A stretch of DNA of 64,000 bases, taken from an uncultured Planctomycetaceae bacterium (GTDB lineage: Bacteria; Planctomycetota; Planctomycetia; Planctomycetales; Planctomycetaceae). Both the position numbers and the translations under genes were made by a program. The notes under the pieces are model-generated. The model did no database searches. It saw only the letters and a list, made by a program, of their open reading frames with translations, and was not told where the DNA came from. Location: positions 1 through 64,000 of the forward strand of contig CALFSX010000297.1 of assembly GCA_937916515.1 (NCBI GenBank), given 5' to 3'. This document shows positions 1 to 64,000 of the stretch, piece by piece (the first letter of the stretch is position 1; every line of letters starts with the position of its first letter).

Positions 1-116
1 CCATTTCATCAATGATATCCAGGGGGAAACGGGTATCCGGACACGCTGCTAGCGGACTTCAAATCCTAAATCGTGTTCGGCAGTGTTCCAATGCAAACTT
101 ATCAGCTACCAACGCA

Positions 117-146
117 AACAGGCGTTGCCAGTTGGCAACGCCTGTT
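117..146. terminator. perfect hairpin downstream of rpoZ
   Basis: A 13-bp perfect stem (AACAGGCGTTGCC with its complement) closes on a 4-nt AGTT loop. It lies about 70 bp beyond the rpoZ stop and could end the gmk-rpoZ transcript. Neither side carries a strong T-run, so Rho-independent activity is only inferred. Bases 1-116 hold no gene I can support. Confidence 0.45.
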
Positions 147-214
147 GATTAGTTTTGTTTGAGTCTTCAGATCAGCATTACGAAAACACTGGCTGCTGAC
201 ATTGCGGATCTGGC

Positions 215-502
215 TTAAAGATCGTCGATTCCCGGACCGTCATCGGCGCCCAGCAGGGCTTGCAGAGCATCGATGGTTTCGGATTCGTCTGCGACAACCT
301 GAACTCGCCCACTGGTGTCCAGATAGATTTTGTCGGTCATAATTTCAGCAACCACAATCTGCATCAGATCTTTGGTTTGCATATCCACGAGAGCTCTCGC
401 ACCTCGGTTTAGAGCCACCATTCGCTTTTGTACAAGCGTGGTCAGCTTAAAGCGGCCGCCGACTTTTCGGGCGATCTCGTCTTCACGAAATTCGTCATGC
501 AT
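215..502 (-). CDS. rpoZ: DNA-directed RNA polymerase omega-like subunit
   Basis: This 95-residue protein resembles RpoZ, the small subunit that helps assemble RNA polymerase. The core (residues about 8-65) carries [23 protein letters not shown], here described by its key residues K14, G15-G16, L20, Q25, R27 and R33-G34, which fits the family pattern of an early helix followed by K-R-x-x-x-L. The C-terminus is acidic. It overlaps the end of gmk by 8 bp, and the gmk-rpoZ pairing is common across bacteria, which supports the call more than the weak similarity of the short protein does. Confidence 0.8.
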
Positions 503-1097
503 TCTTGCTCGTCTCCTCAGACTTCAAAATCTCACAGATTTCGCTGACAGCTCGATCCAGTTCGTCATTGACGACAATGTAGCGATACCGTCCGGCGTAT
601 TTTACTTCGCTGGCAGCCGTCGCCAGGCGTTTTTGGATGACTTCTTCGCTTTCGGTGCCTCGGGCACGCAAACGCTTCTCAAACTCTTCTGCAGGCGTCG
701 TCAGGAAGATGGTAACAGCATTGGGATACTGCTGCATAACATTCAGAGCCCCTTCGACGTCAATTTCCAGGAAAGCCCACGCATTATCCTGCCAGGCACG
801 GTCGATCTCAGATTTTAGTGTCCCGTACAGGTATCCCGACGAAAAAACCTCGGCGTGTTCAATAAACAGATCGTCTGCCAGCCCCTGGCGGAAGTCTTCA
901 TCTGACAGAAAATAGTAATCTTCGCCGTGGATTTCCTGAGGTCGAGGCTTTCTGGTGGTTGCGGACACAGATTTCAGCAACTTTACGGGCGAATCCTGCG
1001 TCAGGCGATTAACGATCGTCGTCTTGCCGCTGCCGCTGGGACCGGAAAGAACGACCACGCGTTGGAAATCTGAATTTGTGCGATCAGGTGTCGACAT
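495..1097 (-). CDS. gmk: guanylate kinase
   Basis: This 200-residue enzyme phosphorylates GMP to GDP using ATP in the cytoplasm. The P-loop GPSGSGKT lies at residues 19-26, followed by the GMP-binding segment ([19 protein letters not shown], starting near residue 45) and the EHAEV and EIDVEGA motifs typical of the family. The ATG at 1097 (MSTPD) is preferred to an upstream in-frame start at 1130 because family members begin a few residues before the P-loop strand. The gene overlaps rpoZ and is probably co-transcribed with it. Confidence 0.95.
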
Positions 1098-1154
1098 GAA
1101 GTAATTTTCAGCACGCCCGCCACAAAGCAAAGGCTCAGACTATCAAAGAAACCG

Positions 1155-1291
1155 AACAAGGGCTTCGCCCTTGACCCGTTGGCATGGATGGTGGAATAGT
1201 GTGGGACGTTCGAATCGCCGAGCCGCTCCGTTGTCGCTCCGACCAACATGCGCGCACCGTGCGCGTATCATTTCCAGTAAAACTTTAATAA
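1155..1291 (-). repeat. R1 repeat, copy A
   Basis: This is a member of the ~138-bp R1 family. Read on the minus strand it has the A-rich leader, the GCGCACGGTGCGCGC palindrome, the TTGGTCGGAGCGACAA hairpin and the terminal AAGGGCGAAGCCCTT hairpin. It fills most of the gap between yicC and gmk. Confidence 0.85.
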
Positions 1292-1415
1292 CGATTGTTC
1301 TGTTACATCTTGATTTTGTGGTCGCCGCAGTCACCAGACTTTGGAATGCCACTGACAATGGCCTGCACTCTGGCAAGTCCAACTACGGCATCCGAAGTTT
1401 CAACTGCTTAGTAGT

Positions 1416-1461
1416 GGATCTTATTAAAGATCCCCGTGTCGCAGGATCTTTACCAAGATCC
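1416..1461. repeat. two GGATCTT hairpins
   Basis: Two hairpins with the same 7-bp stem (GGATCTT/AAGATCC) and different 4-nt loops (ATTA at 1416-1433, TACC at 1444-1461) lie just beyond the yicC stop. A third copy with loop GTTA is at 7347-7364. They may be terminator-like or simple REP-type repeats; no T-run follows. Confidence 0.6.
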
Positions 1462-1491
1462 AATACCATAAAATTGAGCTGTGACGCAGCA

Positions 1492-2382
1492 CTACTCTAC
1501 GTTCTGCAATACTTCCCGAATGCGTTCAATCGCCGCCTTCATTTCGACCACGGCATGAGCAATTGGCACATTGTTGGCCTTGGAACCAATTGTATTGATC
1601 TCTCGAAACATTTCCTGTCCGACAAATTCCAGCTTTCGGCCCAGCGACTTCTCGCTGTCGATAAAGGCATGAAACTGCTGAATGTGTGATCGCAGCCGAG
1701 TAATCTCTTCGTTGATGTCGCAGCGATCTGCGAAAGTGGCGACTTCGCGAATGACGTCTTTATCTTCCAACTGCACGTCCGTATCGGCAATGGCCTTGCG
1801 AACTCGATCCAGCAGCTTTTCGCGGTATTCAGCCACCACTGACGGTGCCTGTTTTTCCACTTCGTTGACCTGATCTTCAATCACCTGGCATTGCAGTTTC
1901 AGGTCCTGCCGCATCGATTCGCCTTCGATGCTGCGGAAGTCGTAAAAATGCGTTAACGCTTCTTCGATCGTGGACTTCAGCAGTGGCCAGATGCTTTCTC
2001 TAACTTCCGACGCGACTTCTGCGTCTTCGATGACTCCAGGCAGTTGCAGCAGATCTGACAACGCTGGCTGAGAAGCAGAGCCCGCTGGCAAGCTTGCCTG
2101 CACAGCCGCCAGCTGGTTCATATAAGCTTCAAGAACTTCCGTGTTAATCGTGTGCCCAGCGCGAACGGCGCTTAATCTGATGCGAAACGAAAGCTGCACG
2201 GAACCTCGAGCAATATGCTCGCGGATCAGCTTTTCCACTTCGCTTTCAAACTTCGCCGCAATTTCCGGCAGACGCATCGAGACCTTGAGGTATCGATTGT
2301 TAACTGCTTTTAGTTCGACACTGACATGAGCCGTCTCTGAAGACAAAGCTGCATTGCCAAAACCCGTCATGCTTAGCAGCAC
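1492..2382 (-). CDS. yicC: YicC-family endoribonuclease
   Basis: The 296-residue protein matches the YicC family, stress-linked endoribonucleases. It opens with VLLSMTGFGNA, equivalent to the family's MIxSMTGFG, and ends with the conserved DUF1732 region (RLRSHIQQFHAFIDSEKSLGRKLEF onward, with QEMFREINTIGSKAN near residue 260). The start is a GTG at 2382, chosen because GGAAAGG lies 7 nt upstream and the next residues match the family N-terminus; the longer frame to 2457 adds unrelated sequence. YicC next to gmk is a conserved neighbourhood. Confidence 0.92.
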   Translation of the reverse strand: MLLSMTGFGNAALSSETAHVSVELKAVNNRYLKVSMRLPEIAAKFESEVEKLIREHIARGSVQLSFRIRLSAVRAGHTINTEVLEAYMNQLAAVQASLPAGSASQPALSDLLQLPGVIEDAEVASEVRESIWPLLKSTIEEALTHFYDFRSIEGESMRQDLKLQCQVIEDQVNEVEKQAPSVVAEYREKLLDRVRKAIADTDVQLEDKDVIREVATFADRCDINEEITRLRSHIQQFHAFIDSEKSLGRKLEFVGQEMFREINTIGSKANNVPIAHAVVEMKAAIERIREVLQNVE

Positions 2383-2684
2383 GAATGAACCTTTCCCATT
2401 GTGAATACGAAACCAGCCATGATGTGGCCAGACTTGCAGTCCATCTGTTAGCTGCAAACTGCACGATACTGTCTACATGAAAAAACAAGCCGCCCGGGCT
2501 TATGGCTGATGGCGTTTAGAATATGCCGCTCAACTGTTGCCACTTGAGCGTTGCTGACAGCCAACACTAAAACATTCAAGCATCGAAGACGAAGGCTAGT
2601 ACTTTGTCCGTCTAAGACCTGGGGTTGGTGGCCATCTGTAGGTCCGATTCCTACCCTCAAATCATCCAGTGACCGGCACCGGGT

Positions 2685-3347
2685 CTATTCTGGCTTCGTA
2701 GCTTCAGTAACAGGCTCGGCTGGTGCTTCAACTTTCGGCTCGTCAACTTTCGGTGCCGCTTCTTCTGTTTTGGCAGCTTCTTCAGCTTCAGAAGTCTCAG
2801 TTGGTGCTGGCTCTGTCTTAGCCGCTTCTTCTGTAGTTTCTGTCTTCTCTTCAGAAGGCTTTTCTGCAGCCGCTTCTTCTGCAGATTCAGTGTCTGCTGG
2901 TTTGGCTTCTGCTTCTGTTGCAGAGTTTTCTGGCTTGGCTGGAACTGGCTCCGCTGGTGTTACCAACGGGCCACCCGCTGCGGCTGGGTCGGTTGGCTCA
3001 TCAGCAGTCTTTACTTCAGGAGCTGCCTCACCGTCAGCTGATGCTTCTGTTTCCGGATCATCTTCTGCAAGTTCCAGAACGGTTCCAGCCTTGTCGTTGG
3101 CCGCTTTGGCTCGCATAGAAATTCCCAGCAGGCCAGCCACCAATACCCACACAACGGCAACGCCGATTGTGATCTTCGTAAAGATATCGCCCGCTCGAAC
3201 ACCCAAGGCGCTCTGACCGCCCTGGCCGCCGAATGCTCCTGCCAGTCCACCGCCACGACCTCGCTGAATCAGAACCAACAGGATCATCACGACGCTGGAA
3301 AAAGTCAGCACGATCCCCAACGTGTACACTGTAAAGCTGGAACTCAT
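2685..3347 (-). CDS. secG: SecG preprotein translocase subunit with long acidic tail
   Basis: Residues 1-75 are a standard SecG: a first membrane helix, the cytoplasmic loop [20 protein letters not shown] and a second helix ([17 protein letters not shown]). SecG aids SecYEG translocation at the inner membrane. The family is usually 75-110 residues; this one has 220, because about 130 residues rich in Glu, Ala, Thr and Pro follow. The tail is likely disordered. The ATG at 3347 gives the normal SecG N-terminus; an upstream in-frame start at 3383 is less likely. tpiA lies immediately upstream, a common bacterial order. Confidence 0.92.
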
Positions 3348-3517
3348 GATTCCGCAAACTCCGATGGCAGCCCGAAACATCAATTTTCGGGAGACTGCAG
3401 GTTTAATAGGACCTTCACTTCAATTCCGTGCGGAAACATTTCCGCCGAACCAAGGTCAGGCAATCTGATAAGTTGAATGGAAAACACACAGCGATCGGCG
3501 AATGTTTGCCTGAACCA

Positions 3518-4291
3518 CTACGAGTTTGCCAGTTTCCGAGCCGCTTCGATAATAGGAATGAACAGTTCAGGCTTCAGGCTGGCTCCACCAACCAGAGCAC
3601 CGTCGACGTTCGGCTGTCCCATCAGTATTTCTGCATTGTCGGCCTTAACGCTGCCGCCGTACAGAATTCGAATCTTATCGGAAAACGCGGCATTGTAGCG
3701 ACTGGTCACCCACTTGCGAAGATGTTCGTGAGCAGATTCCGCTTGTTCCGGGCTGGCTGTGACGCCGGTTCCGATCGCCCAGACTGGTTCGTACGCAATC
3801 ACGACATCTTTGGCGTCTTCTTCAGACACATCCGCCAGACCGCCCGCCATTTGAGTATCCAGAACGGATTCCGTCTTGCCAGCTTCTCGTTCGCTAAGCA
3901 ATTCGCCGACGCAAAGCACAACAGTCAGGCCTCCAGCGATTGCCGCTTTTACCTTTTTGTTGATCATTTCGTCCGTTTCGCCCATCACATGGCGTCGTTC
4001 GCTATGACCGATGATCACGTGGCTGCAACCGACGTCTTTCAGCATTTCCACGGAAACTTCGCCCGTAAATGCACCAGAAGCCTCGAAATACACGTCCTGA
4101 GCACCCAGCTGAACGGCACTCTTGGAAACGACGTCCGAAATCCCCGCCAAATATGGGTAAGGAGGGCAAACCAGAACTTCCACACCGGTTTCCGAAGCTG
4201 GCGCGTTGACTGCCAAAGCTCCCGCCAATTCCGCACCTGAAGCGCGATTGGTGTTCATTTTCCAGTTACCGGCAACGAGAAATCGTCGCAT
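3518..4291 (-). CDS. tpiA: triosephosphate isomerase
   Basis: This 257-residue glycolytic enzyme interconverts dihydroxyacetone phosphate and glyceraldehyde 3-phosphate. All signature elements are present: NWKMN near residue 9 with the catalytic Lys, IIGHSERR with the electrophilic His, [11 protein letters not shown] with the catalytic Glu and the flexible loop, and the phosphate-gripping LYGGSVK and LVGGASLK. Length and start ([13 protein letters not shown]) are normal. It is upstream of secG on the same strand, 170 bp away. Confidence 0.97.
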
Positions 4292-4784
4292 CTTGAGACT
4301 CCGACAGTGTTAAAGTGTTTGCGTGGACGGATTTCCGGCCAAATTCGGTCAAATTCAAGCGGCATAGTACTGCCCTGAAACATCAGGTCAACCGGGATCA
4401 CAGCCAAAACGCCCGTTCCTCAGCACGCAGCAGGGGAATTATCCCGTATTGGAATTCTGTTGCTGCCATGTCACTTGAACGACTTTACAGAAACGTCCTG
4501 GAACTGGCAGGATTCTCGGTCAATCTCAGATCGATATTGACCCAAATTCGCAATTATTGCAGATTGACCGTGTGAAGTTGCTGCGGATGGCCGAAACGTC
4601 GGTCGTCTTTTGCTTCCGGAGGATGCGAAAGGATAACTCGCAAACAGGCAAGACGCCCGCTTTGCGATCCTTTGCGGACGCTGGCCGTTGAAGACTAAAT
4701 CGCGTTTCCCGGCAGACATTCCTTTGCCCGGCCTCCGCCAGCATTCGTTGTACGCAAAAGTTTCGCCACCAGGGAAGGTTAGCG
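4292..4784. other. intergenic gap, nothing recognised
   Basis: This is the divergent gap between tpiA (minus) and the gene at 4785 (plus), so it should hold both promoters. I see no repeat, RNA gene or convincing ORF. GGGAAGG, 6 nt before the ATG at 4785, is a good ribosome binding site. Confidence 0.4.
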
Positions 4785-5441
4785 ATGTCGCGTTGGAAAA
4801 ACCTGATCGTCTTATCGTTTATCGGAGTTTATGTGTCCTTCCTGTCGTGGGGAGTGATGGCGCATGCTCTGAAAGTTGGAACCTGCGGCAACACGCTTAG
4901 CTATTTCGTGGTCTGGGACATGTTCTGTGGGTGGACCGCATGGGACGCTCGCACGCACATCATCGCTGAAGATGCCAAAGGCAATTATTTTGAAATGCGT
5001 GAACCATGGGGCGAATTTCATCCCTTCGGCCACGTTGCCAGAATTCACTACGACAACACAAATCATCTGTTGCCGAAGCATATCGACAACGTCATGAAAC
5101 ACACGATCCACGAAGGCATCGACCGTGTTTATGTTGTCGAAGAAGTCTGGCCCAAGCAGTACAACCTGCCTCCCAATCTTTACGCTCATTACTTTGAACG
5201 CCCCAACGACAAGCTCAGCTATTTTCATCTGCGAGCCATCTGCGCTGAAGACGGAACGCCTCTGACAATCAATCCCGACTGGCACACTCAGCAACGTCTG
5301 AATTCCGTGTACGATAACCCTCGCCTGCAACGACAATCAAAGCAGGCAACGGCAATGTACAGCACGCTGTTTACTCCAACGTCGCAGTCTTCCGGGCAGT
5401 CGTTGAATTCCAGCTACAGCACCGGCCTCTCAACCAACTGA
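4785..5441 (+). CDS. membrane-anchored protein of unknown function
   Basis: I do not recognise this 218-residue protein. It has an N-terminal hydrophobic segment (about residues 6-27) that could be an uncleaved anchor or signal. A soluble region rich in Trp, His and Tyr follows (WDMFCGWTAWDARTHI near residue 43, then EPWGEFHPFGHVARIHYD), and a Ser/Thr/Gln-rich tail ends the protein. The start has GGGAAGG 6 nt upstream. An HTTM-domain gene follows 200 bp downstream on the same strand, so the two may act together. Confidence 0.8.
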   Translation: MSRWKNLIVLSFIGVYVSFLSWGVMAHALKVGTCGNTLSYFVVWDMFCGWTAWDARTHIIAEDAKGNYFEMREPWGEFHPFGHVARIHYDNTNHLLPKHIDNVMKHTIHEGIDRVYVVEEVWPKQYNLPPNLYAHYFERPNDKLSYFHLRAICAEDGTPLTINPDWHTQQRLNSVYDNPRLQRQSKQATAMYSTLFTPTSQSSGQSLNSSYSTGLSTN

Positions 5442-5501
5442 AGCCTTGTCCTGTTTCAGCGTCCTTGATCGAAAAATTGCCGAAGCATTGCTTCAGCACC
5501 T

Positions 5502-5606
5502 TAACGAGGCTGTGCCTCAGACCATTTGAGCTACCGCTCAGAAACGCGACTACGTCGCTCAGAAAACTTGACTCAATGTGAACAAGTTCGCTGTTTTAAG
5601 AAGCCT
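5502..5606 (-). repeat. R2 repeat, copy 1
   Basis: On the minus strand this matches the copies at 30672, 52512 and 52620. Shared parts are ACTTGTTCA, TTGAGTCAAGTTTTC, GAGCG-rich inverted segments, CAAATGGTCTGAGGCA and a final GCCTCGTTA. It sits just upstream of the HTTM gene and creates a spurious N-terminal extension of that reading frame. Confidence 0.85.
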
Positions 5607-5639
5607 AAAACACCTTCACGAAGTATTGGAGATTCACGG

Positions 5640-7154
5640 ATGAATCTACCGGCAACTCAAGACCAACCAAAGACTCAACTTGGCCGCTTCTTCTTCGCAA
5701 AGGAAGTGCCGTTTGGCGTGGCCCTGGTGCGGATGCTGCTGCCTCTGGCGGCTGGCACCCCGATGTTTATGCGGTTTCCTCGCGTTCGTGAACTCTATAC
5801 GGCAGACGGTTCTACCGTGCAGATGTTCGAACTATTCGGACATGGCGCCGTGTTGCCTGTGCTGCCACCCAACCTGGCAGTGCCGCTGTATTCTTTGCTG
5901 CTGATCTGCCTGCTGATGGCTGTTGTTGGCTTTCGCACGCGACTGTCGCTGGGCATTGCGTCCACGCTGTACATCTATTTCAACTTCCTTGATGGAGTTG
6001 GCACAATGACCAAATATTCGGTCATTGCGTCGCACCTGTTGGTACTGCTGACCGTTTCCAATTGTGGAGCCGTCTGGTCTGTTGATGCCTTCTTAAAGAA
6101 ACGCGCCATGGGCGGTGCCAATGTCACCTTACCAACGTTTGCCGTCTGGCCAGCTCGACTAATTCAGCTGCTGTTTGCTCACATCTATTTTGGAGCAGCC
6201 ATTACCAAAATTCAGACCGATTCATTCTTCAGTGGCGAGCAAATGCGCTATTGGATGCTAAGCAACTGGAACTACGAAAATCCGGTCGGCGAAGTGATGG
6301 CCATGTGGGCTCCCATGCTGTTGGTCAGTGCATACATGGCTGTCGTGTGGGAAATGATGTTCCCCTTTTTGGTCTGGCGGCCAATCGGACGCCTGGTTGT
6401 GCTTGGTCTGGGAGCAACCTTCCACTTTATGACCTGGCTCACTCTGGGACTGTACATCTTTCCGGCAATCTGCATCAGCGGATACTTCGCTTTCGCCAGC
6501 GAACGTGATGTGATTATTGTTCGGCAGTTTTTCAGAAAGCTGAACATCCAGCGATTCTTCAGCTGGCCGGTCGTCGCAGGAAAGCAAGTGCTTGCTCGCA
6601 TGCCTCAAGCGGTTCCGGCGGCAGTCGTCTGGTCTTGCCTGGCCGCGTTTTGTGCGATCGTCGGAACGGAAGCCGAACTTCGCATGGACATTTACGGAGC
6701 CAACACTGCCGAAGGTGGTTACCGCCTGAAGCCCATGGATGCGACCGTTGCTCGAGCCATGATCAGCAAAGAACAGCGAGTTCGCGAACAGGATAAGTTC
6801 TTTAACTTCGAAATCGGAACTCGCACCGTCGGCGAACTTCTGGCCAATCGACGTTCTGAATTTCAGTTCGGAGAACTCATGCTGGCCCAAGCCAACCTGA
6901 ACCCGCCTCACGAAGACATGTGGCTGGAATGCCTGCTTGTGGATGAAGAGAACCGCACCATCGAACAGTTCGGCCAGTTTGTGACTCGCGATATGCTGCG
7001 AGCCAACTTCAGCTACAAGTTTGGCAACAAGCTGGTGCCGGGAAACTACCAAATGGTACTGAAAAGCGCCAACCAGGAAATCTATCGCCGCAAGTTCGCT
7101 CTGAACGGAACTCCCGAACCAACCGCAAACAACAACACCCTGCTCACCAACTAG
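5640..7154 (+). CDS. HTTM-domain membrane protein
   Basis: The 504-residue protein resembles the HTTM family (horizontally transferred transmembrane domain), related to vitamin K-dependent gamma-carboxylase. Several membrane helices fill residues about 20-310, with conserved-looking features such as VALVRMLLPL, FGHGAVLPVLP, HIYFGAAITKIQTDSFFSGEQMRYW (key residues K and W) and GATFHFMTWLTLGLY. A soluble C-terminal region of about 150 residues follows. The ATG at 5640 is chosen because a GGAG lies 8 nt upstream and because the frame before it is repeat R2. A carboxylase activity is not shown by the sequence. Confidence 0.85.
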   Translation: MNLPATQDQPKTQLGRFFFAKEVPFGVALVRMLLPLAAGTPMFMRFPRVRELYTADGSTVQMFELFGHGAVLPVLPPNLAVPLYSLLLICLLMAVVGFRTRLSLGIASTLYIYFNFLDGVGTMTKYSVIASHLLVLLTVSNCGAVWSVDAFLKKRAMGGANVTLPTFAVWPARLIQLLFAHIYFGAAITKIQTDSFFSGEQMRYWMLSNWNYENPVGEVMAMWAPMLLVSAYMAVVWEMMFPFLVWRPIGRLVVLGLGATFHFMTWLTLGLYIFPAICISGYFAFASERDVIIVRQFFRKLNIQRFFSWPVVAGKQVLARMPQAVPAAVVWSCLAAFCAIVGTEAELRMDIYGANTAEGGYRLKPMDATVARAMISKEQRVREQDKFFNFEIGTRTVGELLANRRSEFQFGELMLAQANLNPPHEDMWLECLLVDEENRTIEQFGQFVTRDMLRANFSYKFGNKLVPGNYQMVLKSANQEIYRRKFALNGTPEPTANNNTLLTN

Positions 7155-7346
7155 CCGGGCCGCCCCGGCAGGCGATGGCGGCCGGGACGCCCCGGCGGGC
7201 GATGGCGTGGAGCAGTTGAGCTGCTGATGTGCGGTGAAGTCGCCGCGTGCGATTAACAGCTGCGATCAGTGCCGTTTTATTTGTGCGCTGATTCGTGTGC
7301 GATTGTGCGCTAATTCGGGGCCATCCCCCGGCAACAGTGTCGTCGT

Positions 7347-7364
7347 GGATCTTGTTAAAGATCC
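7347..7364. repeat. GGATCTT hairpin, third copy
   Basis: This has the same 7-bp stem as the pair at 1416-1461, with loop GTTA and a similar GTNGTGGATC left flank. It lies about 190 bp downstream of the HTTM gene. Confidence 0.55.
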
Positions 7365-7516
7365 TGAACCTCTTAGCTGGACAGCGCCTCGTAAAAGGAA
7401 ACGGCTGCATCGCAGTAACCCCATCAGCCGCAGGGCGTTAGCCCAACGCCGTGAAGGATTTTGAAAAGCAAAAACACTGATTGAACTGGAGAAGAGGCTT
7501 AATGCCGAATGCGTTT

Positions 7517-7712
7517 CAGTCACGAAGTGACGGCAGGTTGTAGCCACGAGCGCGAGCCCGTGGTTTGTAAAAAGTCAGACGGAAAGTCCCGAAGGGACGG
7601 TAGGCGTATCATTTCGCGTTGTTGCCTGTCGTCCCTTCAGGACTGAAAACGACTGTCGAATGCTGTTCCACGGGCTCGCGCCCGTGGCTATCACCTACCG
7701 TCACTTCGTGAC
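7517..7712. repeat. R7 element with long inverted arms
   Basis: Outer arms GTCACGAAGTGACGG and CCGTCACTTCGTGAC flank inner arms built from CCACGAGCGCGAGCCCGTGG and CCACGGGCTCGCGCCCGTGG. The right part (7668-7712) has the family layout: a 20-nt palindrome, then CTATCACCTACC and the GTCAC-TTC-GTGAC hairpin. Related copies are at 23639 and 61526. Confidence 0.75.
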
Positions 7713-7760
7713 TTCAAAGCTTCCCAACTCCAGACTGCGGTCTTTCGCTTTAACTCACTG

Positions 7761-7827
7761 GATTCCCGCCTGCGCGGGAATGACGGTGGTTTGATCGTGG
7801 GTAGATTTCCAGCTGCCGCTCGCCTTA
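7761..7827 (-). repeat. R4 composite repeat
   Basis: It begins with ATTCCCGCCTGCGCGGGAAT, continues with TGACGGTGGTTTGATCGTGG and ends with a conserved block (CCAGCTGCCGCTCGCCTTA). The whole composite recurs at 23384-23486 and 45515-45619. It abuts the end of the aminotransferase gene. Confidence 0.8.
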
Positions 7828-7842
7828 CAGCCCACGACGCGT

Positions 7843-9153
7843 CTACGCCTGTTTAGCCGCCACGCTTTTAACCGCGGCCGCCAGGCGTTTCATGCTTTCG
7901 CGGATGTCTTCCGGATTCAGCACTCCAAAGCTAAGACGCATCTGGTTCTTCGGACGCTCTTTCCATGCTGACGGATAACACAATTCGCCAGGCACATACA
8001 TCACTTTGTCAACGCTGGTGGCACGTTCGAATAAGGCACTTTTGAAGCCCGTTTCAATCGATTCCGGAAGGCTCATCCAAACATACAGGCCGCCGTTGGG
8101 GCGCAACCAGCTGACTCCGTCAATGTCCGAAAAGAACTCTTCCGCAGCGGCCAGCATTGCGTCGCGTTTTAGTTGATAGCTTTTCAGCAGGCCGGTAACG
8201 TGAGTTCTGTAAGTGCCCTGCTTCAAAACTTCAGCGACAATGTTCTGGCTTAAATGAGTGCTGCCGAAGTCTTCATTGCCTTTCAGGTCCGAGACCGGCT
8301 TTATCAATTCCTGCGGCAGAACTCCCATGCCAACTCGAACGCCAGGGGAAAAGCTTTTGCTGAATGTCAGGGCCAGAATCACGTGCTCTCGCCCACCGTT
8401 GGAAGCGGCGTCGTCGAACGACCACAAGCTGGGCATGTCGGGGCCGTCGTACTGCAGCTCTCGATAGGCCGCGTCTTCCAGAATATAGATGTGGTGGTCC
8501 CGTGACCACTTCTTCACAACTTCCATCAACCGAGGTCGACGTTCGTTGCTAAGGCTGATGCCAGCTGGATTATCGTGATAGCTGACAACGTAAACCATCT
8601 TCACTTTGTGCAGTTGGCCATCGTCAGCCAGTTGCTGCAACATCGCGTCCAACGCTTCCGGGCACATGCCGTCGCTGTCGGTTTTGACGGGAATGGTGTT
8701 CGCGCCCACGCCATCAAGCACTCCCAGATAAACAAAATACGTGGGAGCCGCCACCAGGCAAATATCGCCTTCGTCAAAAATCGCCTGAGAAGCCAGGGCC
8801 AGCAACTGCTGAGACCCCGTGGTCAGCATGATCTGGCCAAGAGGCAGATTCGTTGCTTTATCGGAATGATCTTCCAATTCCGCCAGGTAATCTCGAAAGA
8901 CCGATCGCAGCTCTTCCGGACCGGCCGTTGTTCCGTATTGCAGAATCCGTTTCCCACACGCTGCGTCTGCCAGCAACTTTGCAGATGCGTCTTTCACAAG
9001 CTGCACGGGCAGAGTTTGAAGATCGACGAAACCGGCCGCTAATGACAGACAGTCGGCGTTTTCGAGCCCCTGTTGAATTAGAAATCCGATGGCTTGTTCA
9101 GAAGCCCGACGAGCCATAATGGCGGGCTGAAATCCGGTCGCGGTTGTGTTCAT
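7843..9153 (-). CDS. PLP-dependent aminotransferase (class I/II fold)
   Basis: The 436-residue protein is a fold-type I aminotransferase of the group that includes 2-aminoadipate transaminase and the MocR C-terminal domain. The PLP lysine lies in LTFSKSFSPGVRVG near residue 262. Other family features are LSLAAGFVD, LQYGTTAGPEELR, TTGSQQLLAL, SYHDNPAGISL (the Asn-Pro site), and a C-terminal RLSFGVLNPEDI with the substrate-carboxylate Arg. No DNA-binding domain is fused. The substrate cannot be told from sequence. It ends next to an R4 repeat and is 125 bp from the divergent-oriented space of the transporter gene upstream. Confidence 0.88.
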   Translation of the reverse strand: MNTTATGFQPAIMARRASEQAIGFLIQQGLENADCLSLAAGFVDLQTLPVQLVKDASAKLLADAACGKRILQYGTTAGPEELRSVFRDYLAELEDHSDKATNLPLGQIMLTTGSQQLLALASQAIFDEGDICLVAAPTYFVYLGVLDGVGANTIPVKTDSDGMCPEALDAMLQQLADDGQLHKVKMVYVVSYHDNPAGISLSNERRPRLMEVVKKWSRDHHIYILEDAAYRELQYDGPDMPSLWSFDDAASNGGREHVILALTFSKSFSPGVRVGMGVLPQELIKPVSDLKGNEDFGSTHLSQNIVAEVLKQGTYRTHVTGLLKSYQLKRDAMLAAAEEFFSDIDGVSWLRPNGGLYVWMSLPESIETGFKSALFERATSVDKVMYVPGELCYPSAWKERPKNQMRLSFGVLNPEDIRESMKRLAAAVKSVAAKQA

Positions 9154-9277
9154 GAAAGTTCAATTTGTTGATGGTGCAACACTGGTTCACTTTTGAAGAA
9201 GCTGAGTTATAAAGAGTTTGGCGGTTCACGCGACACCGTCTTGAGCGCCAGGGTTCGCAGTTTCCACTTTTCAGCAT

Positions 9278-10225
9278 TCAGTTTTGCGTGACGCCATCGT
9301 TCGGCGAGCAAAAATGCCAGATCGTGGCCAGCACCGTTCCGGTCAACATGCAGCCAAAGGTATACAGCACGCAGGGAATAACGGCGGCAGAATCGTCGCC
9401 GAACAGCTGCTTCGCCAGCACAATGCCAGCTCCCGCGTTTTGCATGCCAACTTCCAGCGTTAGAGCGCGTCGCATCGGTTCTGGCAGCCGAAACGCTTTG
9501 CCTCCAAAATACCCGGCCAGATAGCCGCCCGCGTTGATGATGGCCAGGGAGCTCAACAGGTACAAACTGGCGTGAGACATCTCCGAACGTTTGCCGGCAA
9601 TCGCGATCGCAATGATCGCCATAATGGAAACGTTGGCAATCGTCGATCCGCAACATTCTGCCTGTTTGCGAAACACTGTCGACAGGCGGCTTAACACATG
9701 CCCCGCCAGAACAGGCAGAACAACCTGAGTCAGCAGCACTTTCACAGCCGCCCAGCCGTCGTAGTTCACATCTGTCGCCACAGTCAGCCACAGCGAAAAC
9801 GGAACAACCAGCGGAGACAACATGGTGGCCGACGTTGTCAAACTTACGGAATAACTAACGTTGCCTTTGGCTGTCAGAGTTAAAACGTTGGAAGCCATTG
9901 CTCCTGGAACACACCCGACTATCAGAATTCCGGCAGCGATCTGCGGATCGGGGGCGGTCATCTTCACCACCAGCCACGCCAACAGTGGCATGCTGAGATA
10001 CTGAATGGAAGTGCCCACAAGAACGGTTGGCCAACGCCGAAAGATCAGGTTCACTTCTTCGATGGGCAATAACGCTCCCACGCAAAACATGGTCACCATA
10101 ATCAGCCAATTGATGGCAGAACCGCCCGCAGCTAAGAACGGATCAAAGCTCAAACCAAACTCCGGCCACGCAAATGCCACAGCAGACGAAGCGACCAACC
10201 AGCAAAGAATATAGCGTTGCAGCAT
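9278..10225 (-). CDS. bile acid:sodium symporter (BASS) family transporter
   Basis: This 315-residue protein has about nine hydrophobic helices and resembles the SBF/BASS family of sodium-coupled organic anion carriers. Family-like segments are FCVGALLPIEEVNLIFRRW near residue 42, VGCVPGAMASNVLTLTAKGN near residue 104 with the glycine-rich crossing, and LEVGMQNAGAGIVLAKQLF near residue 255. Its substrate is unknown. It is on the same strand as the aminotransferase downstream (125 bp gap), so joint transcription is possible. Confidence 0.85.
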   Translation of the reverse strand: MLQRYILCWLVASSAVAFAWPEFGLSFDPFLAAGGSAINWLIMVTMFCVGALLPIEEVNLIFRRWPTVLVGTSIQYLSMPLLAWLVVKMTAPDPQIAAGILIVGCVPGAMASNVLTLTAKGNVSYSVSLTTSATMLSPLVVPFSLWLTVATDVNYDGWAAVKVLLTQVVLPVLAGHVLSRLSTVFRKQAECCGSTIANVSIMAIIAIAIAGKRSEMSHASLYLLSSLAIINAGGYLAGYFGGKAFRLPEPMRRALTLEVGMQNAGAGIVLAKQLFGDDSAAVIPCVLYTFGCMLTGTVLATIWHFCSPNDGVTQN

Positions 10226-10332
10226 GATAATTATCAGACATTCGCGAACTCAGCGACCCGGCTTCGATAGAAGCCACAGTTGTACTCGCTGCCAACAGCA
10301 GAAACAAGTCACCCACACTGGCCGTCGTTGCA

Positions 10333-10734
10333 CTACGGATCGTGCTCTCCACCACAAACATCATAGGCCTCGCGCTCAAAGGGATTGTCCCGGTAGAATC
10401 GACGACCGGTCAGCCACATGAATGCGGACGACAGAAAGTAGGCAGGCAGCATGAATGGGCCCCAGCGTTCGTATTGTGCAACGTGAACAGCCTCGTGTTT
10501 GCGGGAGATGTCGAGTGATGCGTCGGTTTGGCCGAGGATTGTGTGCCCCAGTGTCAGCGCGAGTGTGAACTGACCGTGGGAAAGACGTTGGACGAACCAT
10601 TTCGTACCGCCATCGTAGAATTCAATCGCGCGACCGCAAATCCGGACGCGACCGCCAAAGCAGAGCCCGATGCCTCCAATCAGAAGGCCAAGCATCGTGT
10701 AAGGCGACGCCCAAAGAATGCGGATAATAAACAA
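10333..10734 (-). CDS. membrane protein with HExxH motif, probable cassette gene
   Basis: A 133-residue protein with an N-terminal membrane segment (LGLLIGGIGLCFGG), a second hydrophobic stretch (PAYFLSSAFMWL) and HEAVHVAQYERWG, an HExxH pattern typical of zinc metallopeptidases. RDNPFEREAYDV near the C-terminus provides a possible third ligand. I know similar short HExxH membrane proteins of unassigned function. The start is uncertain: TTG at 10734, or ATG at 10695. A worn attC-like site lies 27 bp upstream (10761-10819), so this is probably the oldest surviving cassette of the local array. Confidence 0.65.
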   Translation of the reverse strand: MFIIRILWASPYTMLGLLIGGIGLCFGGRVRICGRAIEFYDGGTKWFVQRLSHGQFTLALTLGHTILGQTDASLDISRKHEAVHVAQYERWGPFMLPAYFLSSAFMWLTGRRFYRDNPFEREAYDVCGGEHDP

Positions 10735-10760
10735 CAGTTGGTCAATCGGCGATAGAAAGA

Positions 10761-10819
10761 GTTACAGCATAGAAATCGTCTGGCATGTTGTCGCAGAGGA
10801 CAGGCCAGCGACGTGCAGC
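10761..10819 (-). other. degenerate attC-like site
   Basis: On the plus strand this aligns to the intact site at 13440-13495: both share CATAG, then spaced matches to TCTG, then TGTCGCAGA and a final GCGACGT. The outer boxes have drifted (TTACAGC and GTGCAGC in place of GCCTAAC and GTTGTGC). It marks the upstream edge of the HExxH cassette. Confidence 0.5.
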
Positions 10820-10944
10820 AATCAGGATAGTGGTTTTGCAAGGGATTTCCAGCGGCCAATGTCATTGCGATGCGATTCAGTCACGGAGTGACTGAGGCGC
10901 TTTGCGTGGGATGCCAATCCCCGGAAGCCCTTGCCCCAAACAAC

Positions 10945-11082
10945 ATTAAAGTCTTACTTAAAATGATGCACGCACTGTGCGCGCATGTTGTTCGTAGCGA
11001 CAACGGAGCGGCTCGGCGATTCCAGCGTTCCATGTGTTGCCGCATTCCACGCCACTGGGTCAAGGGCAAAGCCCTTGTTAAA
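10945..11082 (+). repeat. R1 repeat, copy B
   Basis: A full-length R1 copy, from AAAGTCTTACTTAAAATG to GGGCAAAGCCCTTGTTAAAC. The palindrome core reads GCGCACTGTGCGCGC-like, and TTGTTCGTAGCGACAA follows. It is preceded by a short hairpin block that includes AGTCACGGAGTGACTG. Confidence 0.85.
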
Positions 11083-11083
11083 C

Positions 11084-11125
11084 AGAGCATTCCGGACTGC
11101 GGCACGCCGCAGTCCGGAATGCTCT
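11084..11125. repeat. 42-bp near-perfect palindrome
   Basis: AGAGCATTCCGGACTGCGGC is followed two bases later by its exact reverse complement. It begins 2 bp after R1 copy B. No T-run is present on either side, so it is not an obvious terminator. Confidence 0.8.
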
Positions 11126-11185
11126 AAGGACAGTTTTGGGGTGGCTCATCCATCGGTTATCACCGACGGCAAAGTGCTGCCGTCA

Positions 11186-11738
11186 CTACGTGACTAAATC
11201 CCAACATGCTATTTCCATCAAATGCCCTACCAACCACACCGCCTGAAGCCACCGCCACTGCGCGTCTGCCTTGAACCCAAATTTGATGTCCGGCTTGTAC
11301 CGCGCAGACATCAAGTCCTTAATTTTTGTCCGGCGACGAAGCGGCGCTAGAACCACCAACACAAAACGGCCATCCCCGCTGCGGCAATCAATGTTGCCAA
11401 AATTAAATAATGTGACGCAATCTGACCAATGTCTTATGATGCACGAACACTGCGACACCTGACAGCCTCGTCGTCTGAATCGTCGTATTCAGCCAAGGGC
11501 ATCACGATGTACGCGTCCAGCGGCCAGATCGGAACGAATACAAGACACAACCAGAGTACGCTTTGCTAAACCGTGGGGACGCACCCAACGGATTCAGCTT
11601 CGACTGCGAGCGCATCAGACAGTTTGCGCCGATGCTTGCGACCGTAGATTTGGCAAGCGGATTCGTCGTAAGACGCGAGTGTTTCCGTGCCAGCGCCGTC
11701 GATCAATCGTCGCACGATGGGGTCGCTGATCGGTTCGT
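11186..11738 (-). pseudogene. decayed coding region between cassette sites
   Basis: On the minus strand one frame reads for about 62 residues from near 11758, with sensible composition (segments such as DEPISDPIVRRLIDGAG and YGRKHRRKLSDALAVEAES), then meets TAG at about 11570. The same frame continues with a membrane-like stretch (VLWLCLVFVPIWPLDAYIVM), a TAA and another hydrophobic stretch. It looks like one or two former cassette genes broken by stops. I recognise no family. Confidence 0.4.
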
Positions 11739-11928
11739 CACAAAGCCGTTCGTTCTTTAGTCATCCGCACATGGCCAGGAAGTCTGCTCGCTCTGCCTCA
11801 AGCAAGAGCCGGACCTACGAACATCGCCAGTCTGCATGACCACTTGACCGACTCACGTGAGAAGTAACTCAAGAAAAAACACATTCAAGCTTGACGATCT
11901 AAGCCTAATACGAAAAACCATGTTGTAC
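11739..11928 (-). other. attC-like element, long variant (copy 1)
   Basis: Read on the minus strand it opens with the box GTACAAC and then ATGGTTTTTCG, the same box-spacer-L-box start as the sites at 12238 and 12937. The following ~165 bp are nearly identical to 54751-54942 and do not pair back to the L-box, so only the left half of an attC is evident. The opening box is complementary, over 11 bp, to the other end of the cassette at 12234-12244. Confidence 0.6.
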
Positions 11929-11944
11929 GACCGGTGAAGTGCAT

Positions 11945-12226
11945 TCAGGTCATCCAATTCGCAACGGCCGTTCCGAGAACGCACAGGAACGCGATCGCCA
12001 AGCACAGCATCGCAACCCGAAGATGCCAAATCATGAATGGGTAAGCGTAGCCGGGGAGATCGTATCGCAGATTTGTGAGCCACAACGGAGCGGCAATCAG
12101 CAAAAGAACAGATGCTGTGACACCGGCAGCGTGCCACGAACCTGAAAGGCGTTGAATCAGCGGAAGAAGCATTCCCACCGTCAGGCCGTAGATTGCAGTT
12201 TCGGTTAGGCCGCGCGGATCACCCAT
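11945..12226 (-). CDS. small membrane protein, cassette gene
   Basis: I do not recognise this 93-residue protein. It has two or three hydrophobic helices (about residues 9-29, 34-52 and 68-90), with a short loop rich in Tyr and Pro. The ATG lies 12 bp inside the cassette boundary and the stop lies 17 bp from the opposite boundary, so the ORF fills the cassette. The orientation of gene and sites is the usual one: the stop faces the site that belongs to the cassette. Confidence 0.7.
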   Translation of the reverse strand: MGDPRGLTETAIYGLTVGMLLPLIQRLSGSWHAAGVTASVLLLIAAPLWLTNLRYDLPGYAYPFMIWHLRVAMLCLAIAFLCVLGTAVANWMT

Positions 12227-12237
12227 CTCGGTAGGTC

Positions 12238-12375
12238 GTACAACGGAAGGTTTTTACGACACCGCCCTGAACGAAGCGGGCGATGTCTGAACTACCAACG
12301 ATTGTACCAAGGCGAGCCCGCGTGGCCAAACATGGAAGGTGTGCCGCAGGCCTCAGCGTAAAACCCATATTCGCC
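12238..12375 (-). other. attC-like cassette recombination site
   Basis: A 138-bp imperfect inverted repeat. Its outer boxes are GTACAAC (plus strand, 12238-12244) and a worn ATTCGCC where GTTAGCC is expected. L-box arms GGTTTTTACG and CGTAAAACCC pair inside. The body is about 85% identical by eye to 12937-13073. The worn box keeps the adjoining GCCGACTGC, which matches the start of the cassette it closes. Confidence 0.75.
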
Positions 12376-12391
12376 GACTGCTTGAGGTAGG

Positions 12392-12928
12392 TTATTGGTC
12401 AACCCCACGGTAGATTCCATCGTCCGGAATGCTATTGTTTACGTCTTCCATGTCGATGTTGGCAATGGACAAGTTGTTTTCAAGTTCTTGTACGACGTGA
12501 GGTAGATGACGAACCGATTGAAGATCGTCAGCAGGGACAGCTGACGGCGGGCGTTCGTAGTCCGCAACATCGGTTGAGTTCGGAAAAAAGTAATGCAACG
12601 TGATGGTGTCTTCATCTTCGGGCGAAGTTTCACCCGTTGCCGCAAATACGAAGCCACCAGGATAGTCAGCCGGGAGCGCGTGCACCAAGTCGATATCCGA
12701 AAGCCCGTAGTACTTGGGGTCATCAACGAATTGGACATTGGCGAGAAAACCAAACGAACCAACGGGAGCGGAAATGCGATCTTTGAGAGACACCCAGAGC
12801 TCTGGTCGGTCATTGAATGTGCGGACGACCCATGGATCATGTGCAGACACGTCGCCGGTGTTTTGTGGCATGGAACAACCAAGCGTCAGAGTGCAGAACA
12901 AGAGGCTGAATGTGAGCAGTGATTTCAT
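12392..12928 (-). CDS. lipoprotein, cassette gene
   Basis: This 178-residue protein has a lipoprotein signal peptide: MKSLLTFSLLFCTLTLGC, with the lipobox LTLGC ending at residue 18. The mature part is acidic and has no family I recognise. It contains WVSLKDRISAPVGSFGFLANVQF, described here by its W45, G57 and F59-like positions, and a region rich in Asp/Glu/Thr. The ATG is 9 bp from the cassette boundary at 12937 and the stop is 17 bp from the other boundary. Confidence 0.75.
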   Translation of the reverse strand: MKSLLTFSLLFCTLTLGCSMPQNTGDVSAHDPWVVRTFNDRPELWVSLKDRISAPVGSFGFLANVQFVDDPKYYGLSDIDLVHALPADYPGGFVFAATGETSPEDEDTITLHYFFPNSTDVADYERPPSAVPADDLQSVRHLPHVVQELENNLSIANIDMEDVNNSIPDDGIYRGVDQ

Positions 12929-12936
12929 CTGCAGTC

Positions 12937-13073
12937 GGCTAACGGAAGGTTTTTACGACACCGCCCTAAACGAAGCGGACGACGTCTGAACTACGAGAGA
13001 TTGTACCAATGCCAGCCCGCGTGACCAACCAAGGAAGGTGTGCCGAAGGCCTAGCGTAAAAACCATGTTAGGC
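12937..13073 (-). other. attC-like cassette recombination site
   Basis: This is the best-preserved site. On the minus strand it runs from GCCTAAC to GTTAGCC. The L-box arms GGTTTTTACG and CGTAAAAACC form a 10-bp perfect pair, separated from the outer boxes by unequal spacers (AT versus GGAA), which matches the unpaired central spacer of known attC sites. The 137-bp length is within the range of long attC sites. Confidence 0.8.
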
Positions 13074-13084
13074 GACCGGCCACA

Positions 13085-13423
13085 CTACGAACCAGAGTTA
13101 GGCGTTGGGGATATGTCGTGTTCAAACCAATGCGAACAATACGGACAGGAAACGTCGAGGATGTCTGCGAATTCGTAATCAACGAACGATTCCGGCGGAT
13201 CGTTTTGTGCGGCGATGTAGTCACGCCGCGATTTCGCCATGCGAGAAAACGCGGACGATCCAGCACGCCAACCAACAGTGCGGCCACACTGCGGGCATCG
13301 AATACGAGACACGCGGATACGCGAACCAAGCCAGCTAGCGAACAGGAGCGTTACGAACAACGCGACGAACAGCAAGAGGCCGCAGGAGACGATAAGTGAT
13401 AACCAGCGGAAGAATGTTGCCAT
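13085..13423 (-). CDS. membrane-anchored zinc-ribbon-like protein, cassette gene
   Basis: The 112-residue protein has an N-terminal hydrophobic segment (about residues 8-33) and two CxxC pairs: CPQCGR near residue 45 and CPYCSHWFEHD near residue 95. Together they could hold one zinc ion. I recognise no named family. ATG 13423 is preferred to the GTG one codon earlier. The ORF fills the cassette between 13073 and 13440, and the boundary sequences GTTAGGCGACC and GGTCGCCTAAC are exact complements. Confidence 0.72.
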   Translation of the reverse strand: MATFFRWLSLIVSCGLLLFVALFVTLLFASWLGSRIRVSRIRCPQCGRTVGWRAGSSAFSRMAKSRRDYIAAQNDPPESFVDYEFADILDVSCPYCSHWFEHDISPTPNSGS

Positions 13424-13439
13424 CACATTGCACTAGGTC

Positions 13440-13495
13440 GCCTAACATAGTGATTCTCTGACAAGGTGTCGCAGAAACGGTCTGCGACGTTGTGC
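13440..13495 (-). other. attC-like cassette recombination site, short type
   Basis: A 56-bp site with outer boxes GCCTAAC and GTTGTGC (plus strand). Its body (TTCTCTGACAAGGTGTCGCA) is also found at 55399-55462. It is the first site of the array, about 105 bp from the stop of the chromosomal gene at 13601. Confidence 0.7.
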
Positions 13496-13600
13496 GGTTC
13501 TCACGTGGTTTTGATGAGGGGCTTAGCTTTGAGCCAACTGCCAGCCGTCATGCGAAGCGTTTGGCCGGTGCAATTCGCCGCTGTGTAACGACTGGGTCGG

Positions 13601-15127
13601 CTACTCAGCGGACAGTGCTTTGTCTTCGTCGCCGGACGGGCGGATGAGTTCGAAGTAGTTGCGGATGGTTTGACGGTGTCCCAGTGGAATGGGTTCTGAA
13701 TCCAGCACAGCTTCTGACATTTTTTGATACTTGGCGAATGCGTCTTTGGCTCGACGAGTTGCCTGTTCTTCAGCTTCTGTCGAAGTTGTTGTTTCGAATT
13801 CCGAATCGCCGTCGGCACCCATTTGGCCCGTCAGAGTTGCCATTTGACGCTGGCTGTCCAGCTTTGTTTTTTGGCCGTCGATGTTTCCAGCGGATTTCGC
13901 TCCCGCTTTCTGACTTGGTGAATTGCTTTTCTTGTCGGTCTGTCCCTGAGCCATGTTGAGGCCCTGGCCAGCACTTGCGCCGTTGCCGTCTTTGTCGCAG
14001 TTGCCAGAACACAGCTTCTTGCATTCGCCCAGCTTGTCGCACTTACTGTTCAGCATGTTGCACATGCTTTTACACAGGCTGTGTTTTTTTACTGCCTGAG
14101 CCAGCTTGTTACAGTTTTCGCACGTGCCTTTGCTGTCTCCCGTTTTGACGGATTCTGCAAGCTGATCCAATGTTTCACTAAGCTTGCCCATGCCCTTCTT
14201 TTTGGCAGACGCTGCAGCGATGGAAAGTTTTTCACTGGTTGGGCGTGATTCTGTGCGATCCATATTTTCGGCATCAACTTCTTCCAAAGCTTCTGCCGCT
14301 TTTTCCAGATCTTCTTTTTTCAGTTGTTCGGCAGCGGCCTTGAAGGCTTCTGCACCCGACATGGCTTCCGCAACGGCGCTTAGCTGAGCGTCCATGGCGG
14401 CGATGTTCATGGTGGCCATCATTTCCTGCATCTTCTGCTGCATTTCGGAAATGGTTTCCAAAGACTCTCGAACGTCCGTTTCCGGCTTTTCCAGTTCTTC
14501 CAGATCTTTCTTCAGTTCAACCACCAGGTCTTTCAATTCTTCGATGCCGGATTCTTCAGCGAGTTCTTCCAGCAGTTCGATCTCATTTTGAATTTCGTTG
14601 GCAGCGGCATCAATGCCTTCCGGATGCAGCACTTCCGCCTGAACGCTGCTTTCTCTGATTGGCAGCAGCAGCAGAACCAGGCCAGCTGCGGCCACAGTCA
14701 GGCAAGCCCATGCCAGTTGTTTTGGTGCTTTGAACGGAACAACAACTTTGGCATCAACGGCCTGCAGATGTCCAGTGGCATCCTGAAGCTGCAGTTCTTT
14801 AAACGGTGAAGATTCCGGCTTGGCGGCGAATTCCAACGCGGTGATTGTGCGATCTTTCAGTCGATAGTGAGCATCCACAACGGCGGCAGCTTCAGTCCAT
14901 GGTCGTTTCAAAACCAGGCCGACAACGCCGGCAATTGCCGTGCAACCGAACAGGATGCTTAGCAGCTGAGGAACTTCGACGGACACTGCAAAGGTCGCTC
15001 GGGCAATTCCCAGCAGCAGGCCAATTCCGCCACCAACGGTTGCTCCAATGGCAAGCAATGAAATCATAGATTGAACTCGAAGCCGACTTCGCACAGGAGC
15101 AAGAAAGCTGAGGATCTCGTTTTTCAT
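13601..15127 (-). CDS. membrane protein with coiled coil and Cys-rich segment
   Basis: This 508-residue protein belongs to no family I can name. Two membrane helices lie near residues 20-45 and 55-75. A third is near 165-180, followed by a long Glu/Leu/Met-rich coiled-coil region (about 190-320). Next comes a segment with about 11 Cys in 60 residues, several in CxxC or CxxxC spacing (CENC, CKSMC, CKKLC, CDKDG), and a low-complexity Gln/Ser/Thr tail. The Cys cluster could bind metal or form disulphides. The ATG at 15127 is chosen; upstream sequence in frame to 15493 looks non-coding. Confidence 0.75.
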   Translation of the reverse strand: MKNEILSFLAPVRSRLRVQSMISLLAIGATVGGGIGLLLGIARATFAVSVEVPQLLSILFGCTAIAGVVGLVLKRPWTEAAAVVDAHYRLKDRTITALEFAAKPESSPFKELQLQDATGHLQAVDAKVVVPFKAPKQLAWACLTVAAAGLVLLLLPIRESSVQAEVLHPEGIDAAANEIQNEIELLEELAEESGIEELKDLVVELKKDLEELEKPETDVRESLETISEMQQKMQEMMATMNIAAMDAQLSAVAEAMSGAEAFKAAAEQLKKEDLEKAAEALEEVDAENMDRTESRPTSEKLSIAAASAKKKGMGKLSETLDQLAESVKTGDSKGTCENCNKLAQAVKKHSLCKSMCNMLNSKCDKLGECKKLCSGNCDKDGNGASAGQGLNMAQGQTDKKSNSPSQKAGAKSAGNIDGQKTKLDSQRQMATLTGQMGADGDSEFETTTSTEAEEQATRRAKDAFAKYQKMSEAVLDSEPIPLGHRQTIRNYFELIRPSGDEDKALSAE

Positions 15128-15635
15128 TCGTTGGCCCGCTCTTAAAATTTGCAGACTTGATGGGTCGTACTCAAAACTACTCACACCGCAAAATTCTACC
15201 GCCGTGGAATTGATATCGTCAAACCGAATCAAAAAATGCCAGGGGTGATCCTGGATTTCCCCTACCGAATCGCCAAACAGTGGCATCCGCCGGCAAGATG
15301 CAGCCTGCCCGAATTGCCAAAGCGTGCCAAACAGAGCCTTTTCCTGAAATGCCAAACAACCCGCTTTATGCAGCAAAAACGTGAGTTTCGGCTGGCCGGG
15401 CCTCAAGAAATCAGGAAGCACGTGGAAGCCTGAATTCGAGGGCAGTTGAGTGCAGCATGTCTTGTGGATTCTTCCGTGAGCTACGGAAGTCATGGGGTTA
15501 GGGCACTTGGAAATCCGTACAAATGCCGCAAGAATGGTTTCCCGCAGCCGTGTATTTTTTGCTCAAGAGCGAACAACTGCGGTATTTTCATGTCAACAGA
15601 TCGTTCGTTTTCCCTTCACATTGAGTTCCGTTGCT

Positions 15636-16262
15636 ATGTCGCATTTTGGTGTTTTCTTTTCTGCGATCCCGAAGTTGTTTTGGTCAGAGTATTCTGACCA
15701 GCCGTTTCAGAAGTGTCTTAGCTGCGAAGTGCCTTTGGTTGAATGCGATCTGCACGTCATCCAAAAACGAATTGTGGCCAACGAAGCTGTCATGGAAATG
15801 GCCGTATGTAATCGCTGCCGCGACAAGCAGGCAGAAGAGATGTCTGAAGAGACTCGCAAAAACGTCACCGAACACATGATGGCCTGCTTTCAAAAACGTG
15901 CGGCAGAACTGCTGCCACAAACTGAGGGCACTCATGTGATTGAAGTGACTGAAATTGAAGACCCGGAAGAAGGCAACGCCATGCTGGAACGTTGTCTGGA
16001 ATCGTGTCTGATGTGCGGCACCGCCAGAGAAAAATGTCACCGCTATTCTCTGGCCGGTTTGTGCCGCGATTCAGAAATGGTGGTGCAGGTGACTCCTGTT
16101 GGCCAGACACCATTTTTGATTTGTGAAACGTGCGAACAGGGGATGGCTCATCTGGTTTCCAAAAAGACTCGAGACGCCTGGGACCGATTTGTAGAAGAAC
16201 ATTTCGACGGTCCTCCCGGAGTCGAGCTGGATTCACCGTCGCACTATCCGATGGCGTTTTGA
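15636..16262 (+). CDS. Cys-rich protein of unknown function
   Basis: A 208-residue, probably cytoplasmic protein with several Cys pairs: CLSCEVPLVECD near residue 30, CNRCRDKQ near 60, CLESCLMCGTAREKC near 130 and CETCEQG near 170. The pattern suggests two metal-binding ribbons. I recognise no family. The start at 15636 (MSHFGVFF) is a choice among several in-frame Met codons, since the upstream frame to 15492 has poor coding character. It is divergent from the gene at 13601. Confidence 0.7.
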   Translation: MSHFGVFFSAIPKLFWSEYSDQPFQKCLSCEVPLVECDLHVIQKRIVANEAVMEMAVCNRCRDKQAEEMSEETRKNVTEHMMACFQKRAAELLPQTEGTHVIEVTEIEDPEEGNAMLERCLESCLMCGTAREKCHRYSLAGLCRDSEMVVQVTPVGQTPFLICETCEQGMAHLVSKKTRDAWDRFVEEHFDGPPGVELDSPSHYPMAF

Positions 16263-16340
16263 ATGCGGGTGGTATTTCAGGTTTCAGGTTGAAAGTTTCA
16301 CCCGCGCCTCGACGTTGTTTGCGCACGGGGCGTTCATCAG

Positions 16341-16624
16341 CCACCAGTTTTAACTGGTGGTCACTGGCTCAGCACCTCAGCACCAGAATCTCATAGCCGG
16401 CTTTAGCCGGCTGGCGAGGTGCCGACCTCCACGCTGAACCACCAGTTAAAACTGGTGGCTGAGGGGGCAGTTGTGACTCTGAAAAGGGTGGCCGGGGTTG
16501 GAGCGAGGTACGAGCGAAACCCCGCGGTTTCCTTCGCAAGCTCAGCCCAACCTCGGCCACCCATCGTCAACAATCTCCGATCGGCCAGAATCCTCAAAGC
16601 TGAACCACCAGTTAAAACTGGTGG
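16341..16624. repeat. R6 palindromes and R5 element
   Basis: Three copies of the palindrome CCACCAGTT-AA-AACTGGTGG lie at 16341-16360, 16439-16458 and 16605-16624. The last two share the left flank GCTGAA. Between them at 16487-16563 is an R5 element bounded by GGTGGCCGGGGTTGG and its near complement. An AGCCGGCTTTAGCCGGCT hairpin is at about 16396. No gene is supported here. Confidence 0.75.
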
Positions 16625-16657
16625 CAGCGGGCTGCGGTTGTGCTTTCCACGGGCGCG

Positions 16658-17989
16658 CTACGCTCCGGTTGTTGGTGCCGCGTGATTGCTGCCGTCTGGG
16701 GGGCCTTCGATGCGGACTTTGATGAGTCGTCGTTCGTCGGCTTCCAGTACTTTCAGTTTCAGTTTCTTCCAGAAGTGTTCTTCGCCGACAACTGGAATTC
16801 TTCCGAAGCACGACACGAAAAATCCACCGATGGTGTCGAATTCTTCGTCTTCCGGAAATTCATAACCGAACTCTTCGTTCAGGTCGTCCAGATGATATCT
16901 GGCATCGACTTCAGTGCGCCCGTCGACATGGTGCTTCCATAGTGATTCATCTTTGACATCGTATTCGTCAGAAATTTCGCCCACAATTTCTTCGATGATG
17001 TCTTCCAGAGTCACCAGCCCGGACACGCCGCTGTATTCGTCAACAACAATGGCCATGTGAACTTTTTTAACTCGCATAGATTCCAGCAGATCGCCAATGC
17101 CCTGAGATTCCGGTGCGTACAGCACGTCGCGAGCGATATCAGCGACGGTTCTTGCGTTCAGAGAATCCTGATCTTCAATGGCATACGCCAGCAGGTCTCG
17201 AGCGTACAGAATGCCCACGATGTCGTCGATGCCGTCGCGAATTACGGGAACTCGCGAGCATCCGCTGTCGACCATTTCGTGGTATGCTTTTGTTAATGAA
17301 AGATCGGCGTCGATGGTGATCATGTCTGTGCGCGGAGTCATGATGGCGGCGACGTCTTCCGATTGCAGGTCGACAACACGATGAATCATGGTTGACGCAT
17401 TCGATTGTATGACGCCTTCTCGCCGGCTTTCATCCACCACGGTCAGCAGTTCGTCTGTCAGCAAACTGGCGGCGGTGTCTGAGTCTGGTTCGGGCAGGCC
17501 GTAGACTCGATGCACGATGCGATCCAGTTGAATGGCAAACTTTGAAACTGGCGAACCAAGGCTGGAAAACAGCCTTAACACCGGCCACGTCTTGTACAGG
17601 AACTTTTCGCCGACAACGCGAGACATCGTCCACGGAAGAGCGACCAACAAAAAGCTGGCAGTGACCAGCACCGCCACAGAATACAACGCCCATTCGGCAA
17701 CCAACTGCCACGTTGGGTTATCGGGAAATTCCAGAGCACTGAAATACGTACTGCGTGAAGCTTCCCAGCCCACGGCCAGCAGCAACAGAAACAAAACCAC
17801 TTCAGACAGCAGCAAAGACTTTTCGTAGCTGTGCAGAATTTCACCAAAGCGATTCGGCTTACCGTTTTGACTGCAGATTTCTTCCAGGCGGCTTCGAGAA
17901 AAATCTCGCAGGCTAAGACATTGCAGTGTCAGATAGAACAGACAACCGCCGCTTCCCGCGATCCATGCAAATTCTAAAATGTCGTTCAC
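16658..17989 (-). CDS. CorC/HlyC-type CBS-domain membrane protein
   Basis: The 443-residue protein has four hydrophobic helices in the first ~180 residues (DUF21/CNNM-like). Two CBS domains follow (about 205-325; MTPRTDMITIDADL and VHMAIVVDEYSGVSGLVTLEDIIEEIVG). The C-terminal CorC_HlyC domain includes DTIGGFFVSCFGRIPVVGE. Relatives act in magnesium/cobalt export or transporter regulation. The start overlaps the ybeY stop as ATGA, so the two are translationally coupled. It ends the phoH cluster. Confidence 0.88.
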   Translation of the reverse strand: MNDILEFAWIAGSGGCLFYLTLQCLSLRDFSRSRLEEICSQNGKPNRFGEILHSYEKSLLLSEVVLFLLLLAVGWEASRSTYFSALEFPDNPTWQLVAEWALYSVAVLVTASFLLVALPWTMSRVVGEKFLYKTWPVLRLFSSLGSPVSKFAIQLDRIVHRVYGLPEPDSDTAASLLTDELLTVVDESRREGVIQSNASTMIHRVVDLQSEDVAAIMTPRTDMITIDADLSLTKAYHEMVDSGCSRVPVIRDGIDDIVGILYARDLLAYAIEDQDSLNARTVADIARDVLYAPESQGIGDLLESMRVKKVHMAIVVDEYSGVSGLVTLEDIIEEIVGEISDEYDVKDESLWKHHVDGRTEVDARYHLDDLNEEFGYEFPEDEEFDTIGGFFVSCFGRIPVVGEEHFWKKLKLKVLEADERRLIKVRIEGPPDGSNHAAPTTGA

Positions 17990-18633
17990 TGCCCGGCCTC
18001 CGACACGTTCGACACATTTATCACAGCGTCATCGCTGCTGTCGGAAGTTGGTTCGTCTGCTGGATGCTGAGGCGTGAGTCCCAGCCCTTCCAGGACCGCT
18101 CGTTCACGAGCTCGCATGATGAATTTTTCGTCTGGTGTAAGATCGTCGTAGCCGCAAATGTGCAGCATTCCGTGAACGGCGTACAGCGTTAGTTCGTCCT
18201 GCATTGTCCAACCCACAGTGGCGGCAGATTCTGCGGCGTATTCTGCACTGACAATGATTTCGCCTTCGATACCACACCCCGCCGATCGTCCGCTGACGGC
18301 AGCAGGTTTCGCTTCTGCGAATGGTGCTGTGTTGGAAGTCTCCGTTATGGCAGCGTCGTCAGAATCGCCTTCGTCTTCGCCCCAGTCGCCTTCATCCGCC
18401 GTTTCATTCAGCGAAAACCAATCCAGCTGGAAACTGATCACATCTGTGGGATAGTCGTGATTCAGGTGTTGTCTGTTTAGTTCATGTATCGTGGCGTTGT
18501 CCACAACACTGACACTCAGCACAGCGGATTCTACGCCTTCTATGCGTAGACCATGTTCTATGGCGGCCTGAATTAATTTCAGGTCCACTGACTGAGTTTT
18601 ACACTGACAAGAGACGTCTATTTCGAACGACAT
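17986..18633 (-). CDS. ybeY: YbeY endoribonuclease, unusual variant
   Basis: YbeY is a metal-dependent endoribonuclease of 16S rRNA maturation and ribosome quality control. The core matches (LNRQHLNHDYPTDVISF, then HGMLHICGYDDLTPDE). Two features are odd. The third metal ligand of HGxLHxxGYDH is Asp here. About 45 residues rich in Glu, Asp, Ala and Ser are inserted between the first half and GIEGEIIVSAEYAA. ATG 18633 (MSFEID) fits the family N-terminus; a TTG at 18744, just after the upstream stop, is the alternative. The gene sits in the conserved phoH-HD-ybeY-corC order. Confidence 0.9.
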   Translation of the reverse strand: MSFEIDVSCQCKTQSVDLKLIQAAIEHGLRIEGVESAVLSVSVVDNATIHELNRQHLNHDYPTDVISFQLDWFSLNETADEGDWGEDEGDSDDAAITETSNTAPFAEAKPAAVSGRSAGCGIEGEIIVSAEYAAESAATVGWTMQDELTLYAVHGMLHICGYDDLTPDEKFIMRARERAVLEGLGLTPQHPADEPTSDSSDDAVINVSNVSEAGQ

Positions 18634-18744
18634 CGGACGAAAAGTTTCCTCGCAGATTTCGTCGCGGCAAATTGCCAGCGGCTTGTGATTGGAATGACTT
18701 ACGTTGTTGAACAAACCAGAACTATGGGTTGCTGAAATTGTCAA

Positions 18745-21060
18745 CTAGCCTGTCTTCTGATCCGGATACTTGATGCGTCCATGATGGACGGCCAGCAGTG
18801 ATTTCACAAGAGACGATTCGACTCGTCGGATTTCGCTCATGGTCAATCCGCATTCGTCGAACTGTCCGTCCAGAACTCGCTTCAAGGCGATTTCGTGTAC
18901 TAAAGATTGAATACGCTTAGGCGTTGGTTCGCTAAGTGTGCGGCTGGCACTTTCAACGGCGTCGGTCAGCATCATAACGGCCGTTTCCTTCGTCTGAGGT
19001 TTCCGACCAGGATATCGGAACGTCGATTCGTCAGCGTCTGTGCGATGGTCAACGTCAGCGCGATTAGTGGCTTCTCTAAAGAAGTATTCCACCAGAGTTG
19101 TGCCGTGATGCTGTTCGATAAAGTCGATCAGCTTCCGTGGCAGGTTGTGCTGTTCGGCCATTTCCACGCCGTCTTTAACGTGACCGATAATAATCAGGGC
19201 ACTCATGGCGGGGGCCAGATGGTCATGAGGATTCCCCTGTCCGGCGGCCATATTTTCGATGAAGTATTCGGGCTTCAGGCCTTTGCCGATATCGTGAAAA
19301 TACGCACCCACTCGCAGCAGCAACCCATTCGCCCCGATGGCGTCCGCCGCCGCTTCGCCGATTGTGGCGACGCTGATGGAATGGTTGTACGTTCCGGGAG
19401 CTCGTCGAGCAAGTTCCTGCAGCAACGGGTGAGAAACGTCGGTCAGTTCCAGCAAACTGATATCGGTGACGACTCCAAACGCTGTTTCGATAAACGGAAG
19501 ACTTCCCGCCACCAGGTAACAACACACCAACGCCCAGCCGGCAAACTTCAACGCCGTCATTAATATGACAGGATTCCGCCAGGCGTCGTTGAAGTCGTGA
19601 GAACTTACCAGGCTTACTCCCCAAACTGTAACGAATGTGACAATGGCCAGCAGAAAGCCAACCTTAATCAACGTTGATCGAGAAGACACCTGACGCAGTG
19701 GAATGACAACGGTAATGCACGCCACCATCAATATCGCAAAATGCCCCAGCTCAGCGACGGTTGACATTGATATCAACAGCGACAGACAAAACGCCGTCAG
19801 AATTGCCATCATCTGGTTATGAACAATGGCCACCACCATCACTGCGGCCAGCAACGGCACCACTTCGGCTCGCCACGGATCCTGGCTTAAAGTGCAGCCT
19901 AAGAAGACGGTCGAAGAACAGATCATCACAAACGCCAGCAACTGCCCAACTTCTTCAAGCAGTTTCGGTTCCGAGCGAAACAGGTAAATGCCAAACAGCA
20001 CCACCATCACGCTTAACATCAAAACGGCTCCGCCAACGCGGATCATTCGTTGAGTGTATGTGAGCGAGGCTTCGTGAGCTTCGTATTCTGCCGTCAACAC
20101 CTTCAACTGATCTTTTTCGATCATCGAACCTGCAGCGATTAAAACCTGCCCCGACGCGAAACTGTCGTACTGAGTTTCAACGGTTTCTTTTGCTTCTCGG
20201 CGGCGATTAGAAGTTGTGGTGGCGTCGTATGTTAGCTGACCATAGACGCGATTGATGAGCCACGCTTCTACGTCCGGGCGAATCTGTTGCAGATCAGCCA
20301 GCGAAGTCCACATGCCTCCCAGCCGTCCGGTTTCCAGCAGCTGATCTTTCAAAACCACATCGCCAAGCAGGTTATAGCTGACAGCTTCGCCTCTTTTATC
20401 AACAACCACAATGGGTCGCTGAGTCGAAATTTCTTCACCCGCGAGGCCCGAATTTTTTAAGTCCTGTTCACTCAGCAGACCGTTGGGTCGAGCAACACCC
20501 AACAGCTGAGAGAATTCCAGGCCCATGCGATTGATGCGATCACCAATCGCCATGCTGGAATCGGTCAGCGCCAACTTAACCTGAGCAAATCGAGTTGTCG
20601 GGGACGTGCCTTTTTCCACGTCGCCAGGAATTTCTGTCGCCAGACCAAACGCGTCGATCACAGCTGGTTCAAGGTTTCCCAGTCGTTCTGCGTTGGCAAC
20701 CAGTGTCAGGTCGCTCTTAAACGACGCCTCTAGCTTATCCCACACCGCGTTGTTCTGCACAAACACCGGTCGAGTGTTGTCTTCTGCTTCTGCCTTGGCC
20801 TGCAGAGTCGCCCCTACATTCTCGATTTCAAACGGAACGCGTGCCAGCACTCCCGTGGCAACAATCTGACCTTCGCGATACGAAAACCGACTGCACCAGC
20901 TTTGAACAGCGATTGCCAAAGTGATGACTGCGAACAGCGCAATCAGCAGCAGTGTCAGAACCTTATAGTCCTGCAGCGACGTTGTCAGTTTTTCCCACAC
21001 AGAAGGTGTTGGGCGGAAAACTCTGGTCTGTCGAGCACGGCGAGCGCCGAAGAATGACAT
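18745..21060 (-). CDS. 7TM-HD phosphohydrolase (PgpH/YqfF type)
   Basis: The 771-residue protein has an N-terminal anchor (about residues 35-55), a ~300-residue extracytoplasmic region, seven membrane helices (about 350-550) and a C-terminal HD domain. That domain carries NHSISVATIGEAAA and YFHDIGKGLKPEYF. Family members such as Listeria PgpH hydrolyse cyclic di-AMP; this activity is inferred, not shown. The ATG at 21060 (MSFFGARR) is chosen over TTG 21111. It lies between phoH and ybeY on the minus strand. Confidence 0.9.
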   Translation of the reverse strand: MSFFGARRARQTRVFRPTPSVWEKLTTSLQDYKVLTLLLIALFAVITLAIAVQSWCSRFSYREGQIVATGVLARVPFEIENVGATLQAKAEAEDNTRPVFVQNNAVWDKLEASFKSDLTLVANAERLGNLEPAVIDAFGLATEIPGDVEKGTSPTTRFAQVKLALTDSSMAIGDRINRMGLEFSQLLGVARPNGLLSEQDLKNSGLAGEEISTQRPIVVVDKRGEAVSYNLLGDVVLKDQLLETGRLGGMWTSLADLQQIRPDVEAWLINRVYGQLTYDATTTSNRRREAKETVETQYDSFASGQVLIAAGSMIEKDQLKVLTAEYEAHEASLTYTQRMIRVGGAVLMLSVMVVLFGIYLFRSEPKLLEEVGQLLAFVMICSSTVFLGCTLSQDPWRAEVVPLLAAVMVVAIVHNQMMAILTAFCLSLLISMSTVAELGHFAILMVACITVVIPLRQVSSRSTLIKVGFLLAIVTFVTVWGVSLVSSHDFNDAWRNPVILMTALKFAGWALVCCYLVAGSLPFIETAFGVVTDISLLELTDVSHPLLQELARRAPGTYNHSISVATIGEAAADAIGANGLLLRVGAYFHDIGKGLKPEYFIENMAAGQGNPHDHLAPAMSALIIIGHVKDGVEMAEQHNLPRKLIDFIEQHHGTTLVEYFFREATNRADVDHRTDADESTFRYPGRKPQTKETAVMMLTDAVESASRTLSEPTPKRIQSLVHEIALKRVLDGQFDECGLTMSEIRRVESSLVKSLLAVHHGRIKYPDQKTG

Positions 21061-21117
21061 GTTATTCTTGCCGAAGGAGTAGCGTCCTTCGCGCTTGTTG
21101 GCTGAGATCAAATCCGG

Positions 21118-22185
21118 TTAGCTGGCTTCACTGCCAACACCGTCCGCTTCGTACGCTGAAACGATCTCCCGCACCAACCGATGACGTACAATATCCTGTC
21201 CAGAAAGTTTAACAATCGCAACTCCCTCAATCCCGGAAAGCCGACGAATTCCGTCTCGCAACCCACTGGTGACCCCATTAGGCAGGTCATTCTGCGTTGC
21301 ATCGCCAGTTACCACAATTCGGGAATTAATCCCCATTCTGGTCAAAAACATCTTCATCTGCGTAATCGTCGTATTTTGACCCTCGTCCAGAATCATAAAC
21401 GTGTCGTTTAACGTTCGACCTCGCATAAACGCCAGGGGAGCAATTTCGATCACATCGTTAGCAATATAGCGCCTGACCTGATCAAAATCCAACATATCGT
21501 GCATCGCGTCCAGCAGCGGTCGCACAAACGGATTCACTTTGGCAAACATGTCGCCCGGAAGAAATCCCAGCTTTTCACCGGCTTCGACAGCTGGTCGCAC
21601 CAACACGATTTTGCGAACTTCTTCGTCTCGCAAAGCCTGCAATGCCAAAGCCACCGCCAGATAGGTTTTGCCGCATCCGGCAGGGCCATCGCACAACACT
21701 AATGGATGATCGTTCATCGCCTTCATGTACAGGCGTTGACCTTCCGTTTTGGGCTTAACGCCGGAGACCTTGTCTTTGCCCATGCGAGCCGCCTGAATTT
21801 CGCGACTGCGAGGAATCACGGCTGTTGCGGGCATTGGCGCGCCGGAACCGCTGATATCAAGGAACTCGTTGTCCAAAAATTCACCTTCGTCTTTGTCGTC
21901 CAAAGTTCTGGCGACATCACTTTCCAACAGCTCTGAATTGGTGCGCAATGTCCGCAGCCACGTTCGCAACAGATGCTCGCAGCGATCAACGCTGTCCGCG
22001 CTTCCGCTGATTTCAACAACGTTGCCACGCAGCAAAATTGTTGCACCCGTTACTCGGCGAGCACGGCGCAAATAATCATCCTGCGGACCAAACAAAGATT
22101 GCGCTTCGCTTTGTCCGTGAAGTTGAAGTGAAGTCTCTGTTGTTGCCAAACCGTTCATCTCCCCAGTAGTTGTTCCTGCGTACAT
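21118..22185 (-). CDS. PhoH-like ATPase
   Basis: This 355-residue protein carries the PhoH ATPase domain. The Walker A motif is GPAGCGKTYLA near residue 175 and the Walker B region is FMILDEGQNTT near residue 260. VTGDATQNDLP follows. The N-terminal ~100 residues resemble a KH-like RNA-binding part (ILLRGNVVEISG). PhoH-family proteins act on RNA near ribosome maturation, which agrees with ybeY in the same cluster. ATG 22185 (MYAGTTT) has GGTGAG 6 nt upstream. Confidence 0.9.
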   Translation of the reverse strand: MYAGTTTGEMNGLATTETSLQLHGQSEAQSLFGPQDDYLRRARRVTGATILLRGNVVEISGSADSVDRCEHLLRTWLRTLRTNSELLESDVARTLDDKDEGEFLDNEFLDISGSGAPMPATAVIPRSREIQAARMGKDKVSGVKPKTEGQRLYMKAMNDHPLVLCDGPAGCGKTYLAVALALQALRDEEVRKIVLVRPAVEAGEKLGFLPGDMFAKVNPFVRPLLDAMHDMLDFDQVRRYIANDVIEIAPLAFMRGRTLNDTFMILDEGQNTTITQMKMFLTRMGINSRIVVTGDATQNDLPNGVTSGLRDGIRRLSGIEGVAIVKLSGQDIVRHRLVREIVSAYEADGVGSEAS

Positions 22186-22553
22186 TGTAGACTCACCGAC
22201 CTTTCGAGCAATCGCTGAGACCTGCAAAGCATAGTTCAACGCGAGTTTGGGGGAAGAATTCCAAAGAAATCCCAACCAGAAATTTACAGAAACCACGGAA
22301 ACAGCCATTCAGCAGATTTTGGCTGACATCCTGCCACGCAAAACGATCAAACTGAAAATACCTGTCGCCGCGATTTCTCGTTTCATCGACACACCACAAT
22401 CGCTGCGGGTTCGCCGACAGGCAAGCACCATGCCGGTCAGACGTCTGATCTACAGAAATGCACAACAGAATTGGCAAGCGGGACAATTCGCGATCAATCG
22501 ATTAGAATTGAATCACCAATCAAACTTCGACGACCAAATTTCGGAAGCGAATC
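22186..22553. other. divergent intergenic gap
   Basis: The gap lies between phoH (minus) and the gene at 22554 (plus). A 167-codon plus-strand frame crosses it but runs out of phase into the next gene with poor coding character, so I do not count it. No repeat is evident. Confidence 0.4.
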
Positions 22554-23168
22554 ATGAAATATTCAGGCAAGCTGTTTTCTTCTGCGTGTATGACCGGCTG
22601 TTTAATGATCACGTCAACCGGCTGCACAGAAACCGAACCAGGGCCACCGCCGCCACCGGTGATGACGGCCGATACTCCCGCTGCAACGGAAGCCGAGACA
22701 GACACTTCTGCGCCGGCAGCAACGGGCACCGCAGAACGTCAGCCGTTTGATGGGCTGGAATTTGTGGTTCCCGCTGGCTGGGAGAAAGTGGCTCTATCGC
22801 AAATGCAGATGGGCATCATTTCAGCTCGCTTTACCATGCCCGCAGCACCGGAAGTCACGCTGACGTTGTCGCGATCGGGTGGTGGCGTGGAAGCGAATAT
22901 TGATCGCTGGCGAGGACAGGTGGAAGCATCTCGCCCCGAGGTGCTGGACACAATTCGCATCGCCAACCTGGACGCCACCATGATCGATATGGAAGGCCGC
23001 TTTGCAGGAGGCTTCGGCCAGTCGGCTCAAGACGGCTGGCGGATGATCGGCATCATCGTGCCTTTGTCAGATCAGGGCTACTTCATCAAATTAACCGGCC
23101 CGGCAGACCAGGTAAAACTGGTTGAAGAAGAATTTTTAGCCTTCGCCAAATCCGGCCAGGCAGAGTAA
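22554..23168 (+). CDS. lipoprotein of unknown function
   Basis: The 204-residue protein has an N-terminal signal with a Cys at residue 24 (LMITSTGC), so a lipoprotein is likely. A Pro/Ala/Thr-rich linker (about 25-65) follows and then a compact domain. That domain begins FDGLEFVVPAGWEKV and includes a closing TGPADQVKLVEEEFLAFAKS. The fold looks like a small alpha/beta domain seen in many planctomycete lipoproteins, but I can name no family. Confidence 0.78.
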   Translation: MKYSGKLFSSACMTGCLMITSTGCTETEPGPPPPPVMTADTPAATEAETDTSAPAATGTAERQPFDGLEFVVPAGWEKVALSQMQMGIISARFTMPAAPEVTLTLSRSGGGVEANIDRWRGQVEASRPEVLDTIRIANLDATMIDMEGRFAGGFGQSAQDGWRMIGIIVPLSDQGYFIKLTGPADQVKLVEEEFLAFAKSGQAE

Positions 23169-23383
23169 GCCGCGACGCCACTTGAGTAGGACCGGTTCCT
23201 ACCGGCCATTGGCGGTGAACACGGCCGGTGGGAACCGCTCCAGAAATGCAATGGGTGGCCCCGGGTGCCCAACTCGCACAGTCCAGGAGGGACGACAGCC
23301 ACCAGCTGGTGGTGATAACCACCGGAAGGTGCCACCCATTCCACACAGTCCCGGAGGGACGATAGCTGCCCGCCGGTGGTGAC

Positions 23384-23486
23384 AAGGCGAGCGGCAGTTG
23401 GAAATCCACCCACGATCAAACCACCGTCATTCCCGCGCAGGCGGGAATCCAGCGGCACTGGGTTCCCGGCTGCGCGGGAATGACGG
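23384..23486 (+). repeat. R4 composite repeat
   Basis: Reads AAGGCGAGCGGCAGTTGG, then ACCCACGATCAAACCACC and two opposed CATTCCCGCGCAGGCGGG-type arms. It is the reverse of the copies at 7761 and 45515. The preceding stretch (23200-23380) holds smaller imperfect repeats of GGAGGGACGA and GTGGTGATAACCACC type. Confidence 0.8.
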
Positions 23487-23546
23487 CCAGCGCTTTTATG
23501 CCGCTTGCCCAACCACCGGAACGTGCCACCGAATTACACACATCAG

Positions 23547-23577
23547 GCTGCCTTGCGGCGTACCGCCGCAAGGCAGC
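23547..23577. terminator. 14-bp hairpin with weak T-tract
   Basis: GCTGCCTTGCGGCG and its complement surround the loop TAC, followed on the plus strand by TTTAATCTT. It may be a terminator for the lipoprotein gene at 22554, though 380 bp away. Confidence 0.45.
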
Positions 23578-23597
23578 TTTAATCTTAGATCATGTCG

Positions 23598-23683
23598 CAT
23601 GTCGTCGCTCCGCGACTTCCCTGGATTTGACCGGGCCACCTCGGACTAAAGTCCGAGGCTATCATCTGCCGTCGCTCCGCGAC
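23598..23683. repeat. R7 element
   Basis: The core CCTCGGACTAAAGTCCGAGG (23639-23658) is followed by CTATCATCTGCC and the tail hairpin GTCGC-TCC-GCGAC. A further GTCGCTCCGCGAC lies to the left at about 23602. Confidence 0.75.
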
Positions 23684-23706
23684 TAGATCACCACGCCAAG
23701 TCGTCT

Positions 23707-24135
23707 TTAAAGCGATCGGCGGGTTGCTTGGACAACAAGCGATCGACGATGTTCCAGCCGCATTTGCTGTTCTGCGGAACCTGTTGCGGCAGCAAACTGA
23801 TTCAGCAAGCCCACAAACGAGCTGCCTCCGCGAGCCACCGTTTGTCGAGTTTGTTTCGACAATTCGTCCAGCAATTGATTGCGAGCGATCCGAAACAGCC
23901 ACGTGCGAAACTTAGCTCGCTTGCTGTCCGGTCGCCCGCGGCCAACCGCTTTCGCCACGGACAGCATGACGTTTTGCACAAGTTCTTTGGCATCCGCATC
24001 CTGAAGACCGCCACGAATGGCAAAGCGATAGACGAAGGGTTCGTAAATCGACACAAATTCCTGCCATGCATCGCCATCTTCTGCCGACGGAAGTCGCAAA
24101 ATCAGACTGGCTCTGGTTTCTGGCACACGGAGCAT
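23707..24135 (-). pseudogene. truncated ECF-type sigma factor
   Basis: The N-terminal 95 residues match sigma-70 region 2 as in planctomycete ECF factors: ASLILRLPSAEDGDAW, FVYRFAIRGGLQDADAKELVQ and FRTWLFRIARNQLLDEL. Region 4 is missing, and the frame stops after 142 codons at 23707. In another frame, the DNA at about 23685-23765 (minus) encodes IVDRLLSKQPADRFKDD, which looks like the end of a Ser/Thr kinase domain. Planctomycetes often pair such sigma factors with kinases, so a deletion that joined the two genes is a reasonable guess. The sigma protein is unlikely to work. Confidence 0.6.
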
Positions 24136-24606
24136 CGAAAAATTCTTCCAATGTCAGTACACACGACGGCGGTGAACGAATCTTTCACCGATTTGCTGGA
24201 AAAGTGAACTAACTGACAGAATTAGACAAAATTGAAGCGATGCGGGCTCCTGAGCAGATAGCGGCGAATTCAACAGGCGGCAGCAACCGTTTGGGTGTGA
24301 TATTCCGTTGAAGAACAGGCGGCAATCGCATTTTAACCACAGAGAACACAGATGGCACAGAGTTCAATCGCAGAGAAGCCCACGGTGCAAGACAGCACGA
24401 CATGGCAATTTGATCTGTGGCCTCTGTGAAATCTGTGCTTAAAAACTGAACGACTAACGTCACCGTCAGCTTCGTGTCAAACCGCCATCGTCACGCTACT
24501 GTCTGGGAATGTTGCTGAAGTCAGAGGTCCCGGCGAATTCAAAAACACACCGAATTGGTCACACACTTAGCGAAACTTATTTCTGCCGCTACACTTCCTT
24601 TCTTAT
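24136..24606. other. intergenic gap without a supported gene
   Basis: It contains a stretch of the CCACAGAGAACACAGA / CTGTGGCCTCTGTG type (24335-24445), a loose inverted repeat common in many genomes. I see no gene. Confidence 0.4.
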
Positions 24607-24731
24607 TGTCTTACTTAAAATAATGTTCGTCTGTTGACCGCAGCGACAACGCAGCGTTTCGGACGTCCCACGTATTTCTGCAGTCCACGCCACCGGGCAG
24701 GGGTTAAGCTCAGAGGCGAAACTCTTGTTGA
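24607..24731 (+). repeat. R1 repeat, copy C (degenerate)
   Basis: The leader TGTCTTACTTAAAATAATG and the core CGCAGCGACAACGCAGCG align to R1. The first palindrome and the last hairpin have decayed. It ends 16 bp before the ATG at 24747. Confidence 0.65.
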
Positions 24732-24746
24732 TGTATCGTTTTCACC

Positions 24747-26024
24747 ATGGCAGGTGCAATTGACAAACTGAAGCGAATGAAGTCGCGGTTGAAGGGAGGG
24801 ACAGACGCTTCTATTGCGGTTCCTTACGAAATCACGTGCGACTGCGGAGAACTTGTGCGCGGAGTTCGCCGCGATACCTGGATTGAATCTGAATGCAGCG
24901 TGTGTTGCCAAACTCTGTTTGTGCTGCCCGCCAACGTTTATCCGTCGACAAAGCTGGTGCCCAGCGAAGTTTTAGGAGGCACGTTTTCTGAACGCCTGAA
25001 AATTGTTGTTGGCGAAGCTTTCCCCAAACGCAAGCCACCCGCAGCGGCTCCCAAGACAGCCGGCGGCAAATCTGCCGCCGCTAAATCAGCAGCCGACACC
25101 GTTGAAGCATCGGCGGTTCCCACAAAAACCGTGGCTCGCCCGCGAGTGAAATTATCGCTGCCGAAAATTGACGTTAAGAAAGCCGCCAAACGGACGTTCA
25201 CGCCTTTCCGCATGCTGATGCTGGCTGTTGTCGCAATACTTAGCCTGACCGGATACTGGGTGTCTCAAAAGGGAGCCGCCGAAGCCGCTCAACAAGTGTG
25301 GCTGAAGTCTGGCGACGACATCAAAGAACACCTGGATAATCGAGAATTCGTAAACCTGGAAGATTCTTTAAAGCAGGCTGTCGACGCGGGCAAGGTGTTG
25401 GGCAAGTCAGACCCCGACTGGCGTTCGACTTTAAATTTGTATCAGCAAACTTACGCGGCGAATAACATGGCTTCCGGGGATCTGCTGAATGCGTTTCATC
25501 AGGCGTACAACAAGAATGGCCGTCTGGAAGATCATGCCAGCGTCGGCATTCTGGCCGCCACTCAACCTGGTTCTTACGTGTTTGATTCGCACCTGAAACC
25601 GGACGCGGCGAATCCGGGTTTCTTTCTATTTGAACTGCCGGTTTCTCCCGGCAGGCACACCGTCAAAGCGTCGATCGGGCTGCCTCAACTTGCAGACTTC
25701 ATGAACACTTTTGACGACGGGCGAATTCTGTTTTCGGCCGCCATTGCATCGGTAAAGTCTCCCGCTGATGAATCACAGAACAGCGGCGATTCCAACGCAT
25801 GGCGGATTGAACTGGAACCAACGACGTTCGTTTTGCTAACCAACGAAGCGCTCGCCGACAGCATCGGTCTTGCCGCAGAATTCGACCCGGAAATTGCCAC
25901 AGTGTTGTCTCGGCAGGAGGACTTTGTCAGAACTTCAGAAACGTGGGAGTTTCGAGAAGGCAAGGCGCTGACGGCCACGACTACGCAGTCACCAGCGAAG
26001 AGGTCGGTGGAGCAACAACGATGA
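24747..26024 (+). CDS. single-pass membrane protein of unknown function
   Basis: The 425-residue protein begins with a basic stretch and a four-Cys ribbon (ITCDCGELVRG near residue 29, CSVCCQTLF near 50). An Ala/Lys/Pro-rich linker follows, then one membrane helix (about 153-172, MLMLAVVAILSLTGYWV) and a soluble region of about 250 residues. I do not recognise a family. The stop overlaps the next start as ATGA, so this and 26021 form a two-gene unit. Confidence 0.78.
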   Translation: MAGAIDKLKRMKSRLKGGTDASIAVPYEITCDCGELVRGVRRDTWIESECSVCCQTLFVLPANVYPSTKLVPSEVLGGTFSERLKIVVGEAFPKRKPPAAAPKTAGGKSAAAKSAADTVEASAVPTKTVARPRVKLSLPKIDVKKAAKRTFTPFRMLMLAVVAILSLTGYWVSQKGAAEAAQQVWLKSGDDIKEHLDNREFVNLEDSLKQAVDAGKVLGKSDPDWRSTLNLYQQTYAANNMASGDLLNAFHQAYNKNGRLEDHASVGILAATQPGSYVFDSHLKPDAANPGFFLFELPVSPGRHTVKASIGLPQLADFMNTFDDGRILFSAAIASVKSPADESQNSGDSNAWRIELEPTTFVLLTNEALADSIGLAAEFDPEIATVLSRQEDFVRTSETWEFREGKALTATTTQSPAKRSVEQQR

Positions 26025-27580
26025 AATTCCTGTTTTCCAACTTACTGTGTTGCGTCGTTCTGTTGACGTGCGGTGCCTCAATAACGACCGCTCAAACCAT
26101 GAGCATTCGCGAAGTGATGGAACGCGAAAAGGATTGGAGCGAATGGGCGAAAACGGGCAAAAAGATCCACGTTTCCGGACGCTACGAAGGGCGAGTCGCG
26201 AAGCAGTTTCGGCTTAGCAAATGGCCCGTGATCATTACTCCCGCCAGAACCACTGTGTTGCCAAACGACATTGCGTTGGGGCAACGCATGACGATTTCTG
26301 GAGTACTAAACAAATCCGGCAGTCGCTATTTTATGGACGCCGATCGCATCGCCGTCGGTGGAACGGATGCGGAACGGTTTCGAGCTCGGCTGGAAAACAT
26401 CCCGGCCGAAACACCGGAAGCCGTTTATCCGCTGGCCGACGAATACGAACTGATCCAAACATTCTATGACGACGAAGAACTGATACCCGAACTTGCCAAG
26501 GCGCGAGCCGACGCTTTTGCGGCTCAACGCAAACTGTACAAAACGTCGCCCGACAAACTAAGAAAACTCGCCGACAGCGCGGTTGCTTTGGGAGTCGACG
26601 CCAACACCATTGCCGCCATTCAATTTGAATCCATTGTTCAGCAGTCGCAGCTTCCAAATGCAAATTCAGATGCTGTCATCAAACGAATTAAAGAAAGCCT
26701 GAAAGACTGGGATAAACCAAATGCCTTTTTGGATGGCACCCAGGAAAAAGCGTTTCTGGAAGACCCAATTCAGCAATACGAAACTGCCAACGAACTTAGT
26801 CGATTACGCATGCATCGTGCCCTGTACCGAACCGTCCGGCTTCCTCAATTGCTAAAATCCTTCAAGCCGGATGGAAGCAATGGTGTGTCCGTGGCCGACA
26901 CAATCGCAGCAGAACTTCCGGAAGAAACAGCACAAATCGCTCGCTTAAAAGAAGCGTACGTTGCCTATCGTATTAACGATGTGCCGAGATTAACTCGCAA
27001 GCAATTGGAAGACCTGGACACGCTGCTGAAGGAATTCAACAGAGAAGCTGAAACCAAAGCCGCCGTGGCAGCGTGGTTGAAGGCTCAGGACGCACGGCGC
27101 AACAACGGGCAACTGGATGGCATGATTGCCACTGCAGACGAATACCTGTTTGCCTTCGAACGCTGGAAGGAACCCGATCATCGAAACAAAGGTGTTGAGT
27201 TGCTTAAGCGTTCGTGGATCCTGACCAGCGAAGCCGCACCGGCAGAAGCCGCCAACATTTCAAGACGCCTGGAACAGTACGGCTGGACGCGACTTGACGA
27301 CCGCTGGATCACTACAGAAGACCTGGCAAACCTGCCTAAAAACGATATCGCGCTGGCAATGCGAGAAGGTCGAGTTGTGGAGGGCATGAAATACGAACAG
27401 ATCGTGAACACGTTGGGGCAGCCATCGCGGAAGGTGCGAGTTGTTTCGGCGGGCTACGTTCAGGAAATCTGGATCTTCGGCGAAGCAGGTTCATCGTCGA
27501 TTGTGGTACACCTGAAACGAGGCCGCTTTGAAGCCCCCAAAGAAGCGTATGCCACACTGGTCGCGAAAGGCGCTCAGTAA
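26021..27580 (+). CDS. secreted protein of unknown function
   Basis: The 519-residue protein has a signal peptide (residues 1-24, ending ASITTAQ). After a short beta-rich part that resembles a nucleic-acid-binding fold (GKKIHVSGRYEGRV, ISGVLNKSGSRYFMDADRI), a long helical region follows. The C-terminal 80 residues contain REGRVVEGMKYEQIVNTLG-like and EIWIFGEAGSSSIVVHL, which suggests a small SmpA/BamE-like domain. That match is a guess. The gene is coupled to 24747 by a 4-bp overlap. Confidence 0.78.
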   Translation: MKFLFSNLLCCVVLLTCGASITTAQTMSIREVMEREKDWSEWAKTGKKIHVSGRYEGRVAKQFRLSKWPVIITPARTTVLPNDIALGQRMTISGVLNKSGSRYFMDADRIAVGGTDAERFRARLENIPAETPEAVYPLADEYELIQTFYDDEELIPELAKARADAFAAQRKLYKTSPDKLRKLADSAVALGVDANTIAAIQFESIVQQSQLPNANSDAVIKRIKESLKDWDKPNAFLDGTQEKAFLEDPIQQYETANELSRLRMHRALYRTVRLPQLLKSFKPDGSNGVSVADTIAAELPEETAQIARLKEAYVAYRINDVPRLTRKQLEDLDTLLKEFNREAETKAAVAAWLKAQDARRNNGQLDGMIATADEYLFAFERWKEPDHRNKGVELLKRSWILTSEAAPAEAANISRRLEQYGWTRLDDRWITTEDLANLPKNDIALAMREGRVVEGMKYEQIVNTLGQPSRKVRVVSAGYVQEIWIFGEAGSSSIVVHLKRGRFEAPKEAYATLVAKGAQ

Positions 27581-27842
27581 AGCGGCTGAAATAGCTGTGA
27601 ACTTATGTAAGCATCCGGCAAGCGATTGTGATCGCTCAGGTTCAAACTTCAGAGCGGTCATCTTAAAACACAAATCGCTTTATGCTGATTCAAAATTCGG
27701 CGCGGGTGCCAGCACCTCGCTTGCGTGGATCTTCAAATTTTGTGGTCTGCTGTTTGTTCGGCCGGAAGTTTCGTAACATATAGATCTGCAGATTCTCGCC
27801 GTTATGGTGCCCGCCGATATTGTGATTCCGGAGATCACACTT

Positions 27843-30620
27843 ATGTTTCAACCACCGCGTCCATTTGTCGCAATTCTGGTTGCTGTTTTTGTTTGCGAAA
27901 CCGCTGGTACTGCCGACGAAGTTAACTTCCAGCAACACGTGCTGCCGATTTTGAGCGAACACTGTTTGGGCTGTCACGGGATCGATGAAGCAGAATCGAA
28001 GTTGCGGCTGGATTCTATGGTCGGTGCATTATCCGGCGGTGATTCCGGTGAAAAGGCGGTTGTGCCTGGTGATAGCCAGAACAGCTATTTGATTGAACTT
28101 GTCACCAGCGCCGACCCTGGCCGCAGAATGCCTCCAGAAGCCGACGCACTGCCCGACGATCATGTTCGAATTCTTAAGGCGTGGATCGACAACGCTGCCG
28201 ATTGGGAGTCCGCCGCTGCTAAGCTGGCAAATTCCAAACAGAACAGCCATTGGGCATTCAGGCCACTTTCCCACAAAGATTCTTCGCACAACAATCCTGT
28301 TCAGGCAGACGCAACAGGGCCCCCGGCGTTAAACGGCATCGATGATTTTATCATACAGAAATTGCAGCAATCAGAACTAACGCTGTCACCAGCCGCCGAC
28401 CGTCGACGCCTGATCCGTCGTCTTTATCTGGTGATGCTGGGCCTTCCGCCGACTCCCGCAGAAGTGACTGCGTTTGTGAATGACGATCGAACCGACGCGT
28501 GGGAAATTCTGGTGGCCGAAGTTCTTGCAAGCCCTCATTATGGCGAACGGTGGGCTCAACACTGGCTGGACCTGGTTCGTTTCGGCGAAACCGATGGTTA
28601 TGAAACGAATCGAGAACGCCCCAACGCCTGGCGATATCGTGACTGGGTGATTGATGCTTTCAATAACGATACGCCCTACGATCAGTTTGTCATGGAACAG
28701 ATCGCTGGCGACGCGTTGGGGGCCCCCGTAGCCACATCCTTTTTAGTGGCTGGCCCCGTTGATATCGTAAAAGGCAGCAATCCGGAACTCCAGCTTACAC
28801 AACGCCAGGACGAACTTGCTGACATCGTCAACACCACCAGCACAGCCTTTTTGGGGCTGACAGTTGGGTGTGCTCGCTGCCACAATCATAAGTTCGATCC
28901 GATTCTGCAATCGGACTATTATTCTATGCAGGCCGTATTCGCGGGAGTCAGGCATGGAGACACAAACCTGCCATTGGCTGAAGAAGTTCAACGGGAGGTC
29001 GCGGAACTTAGCGCAGAAACAGAAACGCTTCGTGGTCAGTTGGCAAAATTCATCAGCACTGAAGAACTGAAAGAACCAGTCAATGCAAAGATGAATACGG
29101 AATCGTTTTCACCCGTGCCAGCGAAGTTTGTTCGCTTCGAAATCAGGGCAACAAATTCCGGTCAGCCATGTATTGACGAACTGGAAGTGTTTGCCGGTGA
29201 TGTCAACGTCGCGGCTGCCAGCCGTGGCTCAATTCCAACATCGTCCGGCGATTTCGTGCACGCGTTGCATAAGCTGGTTCATATTAACGACGGAAAACAC
29301 GGCAACCCGAACAGCTGGATTTCATCTGTTGTTTCCGGTGGTTGGGTGCAGGTTGAATTTCCATCGGAAGCCACCATCGACCGAATTGTTTGGGGACGTG
29401 ATCGAGAAGGCCGGTTTGGTGATCGAGTTGCCACCGACTATTCCATCAATGTTTCTGTGGATGGACGGCAATGGACAGAAGTCGCCAGTTCTGCCAAACG
29501 GAAGCCGTTTCAAACGAAAGGTAGCGGGGGGCCCAGTTACGACTTTGACGCGTTTCCGGCAGAAGAAGCCAACGCGGGACGCAAGCTGCACCAGCAGTTA
29601 ACCGACCTGACCGAACGGATTAACAAGCTTGCGAAGCCGCCCACAGCTTATGCCGGAAAGTTTTCTCAACCGGGGCCAACTCATCGACTTTATCGAGGCG
29701 AACCGGGGGCACCTCGCGAGCAGGTTGTACCGGCGGCGATTACATCGCTTAGCGAACTTCAATTGCCAGCGGAGGCTCCCGAACAGCAGCGGCGACTGGC
29801 CATCGCAAAGTGGATCGCCAGCGAACAGAATCCGTTAACCGCCCGAGTTATGGTGAACCGCCTATGGCAGTTTCATTTTGGCACCGGCTTTGTTGATACT
29901 CCCAGCGACTTTGGCGGCAACGGTACCAGTCCGACTCACCCGGAACTACTGGATTGGCTGGCGGCGGAATTCATCAACAGCGGATGGTCAATCAAGCACG
30001 TGCAACGTTTGATTCTGATGTCGAAAACATGGCAGCAGGACAGTCAGCCTAAGACAGGGGCGATGAAGATTGACGCGGCATCGCGTTTGCTGTGGCGATT
30101 TCCGCCTCGTCGACTGGAAGCCGAAGCGATTCGCGACTGTGTGCTTTCTGTAACTGACGCACTTAACAGCAATGCGGGCGGCCCCGGATTTAGTGCGTTT
30201 GAAGTGGAGCTGGAAAACGTGAGGCACTATTTCCCCAAGAAGAACTATGGTCCGGAAGATTGGCGCCGAATGGTGTATCAAACCAAAGTTCGTCAGGAAC
30301 GGGATTCTGTGTTTGGAGTGTTCGATTGCCCGGACGGAAGCCAGGTAACTCCCAAACGCAGTCGGTCGACGACGCCGCTGCAGGCATTGAATCTGCTGAA
30401 CAGCCGGTTTCTGATTCAGCAGGCAGACCTGTTTGTGAAGCGGCTGGAGGCCGAGGGTGGCTCCGCGAACGAAAAAGTGGATCGAGCTTATCAGCTGTGT
30501 TTTGGAAGGTCGGCGGACGCTGACGAATTGAAGCTGGCAACGGAGTTTACTGAAACGGCTGGGTGGCACCAGTTTGCCAGAGCCATGTTGAATTCCAACG
30601 AATTCGTGTTCATTCCGTAG
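27843..30620 (+). CDS. planctomycete cytochrome/DUF1549/DUF1553 protein
   Basis: This secreted 925-residue protein follows the planctomycete order. A haem-site motif (CLGCHG near residue 43, PSCyt1-like) comes first, then a DUF1549 domain (about 160-360; ERWAQHWLDLVRFGETDGYE). Next is a discoidin-like insert (about 410-560; FVRFEIRATNSGQPCIDELEVF, then WVQVEFPSEATIDRIVWG). DUF1553 closes the protein (about 640-920; NPLTARVMVNRLWQFHFGTG). The start at 27843 has GGAG 9 nt upstream, which the ATG at 27804 lacks. The DUF1501 gene follows. Confidence 0.92.
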   Translation: MFQPPRPFVAILVAVFVCETAGTADEVNFQQHVLPILSEHCLGCHGIDEAESKLRLDSMVGALSGGDSGEKAVVPGDSQNSYLIELVTSADPGRRMPPEADALPDDHVRILKAWIDNAADWESAAAKLANSKQNSHWAFRPLSHKDSSHNNPVQADATGPPALNGIDDFIIQKLQQSELTLSPAADRRRLIRRLYLVMLGLPPTPAEVTAFVNDDRTDAWEILVAEVLASPHYGERWAQHWLDLVRFGETDGYETNRERPNAWRYRDWVIDAFNNDTPYDQFVMEQIAGDALGAPVATSFLVAGPVDIVKGSNPELQLTQRQDELADIVNTTSTAFLGLTVGCARCHNHKFDPILQSDYYSMQAVFAGVRHGDTNLPLAEEVQREVAELSAETETLRGQLAKFISTEELKEPVNAKMNTESFSPVPAKFVRFEIRATNSGQPCIDELEVFAGDVNVAAASRGSIPTSSGDFVHALHKLVHINDGKHGNPNSWISSVVSGGWVQVEFPSEATIDRIVWGRDREGRFGDRVATDYSINVSVDGRQWTEVASSAKRKPFQTKGSGGPSYDFDAFPAEEANAGRKLHQQLTDLTERINKLAKPPTAYAGKFSQPGPTHRLYRGEPGAPREQVVPAAITSLSELQLPAEAPEQQRRLAIAKWIASEQNPLTARVMVNRLWQFHFGTGFVDTPSDFGGNGTSPTHPELLDWLAAEFINSGWSIKHVQRLILMSKTWQQDSQPKTGAMKIDAASRLLWRFPPRRLEAEAIRDCVLSVTDALNSNAGGPGFSAFEVELENVRHYFPKKNYGPEDWRRMVYQTKVRQERDSVFGVFDCPDGSQVTPKRSRSTTPLQALNLLNSRFLIQQADLFVKRLEAEGGSANEKVDRAYQLCFGRSADADELKLATEFTETAGWHQFARAMLNSNEFVFIP

Positions 30621-30671
30621 GCGACCGCAGGCGACCGTTATCCACCACTCACACATCCACGGGGTATAAAC

Positions 30672-30772
30672 TACTTAAAGCAGCGCACTTGTTCATATTG
30701 AGTCATGTTTTCTGAGCGACAACGGAGCGTTTCTGAGCGTCAGCTCAAATGGTCTGAGGCACTGCCTCGTTA
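30672..30772 (+). repeat. R2 repeat, copy 2
   Basis: Runs from CTTAAAGCAGCGCACTTG to GCACTGCCTCGTTA. It is directly joined to R1 copy D, with the shared TTA at the joint. Confidence 0.85.
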
Positions 30773-30909
30773 TAGAGTCTTAATGAAAATGAAGCGCGCA
30801 CAGTGCGCGCATGTTGGTCGTAGCGACAACGGAGCGGCTCGGTGATTCGAACGCTCCCTGCCGTGCAGCCGACCACGCCACTGGGTCAAGGGCGAAGCCC
30901 TTGTTAGGC
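30773..30909 (+). repeat. R1 repeat, copy D
   Basis: A well-preserved copy: GCGCGCACAGTGCGCGC palindrome, TTGGTCGTAGCGACAA hairpin, GGGCGAAGCCC hairpin and a final TTGTTAGGC. It lies just before the DUF1501 gene and creates a false N-terminal extension of it. Confidence 0.9.
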
Positions 30910-30942
30910 AGCGTCGTTCAGTCGCTGTGGAGTATCTATATT

Positions 30943-32418
30943 ATGAACATGCCGTCACGACGAAGTTTTCTGATTAACACTGCCAACGGGCTGGGCGGAA
31001 TCGCGTTGGCCAGCATGATGCATGAACAAGGTGTTCTGCACGCTCAACCGTTTCCCGCGGATCACAAAACCTCGCTAAGGCCCGTGATCGATGCTTCGCA
31101 GCCATTCGCAGCTCGTCAGCCGCACTTTGCTGCGAAGGCAAAAAACGTGCTGATGATTTTCTGTTCGGGAGCGTGCAGCCAGATTGACACGTTTGACTAC
31201 AAACCGGAACTTATCAAGCGTCACGGCCAGCCGATGCCGGGCGGCGAATCTTTGATTACGTTTCAGGGCAGCCAGGGAAATCTGACAAAAAGCCCGTGGG
31301 ACTTCAAGCCGTACGGTGAATGCGGCAAAATGGTGTCGGACCTTGTTCCGATGTTGGGCGAGATGGCCGATGACATGTGTTTTATCCATTCGCTAACCGG
31401 CAAAACGAACACTCACGGGCCGGGTGAAAACTTTATGTCGACTGGCTTCACGCTGGACGGATTCCCCAGCATGGGAGCGTGGGCGACGTGGGCATTGGGG
31501 ACGGAAAATCAAAATCTACCCGCTTACGTGGCTATTCCCGATCCGCGAGGCACGCCTCAATCCAGCGTGAACAACTGGGGCCCGGGGTTTCTTCCGGCGG
31601 CGTTTCAGGGAACCGACTTCAACGCCACTCAACCACTGCGTAACCTGGATCGCCCGGAGGGAATTGATGCGGCAACCGACAAGGCGACTCGCAATTTTCT
31701 GCAGCATCTTAACCGCAAACATCTGGAGCAGTTTCCTGGCGACAGCGAACTTTCCGCCAGAATTGCCAGCTATGAACTGGCGGCAAAGATGCAGTTGAGC
31801 GTGCCGGAAGTCAGTGATCTGTCGACTGAATCTGCGGCGACAATTAAAATGTATGGAGCCGACGATACTCAAAACGAATTGAAGGCATCGTTTGCTCGCA
31901 ACTGCATTCTGGCTCGGCGACTGGTGGAAAAGGGCGTTCGTTTTGTGCAGGTGTTTAACGGGGCCTATCAAACCGGCGGAGAAGGCGTCAGTAACTGGGA
32001 CGGGCACAAAGTTCTCGCGGAACAATATGCCAAACACGGCCCTGTTTTGGATCAGCCCACGGCCGCACTGTTGAAAGATATGAAGCAGCGAGGACTGTTA
32101 AAGGACACGTTGGTTGTGTGGTGCACGGAATTCGGCCGCATGCCGACGTTTCAGGCGGGAGCCAGTGGACGTGACCACAACCCCGCAGGCTTCACTGCAT
32201 GGATGGCAGGAGCGGGCGTGAAAGCTCCGTTTACGTATGGAGCGACCGATGAGTTCGGTTACAAAGCCGTTGAAAACGTGGCAACGGTTTATGATTTCCA
32301 CGCCACAATTCTGCACATTCTGGGACTGGATCACGAACGTTTGACATACTACCACAACGGAATCGATCGCCGTCTGACAGATGTTCACGGCAAGGTGATC
32401 AGTGATGTGCTGGCATGA
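30943..32418 (+). CDS. DUF1501 family protein
   Basis: This 491-residue protein has a Tat-like signal ([13 protein letters not shown]) and the DUF1501 core, a sulfatase-like fold. Key segments are [22 protein letters not shown], the [19 protein letters not shown] region, and a C-terminal [14 protein letters not shown] followed by GRDHNP. It forms the usual pair with the DUF1549/1553 protein upstream; the biological role of the pair is unknown. ATG 30943 is used because codons before it are R1 repeat. Confidence 0.92.
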
Positions 32419-32496
32419 GGCCAGGGAATGTTGGCGAAACGGATTTCAGCGTAGTGGTGCCACCCAGTCATTTCGGCAACTCAAAAGGTATTACGT

Positions 32497-33081
32497 GTGA
32501 ATGTCTTTCTTGTTCAAAGCAATTCGCCAGTCAGCGGTCGCGATGGCCTTGGTGTGTATAGCTCGCGAAAACTGGCAACTGCCGAAGTTGATCGATTGGT
32601 CGCTGCTCAAAGTGATGTCGAGTTCAAAATTGTGGAGTTGCCGGTTGATAGTTCCTCCTTGGAATCACCGGGCAAAGTCGTTAACGCCAGTTCAGCAGGT
32701 GCCGCTGCCCCAGCAATTGGAACGGTTGGCTGGATGGACCTTACCGTGGATAATTGCGAGGATATTCGAGACTTCTATGAACAGGTGATCGGCTGGCATA
32801 GTTCTGCTGTATCTTTGGGGGAATATGATGACTATTGCGTGCATCCCTCCGCAGACGCCGATCCGGTTGCTGGCATCTGTCACGCAAAAGGCGCTAACGC
32901 TCAGCTTCCCGCTGCGTGGTTGATCTATTTAAAGGTCGCTGATTTGGAACAGTCACTGCAGCGATGCGAACAACTGGCAGGCGAAGTTCTGGTGAAACGG
33001 CAGCCGGATGATTATGGTCGCATTGCTGTAATCCGAGATCCCGCGGGAGCTGCGTGTGCACTGTTTCAACCTGCGAATTGA
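32497..33081 (+). CDS. VOC (glyoxalase-like) fold protein
   Basis: The 194-residue protein starts at a GTG with AGG 8 nt upstream. Residues about 75-190 form a vicinal oxygen chelate half-fold: VGWMDLTVDNCEDIRDFYEQVIGW, then LIYLKVADLEQSLQRCEQLAGEVL, and GRIAVIRDPAGAACALFQ. The N-terminal 70 residues are not assigned. No substrate or metal site can be fixed from sequence. Confidence 0.82.
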   Translation: MNVFLVQSNSPVSGRDGLGVYSSRKLATAEVDRLVAAQSDVEFKIVELPVDSSSLESPGKVVNASSAGAAAPAIGTVGWMDLTVDNCEDIRDFYEQVIGWHSSAVSLGEYDDYCVHPSADADPVAGICHAKGANAQLPAAWLIYLKVADLEQSLQRCEQLAGEVLVKRQPDDYGRIAVIRDPAGAACALFQPAN

Positions 33082-33307
33082 GGCGTGAGAAGACAGCAAT
33101 CGCAACGTTCATGAAATCGTGCATCAGCGGAGGATTGAGTCCAGGTTCGCGTTGATCTGTTAGTTCGCCACGGAAAACGCTGTTTGGCGAACCTTTCTTC
33201 TGATGGATTGTGGCTCAATCTTAACTTATGCTGTAAAGTATGGCGTCAATGATTGTTGCGGACCTTTGGCAGATTCCGCCTCGCCCATGAATAAACGGAA
33301 CGAAAAC

Positions 33308-34474
33308 ATGGCACGACTTGTTCAAAAAAACGTCACCACATGGCTGACCAGTTGCCTGTTTGCAGCTGCAACAATTGTGGGCTGTGGCGGAGGCGAGACA
33401 AATCCACCAGCCGGCACGTCGGCCGTTGCAGAGCCGGGCGCAAACTCTGCGACAGCCCCAGCGAATGACGCTTCGTCCGTTTCACCACAACAGTCCACGG
33501 CGAACACTGGCAACAGCAGTGATCGTCCGCATCGCCAGAACGAACGCTGGACCGACGCAAACGGCGTGGAATACCTGGGCGAAGTTCCTCTGGATGTGTT
33601 TTACGATCAGCCTTACATGGTTGCATCCGACCAGACTCCTCTTGCTGGAGTTGCCACGAATGTTCCCGCTCAAAGCCCCGGCGGAATGACGTCTGGCGGA
33701 ACAATGAGCGATGGCGATTTGCAGGTCGCCGCAGATTCGCCCGCTGTTGTTCCACCTGCCGATGCTGACAACGCCGCTGTCGGGTGGACCGAGATTATGC
33801 CCATGAGCGTGCTGACGACAGAAGTGAACAGCATCAGAAACTTTCTAAATGAATCATTGCAATCTGTCGGCTCGTACAATCGATCGATGTTAATGATCGC
33901 TCCCAAGGCGGCATCGCTGGCGGTGTTGTCCGGCATCGTGATGGAGCATCCGGAAACGCTTAACTGGAAGGATGACGCAATCTACGTTCGTGATCTTGCC
34001 AAAAAAATGAACCTGGAAACACTTCAGCCAGGAAAGAAAGACCAGGACCGCCTGCTGAGACTGTTCGAAAATGTCGCCAGCATCCTGGACCGATCAAAAC
34101 CTGCCGGGCTGGAAGAACCAGAAGCGTCTGATTCGTATGCAGACGTAGCAGAAATGCGTCTGGTAATGATGCGAATGGAAGCGTCTCAAAAGAAACTGAA
34201 GACAGAAGCCGGAAGCGAAAGTTCGTTCACGTCTCAAAAAGAAATGGTCCAGCACGAAGCCGCAATACTGGGAGCGATGACACATGTTGTCACCTTGCCA
34301 GGCTACGGCTATGAAGACGATCCGGAATTCGTGGGCTACGCAAAAAAAATCGTTGAAGCGGCCAGAGAAATCCGCAACGCTTCAGATGCCAGCGACTTCG
34401 CAACTTACGAACTGGCACTCACCAAGGTTTCAACCGCGTGTCAGGAATGCCACTCTCAATACAAAAACAACTAG
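33308..34474 (+). CDS. lipoprotein with c'-type cytochrome domain
   Basis: The 388-residue protein has a lipobox Cys near residue 26 (AAATIVGC), a Ser/Thr/Pro-rich linker and a helical C-terminal part. That part ends in ACQECHSQYKNN, a CxxCH haem motif close to the C-terminus as in cytochromes c'. The ATG at 33308 has GGA 8 nt upstream; 33287 is a possible earlier start. The TAG stop lies inside the terminal bases of R1 copy E. Confidence 0.82.
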   Translation: MARLVQKNVTTWLTSCLFAAATIVGCGGGETNPPAGTSAVAEPGANSATAPANDASSVSPQQSTANTGNSSDRPHRQNERWTDANGVEYLGEVPLDVFYDQPYMVASDQTPLAGVATNVPAQSPGGMTSGGTMSDGDLQVAADSPAVVPPADADNAAVGWTEIMPMSVLTTEVNSIRNFLNESLQSVGSYNRSMLMIAPKAASLAVLSGIVMEHPETLNWKDDAIYVRDLAKKMNLETLQPGKKDQDRLLRLFENVASILDRSKPAGLEEPEASDSYADVAEMRLVMMRMEASQKKLKTEAGSESSFTSQKEMVQHEAAILGAMTHVVTLPGYGYEDDPEFVGYAKKIVEAAREIRNASDASDFATYELALTKVSTACQECHSQYKNN

Positions 34475-34592
34475 CAAGGGCTTCGCCCTTGACCAGGTGG
34501 CGTGGCGTGCGAGAGGACGTGGAAAGTTTTAATTGCCGAGTCGCTCGGTTGTCGCTTCGACCAATATCCGCATCATTTTAAGTAAGATGTCT
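34472..34592 (-). repeat. R1 repeat, copy E
   Basis: On the minus strand it runs from the ATCTTACTTAAAATG leader to AAGGGCGAAGCCCTTGCTAG. The last three bases on the plus strand (TAG) are the stop codon of the preceding gene. Confidence 0.85.
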
Positions 34593-34877
34593 AATGAGAC
34601 AGTGCCATGTCTGAATGGGCCGCAGCGCGTCAGCCCCGTTTTTTTCAGTGGCCCGCGCTAACCGGGGCTGACGCCCTGCGGCTGATGTGGTCGCAGAAAT
34701 ACCGAACTTTCATTGAACCAGGCGATGTCCGACTAAGTAAACTCTGGCGAGTCCAGCTACAATCTTTCAGCCTTCAGTTTCAGCAGAGGCAGACAATCCG
34801 TCACTTTCATTTGTGGTCTGAAAATCAATAGTTCTCAATCCATATTTCACGCCTTCCGCGTTAACGAATAGACATTT

Positions 34878-35876
34878 ATGTTCGACACGATTACTGCTAA
34901 GTCTGGTCTCACGAACCGCTTGTCACTGAGCGTTGCTGCCCTGACATTCGCATCACTGTTTGGGATACAGACGCAATACGTTTCTGCCGACACCATCATT
35001 CTGAAGTCCGGCCAGAAGATTGAAGGCCAGGTGCTGAAAACACAGCAGGACACGTTGTTTGTCGATATTGGTGTTGATGTCGTCAAGATACCGGTCGACC
35101 GAATTGCGGAACGAATTGAAGACACTCCCGGCAAAGACGTGGAAAAAGTGAAACAGGATTCCGGCCTGTTAAGAACGGCCAAGCTGCCGATTCGAACGGT
35201 CAAAGAACTTGTTACGCGTTTTGCCGAAGGTGTCGTTCTGGTGCAAACGCCCGACGGATTAGGTTCCGGATTTGTTGTGAGCGACGAAGGTTATTGCGTC
35301 ACAAACTACCATGTGGTTGAAGGGCAAACTCGAGTTGCGGTGACCATTTTTCACCGTACAGAATCGGGCGAATTTGAACGAGTAGCTGTGCGAGACGTAA
35401 AAATCGTGGCTCTGAATCCGCACTTCGACCTGGCCTTGCTGCAAATTCCAAAGCAGAAAGATATTAAGTTTCAGCCCGTCTATATTGCAGAAGACGACTC
35501 ACAGCAGGAAGGCGATGGAGTCTTCGCCATCGGAAGTCCTCTGGGCCTGGAACGTTCGGTTTCTGAAGGAATCGTGAGCACGAAGAATCGAAACATGGAA
35601 GGCATCGTTTACCTTCAAACGACTGCTCAGATTAACCCAGGCAACAGCGGCGGTCCACTGTTTAACACCAAGGGAGAAGTAGTGGGCGTGATCAACATGA
35701 AGTTGACGTTTGGCGAAGGGCTTGGTTTCGCAATTCCGGTGGCCTACCTGCGACACTTCATCCAAAACCGAGACGCGTTTGCCTTCGATCGTACAAACCC
35801 CAACACCGGCTTCCACTATCTGGAACCACCACGCCGCACAAATCCAAAACAACCTTATGAAGTGGTTAAGGAATAG
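34878..35876 (+). CDS. trypsin-like serine protease, secreted
   Basis: This 332-residue protein has a signal peptide (to about residue 37) and a short beta domain. The HtrA/DegP-type protease domain starts near residue 115. The catalytic triad is visible: His in VTNYHVVEG, Asp in HFDLALLQI, and Ser in NPGNSGGPL. A PDZ domain is absent, unlike most HtrA proteins. It is probably periplasmic or extracellular. Confidence 0.92.
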   Translation: MFDTITAKSGLTNRLSLSVAALTFASLFGIQTQYVSADTIILKSGQKIEGQVLKTQQDTLFVDIGVDVVKIPVDRIAERIEDTPGKDVEKVKQDSGLLRTAKLPIRTVKELVTRFAEGVVLVQTPDGLGSGFVVSDEGYCVTNYHVVEGQTRVAVTIFHRTESGEFERVAVRDVKIVALNPHFDLALLQIPKQKDIKFQPVYIAEDDSQQEGDGVFAIGSPLGLERSVSEGIVSTKNRNMEGIVYLQTTAQINPGNSGGPLFNTKGEVVGVINMKLTFGEGLGFAIPVAYLRHFIQNRDAFAFDRTNPNTGFHYLEPPRRTNPKQPYEVVKE

Positions 35877-36092
35877 TCCCGAATGAGTTTGTTTGGGGGC
35901 AGTCACGGGGTGTGGCCACCCTTGCGGGATTCACGACCATCTATGACTGCACTCGTTTGTTTGCCTTGAAGCAGCAAACCACTTCACGGTATAGCTTCCG
36001 TCGGAGCATCCGCTGGATGGGACTCCGGCTTCAAAGGCCATAATTCCGAAACGTCCCAATAAGCGGCTGCACGCACATTGGCGAGGCAATAG

Positions 36093-36180
36093 CGGAAGGC
36101 AAGGGATTCGAACCCTCATCACCTTTTCAGGTGGCATGCGTTAGCAGTGCAGCCCGGCCAACCGTATCCGGCTACCTTCC
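36093..36180 (-). tRNA. tRNA-Ser (GCT)
   Basis: 88 nt, class II. The acceptor GGAAGGT pairs with GCCTTCC, and the anticodon loop holds GCT. The long variable arm is closed by CACCTGAAAAGGTG. The T-arm is GAGGGTTCGAATCCCTT-like. No encoded CCA. Confidence 0.9.
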
Positions 36181-36209
36181 GTAGAAAATTGAACCGCCAT
36201 CGGGCGGAT

Positions 36210-36282
36210 TGATCTCGGCTGGAATCGAACCAGCAGTTTCCTGCATGTCACGCAGGCGTCTTTGCCGTTGGACCACGAGACC
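36210..36282 (-). tRNA. tRNA-Val (GAC)
   Basis: 73 nt. The acceptor GGTCTCG pairs with CGAGATC, the anticodon stem CCTGC/GCAGG holds the loop GTGACAT (anticodon GAC), and the T-stem is GCTGG/CCAGC. No encoded CCA. Confidence 0.85.
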
Positions 36283-36305
36283 TTTACTTTTGCAGATTGT
36301 TTGAT

Positions 36306-36381
36306 TGACCAGGGTGGGAGTCGAACCCACAAATTCATCACGCTCTCGACGTGATCGCTTTGCCTGTTTGCGTACTTGGTC
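36306..36381 (-). tRNA. tRNA-like gene, identity unclear
   Basis: The acceptor (GACCAAG/CCTGGTC, one mismatch) and the T-arm (GTGGG/CCCAC) are good. The anticodon arm TCACG-TCGAGAG-CGTGA gives an apparent GAG with C, not T, at position 33, and the variable loop is short. That is inconsistent with a normal Leu tRNA. It may be a diverged or non-functional tRNA. Confidence 0.55.
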
Positions 36382-36442
36382 GTGCGTTACTGAAACGTCT
36401 TCCACGGAAGCAAAGTGATGCGAAAACCTTTGTAAAGCTGAA

Positions 36443-36513
36443 CACGTCTAAAGGGATTCGAACCCCGATCAACTGGTTTGGAATCAGTCATGCTGCCGTT
36501 GCACCAGAGACGT
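36443..36513 (-). tRNA. tRNA-Trp (CCA)
   Basis: 71 nt. The acceptor ACGTCTC/TAGACGT has one mismatch at position 7. The anticodon loop TTCCAAA gives CCA, and the stem has one A-C mismatch. The discriminator is G. A functional gene is likely but the stems are weak. Confidence 0.82.
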
Positions 36514-36535
36514 AAGCTGTTTTTCTTTGCAGCAG

Positions 36536-36620
36536 CGGAAGCCGTGAGACTCGAACTCACAAGCCACTTGCGTGGCCACCTGTTTTCAAGACAGGCTCCT
36601 CATCCAGCCGGATGACTTCC
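36536..36620 (-). tRNA. tRNA-Ser (TGA)
   Basis: 85 nt, class II. The acceptor GGAAGTC pairs with GGCTTCC, the anticodon stem CCTGT/ACAGG holds loop CTTGAAA (anticodon TGA), and the long variable arm is GCCACGCAAGTGGC. Confidence 0.9.
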
Positions 36621-36664
36621 AATATGATGGCGAACTGACAACCATCAGCACTGTCGCCCGAGCA

Positions 36665-36704
36665 ACAAAAAAGGGCTTGATCCCGTCTGTGACATCAAGC
36701 CCTT
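36665..36704 (-). terminator. Rho-independent terminator
   Basis: On the minus strand an 11-bp perfect stem (AAGGGCTTGAT with its complement) is followed by TTTTTTG. It lies upstream of the tRNA cluster on the same strand, so it probably ends a transcript from 37141-37896 or shields the tRNA operon. Confidence 0.75.
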
Positions 36705-37140
36705 GCAATTGAAGGCATCAGAACTAATCCTGAGTCACAAACGAAGTCTCGCCGCTGTCACGGAACTTGCCCAAAGGACAAAGCTGTCGCTGCTGCGGAG
36801 TGAATTACTGGAACAGGAATAGCTGGTCATTGATCGGCTCTGACTTGTGTTGGGACTTCAACAAACGAAACGTCTCGAAATCTGCCAGCATTCTGCTGAC
36901 GTCTGCAAATAGTGTTCGAAGCATTTCGCAACAAGCACTGAGATCAATGACGCGGCGGGTGAAAGATGGTTCACCGGTTTCTAAAAAAAGTCGGATCGCC
37001 CCAATGTTGGCACCTGTCAACGTTGTGCAGCGCCTGGCAGAATTAGTTCAATGTTTAACCCATGGTCGCAGATCAGGTCGTGTTCAAGCCGCAACTACCT
37101 GGCCAGTGAACACGCGTTAAGCGGCCATCTGTGGCAGGTA
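36705..37140. other. gap with a doubtful short frame
   Basis: A 71-codon minus-strand frame (36805-37020) would need a TTG start without a clear ribosome binding site. I do not count it. Nothing else is evident. Confidence 0.35.
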
Positions 37141-37896
37141 CTACTTTGCAGGCTTCTTTTTTAGCGATTCCTGATAGTCGGCGATGATCGCTTCTGGGGC
37201 GTCGTTGAAGGCCTGCACACAACCCTGGCAGCAGACATAGTACGTTTTGCCCATGTAGGTGACCGGGATTGTTCCGAGACCTCCCGTGACAATGCACTTG
37301 CGAGCGTTGCCGCCACTTTCGGCGAGTTTTTCGCCGGCCCGAGTGTATCCGATTCCTGCGATTCGGCGATAACTGCCCGTTGAGCTGGCTTGCTGTTCAA
37401 ACAACAGGGTTGCTCGAATTTCGCTCAACTGCTGAATGGTGCAGCGATATGTGATGCCGTTTTCGTCAGGTTCTGAAGTCAGTTCAACCCGATCGCTCCA
37501 GGCAGCGGGAGCAGTTCCACGATACATGCGCCGCATATCTTTAAGCGTTTGCTGCAGCACAATCTGTTTTGATTCGGCGTCCCACGTGATCTTCAGACTG
37601 TCGAACTGATGACTGTCTTTGGCCGTTAAAGCGACCGCAGGAATTCCTTTATCAAACTGCCAGGCGCAGCTAACGGTTTCCGCCCATGCGCCCGTTCGGC
37701 TGCCTCGTTTCAGCTGGCCCACACCGCGCCAATCGCCCACAAGAGAATTCAGTGGTTTCAGCGGATGGCTTTCGTCGATGCGTGTGGCAGAAACGCTTTT
37801 CTGAGCTGTTTCTTCGTCCTCCGAATGTGAAGCCCACATAGGGAAAAAACCAATCAATACAGCGACGCAGACGGCAAGAAGGCCTGAAACGTTCAT
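37141..37896 (-). CDS. secreted protein with TRASH/YHS-like metal-binding end
   Basis: The 251-residue protein has a signal peptide (to about residue 23). A central beta-rich domain (about 45-190) resembles DUF1579-type proteins by its LVGDWRGVGQLKRG start. The C-terminal ~50 residues contain KCIVTGG, YVCCQGCVQAFNDAP and other Cys placed as in TRASH or YHS metal-binding domains. Metal sensing or delivery is an inference. Confidence 0.8.
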   Translation of the reverse strand: MNVSGLLAVCVAVLIGFFPMWASHSEDEETAQKSVSATRIDESHPLKPLNSLVGDWRGVGQLKRGSRTGAWAETVSCAWQFDKGIPAVALTAKDSHQFDSLKITWDAESKQIVLQQTLKDMRRMYRGTAPAAWSDRVELTSEPDENGITYRCTIQQLSEIRATLLFEQQASSTGSYRRIAGIGYTRAGEKLAESGGNARKCIVTGGLGTIPVTYMGKTYYVCCQGCVQAFNDAPEAIIADYQESLKKKPAK

Positions 37897-38226
37897 TTAA
37901 CTACTTCCTGTTGATGCCTCGATAGTTTTCGAGGCGTGTCGGAAACGATGCTTGCAGGCTTGAATCGCATAATGAATTTTTACCGGCTGCACAACCAGGC
38001 TATTCGTCACAATCGGACCGCCTGAATTGATCTGAACATTCGATTCAAAGAAACAACCGGAACAATCATGATAACGGTCCGATAAGGACACTGAAATGCT
38101 GTTTTCTGCACTATGCCCACCGCGCAAATTTGTTCGGTGTTGAGGAAGGATCCTCGCTGAGATCGCGGAAGTTATTTACCAGACAGCATCGCAAGTATAC
38201 GGACTGGGTTCTCCAGGGAGGGAATA
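37897..38226. other. divergent intergenic gap
   Basis: This separates the secreted protein gene (minus) from the export gene (plus). GGGAGGGAATA lies right before the ATG at 38227, a strong ribosome binding site. No repeat is seen. Confidence 0.45.
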
Positions 38227-39543
38227 ATGCTGGACGTGAAAACCACAATAACCAGCTTTTCAAAGTCACTTCAACTGTTGTTGGCAGCTGCTGCATTCGG
38301 TCCTGTCATGACGGGATGTTCCACAACAGGAGCGACCTGCAGCGGCCCAATTTGCGCGGCAAATCAATGCGGCGACGTCGGTTGCACAACTGACGGATAC
38401 ACAGTTGCAGACCCGTCGTGTTCTGTTCCTCCCCAGGCATATGCCGCTAATCAGCCAGTGCTGCAGGAAGTTGGTTGCGCAACAGAAGGCTGTATCAGTG
38501 AAGGCTGCACGACCAATGGCAGCAACGGCCGCACAGGTAACGGCGGCGTGTACTATGACGGCTACGGAAACGCAGGCTGCGATGTTCCCAGAGAACTTCG
38601 CAAAGCGTCACTTCCGGAATACCGCATTGAGCCGCCGGATGTTCTGCTGATTGAAGCGGCTAATAACCTGCGACCAGCGAACGCTCCTGTTGTTGCTGGC
38701 GAAGCGTTGATCGTTCAGGTCAACCGTACGATTCCGTTTGAAGACGACGAAGATCCGATCTCACGTCAATTCAAAACAATTGATGGACCGTACATCATTG
38801 GTACGGATGGATATGTCAACCTTGGTCCTGAATACGGAAAAGTGCATTGTGCGGGCCAGCCACTGGGTGAGATTCAACGCCGAATAGAACTTCACCTGAA
38901 GCGAATTCTGACAGATCCACAGGTTCTGGTCACCCTGCCAGACCCAAGTGCCAAGCAGCAGGTGGCGGGCCAGCACCTTGTTCGCCCGGACGGCACCGTT
39001 GGTCTGGGGATCTACGGCGGCGTTTATGTGGCTGGCATGACTTTGGCGGAAGCCAAAGTGGCGATTGAGCAGCATCTTGGCCAGCATATGCACAACCCCG
39101 ATATTTCCGTAGATGTTCTGGGCTATAACAGCAAGGTCTACTACGTAATTGCGGACGGCGGTGGTGCCGGTGAGCAGGTCCAAAGATTTCCTTCCACTGG
39201 AAACGAAACTGTTCTGGACGCGATTGCTCAGATCCGTGGATTACCTACGGTTGCGAACAAAGGTCAGATCTGGATTGCTCGACCTTCGCCTAATCCATGT
39301 CAAGCCGATCAGGTTTTGCATGTCGACTGGAACGCAATTGCTCAGGGAGCACAAACAAGCACGAACTATCAGATTCTGCCCGGCGACCGCCTGTACGTGA
39401 AAGCCGATCGATGGATTACCTTCGACACGAACTTCGCCAAGTTCACAGCTCCGTTTGAACGAGTGCTTGGATTCGCCATTCTGGGCGGTGGAGCCTACCG
39501 AGGTTTCAGCAACAATAACAACAACAATAACAATAACAATTGA
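38227..39543 (+). CDS. Wza-type polysaccharide export outer-membrane protein
   Basis: The 438-residue protein has a lipoprotein-like N-terminus (FGPVMTGC) and a Cys-rich stretch with repeated GC-T-x-G motifs (about 40-105). Poly_export (PF02563-like) and SLBB parts follow: YRIEPPDVLLIEAANN, YVNLGPEYGKVHCAGQPLGEIQ, VGLGIYGGVYVAGMTLAEAKVAIEQHL and DAIAQIRGLP. It would form or line a channel for exported polysaccharide. It ends in a run of ten Asn encoded by AAC/AAT repeats. Confidence 0.88.
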   Translation: MLDVKTTITSFSKSLQLLLAAAAFGPVMTGCSTTGATCSGPICAANQCGDVGCTTDGYTVADPSCSVPPQAYAANQPVLQEVGCATEGCISEGCTTNGSNGRTGNGGVYYDGYGNAGCDVPRELRKASLPEYRIEPPDVLLIEAANNLRPANAPVVAGEALIVQVNRTIPFEDDEDPISRQFKTIDGPYIIGTDGYVNLGPEYGKVHCAGQPLGEIQRRIELHLKRILTDPQVLVTLPDPSAKQQVAGQHLVRPDGTVGLGIYGGVYVAGMTLAEAKVAIEQHLGQHMHNPDISVDVLGYNSKVYYVIADGGGAGEQVQRFPSTGNETVLDAIAQIRGLPTVANKGQIWIARPSPNPCQADQVLHVDWNAIAQGAQTSTNYQILPGDRLYVKADRWITFDTNFAKFTAPFERVLGFAILGGGAYRGFSNNNNNNNNNN

Positions 39544-39636
39544 TGCCTGTGAAGGGTGCTGGCAGCCGTGGCCGATTGCTGCTTCTCAGTTGTCTTTTAT
39601 TGAGCTCTCCCACGGCATGGATACGCAGAGGGAAAC

Positions 39637-40185
39637 ATGATTCGAACACACCAAACACTTTTGGCGATTGCCTGTGCGGCGATTGCCTGGCAACTTGCTG
39701 CTTCCACCGCGTTTGCTCAGTTCGGAACGGACCGCATCAATCGCCCCATCAGCCGTCCCACAGTCAGTCCGTATGTGAACATGTTGCGTGGCACCTATGG
39801 TTCGAATTCTGCAGCGGGTATTGCCGCAAACTATTATGGTGCTGTCCGCCCTCAGCAACAGTTTTATGCTCAAAGCGAACACCTGACTGAAGGTATCGGC
39901 CAGCTGCAGATGAGACAAAATCAATCTCGGCAAAACGATCAACCCAACGGTCAGCAAAATTCAATGCGCAAGTACCGCATGAACATTACCGGACATCCCG
40001 CTTCGTTTCTGTCGTTTGGCGGAGCCAGCGGTTCTGGTGCAGGCGGCGGTGGCCAGGGCAACTCCGGTGGCGGAGGTGGTGGCGGGTTTGGCGGAAACAG
40101 CTTTGGTGGCCAGGGTTCAACCGGTGGCTTCAGTGGCCATAGTGTTGGTTTTGGCTCCAACAGCGGATCGTCCGGCGGCTTCTGA
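39637..40185 (+). CDS. secreted Gly-rich protein of unknown function
   Basis: The 182-residue protein has a signal peptide (to about residue 28, AFAQ) and a central helix-prone part (about 40-115). A Gly/Ser/Phe-rich tail (about 125-182) of GGFGG and SGGF repeats follows. It lies 93 bp after the export protein. I recognise no family; a matrix or envelope role is only suggested by context. Confidence 0.75.
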   Translation: MIRTHQTLLAIACAAIAWQLAASTAFAQFGTDRINRPISRPTVSPYVNMLRGTYGSNSAAGIAANYYGAVRPQQQFYAQSEHLTEGIGQLQMRQNQSRQNDQPNGQQNSMRKYRMNITGHPASFLSFGGASGSGAGGGGQGNSGGGGGGGFGGNSFGGQGSTGGFSGHSVGFGSNSGSSGGF

Positions 40186-40391
40186 TAGTCGTCTGAAATT
40201 TTGAAAACACAATTCATCAGCGTTCAACAGATGCTGCAACGAAGTCAGCAAGACAGCTGAGTTGCAGAAAACTTGCTCAGGTTGAGTTACTTGCCCGGAA
40301 CGATGTCTTTTCGTTTCAAAGCCGGCGCTCAACTTTGGGCGGGGGCCATGCCCTTGTCAGTAAATCTATTTGCCCAACAGGGATAGCAGTT

Positions 40392-41372
40392 ATGTCGCAG
40401 CAGACAATCACGCTTCTAAAAAGAATCGCGGCCACGGGAGCAATCTCCGTCTTTGCAGGAAGCATCGCATCTGCTGGATGGCTCTGCAACTGGCAGACTC
40501 AGCACGCACGCCCGTACTACAATCCTTCATGCGAACCAAACTGGGGCTTTCATGAAACGGACTGGCGACGCATCTCTTCATCGCTGAACAGCCAGCAGGG
40601 AAGCTACTGCCCGGATGGCAGCTGTCAATCCGGAATCAGCGACACAACCTATCAGGATGCACTTCAATTGGGAGGACTGCCTCAGGGCGTTCCCACGCAG
40701 CAGGCCATTGTTCAGCCAGCTCCTTATGGCCAGGCGATCATTCTGCCTCAACAGCAGCCAAATTATCCATCGTTGCCGATGCAGGATCAGCCAGGTTACC
40801 CATCGACTGGTGGCAATCCGCCGGTGTTTAATCCACCAATTGCACCAAACGATTCCCATCAAATGCAGCCTATGAATGTTCCTCCATCAGGTGACTACCA
40901 GCACTATTCGCCAGGTTACTCGGGTGGCACCGGTGCGCCGATTCCGATGCCAGGTGCAGCACCGGGCGTGGGCAATACATCCACGCTTAGCCCCCTGCCG
41001 CAGCAACCCGCAAATCCCGGTGATATTCCGCTGCCGACACCGATGCCGATGCAGGATCTTCCGCAGCCCATGCCAATGCCGCCCATGCCCAATCAGACAA
41101 GCTATTACCAGTCCCCCATGCACAATGTGTCGCAGCAGCAAACATATTATGGGAACAACATGCAGTATTCTGCTCAACAGCAGTTTGCGCCAAACCCGCA
41201 GCAGGGTCCACCTGCGATGCCTCAGCCAATTCCTGTAAAAGGCATTTCCTATGGACGCACAGTGGATCAGCCCGCAGCAGCGCCAGCCAACGCCGGTCAA
41301 CCAGCGGTAGCTCCAGAAGCAAACCCAAAACGCTTTTCTCTGATTCCTCGCATCTGGACGCGAGGGCACTAA
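40392..41372 (+). CDS. secreted Gln/Pro-rich protein of unknown function
   Basis: The 326-residue protein has a signal peptide (to about residue 27, ASA) and then a short Cys/Trp-containing part (WLCNWQTQ, CEPNWGFHETDWRR). The rest is low complexity, rich in Gln, Pro and Met with MPMP, QPMP and QQ repeats. It is likely extracellular or envelope-associated and the third of a group with 38227 and 39637. Confidence 0.75.
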   Translation: MSQQTITLLKRIAATGAISVFAGSIASAGWLCNWQTQHARPYYNPSCEPNWGFHETDWRRISSSLNSQQGSYCPDGSCQSGISDTTYQDALQLGGLPQGVPTQQAIVQPAPYGQAIILPQQQPNYPSLPMQDQPGYPSTGGNPPVFNPPIAPNDSHQMQPMNVPPSGDYQHYSPGYSGGTGAPIPMPGAAPGVGNTSTLSPLPQQPANPGDIPLPTPMPMQDLPQPMPMPPMPNQTSYYQSPMHNVSQQQTYYGNNMQYSAQQQFAPNPQQGPPAMPQPIPVKGISYGRTVDQPAAAPANAGQPAVAPEANPKRFSLIPRIWTRGH

Positions 41373-41408
41373 ATAACTTCACGCCAAAATAAGAACGCCG
41401 TCTTACAT

Positions 41409-41471
41409 GGTGGCCGGGGTTGGACTGAGCTTGCGAAGCAAACGCGAGGTCTCGATCCAACCCCGGCCACC
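41409..41471. repeat. R5 element
   Basis: Bounded by GGTGGCCGGGGTTGGA and TCCAACCCCGGCCACC, with a 31-bp interior that differs from the other copies (16487-16563 and 54099-54144). Confidence 0.75.
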
Positions 41472-41547
41472 CTTCGCGTTAACAATTTGACAAGCATCTA
41501 TTTTTGACTGTTAAAAAAATCATCGGCGCACGGTACTCGCACGGTAC

Positions 41548-41660
41548 TCGCACGTTTCGCGTAGCGACAACGGAGTGGCTCGGCGATTAAGAACTCACCA
41601 CGCCGGTTCGCGACCCACGCCCTCGGGGCGTTGGGCGAAGCCCTTGTTGGCACGCTCTAC
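41548..41660 (+). repeat. R1 repeat, copy G (partial)
   Basis: It contains CGTAGCGACAACGGAGTGGCTCGGCGATT and the terminal GGGCGAAGCCCTTG hairpin (positions of the core given as 41560 and 41636). The A-rich leader and first palindrome are missing. Confidence 0.7.
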
Positions 41661-42056
41661 CACTGGTTGCTCGATGGTCGCATTGTGTAAAAATGCAGCC
41701 AACCACGAAATTTGAAGACGCCAGGTCGAGACCTCAGATGTTGCCTCGAAACAAAGACCGTAGCGGAACTCGCAGATAGCATTGGGCTCACCTAGCTGCA
41801 AAGAGTTCTGCGGCTTTCGCTATTGTCGTATTCGGAATCTGGACCAACACAGTTTTCAGGTCGCATCAAGGTGCCATTAAAGCCGCACGCGAACCAGATC
41901 GCGTCGAGCTGTGTTGTTGGGAAATCCGCGGCAAGTTGCTTAAGATGACTCGTTCTACAGCCTCACGTTGTTTAGCCAGCCGTGTTTCAAACTAACCGGT
42001 CTGCCTTAACGTCGCTGACAACGTTTCATTGAATCCAGAATTTAACGCGAGTTCAG
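41661..42056. other. intergenic gap upstream of nadK
   Basis: I see no gene, promoter motif or repeat that I can support. The stretch has normal base composition. Confidence 0.4.
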
Positions 42057-42926
42057 ATGTCTGAATCGGTCCTGAAGATCATCGTTCTTACCGGCAGCGA
42101 TCGCCCTGAAGTTCTTGACGCGTGGGCTGAACTGCTGCCCATTCTGCAAAAGGATAAAGGCATCGAAGTCGTTGGTAAGTTTTCCAGACACCAGCACATC
42201 GATGAGCCGATCGACGCCGACATCGTGGTTGTGCTGGGCGGTGACGGATCGATCCTGCGTGGCTGCCGACAACTGGGCGCTCAGCAGGTTCCAATTATTG
42301 GTATCAATCTTGGTCGCCTGGGATTTTTGGCCGACCTTAGCCTGGACGAATTCTGCGAAAATCTGCCGAAGCTGATTTCTGGAGAATACGATGTTGTCGA
42401 ACACCTGATGTTCGAATGTCAGCACATTACCGCTGACGGCGTCGTGCACACAGATCTGGGGCTGAACGAAGCCACGATCAATTCTGCAGGGTCGCTGAAA
42501 ATTCTGGATATCAATCTGGAAATCGATGACGAAACCGTCACCACCTTCAGTTGTGATGGGCTGATTATCAGCACTCCCGTTGGCTCGACCGCTCACAATC
42601 TTTCAGCAGGCGGCCCGATACTAAGACAGGATCTTCAGGCGTTCAGTATTACGCCGATTTGTCCGCACACGCTCACCGTGCGCCCCATTGTTGATTCAGC
42701 AGATCGAGTCTATCGCTTTTCTGTTCCAGATTCTCCCAGCGGCGTGATGCTGGTTATTGACGGACAGATCCATCGCCCGGTGTCATCCCACGATTTGATC
42801 GTCGTTAAACGAGCGACCGCGACCTTTAAACTGATTCATTTTCCAGGCCACAGTTACTATAAAACGCTGCATCGGAAACTTGGTTGGCGTGGCCAATTGG
42901 AATATCGCGAACGCAAGGGACACTAA
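42057..42926 (+). CDS. nadK: NAD kinase
   Basis: The 289-residue enzyme makes NADP from NAD with ATP. Diagnostic segments are VVLGGDGSILRG (the GGDG motif near residue 60), GINLGRLGFLAD, LGLNEATINSAG (the NE motif), and DGLIISTPVGSTAHNLSAGGPIL. Length and order are typical. hslV follows 63 bp later. Confidence 0.96.
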   Translation: MSESVLKIIVLTGSDRPEVLDAWAELLPILQKDKGIEVVGKFSRHQHIDEPIDADIVVVLGGDGSILRGCRQLGAQQVPIIGINLGRLGFLADLSLDEFCENLPKLISGEYDVVEHLMFECQHITADGVVHTDLGLNEATINSAGSLKILDINLEIDDETVTTFSCDGLIISTPVGSTAHNLSAGGPILRQDLQAFSITPICPHTLTVRPIVDSADRVYRFSVPDSPSGVMLVIDGQIHRPVSSHDLIVVKRATATFKLIHFPGHSYYKTLHRKLGWRGQLEYRERKGH

Positions 42927-42989
42927 GTCGTCGTTTTTTTAACTCGATTTATGCCTCTTATCAACACACAGAAAATTCAGACCGAATTC

Positions 42990-43553
42990 ATGTCAAAACG
43001 ATCTTCAGAACCTCGTTGGCGTTCCACAACTGTGCTGGCCGTTCGTCACAAAGGCGACATTGTACTGGGAGCCGACGGGCAGGTGACCTATGGCAACACT
43101 ATCATGAAGTCCGATACCAAAAAGCTGCGCCGCATGCTGGACGGCAAAGTGCTGGTCGGCTTCGCAGGTTCCACTGCTGACGCCTTTGCACTAATGGAAC
43201 GCTTTGAAACAAAGGTGAAGGACTATCCCGGCAACATCGCACGTGCCGCTACAGAGCTCGCTCGCGATTGGCGCACCGATAGAGCTCTGCGCAAACTGGA
43301 AGCCATGATGATTGTCGCTGACGCCGAACTCACATTGTTGCTGACTGGTCAGGGTGATGTGGTTCAGCCAACCGATGGAGTTGTCGGAATCGGTTCCGGC
43401 GGCCCATACGCAACGTCTGCGGCTAAAGCGTTGGTGAAGCATTCGAACCTGACCGCAGAAGAAATTGTTCGAGAATCACTGGGTGTCGCCGCCGAAATCG
43501 ACATCTACACAAATAACAACATCATCGTCGAACGCCTGACTTCTGCGGTTTAG
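42990..43553 (+). CDS. hslV: HslV (ClpQ) protease subunit
   Basis: The 187-residue subunit is an N-terminal Thr peptidase that works with the ATPase HslU. The active site is at TTVLAVRHKG, preceded by about 12 residues (MSKRSSEPRWRS) that must be removed to free the Thr. GADGQVTYGN and LVGFAGSTADAFAL follow as in the family. ATG 42990 gives a short propeptide; the ATG at 42951 would add 13 residues. Confidence 0.95.
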   Translation: MSKRSSEPRWRSTTVLAVRHKGDIVLGADGQVTYGNTIMKSDTKKLRRMLDGKVLVGFAGSTADAFALMERFETKVKDYPGNIARAATELARDWRTDRALRKLEAMMIVADAELTLLLTGQGDVVQPTDGVVGIGSGGPYATSAAKALVKHSNLTAEEIVRESLGVAAEIDIYTNNNIIVERLTSAV

Positions 43554-43616
43554 TGCCAACCGCTTGCAACCAGCTTCTGACTTCTTTTTACCAGCTAACG
43601 CCAGTACCCAGATCCA

Positions 43617-45011
43617 ATGCCAGAACAAACTCTTCCCATGACACCGAAACAGGTTGTCGAAAAGTTAAGCGAACACATCGTCGGCCAGGACAGCGCCAAG
43701 CGCGCCGTTGCAATTGCGTTGCGCAACAGATTTCGCTGGCAACAGCTTTCCGACGAAATGCGAAAAGAAGTCACGCCTCGCAACATTCTGATGATTGGCC
43801 CAACCGGCGTCGGTAAGACTGAGATCACTCGCCGACTGGCCAAGCTGACCGGTGCGCCGTTCATCAAAGTTGAAGCTACCAAATACACAGAAGTCGGATA
43901 TTATGGCCGCGACGTGGAAAGCATGATTCGCGATCTTGTGGAAGCCGCAATTTCTTTGGTGCGAGCCTCCAAGCGAATCGAAGTGGAAGACGAAGCGACT
44001 CGGCGCGTCGAAAACCGAATTCTGGAACTGTTGGTTCCCTACGAACCTGCTGTCGTTACCACCAGTGTCGTTAACGCCGCCGACAGCGAAAACGCGGCCG
44101 GTGCCGATGCTGCAGACAACGAAGCTCGCCATAAACGTACCGTCGAAAAGTTTCGCGATATGCTGCGAGACGGAAAACTGGAAGAACGCATGGTGGAACT
44201 GTCCATCGAAAACAAGCAGACGCCCGTTCAGGTATTCACTAACATGGGCACCGAACAGATGGATATGGACCTGCAAGGCATGCTTGACCGCATGCTGCCC
44301 AAGCAAAACGCGGCTCGCAAAATGACAGTCGCGGATGCTCGCAAAGCTCTGATGGACCAGGAAGTGGAAACCTTGCTGGACAAAGACACCATCAACGAAG
44401 AAGCCATCCAGCTTGCCGAAGAAACAGGCATGGTGTTCATCGACGAAATCGACAAAGTCTGCAGCAGCGGAGAAGGCGGGCGTTCAGCAGACGTCAGCCG
44501 TCAGGGCGTCCAGCGCGACCTGTTGCCGATTGTGGAAGGCACGACCGTTCAGACACGCTATGGAACTGTCTCCACGGAGAAAATTATGTTCATTGCGGCA
44601 GGAGCATTTCATCGAGCTCGACCTTCTGACCTGATGCCCGAATTGCAGGGACGTTTTCCAATTCGAGTTGAACTGCAGGATCTTACAAAGGACGACCTGG
44701 TACGCATTTTGACAGAACCTTCCGGTTCCATCACCAGACAATACGCAGAACTATTGGCCGTTGACGGCGTTAACGTGTCGTACACAGACGACGGAATTGC
44801 GGCCATTGCCGACGTGGCATTTCACGTTAACCAGACGACTCAGAATATCGGTGCTCGCCGCCTGCAGACGATTATGGAACGCCTGCTGGAAGACGTCAGC
44901 TTTGAAGCTCCCGACTGCGGACAGAAAAACGTTGTTGTCGATAAAGACTACGTTCACTCTCGCCTGGACGAAATTCGCAACGACGAGGACCTAAGTCGCT
45001 TTGTGCTATAA
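43617..45011 (+). CDS. hslU: HslU (ClpY) ATPase
   Basis: The 464-residue AAA+ unfoldase partners HslV. Walker A is GPTGVGKTEI near residue 59, the pore loop is in KYTEVGYYGRDVESMIRD, and Walker B is GMVFIDEIDKV near residue 278. Conserved GGRSADVSRQGVQRDLLP and AAGAFHRARPSDLMPELQGRFP follow. The C-terminus (SRFVL) has the small hydrophobic tail that docks into HslV. Confidence 0.97.
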   Translation: MPEQTLPMTPKQVVEKLSEHIVGQDSAKRAVAIALRNRFRWQQLSDEMRKEVTPRNILMIGPTGVGKTEITRRLAKLTGAPFIKVEATKYTEVGYYGRDVESMIRDLVEAAISLVRASKRIEVEDEATRRVENRILELLVPYEPAVVTTSVVNAADSENAAGADAADNEARHKRTVEKFRDMLRDGKLEERMVELSIENKQTPVQVFTNMGTEQMDMDLQGMLDRMLPKQNAARKMTVADARKALMDQEVETLLDKDTINEEAIQLAEETGMVFIDEIDKVCSSGEGGRSADVSRQGVQRDLLPIVEGTTVQTRYGTVSTEKIMFIAAGAFHRARPSDLMPELQGRFPIRVELQDLTKDDLVRILTEPSGSITRQYAELLAVDGVNVSYTDDGIAAIADVAFHVNQTTQNIGARRLQTIMERLLEDVSFEAPDCGQKNVVVDKDYVHSRLDEIRNDEDLSRFVL

Positions 45012-45153
45012 ACGCGACGTTTCCATAGCCGCAGACCTGTCGCATGCATCAGAATAGTGCATGGCCCCAGTTTTGCGCCCCAGCGACGAAGGCAATGACG
45101 GCAGATGCTTGCCTTGCGCGGAAGATTTGCATTGGCTTGGTGAGCAAGAAGAA

Positions 45154-45319
45154 TGGTTAATGATTAATGGAAATTGAAAAATGGAGAATGCGGGAGTTGT
45201 TCGAAACCGAATTCTGCGGCTTTGTGGCTGAGAGACAAGACAAGCTCGCGGACGCAAGAGCTCGCGAACTTCCGTTCAATTTGCAATTTTCATTCTCCAA
45301 TATTCAATAATCATTTGCC
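45154..45319. mobile_element. MITE-like inverted repeat pair
   Basis: The left arm (TTAATGATTAATGGAAATTG, 45156) and right arm (the near reverse complement ending at about 45319) share AATGATTA-TG and ATGGAGAATG/CATTCTCC. About 90 bp with no ORF lie between. A small non-autonomous element is possible, but target duplications are not visible. Confidence 0.4.
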
Positions 45320-45356
45320 TGCACAGCGCCACGTTCGAGCTGCCGCGTTAATGGCG

Positions 45357-45495
45357 TTTAGAGTCTTACTCAGAATGATGGGCGCACCGTGCGCGCATGT
45401 TGTCCGTAGCGACAACGGAGCGGTTTGGCGATTCCAGCGTTCCATGTCTTGCCGCATTCCACGCCACTGGGTCAAGGGCGAAGCCCCTGTTAGGC
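45357..45495 (+). repeat. R1 repeat, copy H
   Basis: Full-length, from TTTAGAGTCTTACTCAGAATG to GGGCGAAGCCCCTGTTAGGC, with the GCGCACCGTGCGCGC palindrome. It is followed by R4 within 20 bp. Confidence 0.9.
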
Positions 45496-45514
45496 AAGCG
45501 GCATGAAAGAGCTG

Positions 45515-45619
45515 ACCGTCATTCCCGCGCAGGCGGGAACCCAGTGCCGCTGGATTCCCGCCTGCGCGGGAATGACGGTGGTTTGATCGTGGGTAGATTT
45601 CCAGCTGCCGCTCGCCTTA
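45515..45619 (-). repeat. R4 composite repeat
   Basis: Two opposed arms of CATTCCCGCGCAGGCGGG type (45518-45540 and 45552-45577) and the tail CCAGCTGCCGCTCGCCTTA. Same order as 7761-7827, which lacks the first arm. Confidence 0.85.
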
Positions 45620-45868
45620 GTAGCACGTTTCGGAATTCCGGCCGTTGTAGCCGGAGTCGCCAGACTTCGGGCATTGAAATGAGCCACTGCTGAAGTCTGG
45701 CGCCCCCAGCTATAAAGTCTCAAACAGCGGAATCGCCTGCTGGTCGCTCAACTGCAGCAGGCTTCGCCAACGAAAGGCGGCGGTGAGTGTTGGTTGCGGT
45801 GAGTGTTGGCGGTAGCGCATAAAAAAAACGCTGGCGGTCACGAATGACAACCAGCGTTCTATTTGAAG

Positions 45869-45942
<74 letters not shown>

Positions 45943-46216
45943 TCACTTCGACGACACAAGAATAACATCGTTTCCGAATTAATCAAGTAATCGTACGGCG
46001 AATATTCGGCAATGATTCCAGAAGTTCTTAACAAATTTCTGTCCATTCGTCCAATTTCGTTTCGGCCCATGTTTGACACCAGTCCACCCATGCGGTTCGT
46101 GTCAAATACGGCGAATTTTTGTGCAACAAACTCTTTTCAACGACAGTGCGGTGTTAAGGCGACGCCCGAAATTGCTCTGCCGAAATTCCGGCAAAGCCAC
46201 CTGATCGAAGTGAAAA

Positions 46217-48367
46217 TTATCGTCGCTCTTCTCCTCCACCAGAATTGCGACCTCGACCGCCTCGGCCTCGACCACCGCGTTCTCCACCGCCACCGCTACG
46301 ACCGCCGGGAGGGGCGTCGCCGCGAGGAGCGTCTGAACCGCGTCCTGTTGATGGTCCACTTGATCGACCGCCAGAATCCTGCTGACGATCGCCACCACGT
46401 TGTTGCTCGCCGCCGCTACGTTCCTGGCTTCCGCCGCTTCGATCGCCGCTACCGCCACGGTCACCGCCGCCACGATGCCCGCGATCTCCGCCGCCACGCT
46501 GATCACCGCCGCCACTTCGACCGCCTCGGCCACCACGTCCTCGCGAACCACCTCGATCGCCCTGTCCCTTGGCTGGTGACTTGATCGTCAATGAGCCAAT
46601 GGCGTCTTCCCAGGTTGGGACTCCGTCAAATTCTGACGAAACAACGCGAGGTTCAGGCTTTGGATGTCGCTTTTTACGAGGCGTTTCCGGTACGACGGCT
46701 TCGTCTTCGCTGACTTCCGGAGCTTTTGAGCGTCGGCGAGAACGTTTTTGGCGATCGTCAGTTTTAGATTCGTCCTGTGCAGGTCGTGGACGTCGAGTCT
46801 TACGAGCAGCGGGGCGAACTTCTTTTGGTTCTTCGCGACCGTCGTCTGTATCAAACAGCACTTCGGTGTCGTCTACATCTTCATCGTCGTCATCTTCTTC
46901 TGCAACAACAGGTTCGGCGTCTTTTTTCGGCCCTCGACCACGACCACCGCGTCCACGACCGCCTCGTCGTCCACGGCGTCGTCGCGGAGCATCGTCTTCG
47001 GCCTTTTCTTCCTGGTCTTCACCGTCGTCATCTGATGACTCATCATCATCGTCGTCTGCGAAGTCGTCGCTCACTTTAAGGCTGCGTTGAGCCTTGGCTG
47101 CACCGGTGGAAACGCTGACGAAATCTTCGTCATCTTCGCCGAACAGAATTTCGTCCAGACCATCGTCGTCGTCGTCATCGTCAGCTTGAATCGCCTGACT
47201 TCCGCCTGCCTGAGTTGATGGCTTGTCCTGTGAATCGTCTTTGGGGCCGCGACCACGACGTCCACGACCTCGCCGACCACGACGTCGCTTTTTCGGCTGA
47301 TCGTCGTCGCTGGATTCAGGAGCGGCAGATTTCTTATTGGTACCGCTTACGGTGTCATCGTCATCATCTTCGTCGTCGTCATCTTCGAACTCTGCCGCCG
47401 CGGGCTTGTTACTTTTGGGGGCTGAAACGGCTTCTTCTTCGTCGTCCCAAACCCATTCATCAAGCTCATCCCAGACGGCGTCGTCATCTTTAGCGACGGT
47501 TTTCTTTGCTGGAACGTCACGTTTAGAACGATCTTCAGAACGCGATGCAGAAGCAGCTGGCGCAGCACGCCTTGACGGTGCAGGAGCCTCCACTTCATCT
47601 TCTTCGTCGTCATCCTCGTCGAAGACTAAGTCATCATCATCATCTTCCTCGTCGTCATCCAGCTCATCATCATCGTCATCCAGATCGTCGTCGTCGTCGT
47701 CGTCGTCTTCATCTTCATCTTCTTCGTCGTCTTCTTCGTCGTCGTCTTCGTCGAAAACGATCTCATCATCGTCATCGTCTTCTTCAAGATCTTCCTCTTC
47801 GTCATCCAGATCGTCTTCGTCTTCTTCTTCTTCTTCGTCGTCGTCGTCATCGAAAACGATCTCATCATCGTCGTCTTCGAAGTCATCATCTTCTTCTTCG
47901 TCTTCGTCGTCCAAATCATCGTCGTCATCTTCGAACTCATCATCGTCCGATTCGACATCGTCATCATCAAGTTCTTCTTCGTCGTCTTCGAACTCAAGAT
48001 CGTCGTCTACTGCCATTTCTTCGTCATCCTCTTCGGTTACGTCGTTGTTTTGATTTTCATCTTCATCGTCGGTGAAGAGGATCAGGTCGTCATCGATTTC
48101 GTCAGCGTAATCAACCGTGCTCGACTTGGATTCACGCTGTTCGGCGCGATCGAAATCGAAGTCGACTTCTTTTGCATCAGCGACTTTTGGCGAGGCTTTT
48201 GCTCCCAACCCCAGCAGCGCATCAATCGAATTGTCGCTTCCATCGTAATCATCAAACAGCAGGCCATCGCCAACTTCAGCATCAGTCGATTTTCGCACAT
48301 TGATGCCAAACAGTTTTTCCGCAAGATCGTCTGCGGAACCGCTGTTTTTTCCTTTTTCGTCGCTCAT
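46217..48367 (-). CDS. very acidic, RG-rich disordered protein
   Basis: The 716-residue protein has an N-terminal ~90 residues with some order (DDLAEKLFGINVRKS). A long tract is then almost entirely Asp and Glu (about 95-275), with repeated IVFDEDDDEE-like units. Alternating blocks follow: basic KKRRRGRRGRGRRGRG and acidic DDDDDEE, and a C-terminal RG/RGG-type tail (about 590-716). One short ordered-looking stretch, SSEFDGVPTWEDAIGSLTI, precedes that tail. RGG tails often bind RNA, so an RNA-binding or phase-separating role is a guess. ATG 48367 (MSDEKGK) is chosen. Confidence 0.8.
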   Translation of the reverse strand: MSDEKGKNSGSADDLAEKLFGINVRKSTDAEVGDGLLFDDYDGSDNSIDALLGLGAKASPKVADAKEVDFDFDRAEQRESKSSTVDYADEIDDDLILFTDDEDENQNNDVTEEDDEEMAVDDDLEFEDDEEELDDDDVESDDDEFEDDDDDLDDEDEEEDDDFEDDDDEIVFDDDDDEEEEEDEDDLDDEEEDLEEDDDDDEIVFDEDDDEEDDEEDEDEDDDDDDDDLDDDDDELDDDEEDDDDDLVFDEDDDEEDEVEAPAPSRRAAPAASASRSEDRSKRDVPAKKTVAKDDDAVWDELDEWVWDDEEEAVSAPKSNKPAAAEFEDDDDEDDDDDTVSGTNKKSAAPESSDDDQPKKRRRGRRGRGRRGRGPKDDSQDKPSTQAGGSQAIQADDDDDDDGLDEILFGEDDEDFVSVSTGAAKAQRSLKVSDDFADDDDDESSDDDGEDQEEKAEDDAPRRRRGRRGGRGRGGRGRGPKKDAEPVVAEEDDDDEDVDDTEVLFDTDDGREEPKEVRPAARKTRRPRPAQDESKTDDRQKRSRRRSKAPEVSEDEAVVPETPRKKRHPKPEPRVVSSEFDGVPTWEDAIGSLTIKSPAKGQGDRGGSRGRGGRGGRSGGGDQRGGGDRGHRGGGDRGGSGDRSGGSQERSGGEQQRGGDRQQDSGGRSSGPSTGRGSDAPRGDAPPGGRSGGGGERGGRGRGGRGRNSGGGEERR

Positions 48368-48875
48368 TTTTGTGCTCTTAACGCCCAGTTCCAGGCGGGG
48401 GAATTCACGGCCAAATGCCAATTGGTCTAACTAATATCTGTGTGGACAATTCAGCCGACTCGCCAATCGAGACGACTTTGCCTGCTACAAGGCGTGTATT
48501 TGGGGGCATGACCGCATAGTTTTCAGTGCGGAGGCTACTGCCCAACCTTTGTGATTGCAAACCCGATCGATTCGCTGGCAGAACGATCGGCAGCAAACAC
48601 GGCAGATTTCCCTTACTTTTTGTCAATTAACGACTTCCGACAACACCGATCACTCAATTCTGCCACATTTGCAGGCTGAACTTCCAATCAACGGTGTCAC
48701 CTGTCGCTCAAGAATCAGGCCCATTTTAAGAATCAACACCGGACGCCGCTTGCCGTCCGATGAAAAACGACAACAAATTCAGCGTCAGACAACTGGTCGT
48801 GGTGCCTTGAAAATTCCGCAAATTGTCAAATTGTGCTGCCACCACCGCCCAGTCTTCTAAGAAAACCACAGATTA
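48368..48875. other. gap without a supported feature
   Basis: The gap separates the acidic protein gene from hisB (the next gene on the minus strand, whose end is at 48876). Frames here have poor coding character. I see no clear terminator or repeat. Confidence 0.4.
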
Positions 48876-49469
48876 TCAGCCGGTCAACGTACCTTTCGAC
48901 GATGGAACTCCGGTTTGCCGGGGATCGACGGTTATTGCCTGCCGCAGGGCTCGAGCCGTCGCTTTAAACGTAGCTTCCGAAATATGGTGACTATTGCTTC
49001 CGTGATGAAGCACAAGGTGCAGATTCATCAAAGCGTTTGAAGCGAACGCGTTCCAGAATTCCTGAACCAGTTCTGTGTCGAACGTGCCGATTTTTTCCGT
49101 CGGAAACGGCACGTTGTAAACAAACACAAACCGACCGCTTAAATCCAGAGCCGAAGTAACCAGAGATTCTTCCATCGGCAAAGCAATGCTGCCGTACCGA
49201 GAAATCCCCTGCTTGTCGCCCAGCGCCTGATGAAACGCTCGCCCCAGACAAATTCCCACGTCTTCGACCGTGTGATGATCGTCTACGTGCAGATCGCCGT
49301 TGGCCTTCACCGTCAGGTCGAATAGTCCGTGGCGAGCGAACAGCGTTAACATGTGGTCAAAAAAACCGACGCCGGTGGCGATGGAATTTTGGCCGGAACC
49401 GTCCAGGTTAATAGACAGTTCAATCTGAGTTTCCGCGGTTTCGCGGCTGATCTTTGCCGTGCGACTCAT
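48876..49469 (-). CDS. hisB: imidazoleglycerol-phosphate dehydratase
   Basis: The 197-residue enzyme of histidine synthesis removes water from imidazoleglycerol phosphate. The metal-binding signatures are present: [16 protein letters not shown] near residue 33, [13 protein letters not shown] near residue 63, [16 protein letters not shown] near residue 155 and the C-terminal SSKGTL. It is a monofunctional form. hisC lies 62 bp upstream; between them is a short CAAGGGCTTCGCCCCTG hairpin, the last part of an R1 element. Confidence 0.96.
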
Positions 49470-49530
49470 CTATTTTCTCCCTCAAGGGCTTCGCCCCTGA
49501 ATCTGTTAGTTGCCCTGCTGCTGAATTATT

Positions 49531-50616
49531 TCAGACGCTTGAAACAATGTCTGCCAGCACGCTCAGCAGCCGATCGATTTCTGCATCGGTGCCGATCGTA
49601 ATTCTCAGGCCATCAATGACGCTGTCAGAATCGACAATCGGAAACTTCATAAATCGTACCAGCACCTTGTTCTGTTTGAGTCCTTCATAAATTGCCGCGT
49701 GCCTGCCGCTTTCGTGTTTCACCCACAAAAAGTTGGTTTCGCTGGCAGAAACCGCGAAGCCCAATTTTGGCAGTTCAGCGGCCAGTCGAGTTCGCGTGGC
49801 AATAATCTTTTTGCGATTCGCCAGCATCCATTCCTGATCTTCCAACGCAGCTGTGGCGGCAGCAATGGCGATGGCGTCGCAGTTGTAACTGTCTTTGACT
49901 TTTTGCATGCCTTCCGTCAAAGCGGGATCGGCAATGGAAAAGCCGAAACGCAGTCCGGCAAGGCTGTACGACTTACTAAGCGTGCGAGTGACCACAATTC
50001 GGCCCGCAAAACGCGGATCTTTCAACAACTGGCCTTTGTGTGGTTCGTCGGCGAAGTCTCCATAAGCTTCATCCAGAACCAGAACGCCGTCATCCGGAAG
50101 CAGTTGCTGCAGTTGTTCTGCAGACCAGCGATTTCCGGTGGGCGAATTCGGATTCGGTACGAAACACAGATTCGCAGGCCCGCACAGTTGCCGAGCTGCT
50201 GACGGGTCCCATTCAAACTGATCATTTAACTGCAACCGCGAAACTGTACTGCCCTGAATCTGAGCCAGAGTTTCATACAACACATAGCTGGGGTACGGAT
50301 AAACGATTGAATCGCCCGTGTCGCAAAACGATCGAATCAAAATCGTCAGATTCTCGTCGCTGCCATTGGCAGGCAAAATCCAATCGGGATCAACGTCAAA
50401 CAACCCGGCCGCCACCTTGCGAAAACTGGTGGCCCGCGGATCGGGATAGACGTTTAACCGGCCCGTCGCTGCCTGCTGAATGGCGGCAACAACCGCTGGA
50501 GACGGCGGATAAGGATTCTCATTCGTGTTCAGCTTAACCCATCCGCTTTCCTGAGGTTGCTCGCCAGAAACATAGCCGGCCATCTTCTGAACGTTGTCGC
50601 GAAATGGATTCTTCAT
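49531..50616 (-). CDS. hisC: histidinol-phosphate aminotransferase
   Basis: The 361-residue PLP enzyme converts imidazole-acetol phosphate to histidinol phosphate. Segments match the family: WVKLNTNENPYPPSP, ILPANGSDENLTILIR, FVPNPNSPTGN, LVLDEAYGDFAD and the PLP Lys in TRTLSKSYSLAGLRFGF. ATG 50616 (MKNPFRDN) is preferred over a start at 50637. It is upstream of hisB in a two-gene unit. Confidence 0.95.
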   Translation of the reverse strand: MKNPFRDNVQKMAGYVSGEQPQESGWVKLNTNENPYPPSPAVVAAIQQAATGRLNVYPDPRATSFRKVAAGLFDVDPDWILPANGSDENLTILIRSFCDTGDSIVYPYPSYVLYETLAQIQGSTVSRLQLNDQFEWDPSAARQLCGPANLCFVPNPNSPTGNRWSAEQLQQLLPDDGVLVLDEAYGDFADEPHKGQLLKDPRFAGRIVVTRTLSKSYSLAGLRFGFSIADPALTEGMQKVKDSYNCDAIAIAAATAALEDQEWMLANRKKIIATRTRLAAELPKLGFAVSASETNFLWVKHESGRHAAIYEGLKQNKVLVRFMKFPIVDSDSVIDGLRITIGTDAEIDRLLSVLADIVSSV

Positions 50617-51083
50617 GGATTGCAAGGGCAGAAACACGTGGGAAAAATTGTCTGGTTATGCGGGCTTGTCCCGAGTTCTCAACGATATCGATGGGACCGT
50701 CGATTGTTCACTCTGCAAACGCCAATTCCGGCGGGAAATCCCGGTTTCCACCCGGATTACTCAAATCTGAGCCGATCGCGACGCTTGTTTCAACAATGGC
50801 GGACACACAGGCAACTTGCTGCGTTCAGCAAAATGCTCAGATCTGCAACTGGCGGCGATCGACAGGTTGACGTAGTTTAACGGCTGAGTTCGCAAAGAAC
50901 GCACAGGGGCTGAGTTGCTAACCCGGCAAACTTCCGAACTTTCGAAATTCCTCGGCGTTCTCGGCGACATCAGCGGTTAAGGCGCCACCATCGATTTCCC
51001 GCAGACGGCTGATCACGCCGCTCAGCCCTGCTACACTCATGCCACCTTCACGAAGTCCCCCCCCCCATAAAGTGCACGAACAC
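50617..51083. other. divergent gap with a C10 run
   Basis: The gap lies between hisC and the esterase gene. A run of ten C at 51057-51066 is the only notable feature. It falls between two candidate start codons of the downstream gene (51039 and 51084). Confidence 0.5.
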
Positions 51084-51968
51084 ATGCGTCCCCACAACCG
51101 AATTCACGTTTTCGCATCCATCGCTTTTCTAATTTTCGTCAGCTGCGCCCCACTGCCAGCCGACGAACCAAATACCGCCGCAGATTCACCAAAAGCTGAA
51201 GCGACGGATCAGGCAAAGGCTGAACCGGTCGTTGTTCCCGCCGACAAAGAAAACTTCCATTTGTTTTTGCTGGTTGGGCAATCCAACATGGCCGGTCGAG
51301 GCACCGTGGAAGCAGAAGATACAGTTGTGCATTCAAACATCCTGTCACTGAATCAGGATCACCAATGGGAACACGCCGTTGATCCATTGCACTTTGATAA
51401 ACCGAAAATGGCGGGCGTCGGTCTGGGACGCACGTTCGCATTGGATTACGCTGCCAAACATCCGGACGTTACGGTCGGTTTAATTCCGTGTGCCGTGGGA
51501 GGATCGCCGATTCGTGCGTGGGAACCAGGTGGGTTTCACGACCAAACCAAAAGTCATCCCTACGACGACGCGATGCAACGAGCACACGTTGCGCTCAAAT
51601 CAGGAACGCTGAAGGGTATTCTGTGGCATCAGGGCGAATCCGATTCGACAACGAAGCAGTCAGTTCTGTACGAAGAAAAACTACACGCGCTCATCAACCG
51701 ATTTCGCACAGAACTGGATGGCCCTGAAGTTCCGTTTGTCGCCGGGCAGTTGGGTCAGTTTCCGGAAAAACCATGGAACGATTCACGCAGGCTGGTCAAT
51801 TCAGTTCTTGAATCGCTGCCAGCAAAAGTACCGTTCTGCGGTTTCGCAAAATCAGATGGGCTGAAGCATAAAGGCGACGAAACTCATTTCAATTCCGCCG
51901 CCTATCGAGAATTCGGCCACCGCTATTTTCAAGCGTTCGAATCGGCTTGTACGAATCCCACCAGGTAG
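51084..51968 (+). CDS. secreted SASA-type carbohydrate esterase
   Basis: The 294-residue protein has a signal peptide (to about residue 26) and an acidic/Ala linker. The SASA domain (sialate O-acetylesterase-related) shows LVGQSNMAGRG with the nucleophile Ser, GSPIRAW, ILWHQGESD and the DETHFN near the C-terminus, which supplies Asp and His. It likely removes acetyl groups from polysaccharide. The start at 51084 is preferred; 51039 would read through the C10 run. Confidence 0.88.
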   Translation: MRPHNRIHVFASIAFLIFVSCAPLPADEPNTAADSPKAEATDQAKAEPVVVPADKENFHLFLLVGQSNMAGRGTVEAEDTVVHSNILSLNQDHQWEHAVDPLHFDKPKMAGVGLGRTFALDYAAKHPDVTVGLIPCAVGGSPIRAWEPGGFHDQTKSHPYDDAMQRAHVALKSGTLKGILWHQGESDSTTKQSVLYEEKLHALINRFRTELDGPEVPFVAGQLGQFPEKPWNDSRRLVNSVLESLPAKVPFCGFAKSDGLKHKGDETHFNSAAYREFGHRYFQAFESACTNPTR

Positions 51969-52094
51969 CTTTCCCTGTGAGACGCGACACGTGAGCGACC
52001 GAGCGACAGCAACAAACCCGTTGCCTGACGGCGCACGGTTCACTGTTGTGTTTTGATATGGAATGCATTCCCGGAAAAACAACCCGTTGCCGGT

Positions 52095-52307
52095 TCATTC
52101 ATCCCACGGTTCGCGTACTGAGTTGCCGAACGTACCTCTGTTTCGAGATTCATTCACTGTTCGATCGTAGTGCGATTGTTTCTCAACTTTCGTCGTTCCG
52201 CCGCCCGAATAGTTTCGACCAAAGATGCCAAACAGAACGTCACCAAACGTGCACCCGCACAGAAGTGGCAATAACAGCAGGCATAGTCTAGCCACGTTGC
52301 GTTTCAT
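52095..52307 (-). CDS. small lipoprotein of unknown function
   Basis: The 70-residue protein has a lipoprotein signal (MKRNVARLCLLLLPLLCGC, lipobox LLCGC with Cys at residue 19). A short polar tail rich in Ser, Thr, Arg and Asn follows. The ATG at 52307 has GGAG 6 nt upstream; a longer frame to 52343 is less likely. No family is recognised. Confidence 0.6.
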   Translation of the reverse strand: MKRNVARLCLLLLPLLCGCTFGDVLFGIFGRNYSGGGTTKVEKQSHYDRTVNESRNRGTFGNSVREPWDE

Positions 52308-52511
52308 TTCCATCTCCAGTCCAACTGCGAAATGCAGCGTCAATTTCAGGTGATGATCTCTACGACACCTTACAAAAGTATGTTTTGTTGCGGCAATATC
52401 ATTTCAGGCGGATTTCAGGCCGTGCAATCCAGTACATTCACTGAACCTGGTGGCTGAAACGCACGCTCACCGAACTTTGCATTCAATGCAATTCTCGCGA
52501 CGCGACTTAGA

Positions 52512-52614
52512 CTTCTTAAAGCAGCAAACTTGTTCACGTTGAGTCAAGTTTTCAGAGCGACAACGGGGCGTTTCTGAGCGTCAGCTCAAATGGTCTGAAG
52601 CACGGCCTCGTTAG
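52512..52614 (+). repeat. R2 repeat, copy 3
   Basis: Runs from TTCTTAAAGCAGCAAACTTG to GGCCTCGTTAG. It is tandem with copy 4, about 5 bp apart. Confidence 0.85.
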
Positions 52615-52619
52615 CTACG

Positions 52620-52719
52620 CTTAAATAAGCTAACTTCTTCACGTTGAGTCAAGTTTTCAGAGCGACAACGGAGCGTTTCCGAGCGGTAGCTCGAATGGTC
52701 TGAGGCACGGCCTCGTTAG
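52620..52719 (+). repeat. R2 repeat, copy 4
   Basis: Runs from TTAAATAAGCTAACTTC to CACGGCCTCGTTAG. It differs from copy 3 by about ten substitutions, some of which keep local complementarity (for example TCCGAGCGGTAGCTCGA). Confidence 0.85.
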
Positions 52720-52867
52720 AATAGTGCTTCCAGTTTGGTTCTGTAGGCGGCGGCTCTAAGGTTTCACTGATTGCGACCGCGTTTCCGCTTGAGACTTGTT
52801 GGGGAAGTCATCAGACTCTTCGATTCCCTGGTTTTCTCATCCACCGATTTTTCATGAGATCTGCTCC

Positions 52868-53908
52868 ATGCCTCGCCTTGTTCGCTTCGTTGCTGTTGTC
52901 GGTTTGTTGCTTGCTTCGGCTTCGGCCTACTGCCAGGAACCCGCTCGGTTTATATCCTCCGATCCGCAGAACGTGGACGAAGACTTTGCGTTTCAAGGCG
53001 AATACGCAGGCCTGATACTTCCTGATTCAGACGCCGCGACCAATCTTTATCGGCAGGTTGGAATTCAAGTGGTGGCATTGGGCCACGGAAAATTCGACGC
53101 CGTACAATTCGACTTCGGACTTCCAGGAGCCGGATGGAACAAATCAGATCGTCTGCGAATGTCGGGAACACGCAACGGCGATGTTCTGGAACTTACCGGA
53201 GATCACAGTTCGGCCACCATTCAAAATGGTCTGTTGCTGTTGAAGTCAGCCGCTGGCAACAATGTCGGCAGCTTTCCTCGCATCATTCGCAAAAGCCCAA
53301 CACTCGGCCAGAAGGCTCCCGCAAACGCCATCGTGCTGTTTGACGGAAGCCACGCCAACGAGTTCCACAACGGCCGCATCACAGAAGACGGACTGTTGAT
53401 GGAAGGTGCGGACTTCAAACGCATGTTCAATGACTTCACTTTGCATGTCGAATTTCGATTGCCATACATGCCGAATGATCGAGGACAGAAGCGAGGCAAC
53501 TCGGGCATCTATCTGCAAAGTCGTTATGAAGTTCAGGTGCTGGATTCATTCGGACTGGACGGAGCCTTCAACGAATGTGGAGCCCTGTACCGCTATCAGC
53601 CACCAAACGTAAATATGTGCCTGCCTCCTCTGCAGTGGCAAACGTACGACATTACGCTCTGTTCGCCAAAGTTCGACAGCGAACAAAACAAAATATGCAA
53701 CGCTCGACTAACAGTGAAGCACAATGGCGTTGTGGTGCAGAACAACTTCAACGTCGAACGTAAAACGGGAGCCGGCCAGCAGGAATCGCCTGATCCTTAT
53801 CCCATCCGATTGCAAAATCACAGCGACCCTGTCCGATACCGCAACATCTGGATCATTGACCACAGCCCACAAACATTCAAACATATCAACGACGTTGTGG
53901 TACGCTAA
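52868..53908 (+). CDS. DUF1080 (3-keto-disaccharide hydrolase-like) secreted protein
   Basis: The 346-residue protein has a signal peptide (to about residue 20, SAYCQ). The C-terminal ~200 residues match the LamG-like DUF1080 fold: IVLFDGSHANEFHNG, FTLHVEFRLPYMP, RGNSGIYLQSRYEVQVLDSFG, and PIRLQNHSDPVRYRNIWI. Some family members cleave 3-keto-disaccharides; here this is inferred. The start is set at 52868 because the frame before it lacks a signal. Confidence 0.9.
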   Translation: MPRLVRFVAVVGLLLASASAYCQEPARFISSDPQNVDEDFAFQGEYAGLILPDSDAATNLYRQVGIQVVALGHGKFDAVQFDFGLPGAGWNKSDRLRMSGTRNGDVLELTGDHSSATIQNGLLLLKSAAGNNVGSFPRIIRKSPTLGQKAPANAIVLFDGSHANEFHNGRITEDGLLMEGADFKRMFNDFTLHVEFRLPYMPNDRGQKRGNSGIYLQSRYEVQVLDSFGLDGAFNECGALYRYQPPNVNMCLPPLQWQTYDITLCSPKFDSEQNKICNARLTVKHNGVVVQNNFNVERKTGAGQQESPDPYPIRLQNHSDPVRYRNIWIIDHSPQTFKHINDVVVR

Positions 53909-54098
53909 AACGCTGGCATGATCACACGCAACGCTCAAGCAGCGGTTGTAGATTAAGTATTGTGGTGCCAACCGCATTGCCACGCGGTTCAGTCCCCAAG
54001 GGGCGGCAGCACTTGACGGGATGCCAATCCCCGGAAAACGGCGACTCAAAAAACATACAGAGCCTTCGGGACTGTGAATTAATGAGAAGAGATTGCGT

Positions 54099-54144
54099 GG
54101 GTGGCCGGGGTTGGAGCGAGGTACGAGCGAAACCCCGGCCACCC
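54099..54144. repeat. R5 element, short form
   Basis: Bounded by GGGTGGCCGGGGTTGG and CCCCGGCCACCC around AGCGAGGTACGAGCGAAA. The GGATGCCAATCCCCGGA block at 54016 also recurs at 10909. Confidence 0.7.
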
Positions 54145-54456
54145 AGCATGGTCTGTTATGCGGCACACGAGCCAACACATCAGGAGAGTTCCTCCCAGGA
54201 GATATCACGGATACCACGGATTTGCTTCAGACGTGGGGCTTTCGCCCGGATCATCTTGGACCACCTAGCGTAGGCCGGATCAAGCGGGCAACGCGTGCCG
54301 GAACGGCGCGAACCTTCGCTGCAACGTTTTAGTCGCTGAACGCTTCGATGCAACATCAGCCGCACGCGATGCTCCGGCAGATTGACGGTTCCCTTGGTCC
54401 GGCCTACTTTCTCCTGGTCGGAGAATCGGAATTCGGTTGTGTTGAAATCAGAAACA

Positions 54457-54540
54457 GGTTTCTCCATCGTGGGGCTTTCACCCGGATCATCGTTGAGCGA
54501 GCTCAGCGTGACAATTGAAAACAAGCACCATGGAGAAACC
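54457..54540. repeat. inverted pair GGTTTCTCCAT / ATGGAGAAACC
   Basis: An 11-bp perfect pair 62 bp apart. Inside lies GTGGGGCTTTCACCCGGATCATCG, of which the first part resembles GTGGGGCTTTCGCCCGGATCATCT at 54232. A minus-strand frame spans this (54180-54554) but seems repeat-derived, so I do not count it as a gene. Confidence 0.5.
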
Positions 54541-54576
54541 ATGATTATTTGCACGCGTATAAATTGAGTCGTTTAA

Positions 54577-54667
54577 CCCGACTCGTAGAGGAGGTCCACT
54601 GCAATGAACCGAAGTCCTCCTCTACGAGTCGGGGCAAACGGGAAACTCATCATTTCCCGTTTGCCCC
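54577..54667. repeat. two perfect hairpins that share three bases
   Basis: Hairpin 1 has an 18-bp stem (54577-54594 with 54616-54633) and a 21-nt loop. Hairpin 2 has a 15-bp stem (54631-54645 with 54653-54667) and a 7-nt loop CTCATCA. Bases 54631-54633 (GGG) belong to both. Confidence 0.85.
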
Positions 54668-54750
54668 GCAACGTATAAGTCTACCCGGCACGTCGTTCGA
54701 GATGAAATCGCAAATGTCGGATTTGATATGGGCTGGCCGCCGGGCCATCC

Positions 54751-54942
54751 ACACAAAGCCGTTCGTTCTTTAGTCATCCGCACATGGCCGGGAAGTCTGC
54801 TCGCTCTGCCTCAAGCAAGAGCCGGACCTACGAACATCGCCAGTCTGCATGACCACTTGGCCGACTCATGTGAGAAGTATCTCAACAAAAAACACATACT
54901 CAAGCTTGACGATCTAAGCCTAATACGAAAACCATGTTGTGC
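54751..54942 (-). other. attC-like element, long variant (copy 2)
   Basis: On the minus strand it begins GCACAAC-ATGGTTTTCG and then matches 11739-11928 nearly base for base. The box differs (GCACAAC versus GTACAAC), as expected for sites in different cassettes. It marks the downstream edge of the SUKH cassette. Confidence 0.6.
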
Positions 54943-54944
54943 GG

Positions 54945-55388
54945 CTACTCGGGCATGGAGCCTGCGCACCACTGGTCAACGAATCGCCGAAAACTCGATG
55001 CAGCCCACGAACGGGCGTCCGTCTCGTGGTCCCACCGGTACACATTGTGGGGATCAACACCAGTCGAGAGGATGCGAAACGCGAAGCAGTCACCGCCAGA
55101 ATCCGACGCAAAAAAGAACAAATGATCGAATGGCATGTAAAGTTCAGGATAGTCGGATGCCGTCCTGAACTCACGGTTTTGCGATGTAATTTCATCGGTT
55201 GACCAGCAAAGAGAGCCAAAGAACGACTCTACTCCGTTGGATTCAGCGAGCAGTTGCCGCAGAGCGTCGGGGAATTTGATCTGGAATTCGGATTCGACAG
55301 CCGCAATATCGGCCTCGGATGCTGGAGCAGCGAACTCAGGTTCAGCGTCGCTGGAGGTCGATGCAGATTGAATAAGGTCACGCCACAT
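54945..55388 (-). CDS. SUKH (SMI1/KNR4) family protein, cassette gene
   Basis: The 147-residue protein matches the SUKH fold: SEADIAAVESEFQIKFPDALRQLLAESNG near residue 30, given here by its landmarks E31, F42, P44 and N57. FFASDSGGDCFAFRI and VYRWDHETDARSW follow. SUKH proteins are often immunity proteins against bacterial toxins; no toxin lies beside it. The ATG is 11 bp inside the cassette, the stop is 3 bp from the other boundary, and the ends share a 13-bp complement. Confidence 0.85.
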   Translation of the reverse strand: MWRDLIQSASTSSDAEPEFAAPASEADIAAVESEFQIKFPDALRQLLAESNGVESFFGSLCWSTDEITSQNREFRTASDYPELYMPFDHLFFFASDSGGDCFAFRILSTGVDPHNVYRWDHETDARSWAASSFRRFVDQWCAGSMPE

Positions 55389-55398
55389 TCTTGTAGCC

Positions 55399-55462
55399 GC
55401 ACAACATCGTGATTCTCTGACAAGGTGTCGCAGAAACGGGTTCGGGCGACTTGATGTTGTGA
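55399..55462 (-). other. attC-like cassette recombination site, short type
   Basis: The 64-bp site has boxes GCACAAC (plus strand) and GTTGTGA, with CACAACATC and GATGTTGTG as a perfect 9-bp pair. Its body matches 13440-13495 over about 25 bp (GTGATTCTCTGACAAGG, then TGTCGCAGAAACGG). Confidence 0.75.
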
Positions 55463-55496
55463 GATTAGTGGCTTTGGCGTGAAATTCCAGTGGAGC

Positions 55497-55621
55497 GATA
55501 GTCTTACTCGTAAGGACGCTGGCATGCATCGCAGCGACAGCGCAGCGGCTCGGCGGTTTGAACGTTCCACGTCCTGTTCACGTGCCACGCCACCGGGTGA
55601 AGGGTAAAGCCCTTGTGTGTT
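55497..55621 (+). repeat. R1 repeat, copy I (diverged)
   Basis: The leader GATAGTCTTACTCGTAAGG and the core CGACAGCGCAGCGGCTCGGCG align to R1. The terminal hairpin reads AAGGGTAAAGCCCTT. It sits next to the cassette site at 55462. Confidence 0.7.
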
Positions 55622-55941
55622 GGTGTTTTTTGACGCTGGTGGAGACATTCTTGCTGCTTCGATGATGTGGCGGCATTGGCTGAGAGCATGTGAAATGTTC
55701 GGGCTTTTGTTCGGAAGCCAGTGGTGAACGCGGCGGAATCTGTGGCAAATTGGCTGTCAGTCGGCGAAGTGCTTCCGTTCGGTCCGAAGGTATCGGCTGG
55801 TGCGTGTTTGAGCTAAGAAAAATGTGGTGAAACTTGTATAATGCCCGTTCGACCTCACAATTCGGCTACAATTTGGCTAAAAATGAAGCGCTGCAGCGCC
55901 TGATATTAGTCGCACACAAGTAAATCGGTCACGGATATCAA
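55622..55941 (+). promoter_or_regulatory. aroC upstream region with possible -10 box
   Basis: TTGTATAAT at 55834-55842 contains a perfect TATAAT, 100 bp before aroC. No good -35 box is at the usual distance; TTGAGC is too far (23 bp). Nothing else is evident here. Confidence 0.4.
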
Positions 55942-57060
55942 ATGCCCGGAAATTCCTTTGGACAGTTTTTTCGCATCACCACCGCTGGCGAAAGTCATGG
56001 TCCGGGAAATGTTGTCATCATTGATGGTGTGCCTTCAGGAATTCCGATCAGCGTCGACGACCTGATGGTGGATATGGATCGCCGACGGCCGGGCCAAAGT
56101 AAACTGACGACTCAACGCAAAGAAGCGGACGAAGCCGAAATTCTGGCGGGCGTTTTTGAAGGACGCACCACCGGAACCAGCGTCGCCATTTTGATTCGCA
56201 ACACAGATCAACGCAGCAAAGATTATTCGGATATCAAAGACAAGTACCGCCCCGGGCATGCAGACTATACGTACGATGCTCGGTTCGGCTTTCGCGACTA
56301 TCGAGGTGGCGGCCGCAGCAGTGCTCGCGAAACGACGGCTCGCGTGGCTGCCGGAGTTCTGGCGAAGAAACTGATTGCTCAGGAATTTGGCGGCAAAGTT
56401 GTCGGCTATGTTTCTCAAGTGGGAAACATCAAAGCCAGTATTCCGTCGCCGGAAAATGTGACTCTGGAACAGGTGGAATCTCTGCCGGACGGGTCACCCA
56501 ATATCGTGCGATGTCCGGACTACGAAGCCGGGAAAAAGATGATCGAACTGATTGACGTTGTTCGCAAAGACACGGATTCGATTGGAGGAGTTTCCGAAAT
56601 TGTTGCCAGCGGAGTTCCAGCCGGACTGGGTGAACCTGTATTCGACAAACTGAAGGCCGATCTGGCGAAAGCGCTGTTTAGTTTGCCGGCCGTTCTGGGA
56701 GTTGAATACGGCATTGGCTTTGGCTGTGCAGAACTGCGCGGCAGTGAAAATAACGATATCTTCACCAGCGAAAACGGAACCATCACCACGGAATCCAATC
56801 GTCATGGCGGAATGCTGGGCGGTATCAGTTCCGGACTGCCAATTGTGCTGCGAGCTGCGATTAAACCAACCAGCAGTCTGGCGAAAGAACAGGACACGGT
56901 TTCTCGCGACGGAACCCCAACAACCATCACCACAAAAGGTCGTCACGACCCATGCCTGCTGCCTCGCTTTGTGCCGATGGGTGAAGCCATGGTGGCTTTG
57001 GTGCTGGCTGATCACTGGCTAAGATGGAAGGCGATTCGTGGCGGGGCGACTGCGGGATAG
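55942..57060 (+). CDS. aroC: chorismate synthase
   Basis: The 372-residue enzyme makes chorismate, the last common step to aromatic amino acids, and needs reduced FMN. Signatures are [16 protein letters not shown] at the N-terminus, [45 protein letters not shown] (landmark R105, H-A-D-Y) and [18 protein letters not shown] near the end. Start and length are normal. Confidence 0.96.
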
Positions 57061-57328
57061 TTGCTAATCCTGCGTTAAACCCACGGCCTTCACATGCCAG
57101 CGTTCTGCGACTTGGGAATTGACTCCAGATAAATAGCATAAGCTTTCAGCTTGTGATGCACCTCAATCGAAACTCTTCGGCGTGTTTGAAATGACCAGCC
57201 TGGTCGACTTTCACTATTAACAATTCAAGGGCGTATTTCGGGACTTGTCCATAAGAGGCTGTCCGGATGCAGCCTTTATGAAGATCGTTGATCTGCACGC
57301 ACTGAATTCTGTATTGGACCGTATTATT

Positions 57329-58756
57329 ATGACATCACCACTGAGCGAAGTTTCCGAAACACTAAAATCACTCGGCCAGGATCATTTGCTGGCGTGGTGG
57401 CCGGAACTTTCAGAAGCTGAACAACAGTCTCTGCTGCAACAGATTCAGGCGGTTGATTTTTCGACTGTGCAAAGCGTGTGGTCGAAGTCGCAGGTTGCCG
57501 CATCGCCCACTGATGCTGCGGCTGCAGATGACGGCGTTGCGAGAGCTGATATCGCGGCGGCTCCACAAACTGTTGTGCGGCAGCCGGTTTCTGCAGAAGA
57601 TCATGAACTGTGGGAAGCGGCAACGGTTGTTGGAAATCAGCTGTTAAGTGACGGCAAAGTTGCTGTGATTACCGTCGCCGGCGGTCAGGGAAGTCGGCTT
57701 GGCTTTGAGCATCCCAAGGGGATGTATCAGATCGGTCCGGCGACCGACAGAACGTTGTTTCAGATTTTTGCGGAACAAATTCAGGCTCGCAAACTGCGTC
57801 ATGGGGGTGAGATTCCATGGCTGATTATGACGAGTTCAGCCACACACGACGAAACCGAACAGTTTCTGCAAGCCAACAGTTTTTTCGGACTTGATCCCGC
57901 CAGCGTGTTTCTGTTTCAGCAGGGAAGTATGCCAGCCGTAGACGCGGCAACGGGCAAGGTTTTGATGAGCGACAAAGGCACGTTGTGTTTGTCGCCCGAT
58001 GGTCATGGAGGATTGGTGACCGCGCTAAAAACATCGGGGCTGCTGGACAAAATGGCGTCGATGAATGTGGAACACTTTTTCTATCATCAGGTCGACAATC
58101 CCACTGTGATTATGTGCGACCCGGCGTTACTGGGACTTCATCACCAGCATGATTCTCAACTGACAACGAACGTGGTAAAAAAGGTCAGCCCCATGGAACG
58201 CATGGGCGTGCTGGTGGACATGAACGGCCACTTGGAAATTATCGAATACAGCGAACTGAACGAAGAACAGGCATCGCGAGAAGACGCATCCGGCCAGTGG
58301 ATTTTCTGGGCGGGCAACACGGCGATTCACGTGTTTACGCGGACCTTCTTTGAAGAACTCACCAACGACGGTTGCCAGTTGGAACTTCACCTGGCCAGCA
58401 AGAAAGTCGCGTGCCTGCAGGACGACGGAACTCTGCTGGAACCAACGGAACCGAACGCTAATAAGTTCGAACGCTTTATCTTTGATGCTTTGCCACTGGC
58501 GAAGAACGCTTTAATTGTGGAAGGCAATCGCGATCGGGAATTCAATCCCGTGAAGAATGCGGAAGGCAGCGACTCGCCCGCCACGTCAAAAGCGGCGATG
58601 AACCGAATCTTCCGCGAATGGGCATTAGCGGCGGGACTGCAGGTGGCGGATAACGTGGATCTGGAAATCAGCCCTCTACACGCCCTGGACGAAGCAGAAT
58701 TCACAGCTCGCGTAGCGGATGGCACTTTAAAGGTGAGCGATATCTGCGGAGGTTAG
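57329..58756 (+). CDS. UDP-sugar pyrophosphorylase (UDPGP family)
   Basis: The 475-residue protein belongs to the UDPGP family, closest in style to eukaryotic UDP-N-acetylglucosamine pyrophosphorylase. The nucleotide-binding motif VAGGQGSRLGFEHPKGMYQIG is near residue 108. MTSSATHDETEQFL, SPDGHGGLVTALKTSGLLD, and NEEQ-type and HLASKKV segments follow. It would form a UDP-sugar from UTP and a sugar 1-phosphate. The start may be 57329 (used here), 57278 or 57245. Confidence 0.88.
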   Translation: MTSPLSEVSETLKSLGQDHLLAWWPELSEAEQQSLLQQIQAVDFSTVQSVWSKSQVAASPTDAAAADDGVARADIAAAPQTVVRQPVSAEDHELWEAATVVGNQLLSDGKVAVITVAGGQGSRLGFEHPKGMYQIGPATDRTLFQIFAEQIQARKLRHGGEIPWLIMTSSATHDETEQFLQANSFFGLDPASVFLFQQGSMPAVDAATGKVLMSDKGTLCLSPDGHGGLVTALKTSGLLDKMASMNVEHFFYHQVDNPTVIMCDPALLGLHHQHDSQLTTNVVKKVSPMERMGVLVDMNGHLEIIEYSELNEEQASREDASGQWIFWAGNTAIHVFTRTFFEELTNDGCQLELHLASKKVACLQDDGTLLEPTEPNANKFERFIFDALPLAKNALIVEGNRDREFNPVKNAEGSDSPATSKAAMNRIFREWALAAGLQVADNVDLEISPLHALDEAEFTARVADGTLKVSDICGG

Positions 58757-58802
58757 TAACGGGACTTTGCCGGTGGGCCCAGCCACGTCACCCGGCTTCT
58801 AA

Positions 58803-58874
58803 CCGTCATTCCCGCGCAGGCGGGAACCCAGCCACCACAATGCCTGTGGATTCCCGCCTGCGCGGGAATGACGA
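58803..58874. repeat. R4 inverted repeat
   Basis: GTCATTCCCGCGCAGGCGGG and its reverse complement surround a 29-bp spacer. The pair lies between two convergent genes and could fold as a long hairpin. Confidence 0.8.
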
Positions 58875-58910
58875 AGGTGTCAATGCCTGTGGAACGGCTC
58901 AACAGAAATC

Positions 58911-59897
58911 CTATTGCAGATCGTACAGCTCGTCGCGTTTTAGTGGATCATGCAGGTTGCCGTCGCTGACGAAACCAAGGCGATGTTTGTCCATCAGGTC
59001 AACCTGTTGCTGCGACAGAAAGTTGTTGCCGGGGACTTCGACATGATTGGCGTGAGAATAGCTTCTGACGCTGCCGTCCATGAATGCGACGTTGGCAGAA
59101 TCTGTGTGCCTGAAATGAACGTTCGGAAAGTTGTTGCTGGGTGGTTCCAGCAGCCACGTTTCTTCAAAGCTGTATGTGGGCGGTGAAAAACTGATGGTCT
59201 TCACCTGAGCCGCATCGGCAAAAACCACAGTTTGCGTCATCTGCATGATGTCTCGGAACTTTCGAGTGGCAGGTTTGCGACTTGGGGTTGCCGCGTAAGT
59301 TGGCGGTGGCCATTCAATGCCGGATTCTCGCGACAGGTAGTGTCCGTTGAAACCAAAGCCCGACGCCGGGCGTCCAAAGCGTACGGCATCCATTTGCCCT
59401 TCTCCAAAATTCGGACACTGGAACGCGCTGTAGTTTGTTTCCATAAACGGAGCCAACGGTCCGGCGGCAAAGTTCAGCTGTTTGGTTGTGTCTGGTTCGT
59501 CGTAATTGACAACACCAAACCAGAACTGAGACTTCCCTTGCGGCAACGCATAGGTCTGTAAAAAGCTAAGCTGAGCAGTGTCTTCTATCACGTAGGGAAT
59601 GATGGCTTCTGAATACACGTCGGCATAGTTGTGCAGGGCCAGAGTCAGCTGCTTAAGGCGATTCTTACACTGAGTTCGCCGAGCCGCTTCTCGCGCCTGT
59701 TGAACGGCAGGCAACAGCAGTGCAATCAGGATGGCGATGATCGCAATCACCACCAGCAGTTCAATCAGTGTAAAGCCACGCTGCCGAGGGCGATACGAAT
59801 GTTGCTGGCTGTTGTTAAAGCCGCAGCGGCTGGAGTATTTGTGTGCCACAAGATTGCTCTTTCTGAATTCATCAGTATTGAGCAGATCAACGAGCAT
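58911..59897 (-). CDS. DUF1559 prepilin-like secreted protein
   Basis: The 328-residue protein has a type IV prepilin-type cleavage site ([18 protein letters not shown], with the G-F junction near residue 42). The DUF1559 domain follows, including [23 protein letters not shown] and the C-terminal [19 protein letters not shown]. Such proteins are abundant in planctomycetes and their role is unknown. The start at 59897 gives a long leader; a GTG at 59849 is an alternative. A cobalamin riboswitch lies 210 bp upstream. Confidence 0.88.
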
Positions 59898-60107
59898 CGG
59901 ACGCAACAACGAAGCGGCTCCAGTTTTAAGCGGTTTGAATTTCAGTGCACGTGCGGCTTCGCAAACCTTCCGCGGTTCCAGCCACAAACCGGGCGGGAAT
60001 CAGGGCGCGAAGAGCTGGAAAACGTGAACGACGTTTGAAATTCAAAACAATGGAGGCTGAATTGTTTCGGCCGACATCGCCTTTCCGCGAAGGTGATATC
60101 AACAACG

Positions 60108-60322
60108 TTTCAGGCAGGTCTTCTGGCTTCCGGATCGTCCAGAATTTCTTTCCTTCCCACCATCGACACCAGATTTTGGTCTGGCTAATGACAGCAGTGG
60201 ACTGAATAAGAAATCTGTCCCCGGTTACAGCGGCGGGACCGCGACGGAATTGAGCATGGCCGTTTGGCGTCGCTCTCACCGTCTTCCCTTTTCATTTGCT
60301 CCAACGCGTCAACTTTCTGCCG
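60108..60322 (-). ncRNA. cobalamin riboswitch
   Basis: On the minus strand the conserved parts appear in order: AAAAGGGAAGACGGTG, then CTCAATTCCGTCGCGG, GTCCCGCCGCTGTAACCGGG and finally AGCCAGAAGACCTGCCTG. These match the B12-box core and the 3' arm of the cobalamin class. The nearest gene downstream on this strand is the DUF1559 gene. Exact ends are approximate. Confidence 0.88.
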
Positions 60323-60511
60323 CGTAGCAAACACCTGAATCGTTTCTTAACAGAAATGTGCGAACTGCAGCATTTCTATTAAGCAGACGCAGGCTATCAG
60401 GCGTCGCTTTGAATACAAGCTCCACTTCCGATTGATTCGTGATTTCTGCACCGTAGAATCATCAACTGGCAGGTATTCATTCATCCCCACTTTTTTGATT
60501 GATCAAGTTTG

Positions 60512-61387
60512 ATGCAGGAAGCTATTCGCAAGGCCACCGTGTTAATTGAAGCGCTCGGTTGGATTCAGCGCTTTCGGAATAAGTACGTTGTCGTGAAAAT
60601 TGGCGGCAGCACGTTGGATCAGCCGGAAGCGGTGGACAGCCTGCTGACAGACGTGGTTTTTATGGCTTCTGTGGGTATGCGACCGGTAATTGTGCACGGC
60701 GGTGGCAAGGCCATTAGCGCGGCCATGGCGGGAGCTGGCATTGTGCCTCGCTTTGTCGAAGGCCGTCGCTACACCGATGCTGATACGCTGAAGATCGCTT
60801 CTGAAGTTCTGGTACAGACGATTTCTGCCGGCATCGTCGACGCTTTGCGAGCCAAGGGAGCCACAGCCACGGGATTGCACTTCCTGTCCGAAAATGCTCT
60901 GGTTGCTGAAAAGCTGGAACTGAAAGACGCTGCGGGCGCCGCAGTCGATCTGGGGCACGTCGGCCACGTGACGAAGGTAGATCGCGAGCTGATTACTCGG
61001 ATTTGTTCCACAGGCACAATTCCCGTAATTCCATGCATTGCTCTGGATTGCAACGGGCATCGTTTCAACGTGAATGCAGACACCGCGGCCGCTGCGGTGG
61101 CTCGCGATCTGAACGTTGAAAAGCTGGTTTTCCTAAGCGACATTCCCGGAATTTTGACGGACGTTGCTGACCCGGGTTCTCGCCTGTCGCACGTAACTGC
61201 GGCTCGAGTTCGAGAACTGATCAAAGACGGCACCATCGCTGGCGGCATGGTACCCAAGGTAGAAGCGGCTCTGGACGCGCTGGACGCCGGGGTTCGTAAG
61301 GTTCATATCGTAGACGCCGCGATGCCTCATTCTGTGCTGCTGGAAATCTATTCCGACACGGGCGTCGGAACAGAAATTGTCAGCTAA
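60512..61387 (+). CDS. argB: acetylglutamate kinase
   Basis: The 291-residue enzyme phosphorylates N-acetylglutamate in arginine synthesis. Signatures are [15 protein letters not shown] near residue 27, [32 protein letters not shown] and [15 protein letters not shown], then [12 protein letters not shown] and [16 protein letters not shown] 60512 is used; a TTG lies one codon earlier. It is divergent from the riboswitch-controlled gene. Confidence 0.95.
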
Positions 61388-61488
61388 GGAATTGTCCCGA
61401 ATTAAAATCCTTGATTGACAGTCAGTCGCGACTTTACGAAGGCTGTTGCAAGGCATCGCGATTTGCGACGTACGGTTATTACAGTCGC

Positions 61489-61570
61489 GGAGCGACGACA
61501 GACGATCGCCTAGGACTTCAGCCAACCTCGGGTTAAAACCCGAGGCTATCACCTGTCGTCGCTCCGCGAC
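61489..61570. repeat. R7 element
   Basis: It starts with GTCGCGGAGCGACGACAG and ends with its complement. Near the right end lies the core CCTCGGGTTAAAACCCGAGG (61526-61545) and then CTATCACCTGTC plus the GTCGC-TCC-GCGAC hairpin. Confidence 0.8.
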
Positions 61571-61665
61571 TCACCTGTCGCAACGTGCAACGACGCTGAA
61601 AAATCGAAAAGTGTTTTGAGCCTCACGGCGTAGTGCCAGCCTTCTGCCACTTGCATCGCGCCTAA

Positions 61666-61737
61666 CCGTCATTCCCGCGCAGGCGGGAATCCACAGGCAT
61701 TTTGGCGGCTGGGTTCCCCCCCTGCGCGGGAATGACG
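61666..61737. repeat. R4 inverted repeat, imperfect
   Basis: GTCATTCCCGCGCAGGCGGG opens it, and the right arm reads TTCCCCCCCTGCGCGGGAAT, with one G lost to C. It belongs to the family at 58803. Confidence 0.75.
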
Positions 61738-61789
61738 TGATTGTTAATGCGGGTGGATGGGCAGCGTTCATGGCAACCGCTCTGAAAAC

Positions 61790-61821
61790 CCTTCACGGCG
61801 TTGGGCGAAGCCCTTGTTAGG
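61790..61821 (+). repeat. R1 terminal hairpin, partial
   Basis: CACGGCGTTGGGCGAAGCCC and CTTGTTAGG form the last R1 hairpin. On the minus strand the TAA within it is the stop codon of the VIT/VWA gene. Confidence 0.7.
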
Positions 61822-64000
61822 ATTTCGCTGGTGGCGATATGCGGTAGACCCTTGTGCCAATTTGAACAAGCACGGGTTCGTCCAATGATAGATAGATCGT
61901 CCAGCGACCGTTGTCGATTTTGGTCAGGTCGAAGTAGGCTTGTGAAAACTGTTCGACCTTGATGATGTCTTTGTCTTCTGGAGCAGACTTCAGTTTTGTC
62001 AGATCAGAATCCTGCCACTCGTTTTCTTTCCAGTAAAACGTTTTGGAGCCGATCCGTTTGATCTGTTCGTGAACAACGGTATCGCCTGATGCGAAACCGG
62101 ATTCGTCCGCTGGAGCCGGCGTGGCTGATGCGGGCGAGGCTGAGCCAAATCCGCCAGCGCCAAAACCACCGCCCAGGCCGCCGCTGAATCTGGCTTTTGG
62201 CACGTTTGCTCCGCGTCCTCCCTTGGCTGCCGGCATTCTTCCCAGTGAATCGGCCGAAGAGTTTCCAGCTGGGGCGGCAATGGAGCCAGCTCGCTGAGCT
62301 TCCTGTAACGATTTCTTGAAGTCTCGCTGTTCAAATCCGCCTCGACCGGAAGCGATGGAGAGCCCGAAACTGGACAACGATTCGGCTTCGGTCAGCAGGC
62401 GTCGTCGGTCTTCGAATGAAACGTTTTCGTCCGCCAGAAACGACGTGTACGGAGTCATGATGCCGTGCTTCAAAGACAGTGCCACTAGTTCGTCAACCAG
62501 TTCTTTGTTCTGGCCGTTCAGGTCGAGTTGATCAATGATTTCTCCGATGCGGCGGGTAGCCCACAATGTTTCCACAAAGCTGTTGCGGCGAGTAGCTTTT
62601 TCGTCGCCGAACTCGGTTTCCAGCGTCAGGGAACGATGCTTGTCCGCAACCGTTCCGCTAAGCGACACGGTGACCGGGGCTGCTTTTTTATAGCGTCCGA
62701 CCATGGTTAACTGCTGGCCTCGAAACAGGTCTGGCAGTTGAGTCGGATACAGGCGGTTGACGAGCTTGACGTTGTCCGATCCGGATTCGCTGTTGAAGGC
62801 AATCTTCAGGTCGGTCATCGCCGGAAAGCTGACTTTCCTGAACAGGTTTGAAGCCGCCACTTCAATGTCTTCGTCAGGCTTCACATAGACGGATGTGCCA
62901 CGTTGATCTCGCGACAGACGATCCAGCAGTCGGCTGTTCACATCATAGCCGACTCCAAAACTGAAGACTCTGGCGTTCACTGAATTCGCCGTTGTCGCGT
63001 TGGCTGTAATCGCGGCTTCTTTTGTTTCCCCCACGGTGGGCAGTCCATCAGTAAAGAACATGACGTACGACGGACGCTGCTTATCTTTTAATTGGTTCAA
63101 TGCCGTGGTCAGTGCTTCGTTAATGTTGGTGCCACCACCGGAGTAAATATCATCCACATAGCTAAGCGCGGCTTTACGAGTTTCGCTGGTGACCAGTTCC
63201 AGTTCCGGGCGAAACAGTTCCACTTCTGATGAATACGAAATGATGTTGAAGGTGTCATCTTTGTTTAGCGAGTTCAGCATGTACTTCAGCGAAGCTTTGG
63301 CCTGTTCGATTTTTTCGCCCGACATGCTGCCCGATTTATCAACCACAAACAGCACTGTCTTGGGAAAGGCGACGTCGTTTTTCGCTTTCACTCGAGGAGT
63401 CGCCAGCAGCAGAAAATAACCTTGTTCGTCACCGTCGGGTTGATAGCTGATCAGGTTCATGCCGATGTCGCTGCCTTTGGTGCCGTAAAGCAGTCGGACG
63501 TCGTCTGACTTGCTGACGTTTTTCAGCGTCAGTTTGCACGAAGCCCGCTTTTCACCGTCGCGGTCGATGTCGAAATTGTGAGTGGGGCTGTAGATATTTT
63601 TCAGTTCCTGTTCTGACCGCAGTTTGATGGTGACGTTCATTTCTTCAATCACCTGAGACGAATGTTTGGTCTGCCCCAGCGGCAGCGTGAAATCCACCAG
63701 CCCCGAATCGCTGGTCAGCAACTGCGTATAACGAATTTCAACTCGACGACTTTCACCGGCCGGAATCGGAAACACGCTGGTCTTAAACAGTCCTCTTCCC
63801 ATGTATTCCAACAGGGCCGGATCTTTCTGCTGACGGACGATTGCTTCGTATTCGCTGCGAGCTTCGTCTTTCGGCTTCAGTTCGCCGATCAGTTCTTTGC
63901 CGTCAACAATCAGCGTCAGCCCGTTTATCGCGGCACCGTCCGGCATGGGGAACAGAAACGTGGTTTCCAGAGTTCTCTGGCTGGTATTCTGGAACGTCTG
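61817..64000 (-). CDS. VIT and VWA domain protein, partial
   Basis: The frame is open to the window edge (codons before the first Met read QTFQNTSQRTLETTFLFP), so the N-terminus lies outside. The visible 727 residues begin in a VIT (inter-alpha-trypsin) domain. A VWA domain follows with the metal site DKSGSMS near residue 220 and FFTDGLP. The C-terminus has a helical region and a Gly/Ala-rich part before a final beta region. Such proteins are usually secreted or surface-bound. The stop lies inside a repeat. Confidence 0.9.
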   Translation of the reverse strand, partial: QTFQNTSQRTLETTFLFPMPDGAAINGLTLIVDGKELIGELKPKDEARSEYEAIVRQQKDPALLEYMGRGLFKTSVFPIPAGESRRVEIRYTQLLTSDSGLVDFTLPLGQTKHSSQVIEEMNVTIKLRSEQELKNIYSPTHNFDIDRDGEKRASCKLTLKNVSKSDDVRLLYGTKGSDIGMNLISYQPDGDEQGYFLLLATPRVKAKNDVAFPKTVLFVVDKSGSMSGEKIEQAKASLKYMLNSLNKDDTFNIISYSSEVELFRPELELVTSETRKAALSYVDDIYSGGGTNINEALTTALNQLKDKQRPSYVMFFTDGLPTVGETKEAAITANATTANSVNARVFSFGVGYDVNSRLLDRLSRDQRGTSVYVKPDEDIEVAASNLFRKVSFPAMTDLKIAFNSESGSDNVKLVNRLYPTQLPDLFRGQQLTMVGRYKKAAPVTVSLSGTVADKHRSLTLETEFGDEKATRRNSFVETLWATRRIGEIIDQLDLNGQNKELVDELVALSLKHGIMTPYTSFLADENVSFEDRRRLLTEAESLSSFGLSIASGRGGFEQRDFKKSLQEAQRAGSIAAPAGNSSADSLGRMPAAKGGRGANVPKARFSGGLGGGFGAGGFGSASPASATPAPADESGFASGDTVVHEQIKRIGSKTFYWKENEWQDSDLTKLKSAPEDKDIIKVEQFSQAYFDLTKIDNGRWTIYLSLDEPVLVQIGTRVYRISPPAKS

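Follow-up and report, generated by a model that had tools for sequence, protein, structure and literature searches.

In the integrons of Vibrio and of class 1, one-gene cassettes stand in tandem and in the same orientation behind an attI site, the recombinase gene heads the array, and the attC sites have paired R and L boxes and a GTTRNNY core. The I2 helix of the integrase (the IntI patch) has been described as necessary for cassette capture and as present in no other protein, and the joint origin of I2 and attC has been called a paradox without known intermediates (PMC7790495, PMC4792948). Sets of at least two attC sites with no integrase nearby are classed as CALINs (IntegronFinder, PMC9024848). 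I2 is absent from XerC and XerD and from the IMEX such as CTXphi, whose hairpin stem mimics double-stranded DNA and has no extrahelical bases (PMC4792948). A subgroup of integron-like tyrosine recombinases also has patch-less members, which are not tied to attC arrays in the available text of the report (PMC8138268), and the delta-attI cassettes of mobile integrons carry attI sequence away from its integrase (PMC12901181). A search of the available publications on multiple attI sites, Fuerstiella integrons and Xer-like integron-like systems found nothing of the kind described below.

The window, the whole stretch of 64,000 nucleotides that was analysed, contains real integron-style cassette arrays of this planctomycete. 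We put at roughly 70% the probability that these belong to a cassette system of the integron type that is operated by a lineage of I2-less integrases, probably in trans in the case of the window array. That array and the sequence next to it comprise the following features.

13440..13480, minus strand: attI-like array head, core CCGTTTCTGCGACACCTTGTCAGAGAATCACTATG, terminating at the predicted crossover point G^TT
13063..13446, minus strand: cassette 1, ORF 13426-13085 (113 aa)
12932..13078, minus strand: attC site 1, complete, with R''/R', a 10-bp L''/L' arm and a lateral GCC-TTC-GGC hairpin
12365..12943, minus strand: cassette 2, ORF 12928-12392, a 178-aa predicted lipoprotein with DUF6924
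12233..12380, minus strand: attC site 2, complete, with a worn R'' box (GGCGAAT)
11918..12244, minus strand: cassette 3, ORF 12226-11945, a 93-aa hydrophobic protein of no family
11725..11921, minus strand: 3' terminal element; after attC-like R'' and L'' come ~170 bp of unlike sequence
10762..10802, minus strand: decayed attI-like site, score 14.7 against 10.96 for the best of 384,652 shuffled windows
10333..10734, minus strand: 133-aa ORF that follows the decayed attI-like site

All array genes lie on the minus strand, which the original prediction had not given, so the array runs from 13490 to 11725. Its three one-gene cassettes are bounded by two complete attC sites, ~140 bp long and 88-89% identical to each other, and by a variant end site. 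Each cassette holds a single ORF, which starts 15-20 nt past the GTT boundary and stops 22-27 nt ahead of the next one (boundary bases counted), and the cassettes follow one another in tandem and in the same orientation, as in integrons. The protein of cassette 1 combines a hydrophobic N-terminal stretch with CxxC motifs and is zinc-ribbon-like, with no family above cut-off. Cassette 3 ends in the different, longer terminal element and not in a complete attC; this element also closes three other arrays at 94-96% identity and may be a long attC variant or else an inserted repeat. An Rfam search at the array gave no match. The array had been predicted to extend from 10333, but no attC was found for the ORF at 10333-10734, which was rejected as a normal cassette and is not a demonstrated member of the array.

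The two ends of each window cassette complement each other across 9-12 bp and covary from one cassette to the next, bearing out the prediction of three cassettes with complementary boundaries: two pairs read GTTAGGCGACC/GGTCGCCTAAC and GTTGTACGACC/GGTCGTACAAC, and in the third GCCGACTGC faces a worn GCAGTCGGCGAAT. Across 16 cassettes of this genome, the start of a cassette matched its own end at 120 of 144 variable positions, compared with 74.6 expected, a value reached by 0 of 200,000 permutations. Outside the 7-nt core, 64 of 80 positions matched (43.4 expected; 0 of 200,000 permutations). When the sites were circularised, 7 of the 12 R-arm pairs had changed on both sides, with a covariation score of 0.240 versus 0.095 for shuffled sites (0/500). 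Cassette ends covaried likewise in two other genomes, G418 (190 matches against 130.5 expected, 0/20,000) and G400 (82 against 61.5, 0/20,000). The folding energy of single sites did not differ from that of shuffled sequences (z -0.05 to -1.04); thus, the evidence for the sites is covariation and not stability.

These sites share with the attC of known integrons the R''/R' and L''/L' arms, a GTTRNNY-type core and pairing that is kept despite sequence change. They differ in that the complementary cassette ends reach 11-12 bp and in that most L arms lack a bulged base, in place of which a small lateral hairpin provides asymmetry. The L arm was free of a bulge, with 9-10 of 10 positions paired, in 23/27 sites of G418 and 9/13 of G400, and paired better with a bulge in 3/27 and 3/13, respectively. 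The unequal 2/4-nt spacers stay unpaired in the folded site.

A covariance model of attC was built from this genome's own sites, so other attC types would be missed; both window sites were training sequences, and their scores of 174.5 bits (site 1) and 146.1 bits (site 2) are matches by construction. The same model found like sites in other planctomycetes, in arrays of 4 to 27, and the original reading as gene cassettes was right. Cassette content also varies between species, as an array reading requires. A toxin-antitoxin cassette occupies position 4 in this genome's array on contig C188 and the first position in the array of another species, with 74% DNA identity over 539 bp.

The integrase of the system is most likely the tyrosine recombinase on contig C279, the single I2-less copy in this genome, which lies beside an attI core and cassettes. 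Its catalytic motifs are intact, including the tyrosine, and it carries a C-terminal extension of ~100 aa that sets it apart from IntI. The I2 patch was absent from 6/6 array-linked recombinases (5 of the 6 complete) and present in 21/21 IntI compared. The C279-type enzyme scored 218.9 bits with TIGR02249, under the cut-off of 265, and 186-187 bits with the XerC/XerD families, against cut-offs of 330-335. Phylogenetic analysis placed the array-linked I2-less recombinases outside the IntI clade (100/100) and in a joint clade with it (support 93/84). They were separate from the Xer clade (100/100), although a joint clade with XerC/D was not rejected by the AU test (p 0.135), and their genomic partner is a cassette array and not dif. 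The system works like an integron, yet its recombinase falls outside IntI, whose definition it escapes because it lacks the patch.

Intact I2-less recombinases lie directly upstream of arrays in the complete genomes G418 (27 attC sites) and G400 (at least 13) and in G436 (4), all of the same attC type and in another family. Cassettes adjoin the recombinase copy of G004, and in G007 a recombinase with a deleted catalytic region sits beside attI and cassettes. Intact enzymes were found in five genomes only, plus one partial, and in the home family the majority of copies have decayed, many of them without the catalytic region. Among 170 genomes of the family, the C-terminal extension and the attC model co-occurred in 10/13 (P = 2e-8), while co-occurrence of patch-bearing IntI with the model was weak (P = 0.048).

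The attI-like site is present 6-9 times in the genome, heading short arrays; several attI-headed arrays per genome distinguish this species from IntI integrons, and near-complete copies that head separate arrays distinguish it from delta-attI cassettes. The core that heads the window array is identical to that beside the C279 recombinase, and similarity to the C279 copy spans 13439-13490. The window copy lacks the conserved upstream promoter-like part found in other copies. An attI-like site at the head of an array and beside a recombinase was found on C279 and in G007, which carries a diverged version of the core; the window copy is not itself beside an integrase. Aligned counterparts exist in G418, G400 and G436, and no match to the core pattern of this species was found at ≤3 mismatches in the other seven genomes of the genus. 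The window, with two attC and no recombinase of the C279 kind found, is a CALIN without integrase as originally predicted, which is literally true of this contig; that label leaves out the attI-like head and the likely cognate, non-IntI recombinase on C279. CALIN status here follows in part from how integrases are defined, and surveys that require the patch would file such integrons as CALINs or overlook their integrases.

We propose that the arrays of the window are short members of a system dispersed in the genome, each with its own attI-like head, and that the window array would be served in trans by the C279 recombinase. The attC of a cassette, composed of its own 3' end and its own 5' end, would be recognised in its folded, single-stranded form, which has an R arm of 11-12 bp, an L arm of 10 bp and the 2/4-nt spacer between them. 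A strand exchange at G^TT, whose partner is attI or a further attC, would excise the cassette as a circle and reinsert it behind attI, where a putative promoter may drive the cassettes in most copies. Recombination by these sites and this enzyme is what their sequences suggest.

The possibility that the sites are an unrelated dispersed intergenic repeat that flanks small genes by chance is very slight: sites within the genome resemble one another at 80-98%, like the copies of a dispersed repeat, and the terminal elements continue into other intergenic repeats, but end complementarity is cassette-specific and covarying, units of one ORF keep the same orientation within arrays, and attI and recombinase stand at array heads in two families. 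It is improbable, though less so, that these are ordinary integron arrays served in trans by a standard patch-bearing IntI with the I2-less recombinase as a bystander or in some other role. This genome does encode patch-bearing IntI-like genes above the TIGR02249 cut-off, on C142 (335.7 bits) and as a fragment at the edge of contig C43 (295.2 bits), and published work regards the extra domain as indispensable for capturing cassettes (Messier and Roy 2001, as cited in PMC7790495). However, neither attC nor attI sites of this type were found on the C142 and C43 contigs, and none of the matches listed from the 170 genomes placed a patch-bearing IntI on an attC contig; in the single-contig genome G004 the two are ~1 Mb or more apart. 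Genomes such as G001, G089, G179 and G181 have attC with no patch-bearing IntI at E ≤ 1e-40, and the I2-less gene is intact directly ahead of the longest arrays.

Decay is a more serious consideration. The window array could be a fossil, a true CALIN of stranded cassettes that are now immobile within a system decaying in the genus; we consider this possible but incline against it. The promoter part of the window attI is gone, the R'' box of attC site 2 is worn, the array closes without a complete attC, and many recombinase copies of the family lack the catalytic region, whereas the first attC and the attI core are nearly unchanged and the C279 recombinase keeps all catalytic motifs. Since this alternative concerns present activity and not the identity of the system, it is compatible with an integron-type system run by I2-less integrases. 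A broader proposal, which we regard as speculative and rather unlikely, is that an I2-less sister lineage of IntI runs large arrays whose attC hairpins imitate ordinary double-stranded sites. If so, cassette capture would be independent of the I2 helix and perhaps older than it, which would answer the chicken-and-egg problem stated for I2 and attC. Standing at the head of an array of 27 attC and of another with at least 13, an I2-less recombinase could be an intermediate or a second solution, or could have lost I2 secondarily.

A second unit lies near 55 kb of the window.

55399..55439, minus strand: second good attI-like head, with conserved promoter-like sequence upstream
54932..55405, minus strand: single cassette, ORF 55388-54945 (147 aa), SUKH/SMI1-KNR4 family
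54752..54935, minus strand: 3' terminal element, 96% identical to the element at 11725-11921

The ends of this single cassette are complementary across at least 12 bp.

The window belongs to contig C297, one of the 343 contigs that make up this 8.33-Mb genome, and its cassette array comprises an attI-like head, three one-ORF cassettes, two complete attC sites and a 3' terminal element:

13490 to 11725, minus strand: the array
13078-12932, minus strand: attC site between cassettes, ~147 nt
12380-12233, minus strand: attC site between cassettes, ~147 nt

Complementarity between the 5' and 3' ends of each cassette extended well past the usual 7-nt core. For 16 cassettes from this genome, the two ends of the same cassette matched at 120 of 144 variable positions, compared with 74.6 for permuted ends (0 of 200,000 permutations), and at positions 8-12 alone the values were 64 of 80 and 43.4 (0 of 200,000). 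With each attC of this genome written in the form it takes in a free circular cassette, both partners had changed in 7 of 12 R-arm pairs. Covariation scored 0.240, compared with 0.095 for shuffles (0 of 500) and no more than 0.049 for slid structures. Folding energies of single attC sequences were not unusual. These data are most naturally read as selection for pairing between the two ends of a cassette, with the cassette forming one unit.

Seven further contigs carried sites of this kind, and C91 a fragment of one; about 20 cassettes could be delimited in this genome. Cassette ORFs usually started 15-21 nt past the GTT boundary and stopped ~20-27 nt ahead of the next site. Recognizable products included SUKH/SMI1 proteins, DUF6924, DUF4177, an antitoxin/ParE pair and a weak match to dual-specificity phosphatase; most matched no recognizable family.

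A conserved leader, CCGTTTCTGCGACACCTTGTCAGAnAATCACTATG|TTRNNC, headed array after array in this genome:

C297 (two), C279, C178, C136 and C101: six copies, none with more than one mismatch
C11: copy with a 3-nt insertion
C32, 18431-18460 (L097): attI-like copy with 3 mismatches
Window 10802-10762: decayed copy

A promoter-like sequence (TTGAAA/TGGAAA-16/17-TATCCT/TAAYCT) lay upstream of most copies and was absent at the leader of the window array. The leader terminated at the exact point where cassettes start, as expected of an attI site. In the attI-like copies of this species the predicted crossover G was the final base of an ATG (e.g., window 13446-13448 and 7769-7771 of locus L009), and attI thus offers a possible start codon reading into the cassette (ATG TTR ...); on C279 this frame was open across the entire first cassette. 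No relatives of the recombinase described below were found in the stretches retrieved around the C136, C178, C101, C11 and window leader copies.

On C279, a divergent tyrosine recombinase gene (7625-6180, 481 aa) adjoined the leader, with a cassette and attC on the other side. The protein scored 218.9 bits against the integron integrase model TIGR02249, under the cut-off of 265, and the match split at the position of the extra IntI domain (I2). Alignments with IntI revealed no counterpart of ALERKYP...W.W.WVF in the recombinase. Its catalytic motifs were present, with the tyrosine visible in the alignment. A C-terminal extension of ~100 aa was conserved within the genus and matched no Pfam family. 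Many copies of the recombinase in the home taxonomic family had lost the catalytic region and kept this extension (L063, L151, L155, L159, L160, L161, L168, L169), an odd pattern of repeated survival.

Intact recombinases lacking I2 were also found in three genomes from another family of the same class, each directly before an array and co-oriented with it:

G418: 457 aa, before 27 attC sites
G400: 523 aa, before at least 13 attC sites
G436: 517 aa, before 4 attC sites

In all three, a promoter-like -10 and then an attI-like ...TGTCGC..AAA.AC..|GTT came after the recombinase. Cassette ends again matched their own partners, at 190 compared with 130.5 positions in G418 and 82 compared with 61.5 in G400 (0 of 20,000 each). 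Within the home family, the gene of G004 preceded its array and had the same orientation, whereas the genes on C279 and in G007 were divergent. The G007 copy was a pseudogene with its catalytic region deleted, and on its far side from the gene the attI-like site led into a cassette and an attC. Among 170 genomes of this family, the C-terminal extension was found in 13, matches to the attC covariance model built from the window's genome in 21, and IntI over the cut-off in 43. The extension and attC model coincided in 10 genomes (P = 2e-8), a value that is indicative because Fisher tests assume an independence that related genomes violate.

Patch-bearing IntI, which possess I2, may take part in moving these arrays, and they coincided with the attC model in 9 of the 170 genomes (P = 0.048, counting related genomes as independent). 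None of the IntI matches listed lay on an attC contig or, in the single-contig genome G004, within ~1 Mb of an attC. The window's genome carries two patch-bearing IntI-like genes (L010 10255-11835, on C142; L011 7125-7805, on C43), with no attC or attI of the array type near either. Four lines of evidence (the G007 pseudogene, the coincidence of extension and attC model, the intact genes before the arrays of the other family, and the attI-like sequences there) point to the recombinase lacking I2 as the integrase of these arrays, and we infer that it recombines their sites; it would act on the window array in trans.

In a tree built without the patch columns, 21 IntI formed one clade (100/100), six proteins lacking I2 formed another (100/93), and the two were joined at 93/84. 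The latter proteins therefore fall firmly outside the sampled IntI rather than nested among them, and are likely their sister group on this tree; AU tests left unrejected their placement with XerC/D (p 0.135) or with L034-L036 (p 0.116), three other planctomycete tyrosine recombinases provisionally labeled IS91-type. The arrays have the attI and attC anatomy of a cassette system, and in several species the recombinase at their head lacks the domain that defines IntI. The accepted definition of IntI excludes such an enzyme (PMC7784347), and the system is therefore classed as one that works like an integron, not as a standard integron. No papers tying such enzymes to attC arrays were found in the open-licence literature.

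The partners of I2 are the extrahelical bases of attC (PMC7790495, PMC4792948). The L arm GGTTTTTACG/CGTAAAAACC was paired at 9-10 of 10 positions without a bulge in 23 of 27 G418 and 9 of 13 G400 sites. One bulge would improve pairing at three sites per array (3/27 and 3/13), and some poorly pairing sites were longer variants of ~220 nt or out of register. An enzyme without I2 and sites mostly without a bulged base fit the proposal of joint evolution. The remaining asymmetry consisted of a 2- versus 4-nt spacer and a lateral hairpin, GCC-TTC-GGC, on a single strand; this hairpin may have taken over strand choice.

The toxin-antitoxin cassette at position 4 of the C188 array shared 74% DNA identity over 539 bp with the first cassette of G007, and the first cassette on C101 had a 45% identical relative in G002, which directly follows an attC next to the remnant of a recombinase gene. 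By these matches, cassette contents and positions vary between species, as would be expected of mobile cassettes. In the complete genome G004, IS110-type transposase genes apparently occupied the R'' box of attC sites (L061, L160, L163), presumably resembling the known attC-targeting IS1111 group.

The 3' terminal element was common to four arrays (94-96% identity), with a different preceding cassette every time; it starts like an attC and then diverges:

Window 11725-11921 and 54752-54935: copies
C136 30295-30479: copy
C178 4892-5058: copy
C292 10875-10952: partial, first half fused to a normal attC

Elsewhere in the window, Acido-Lenti-1 RNA (Rfam RF01687), an RNA without known function, matched at 7518-7563, 7668-7713, 23639-23684 and 61526-61571, and a cobalamin riboswitch (110 bits) lay at 60096-60353 on the minus strand. 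A perfect 20-bp inverted repeat with a 2-nt loop (11084-11125) adjoined a dispersed repeat (10996-11085), a further copy of which was present on C91.
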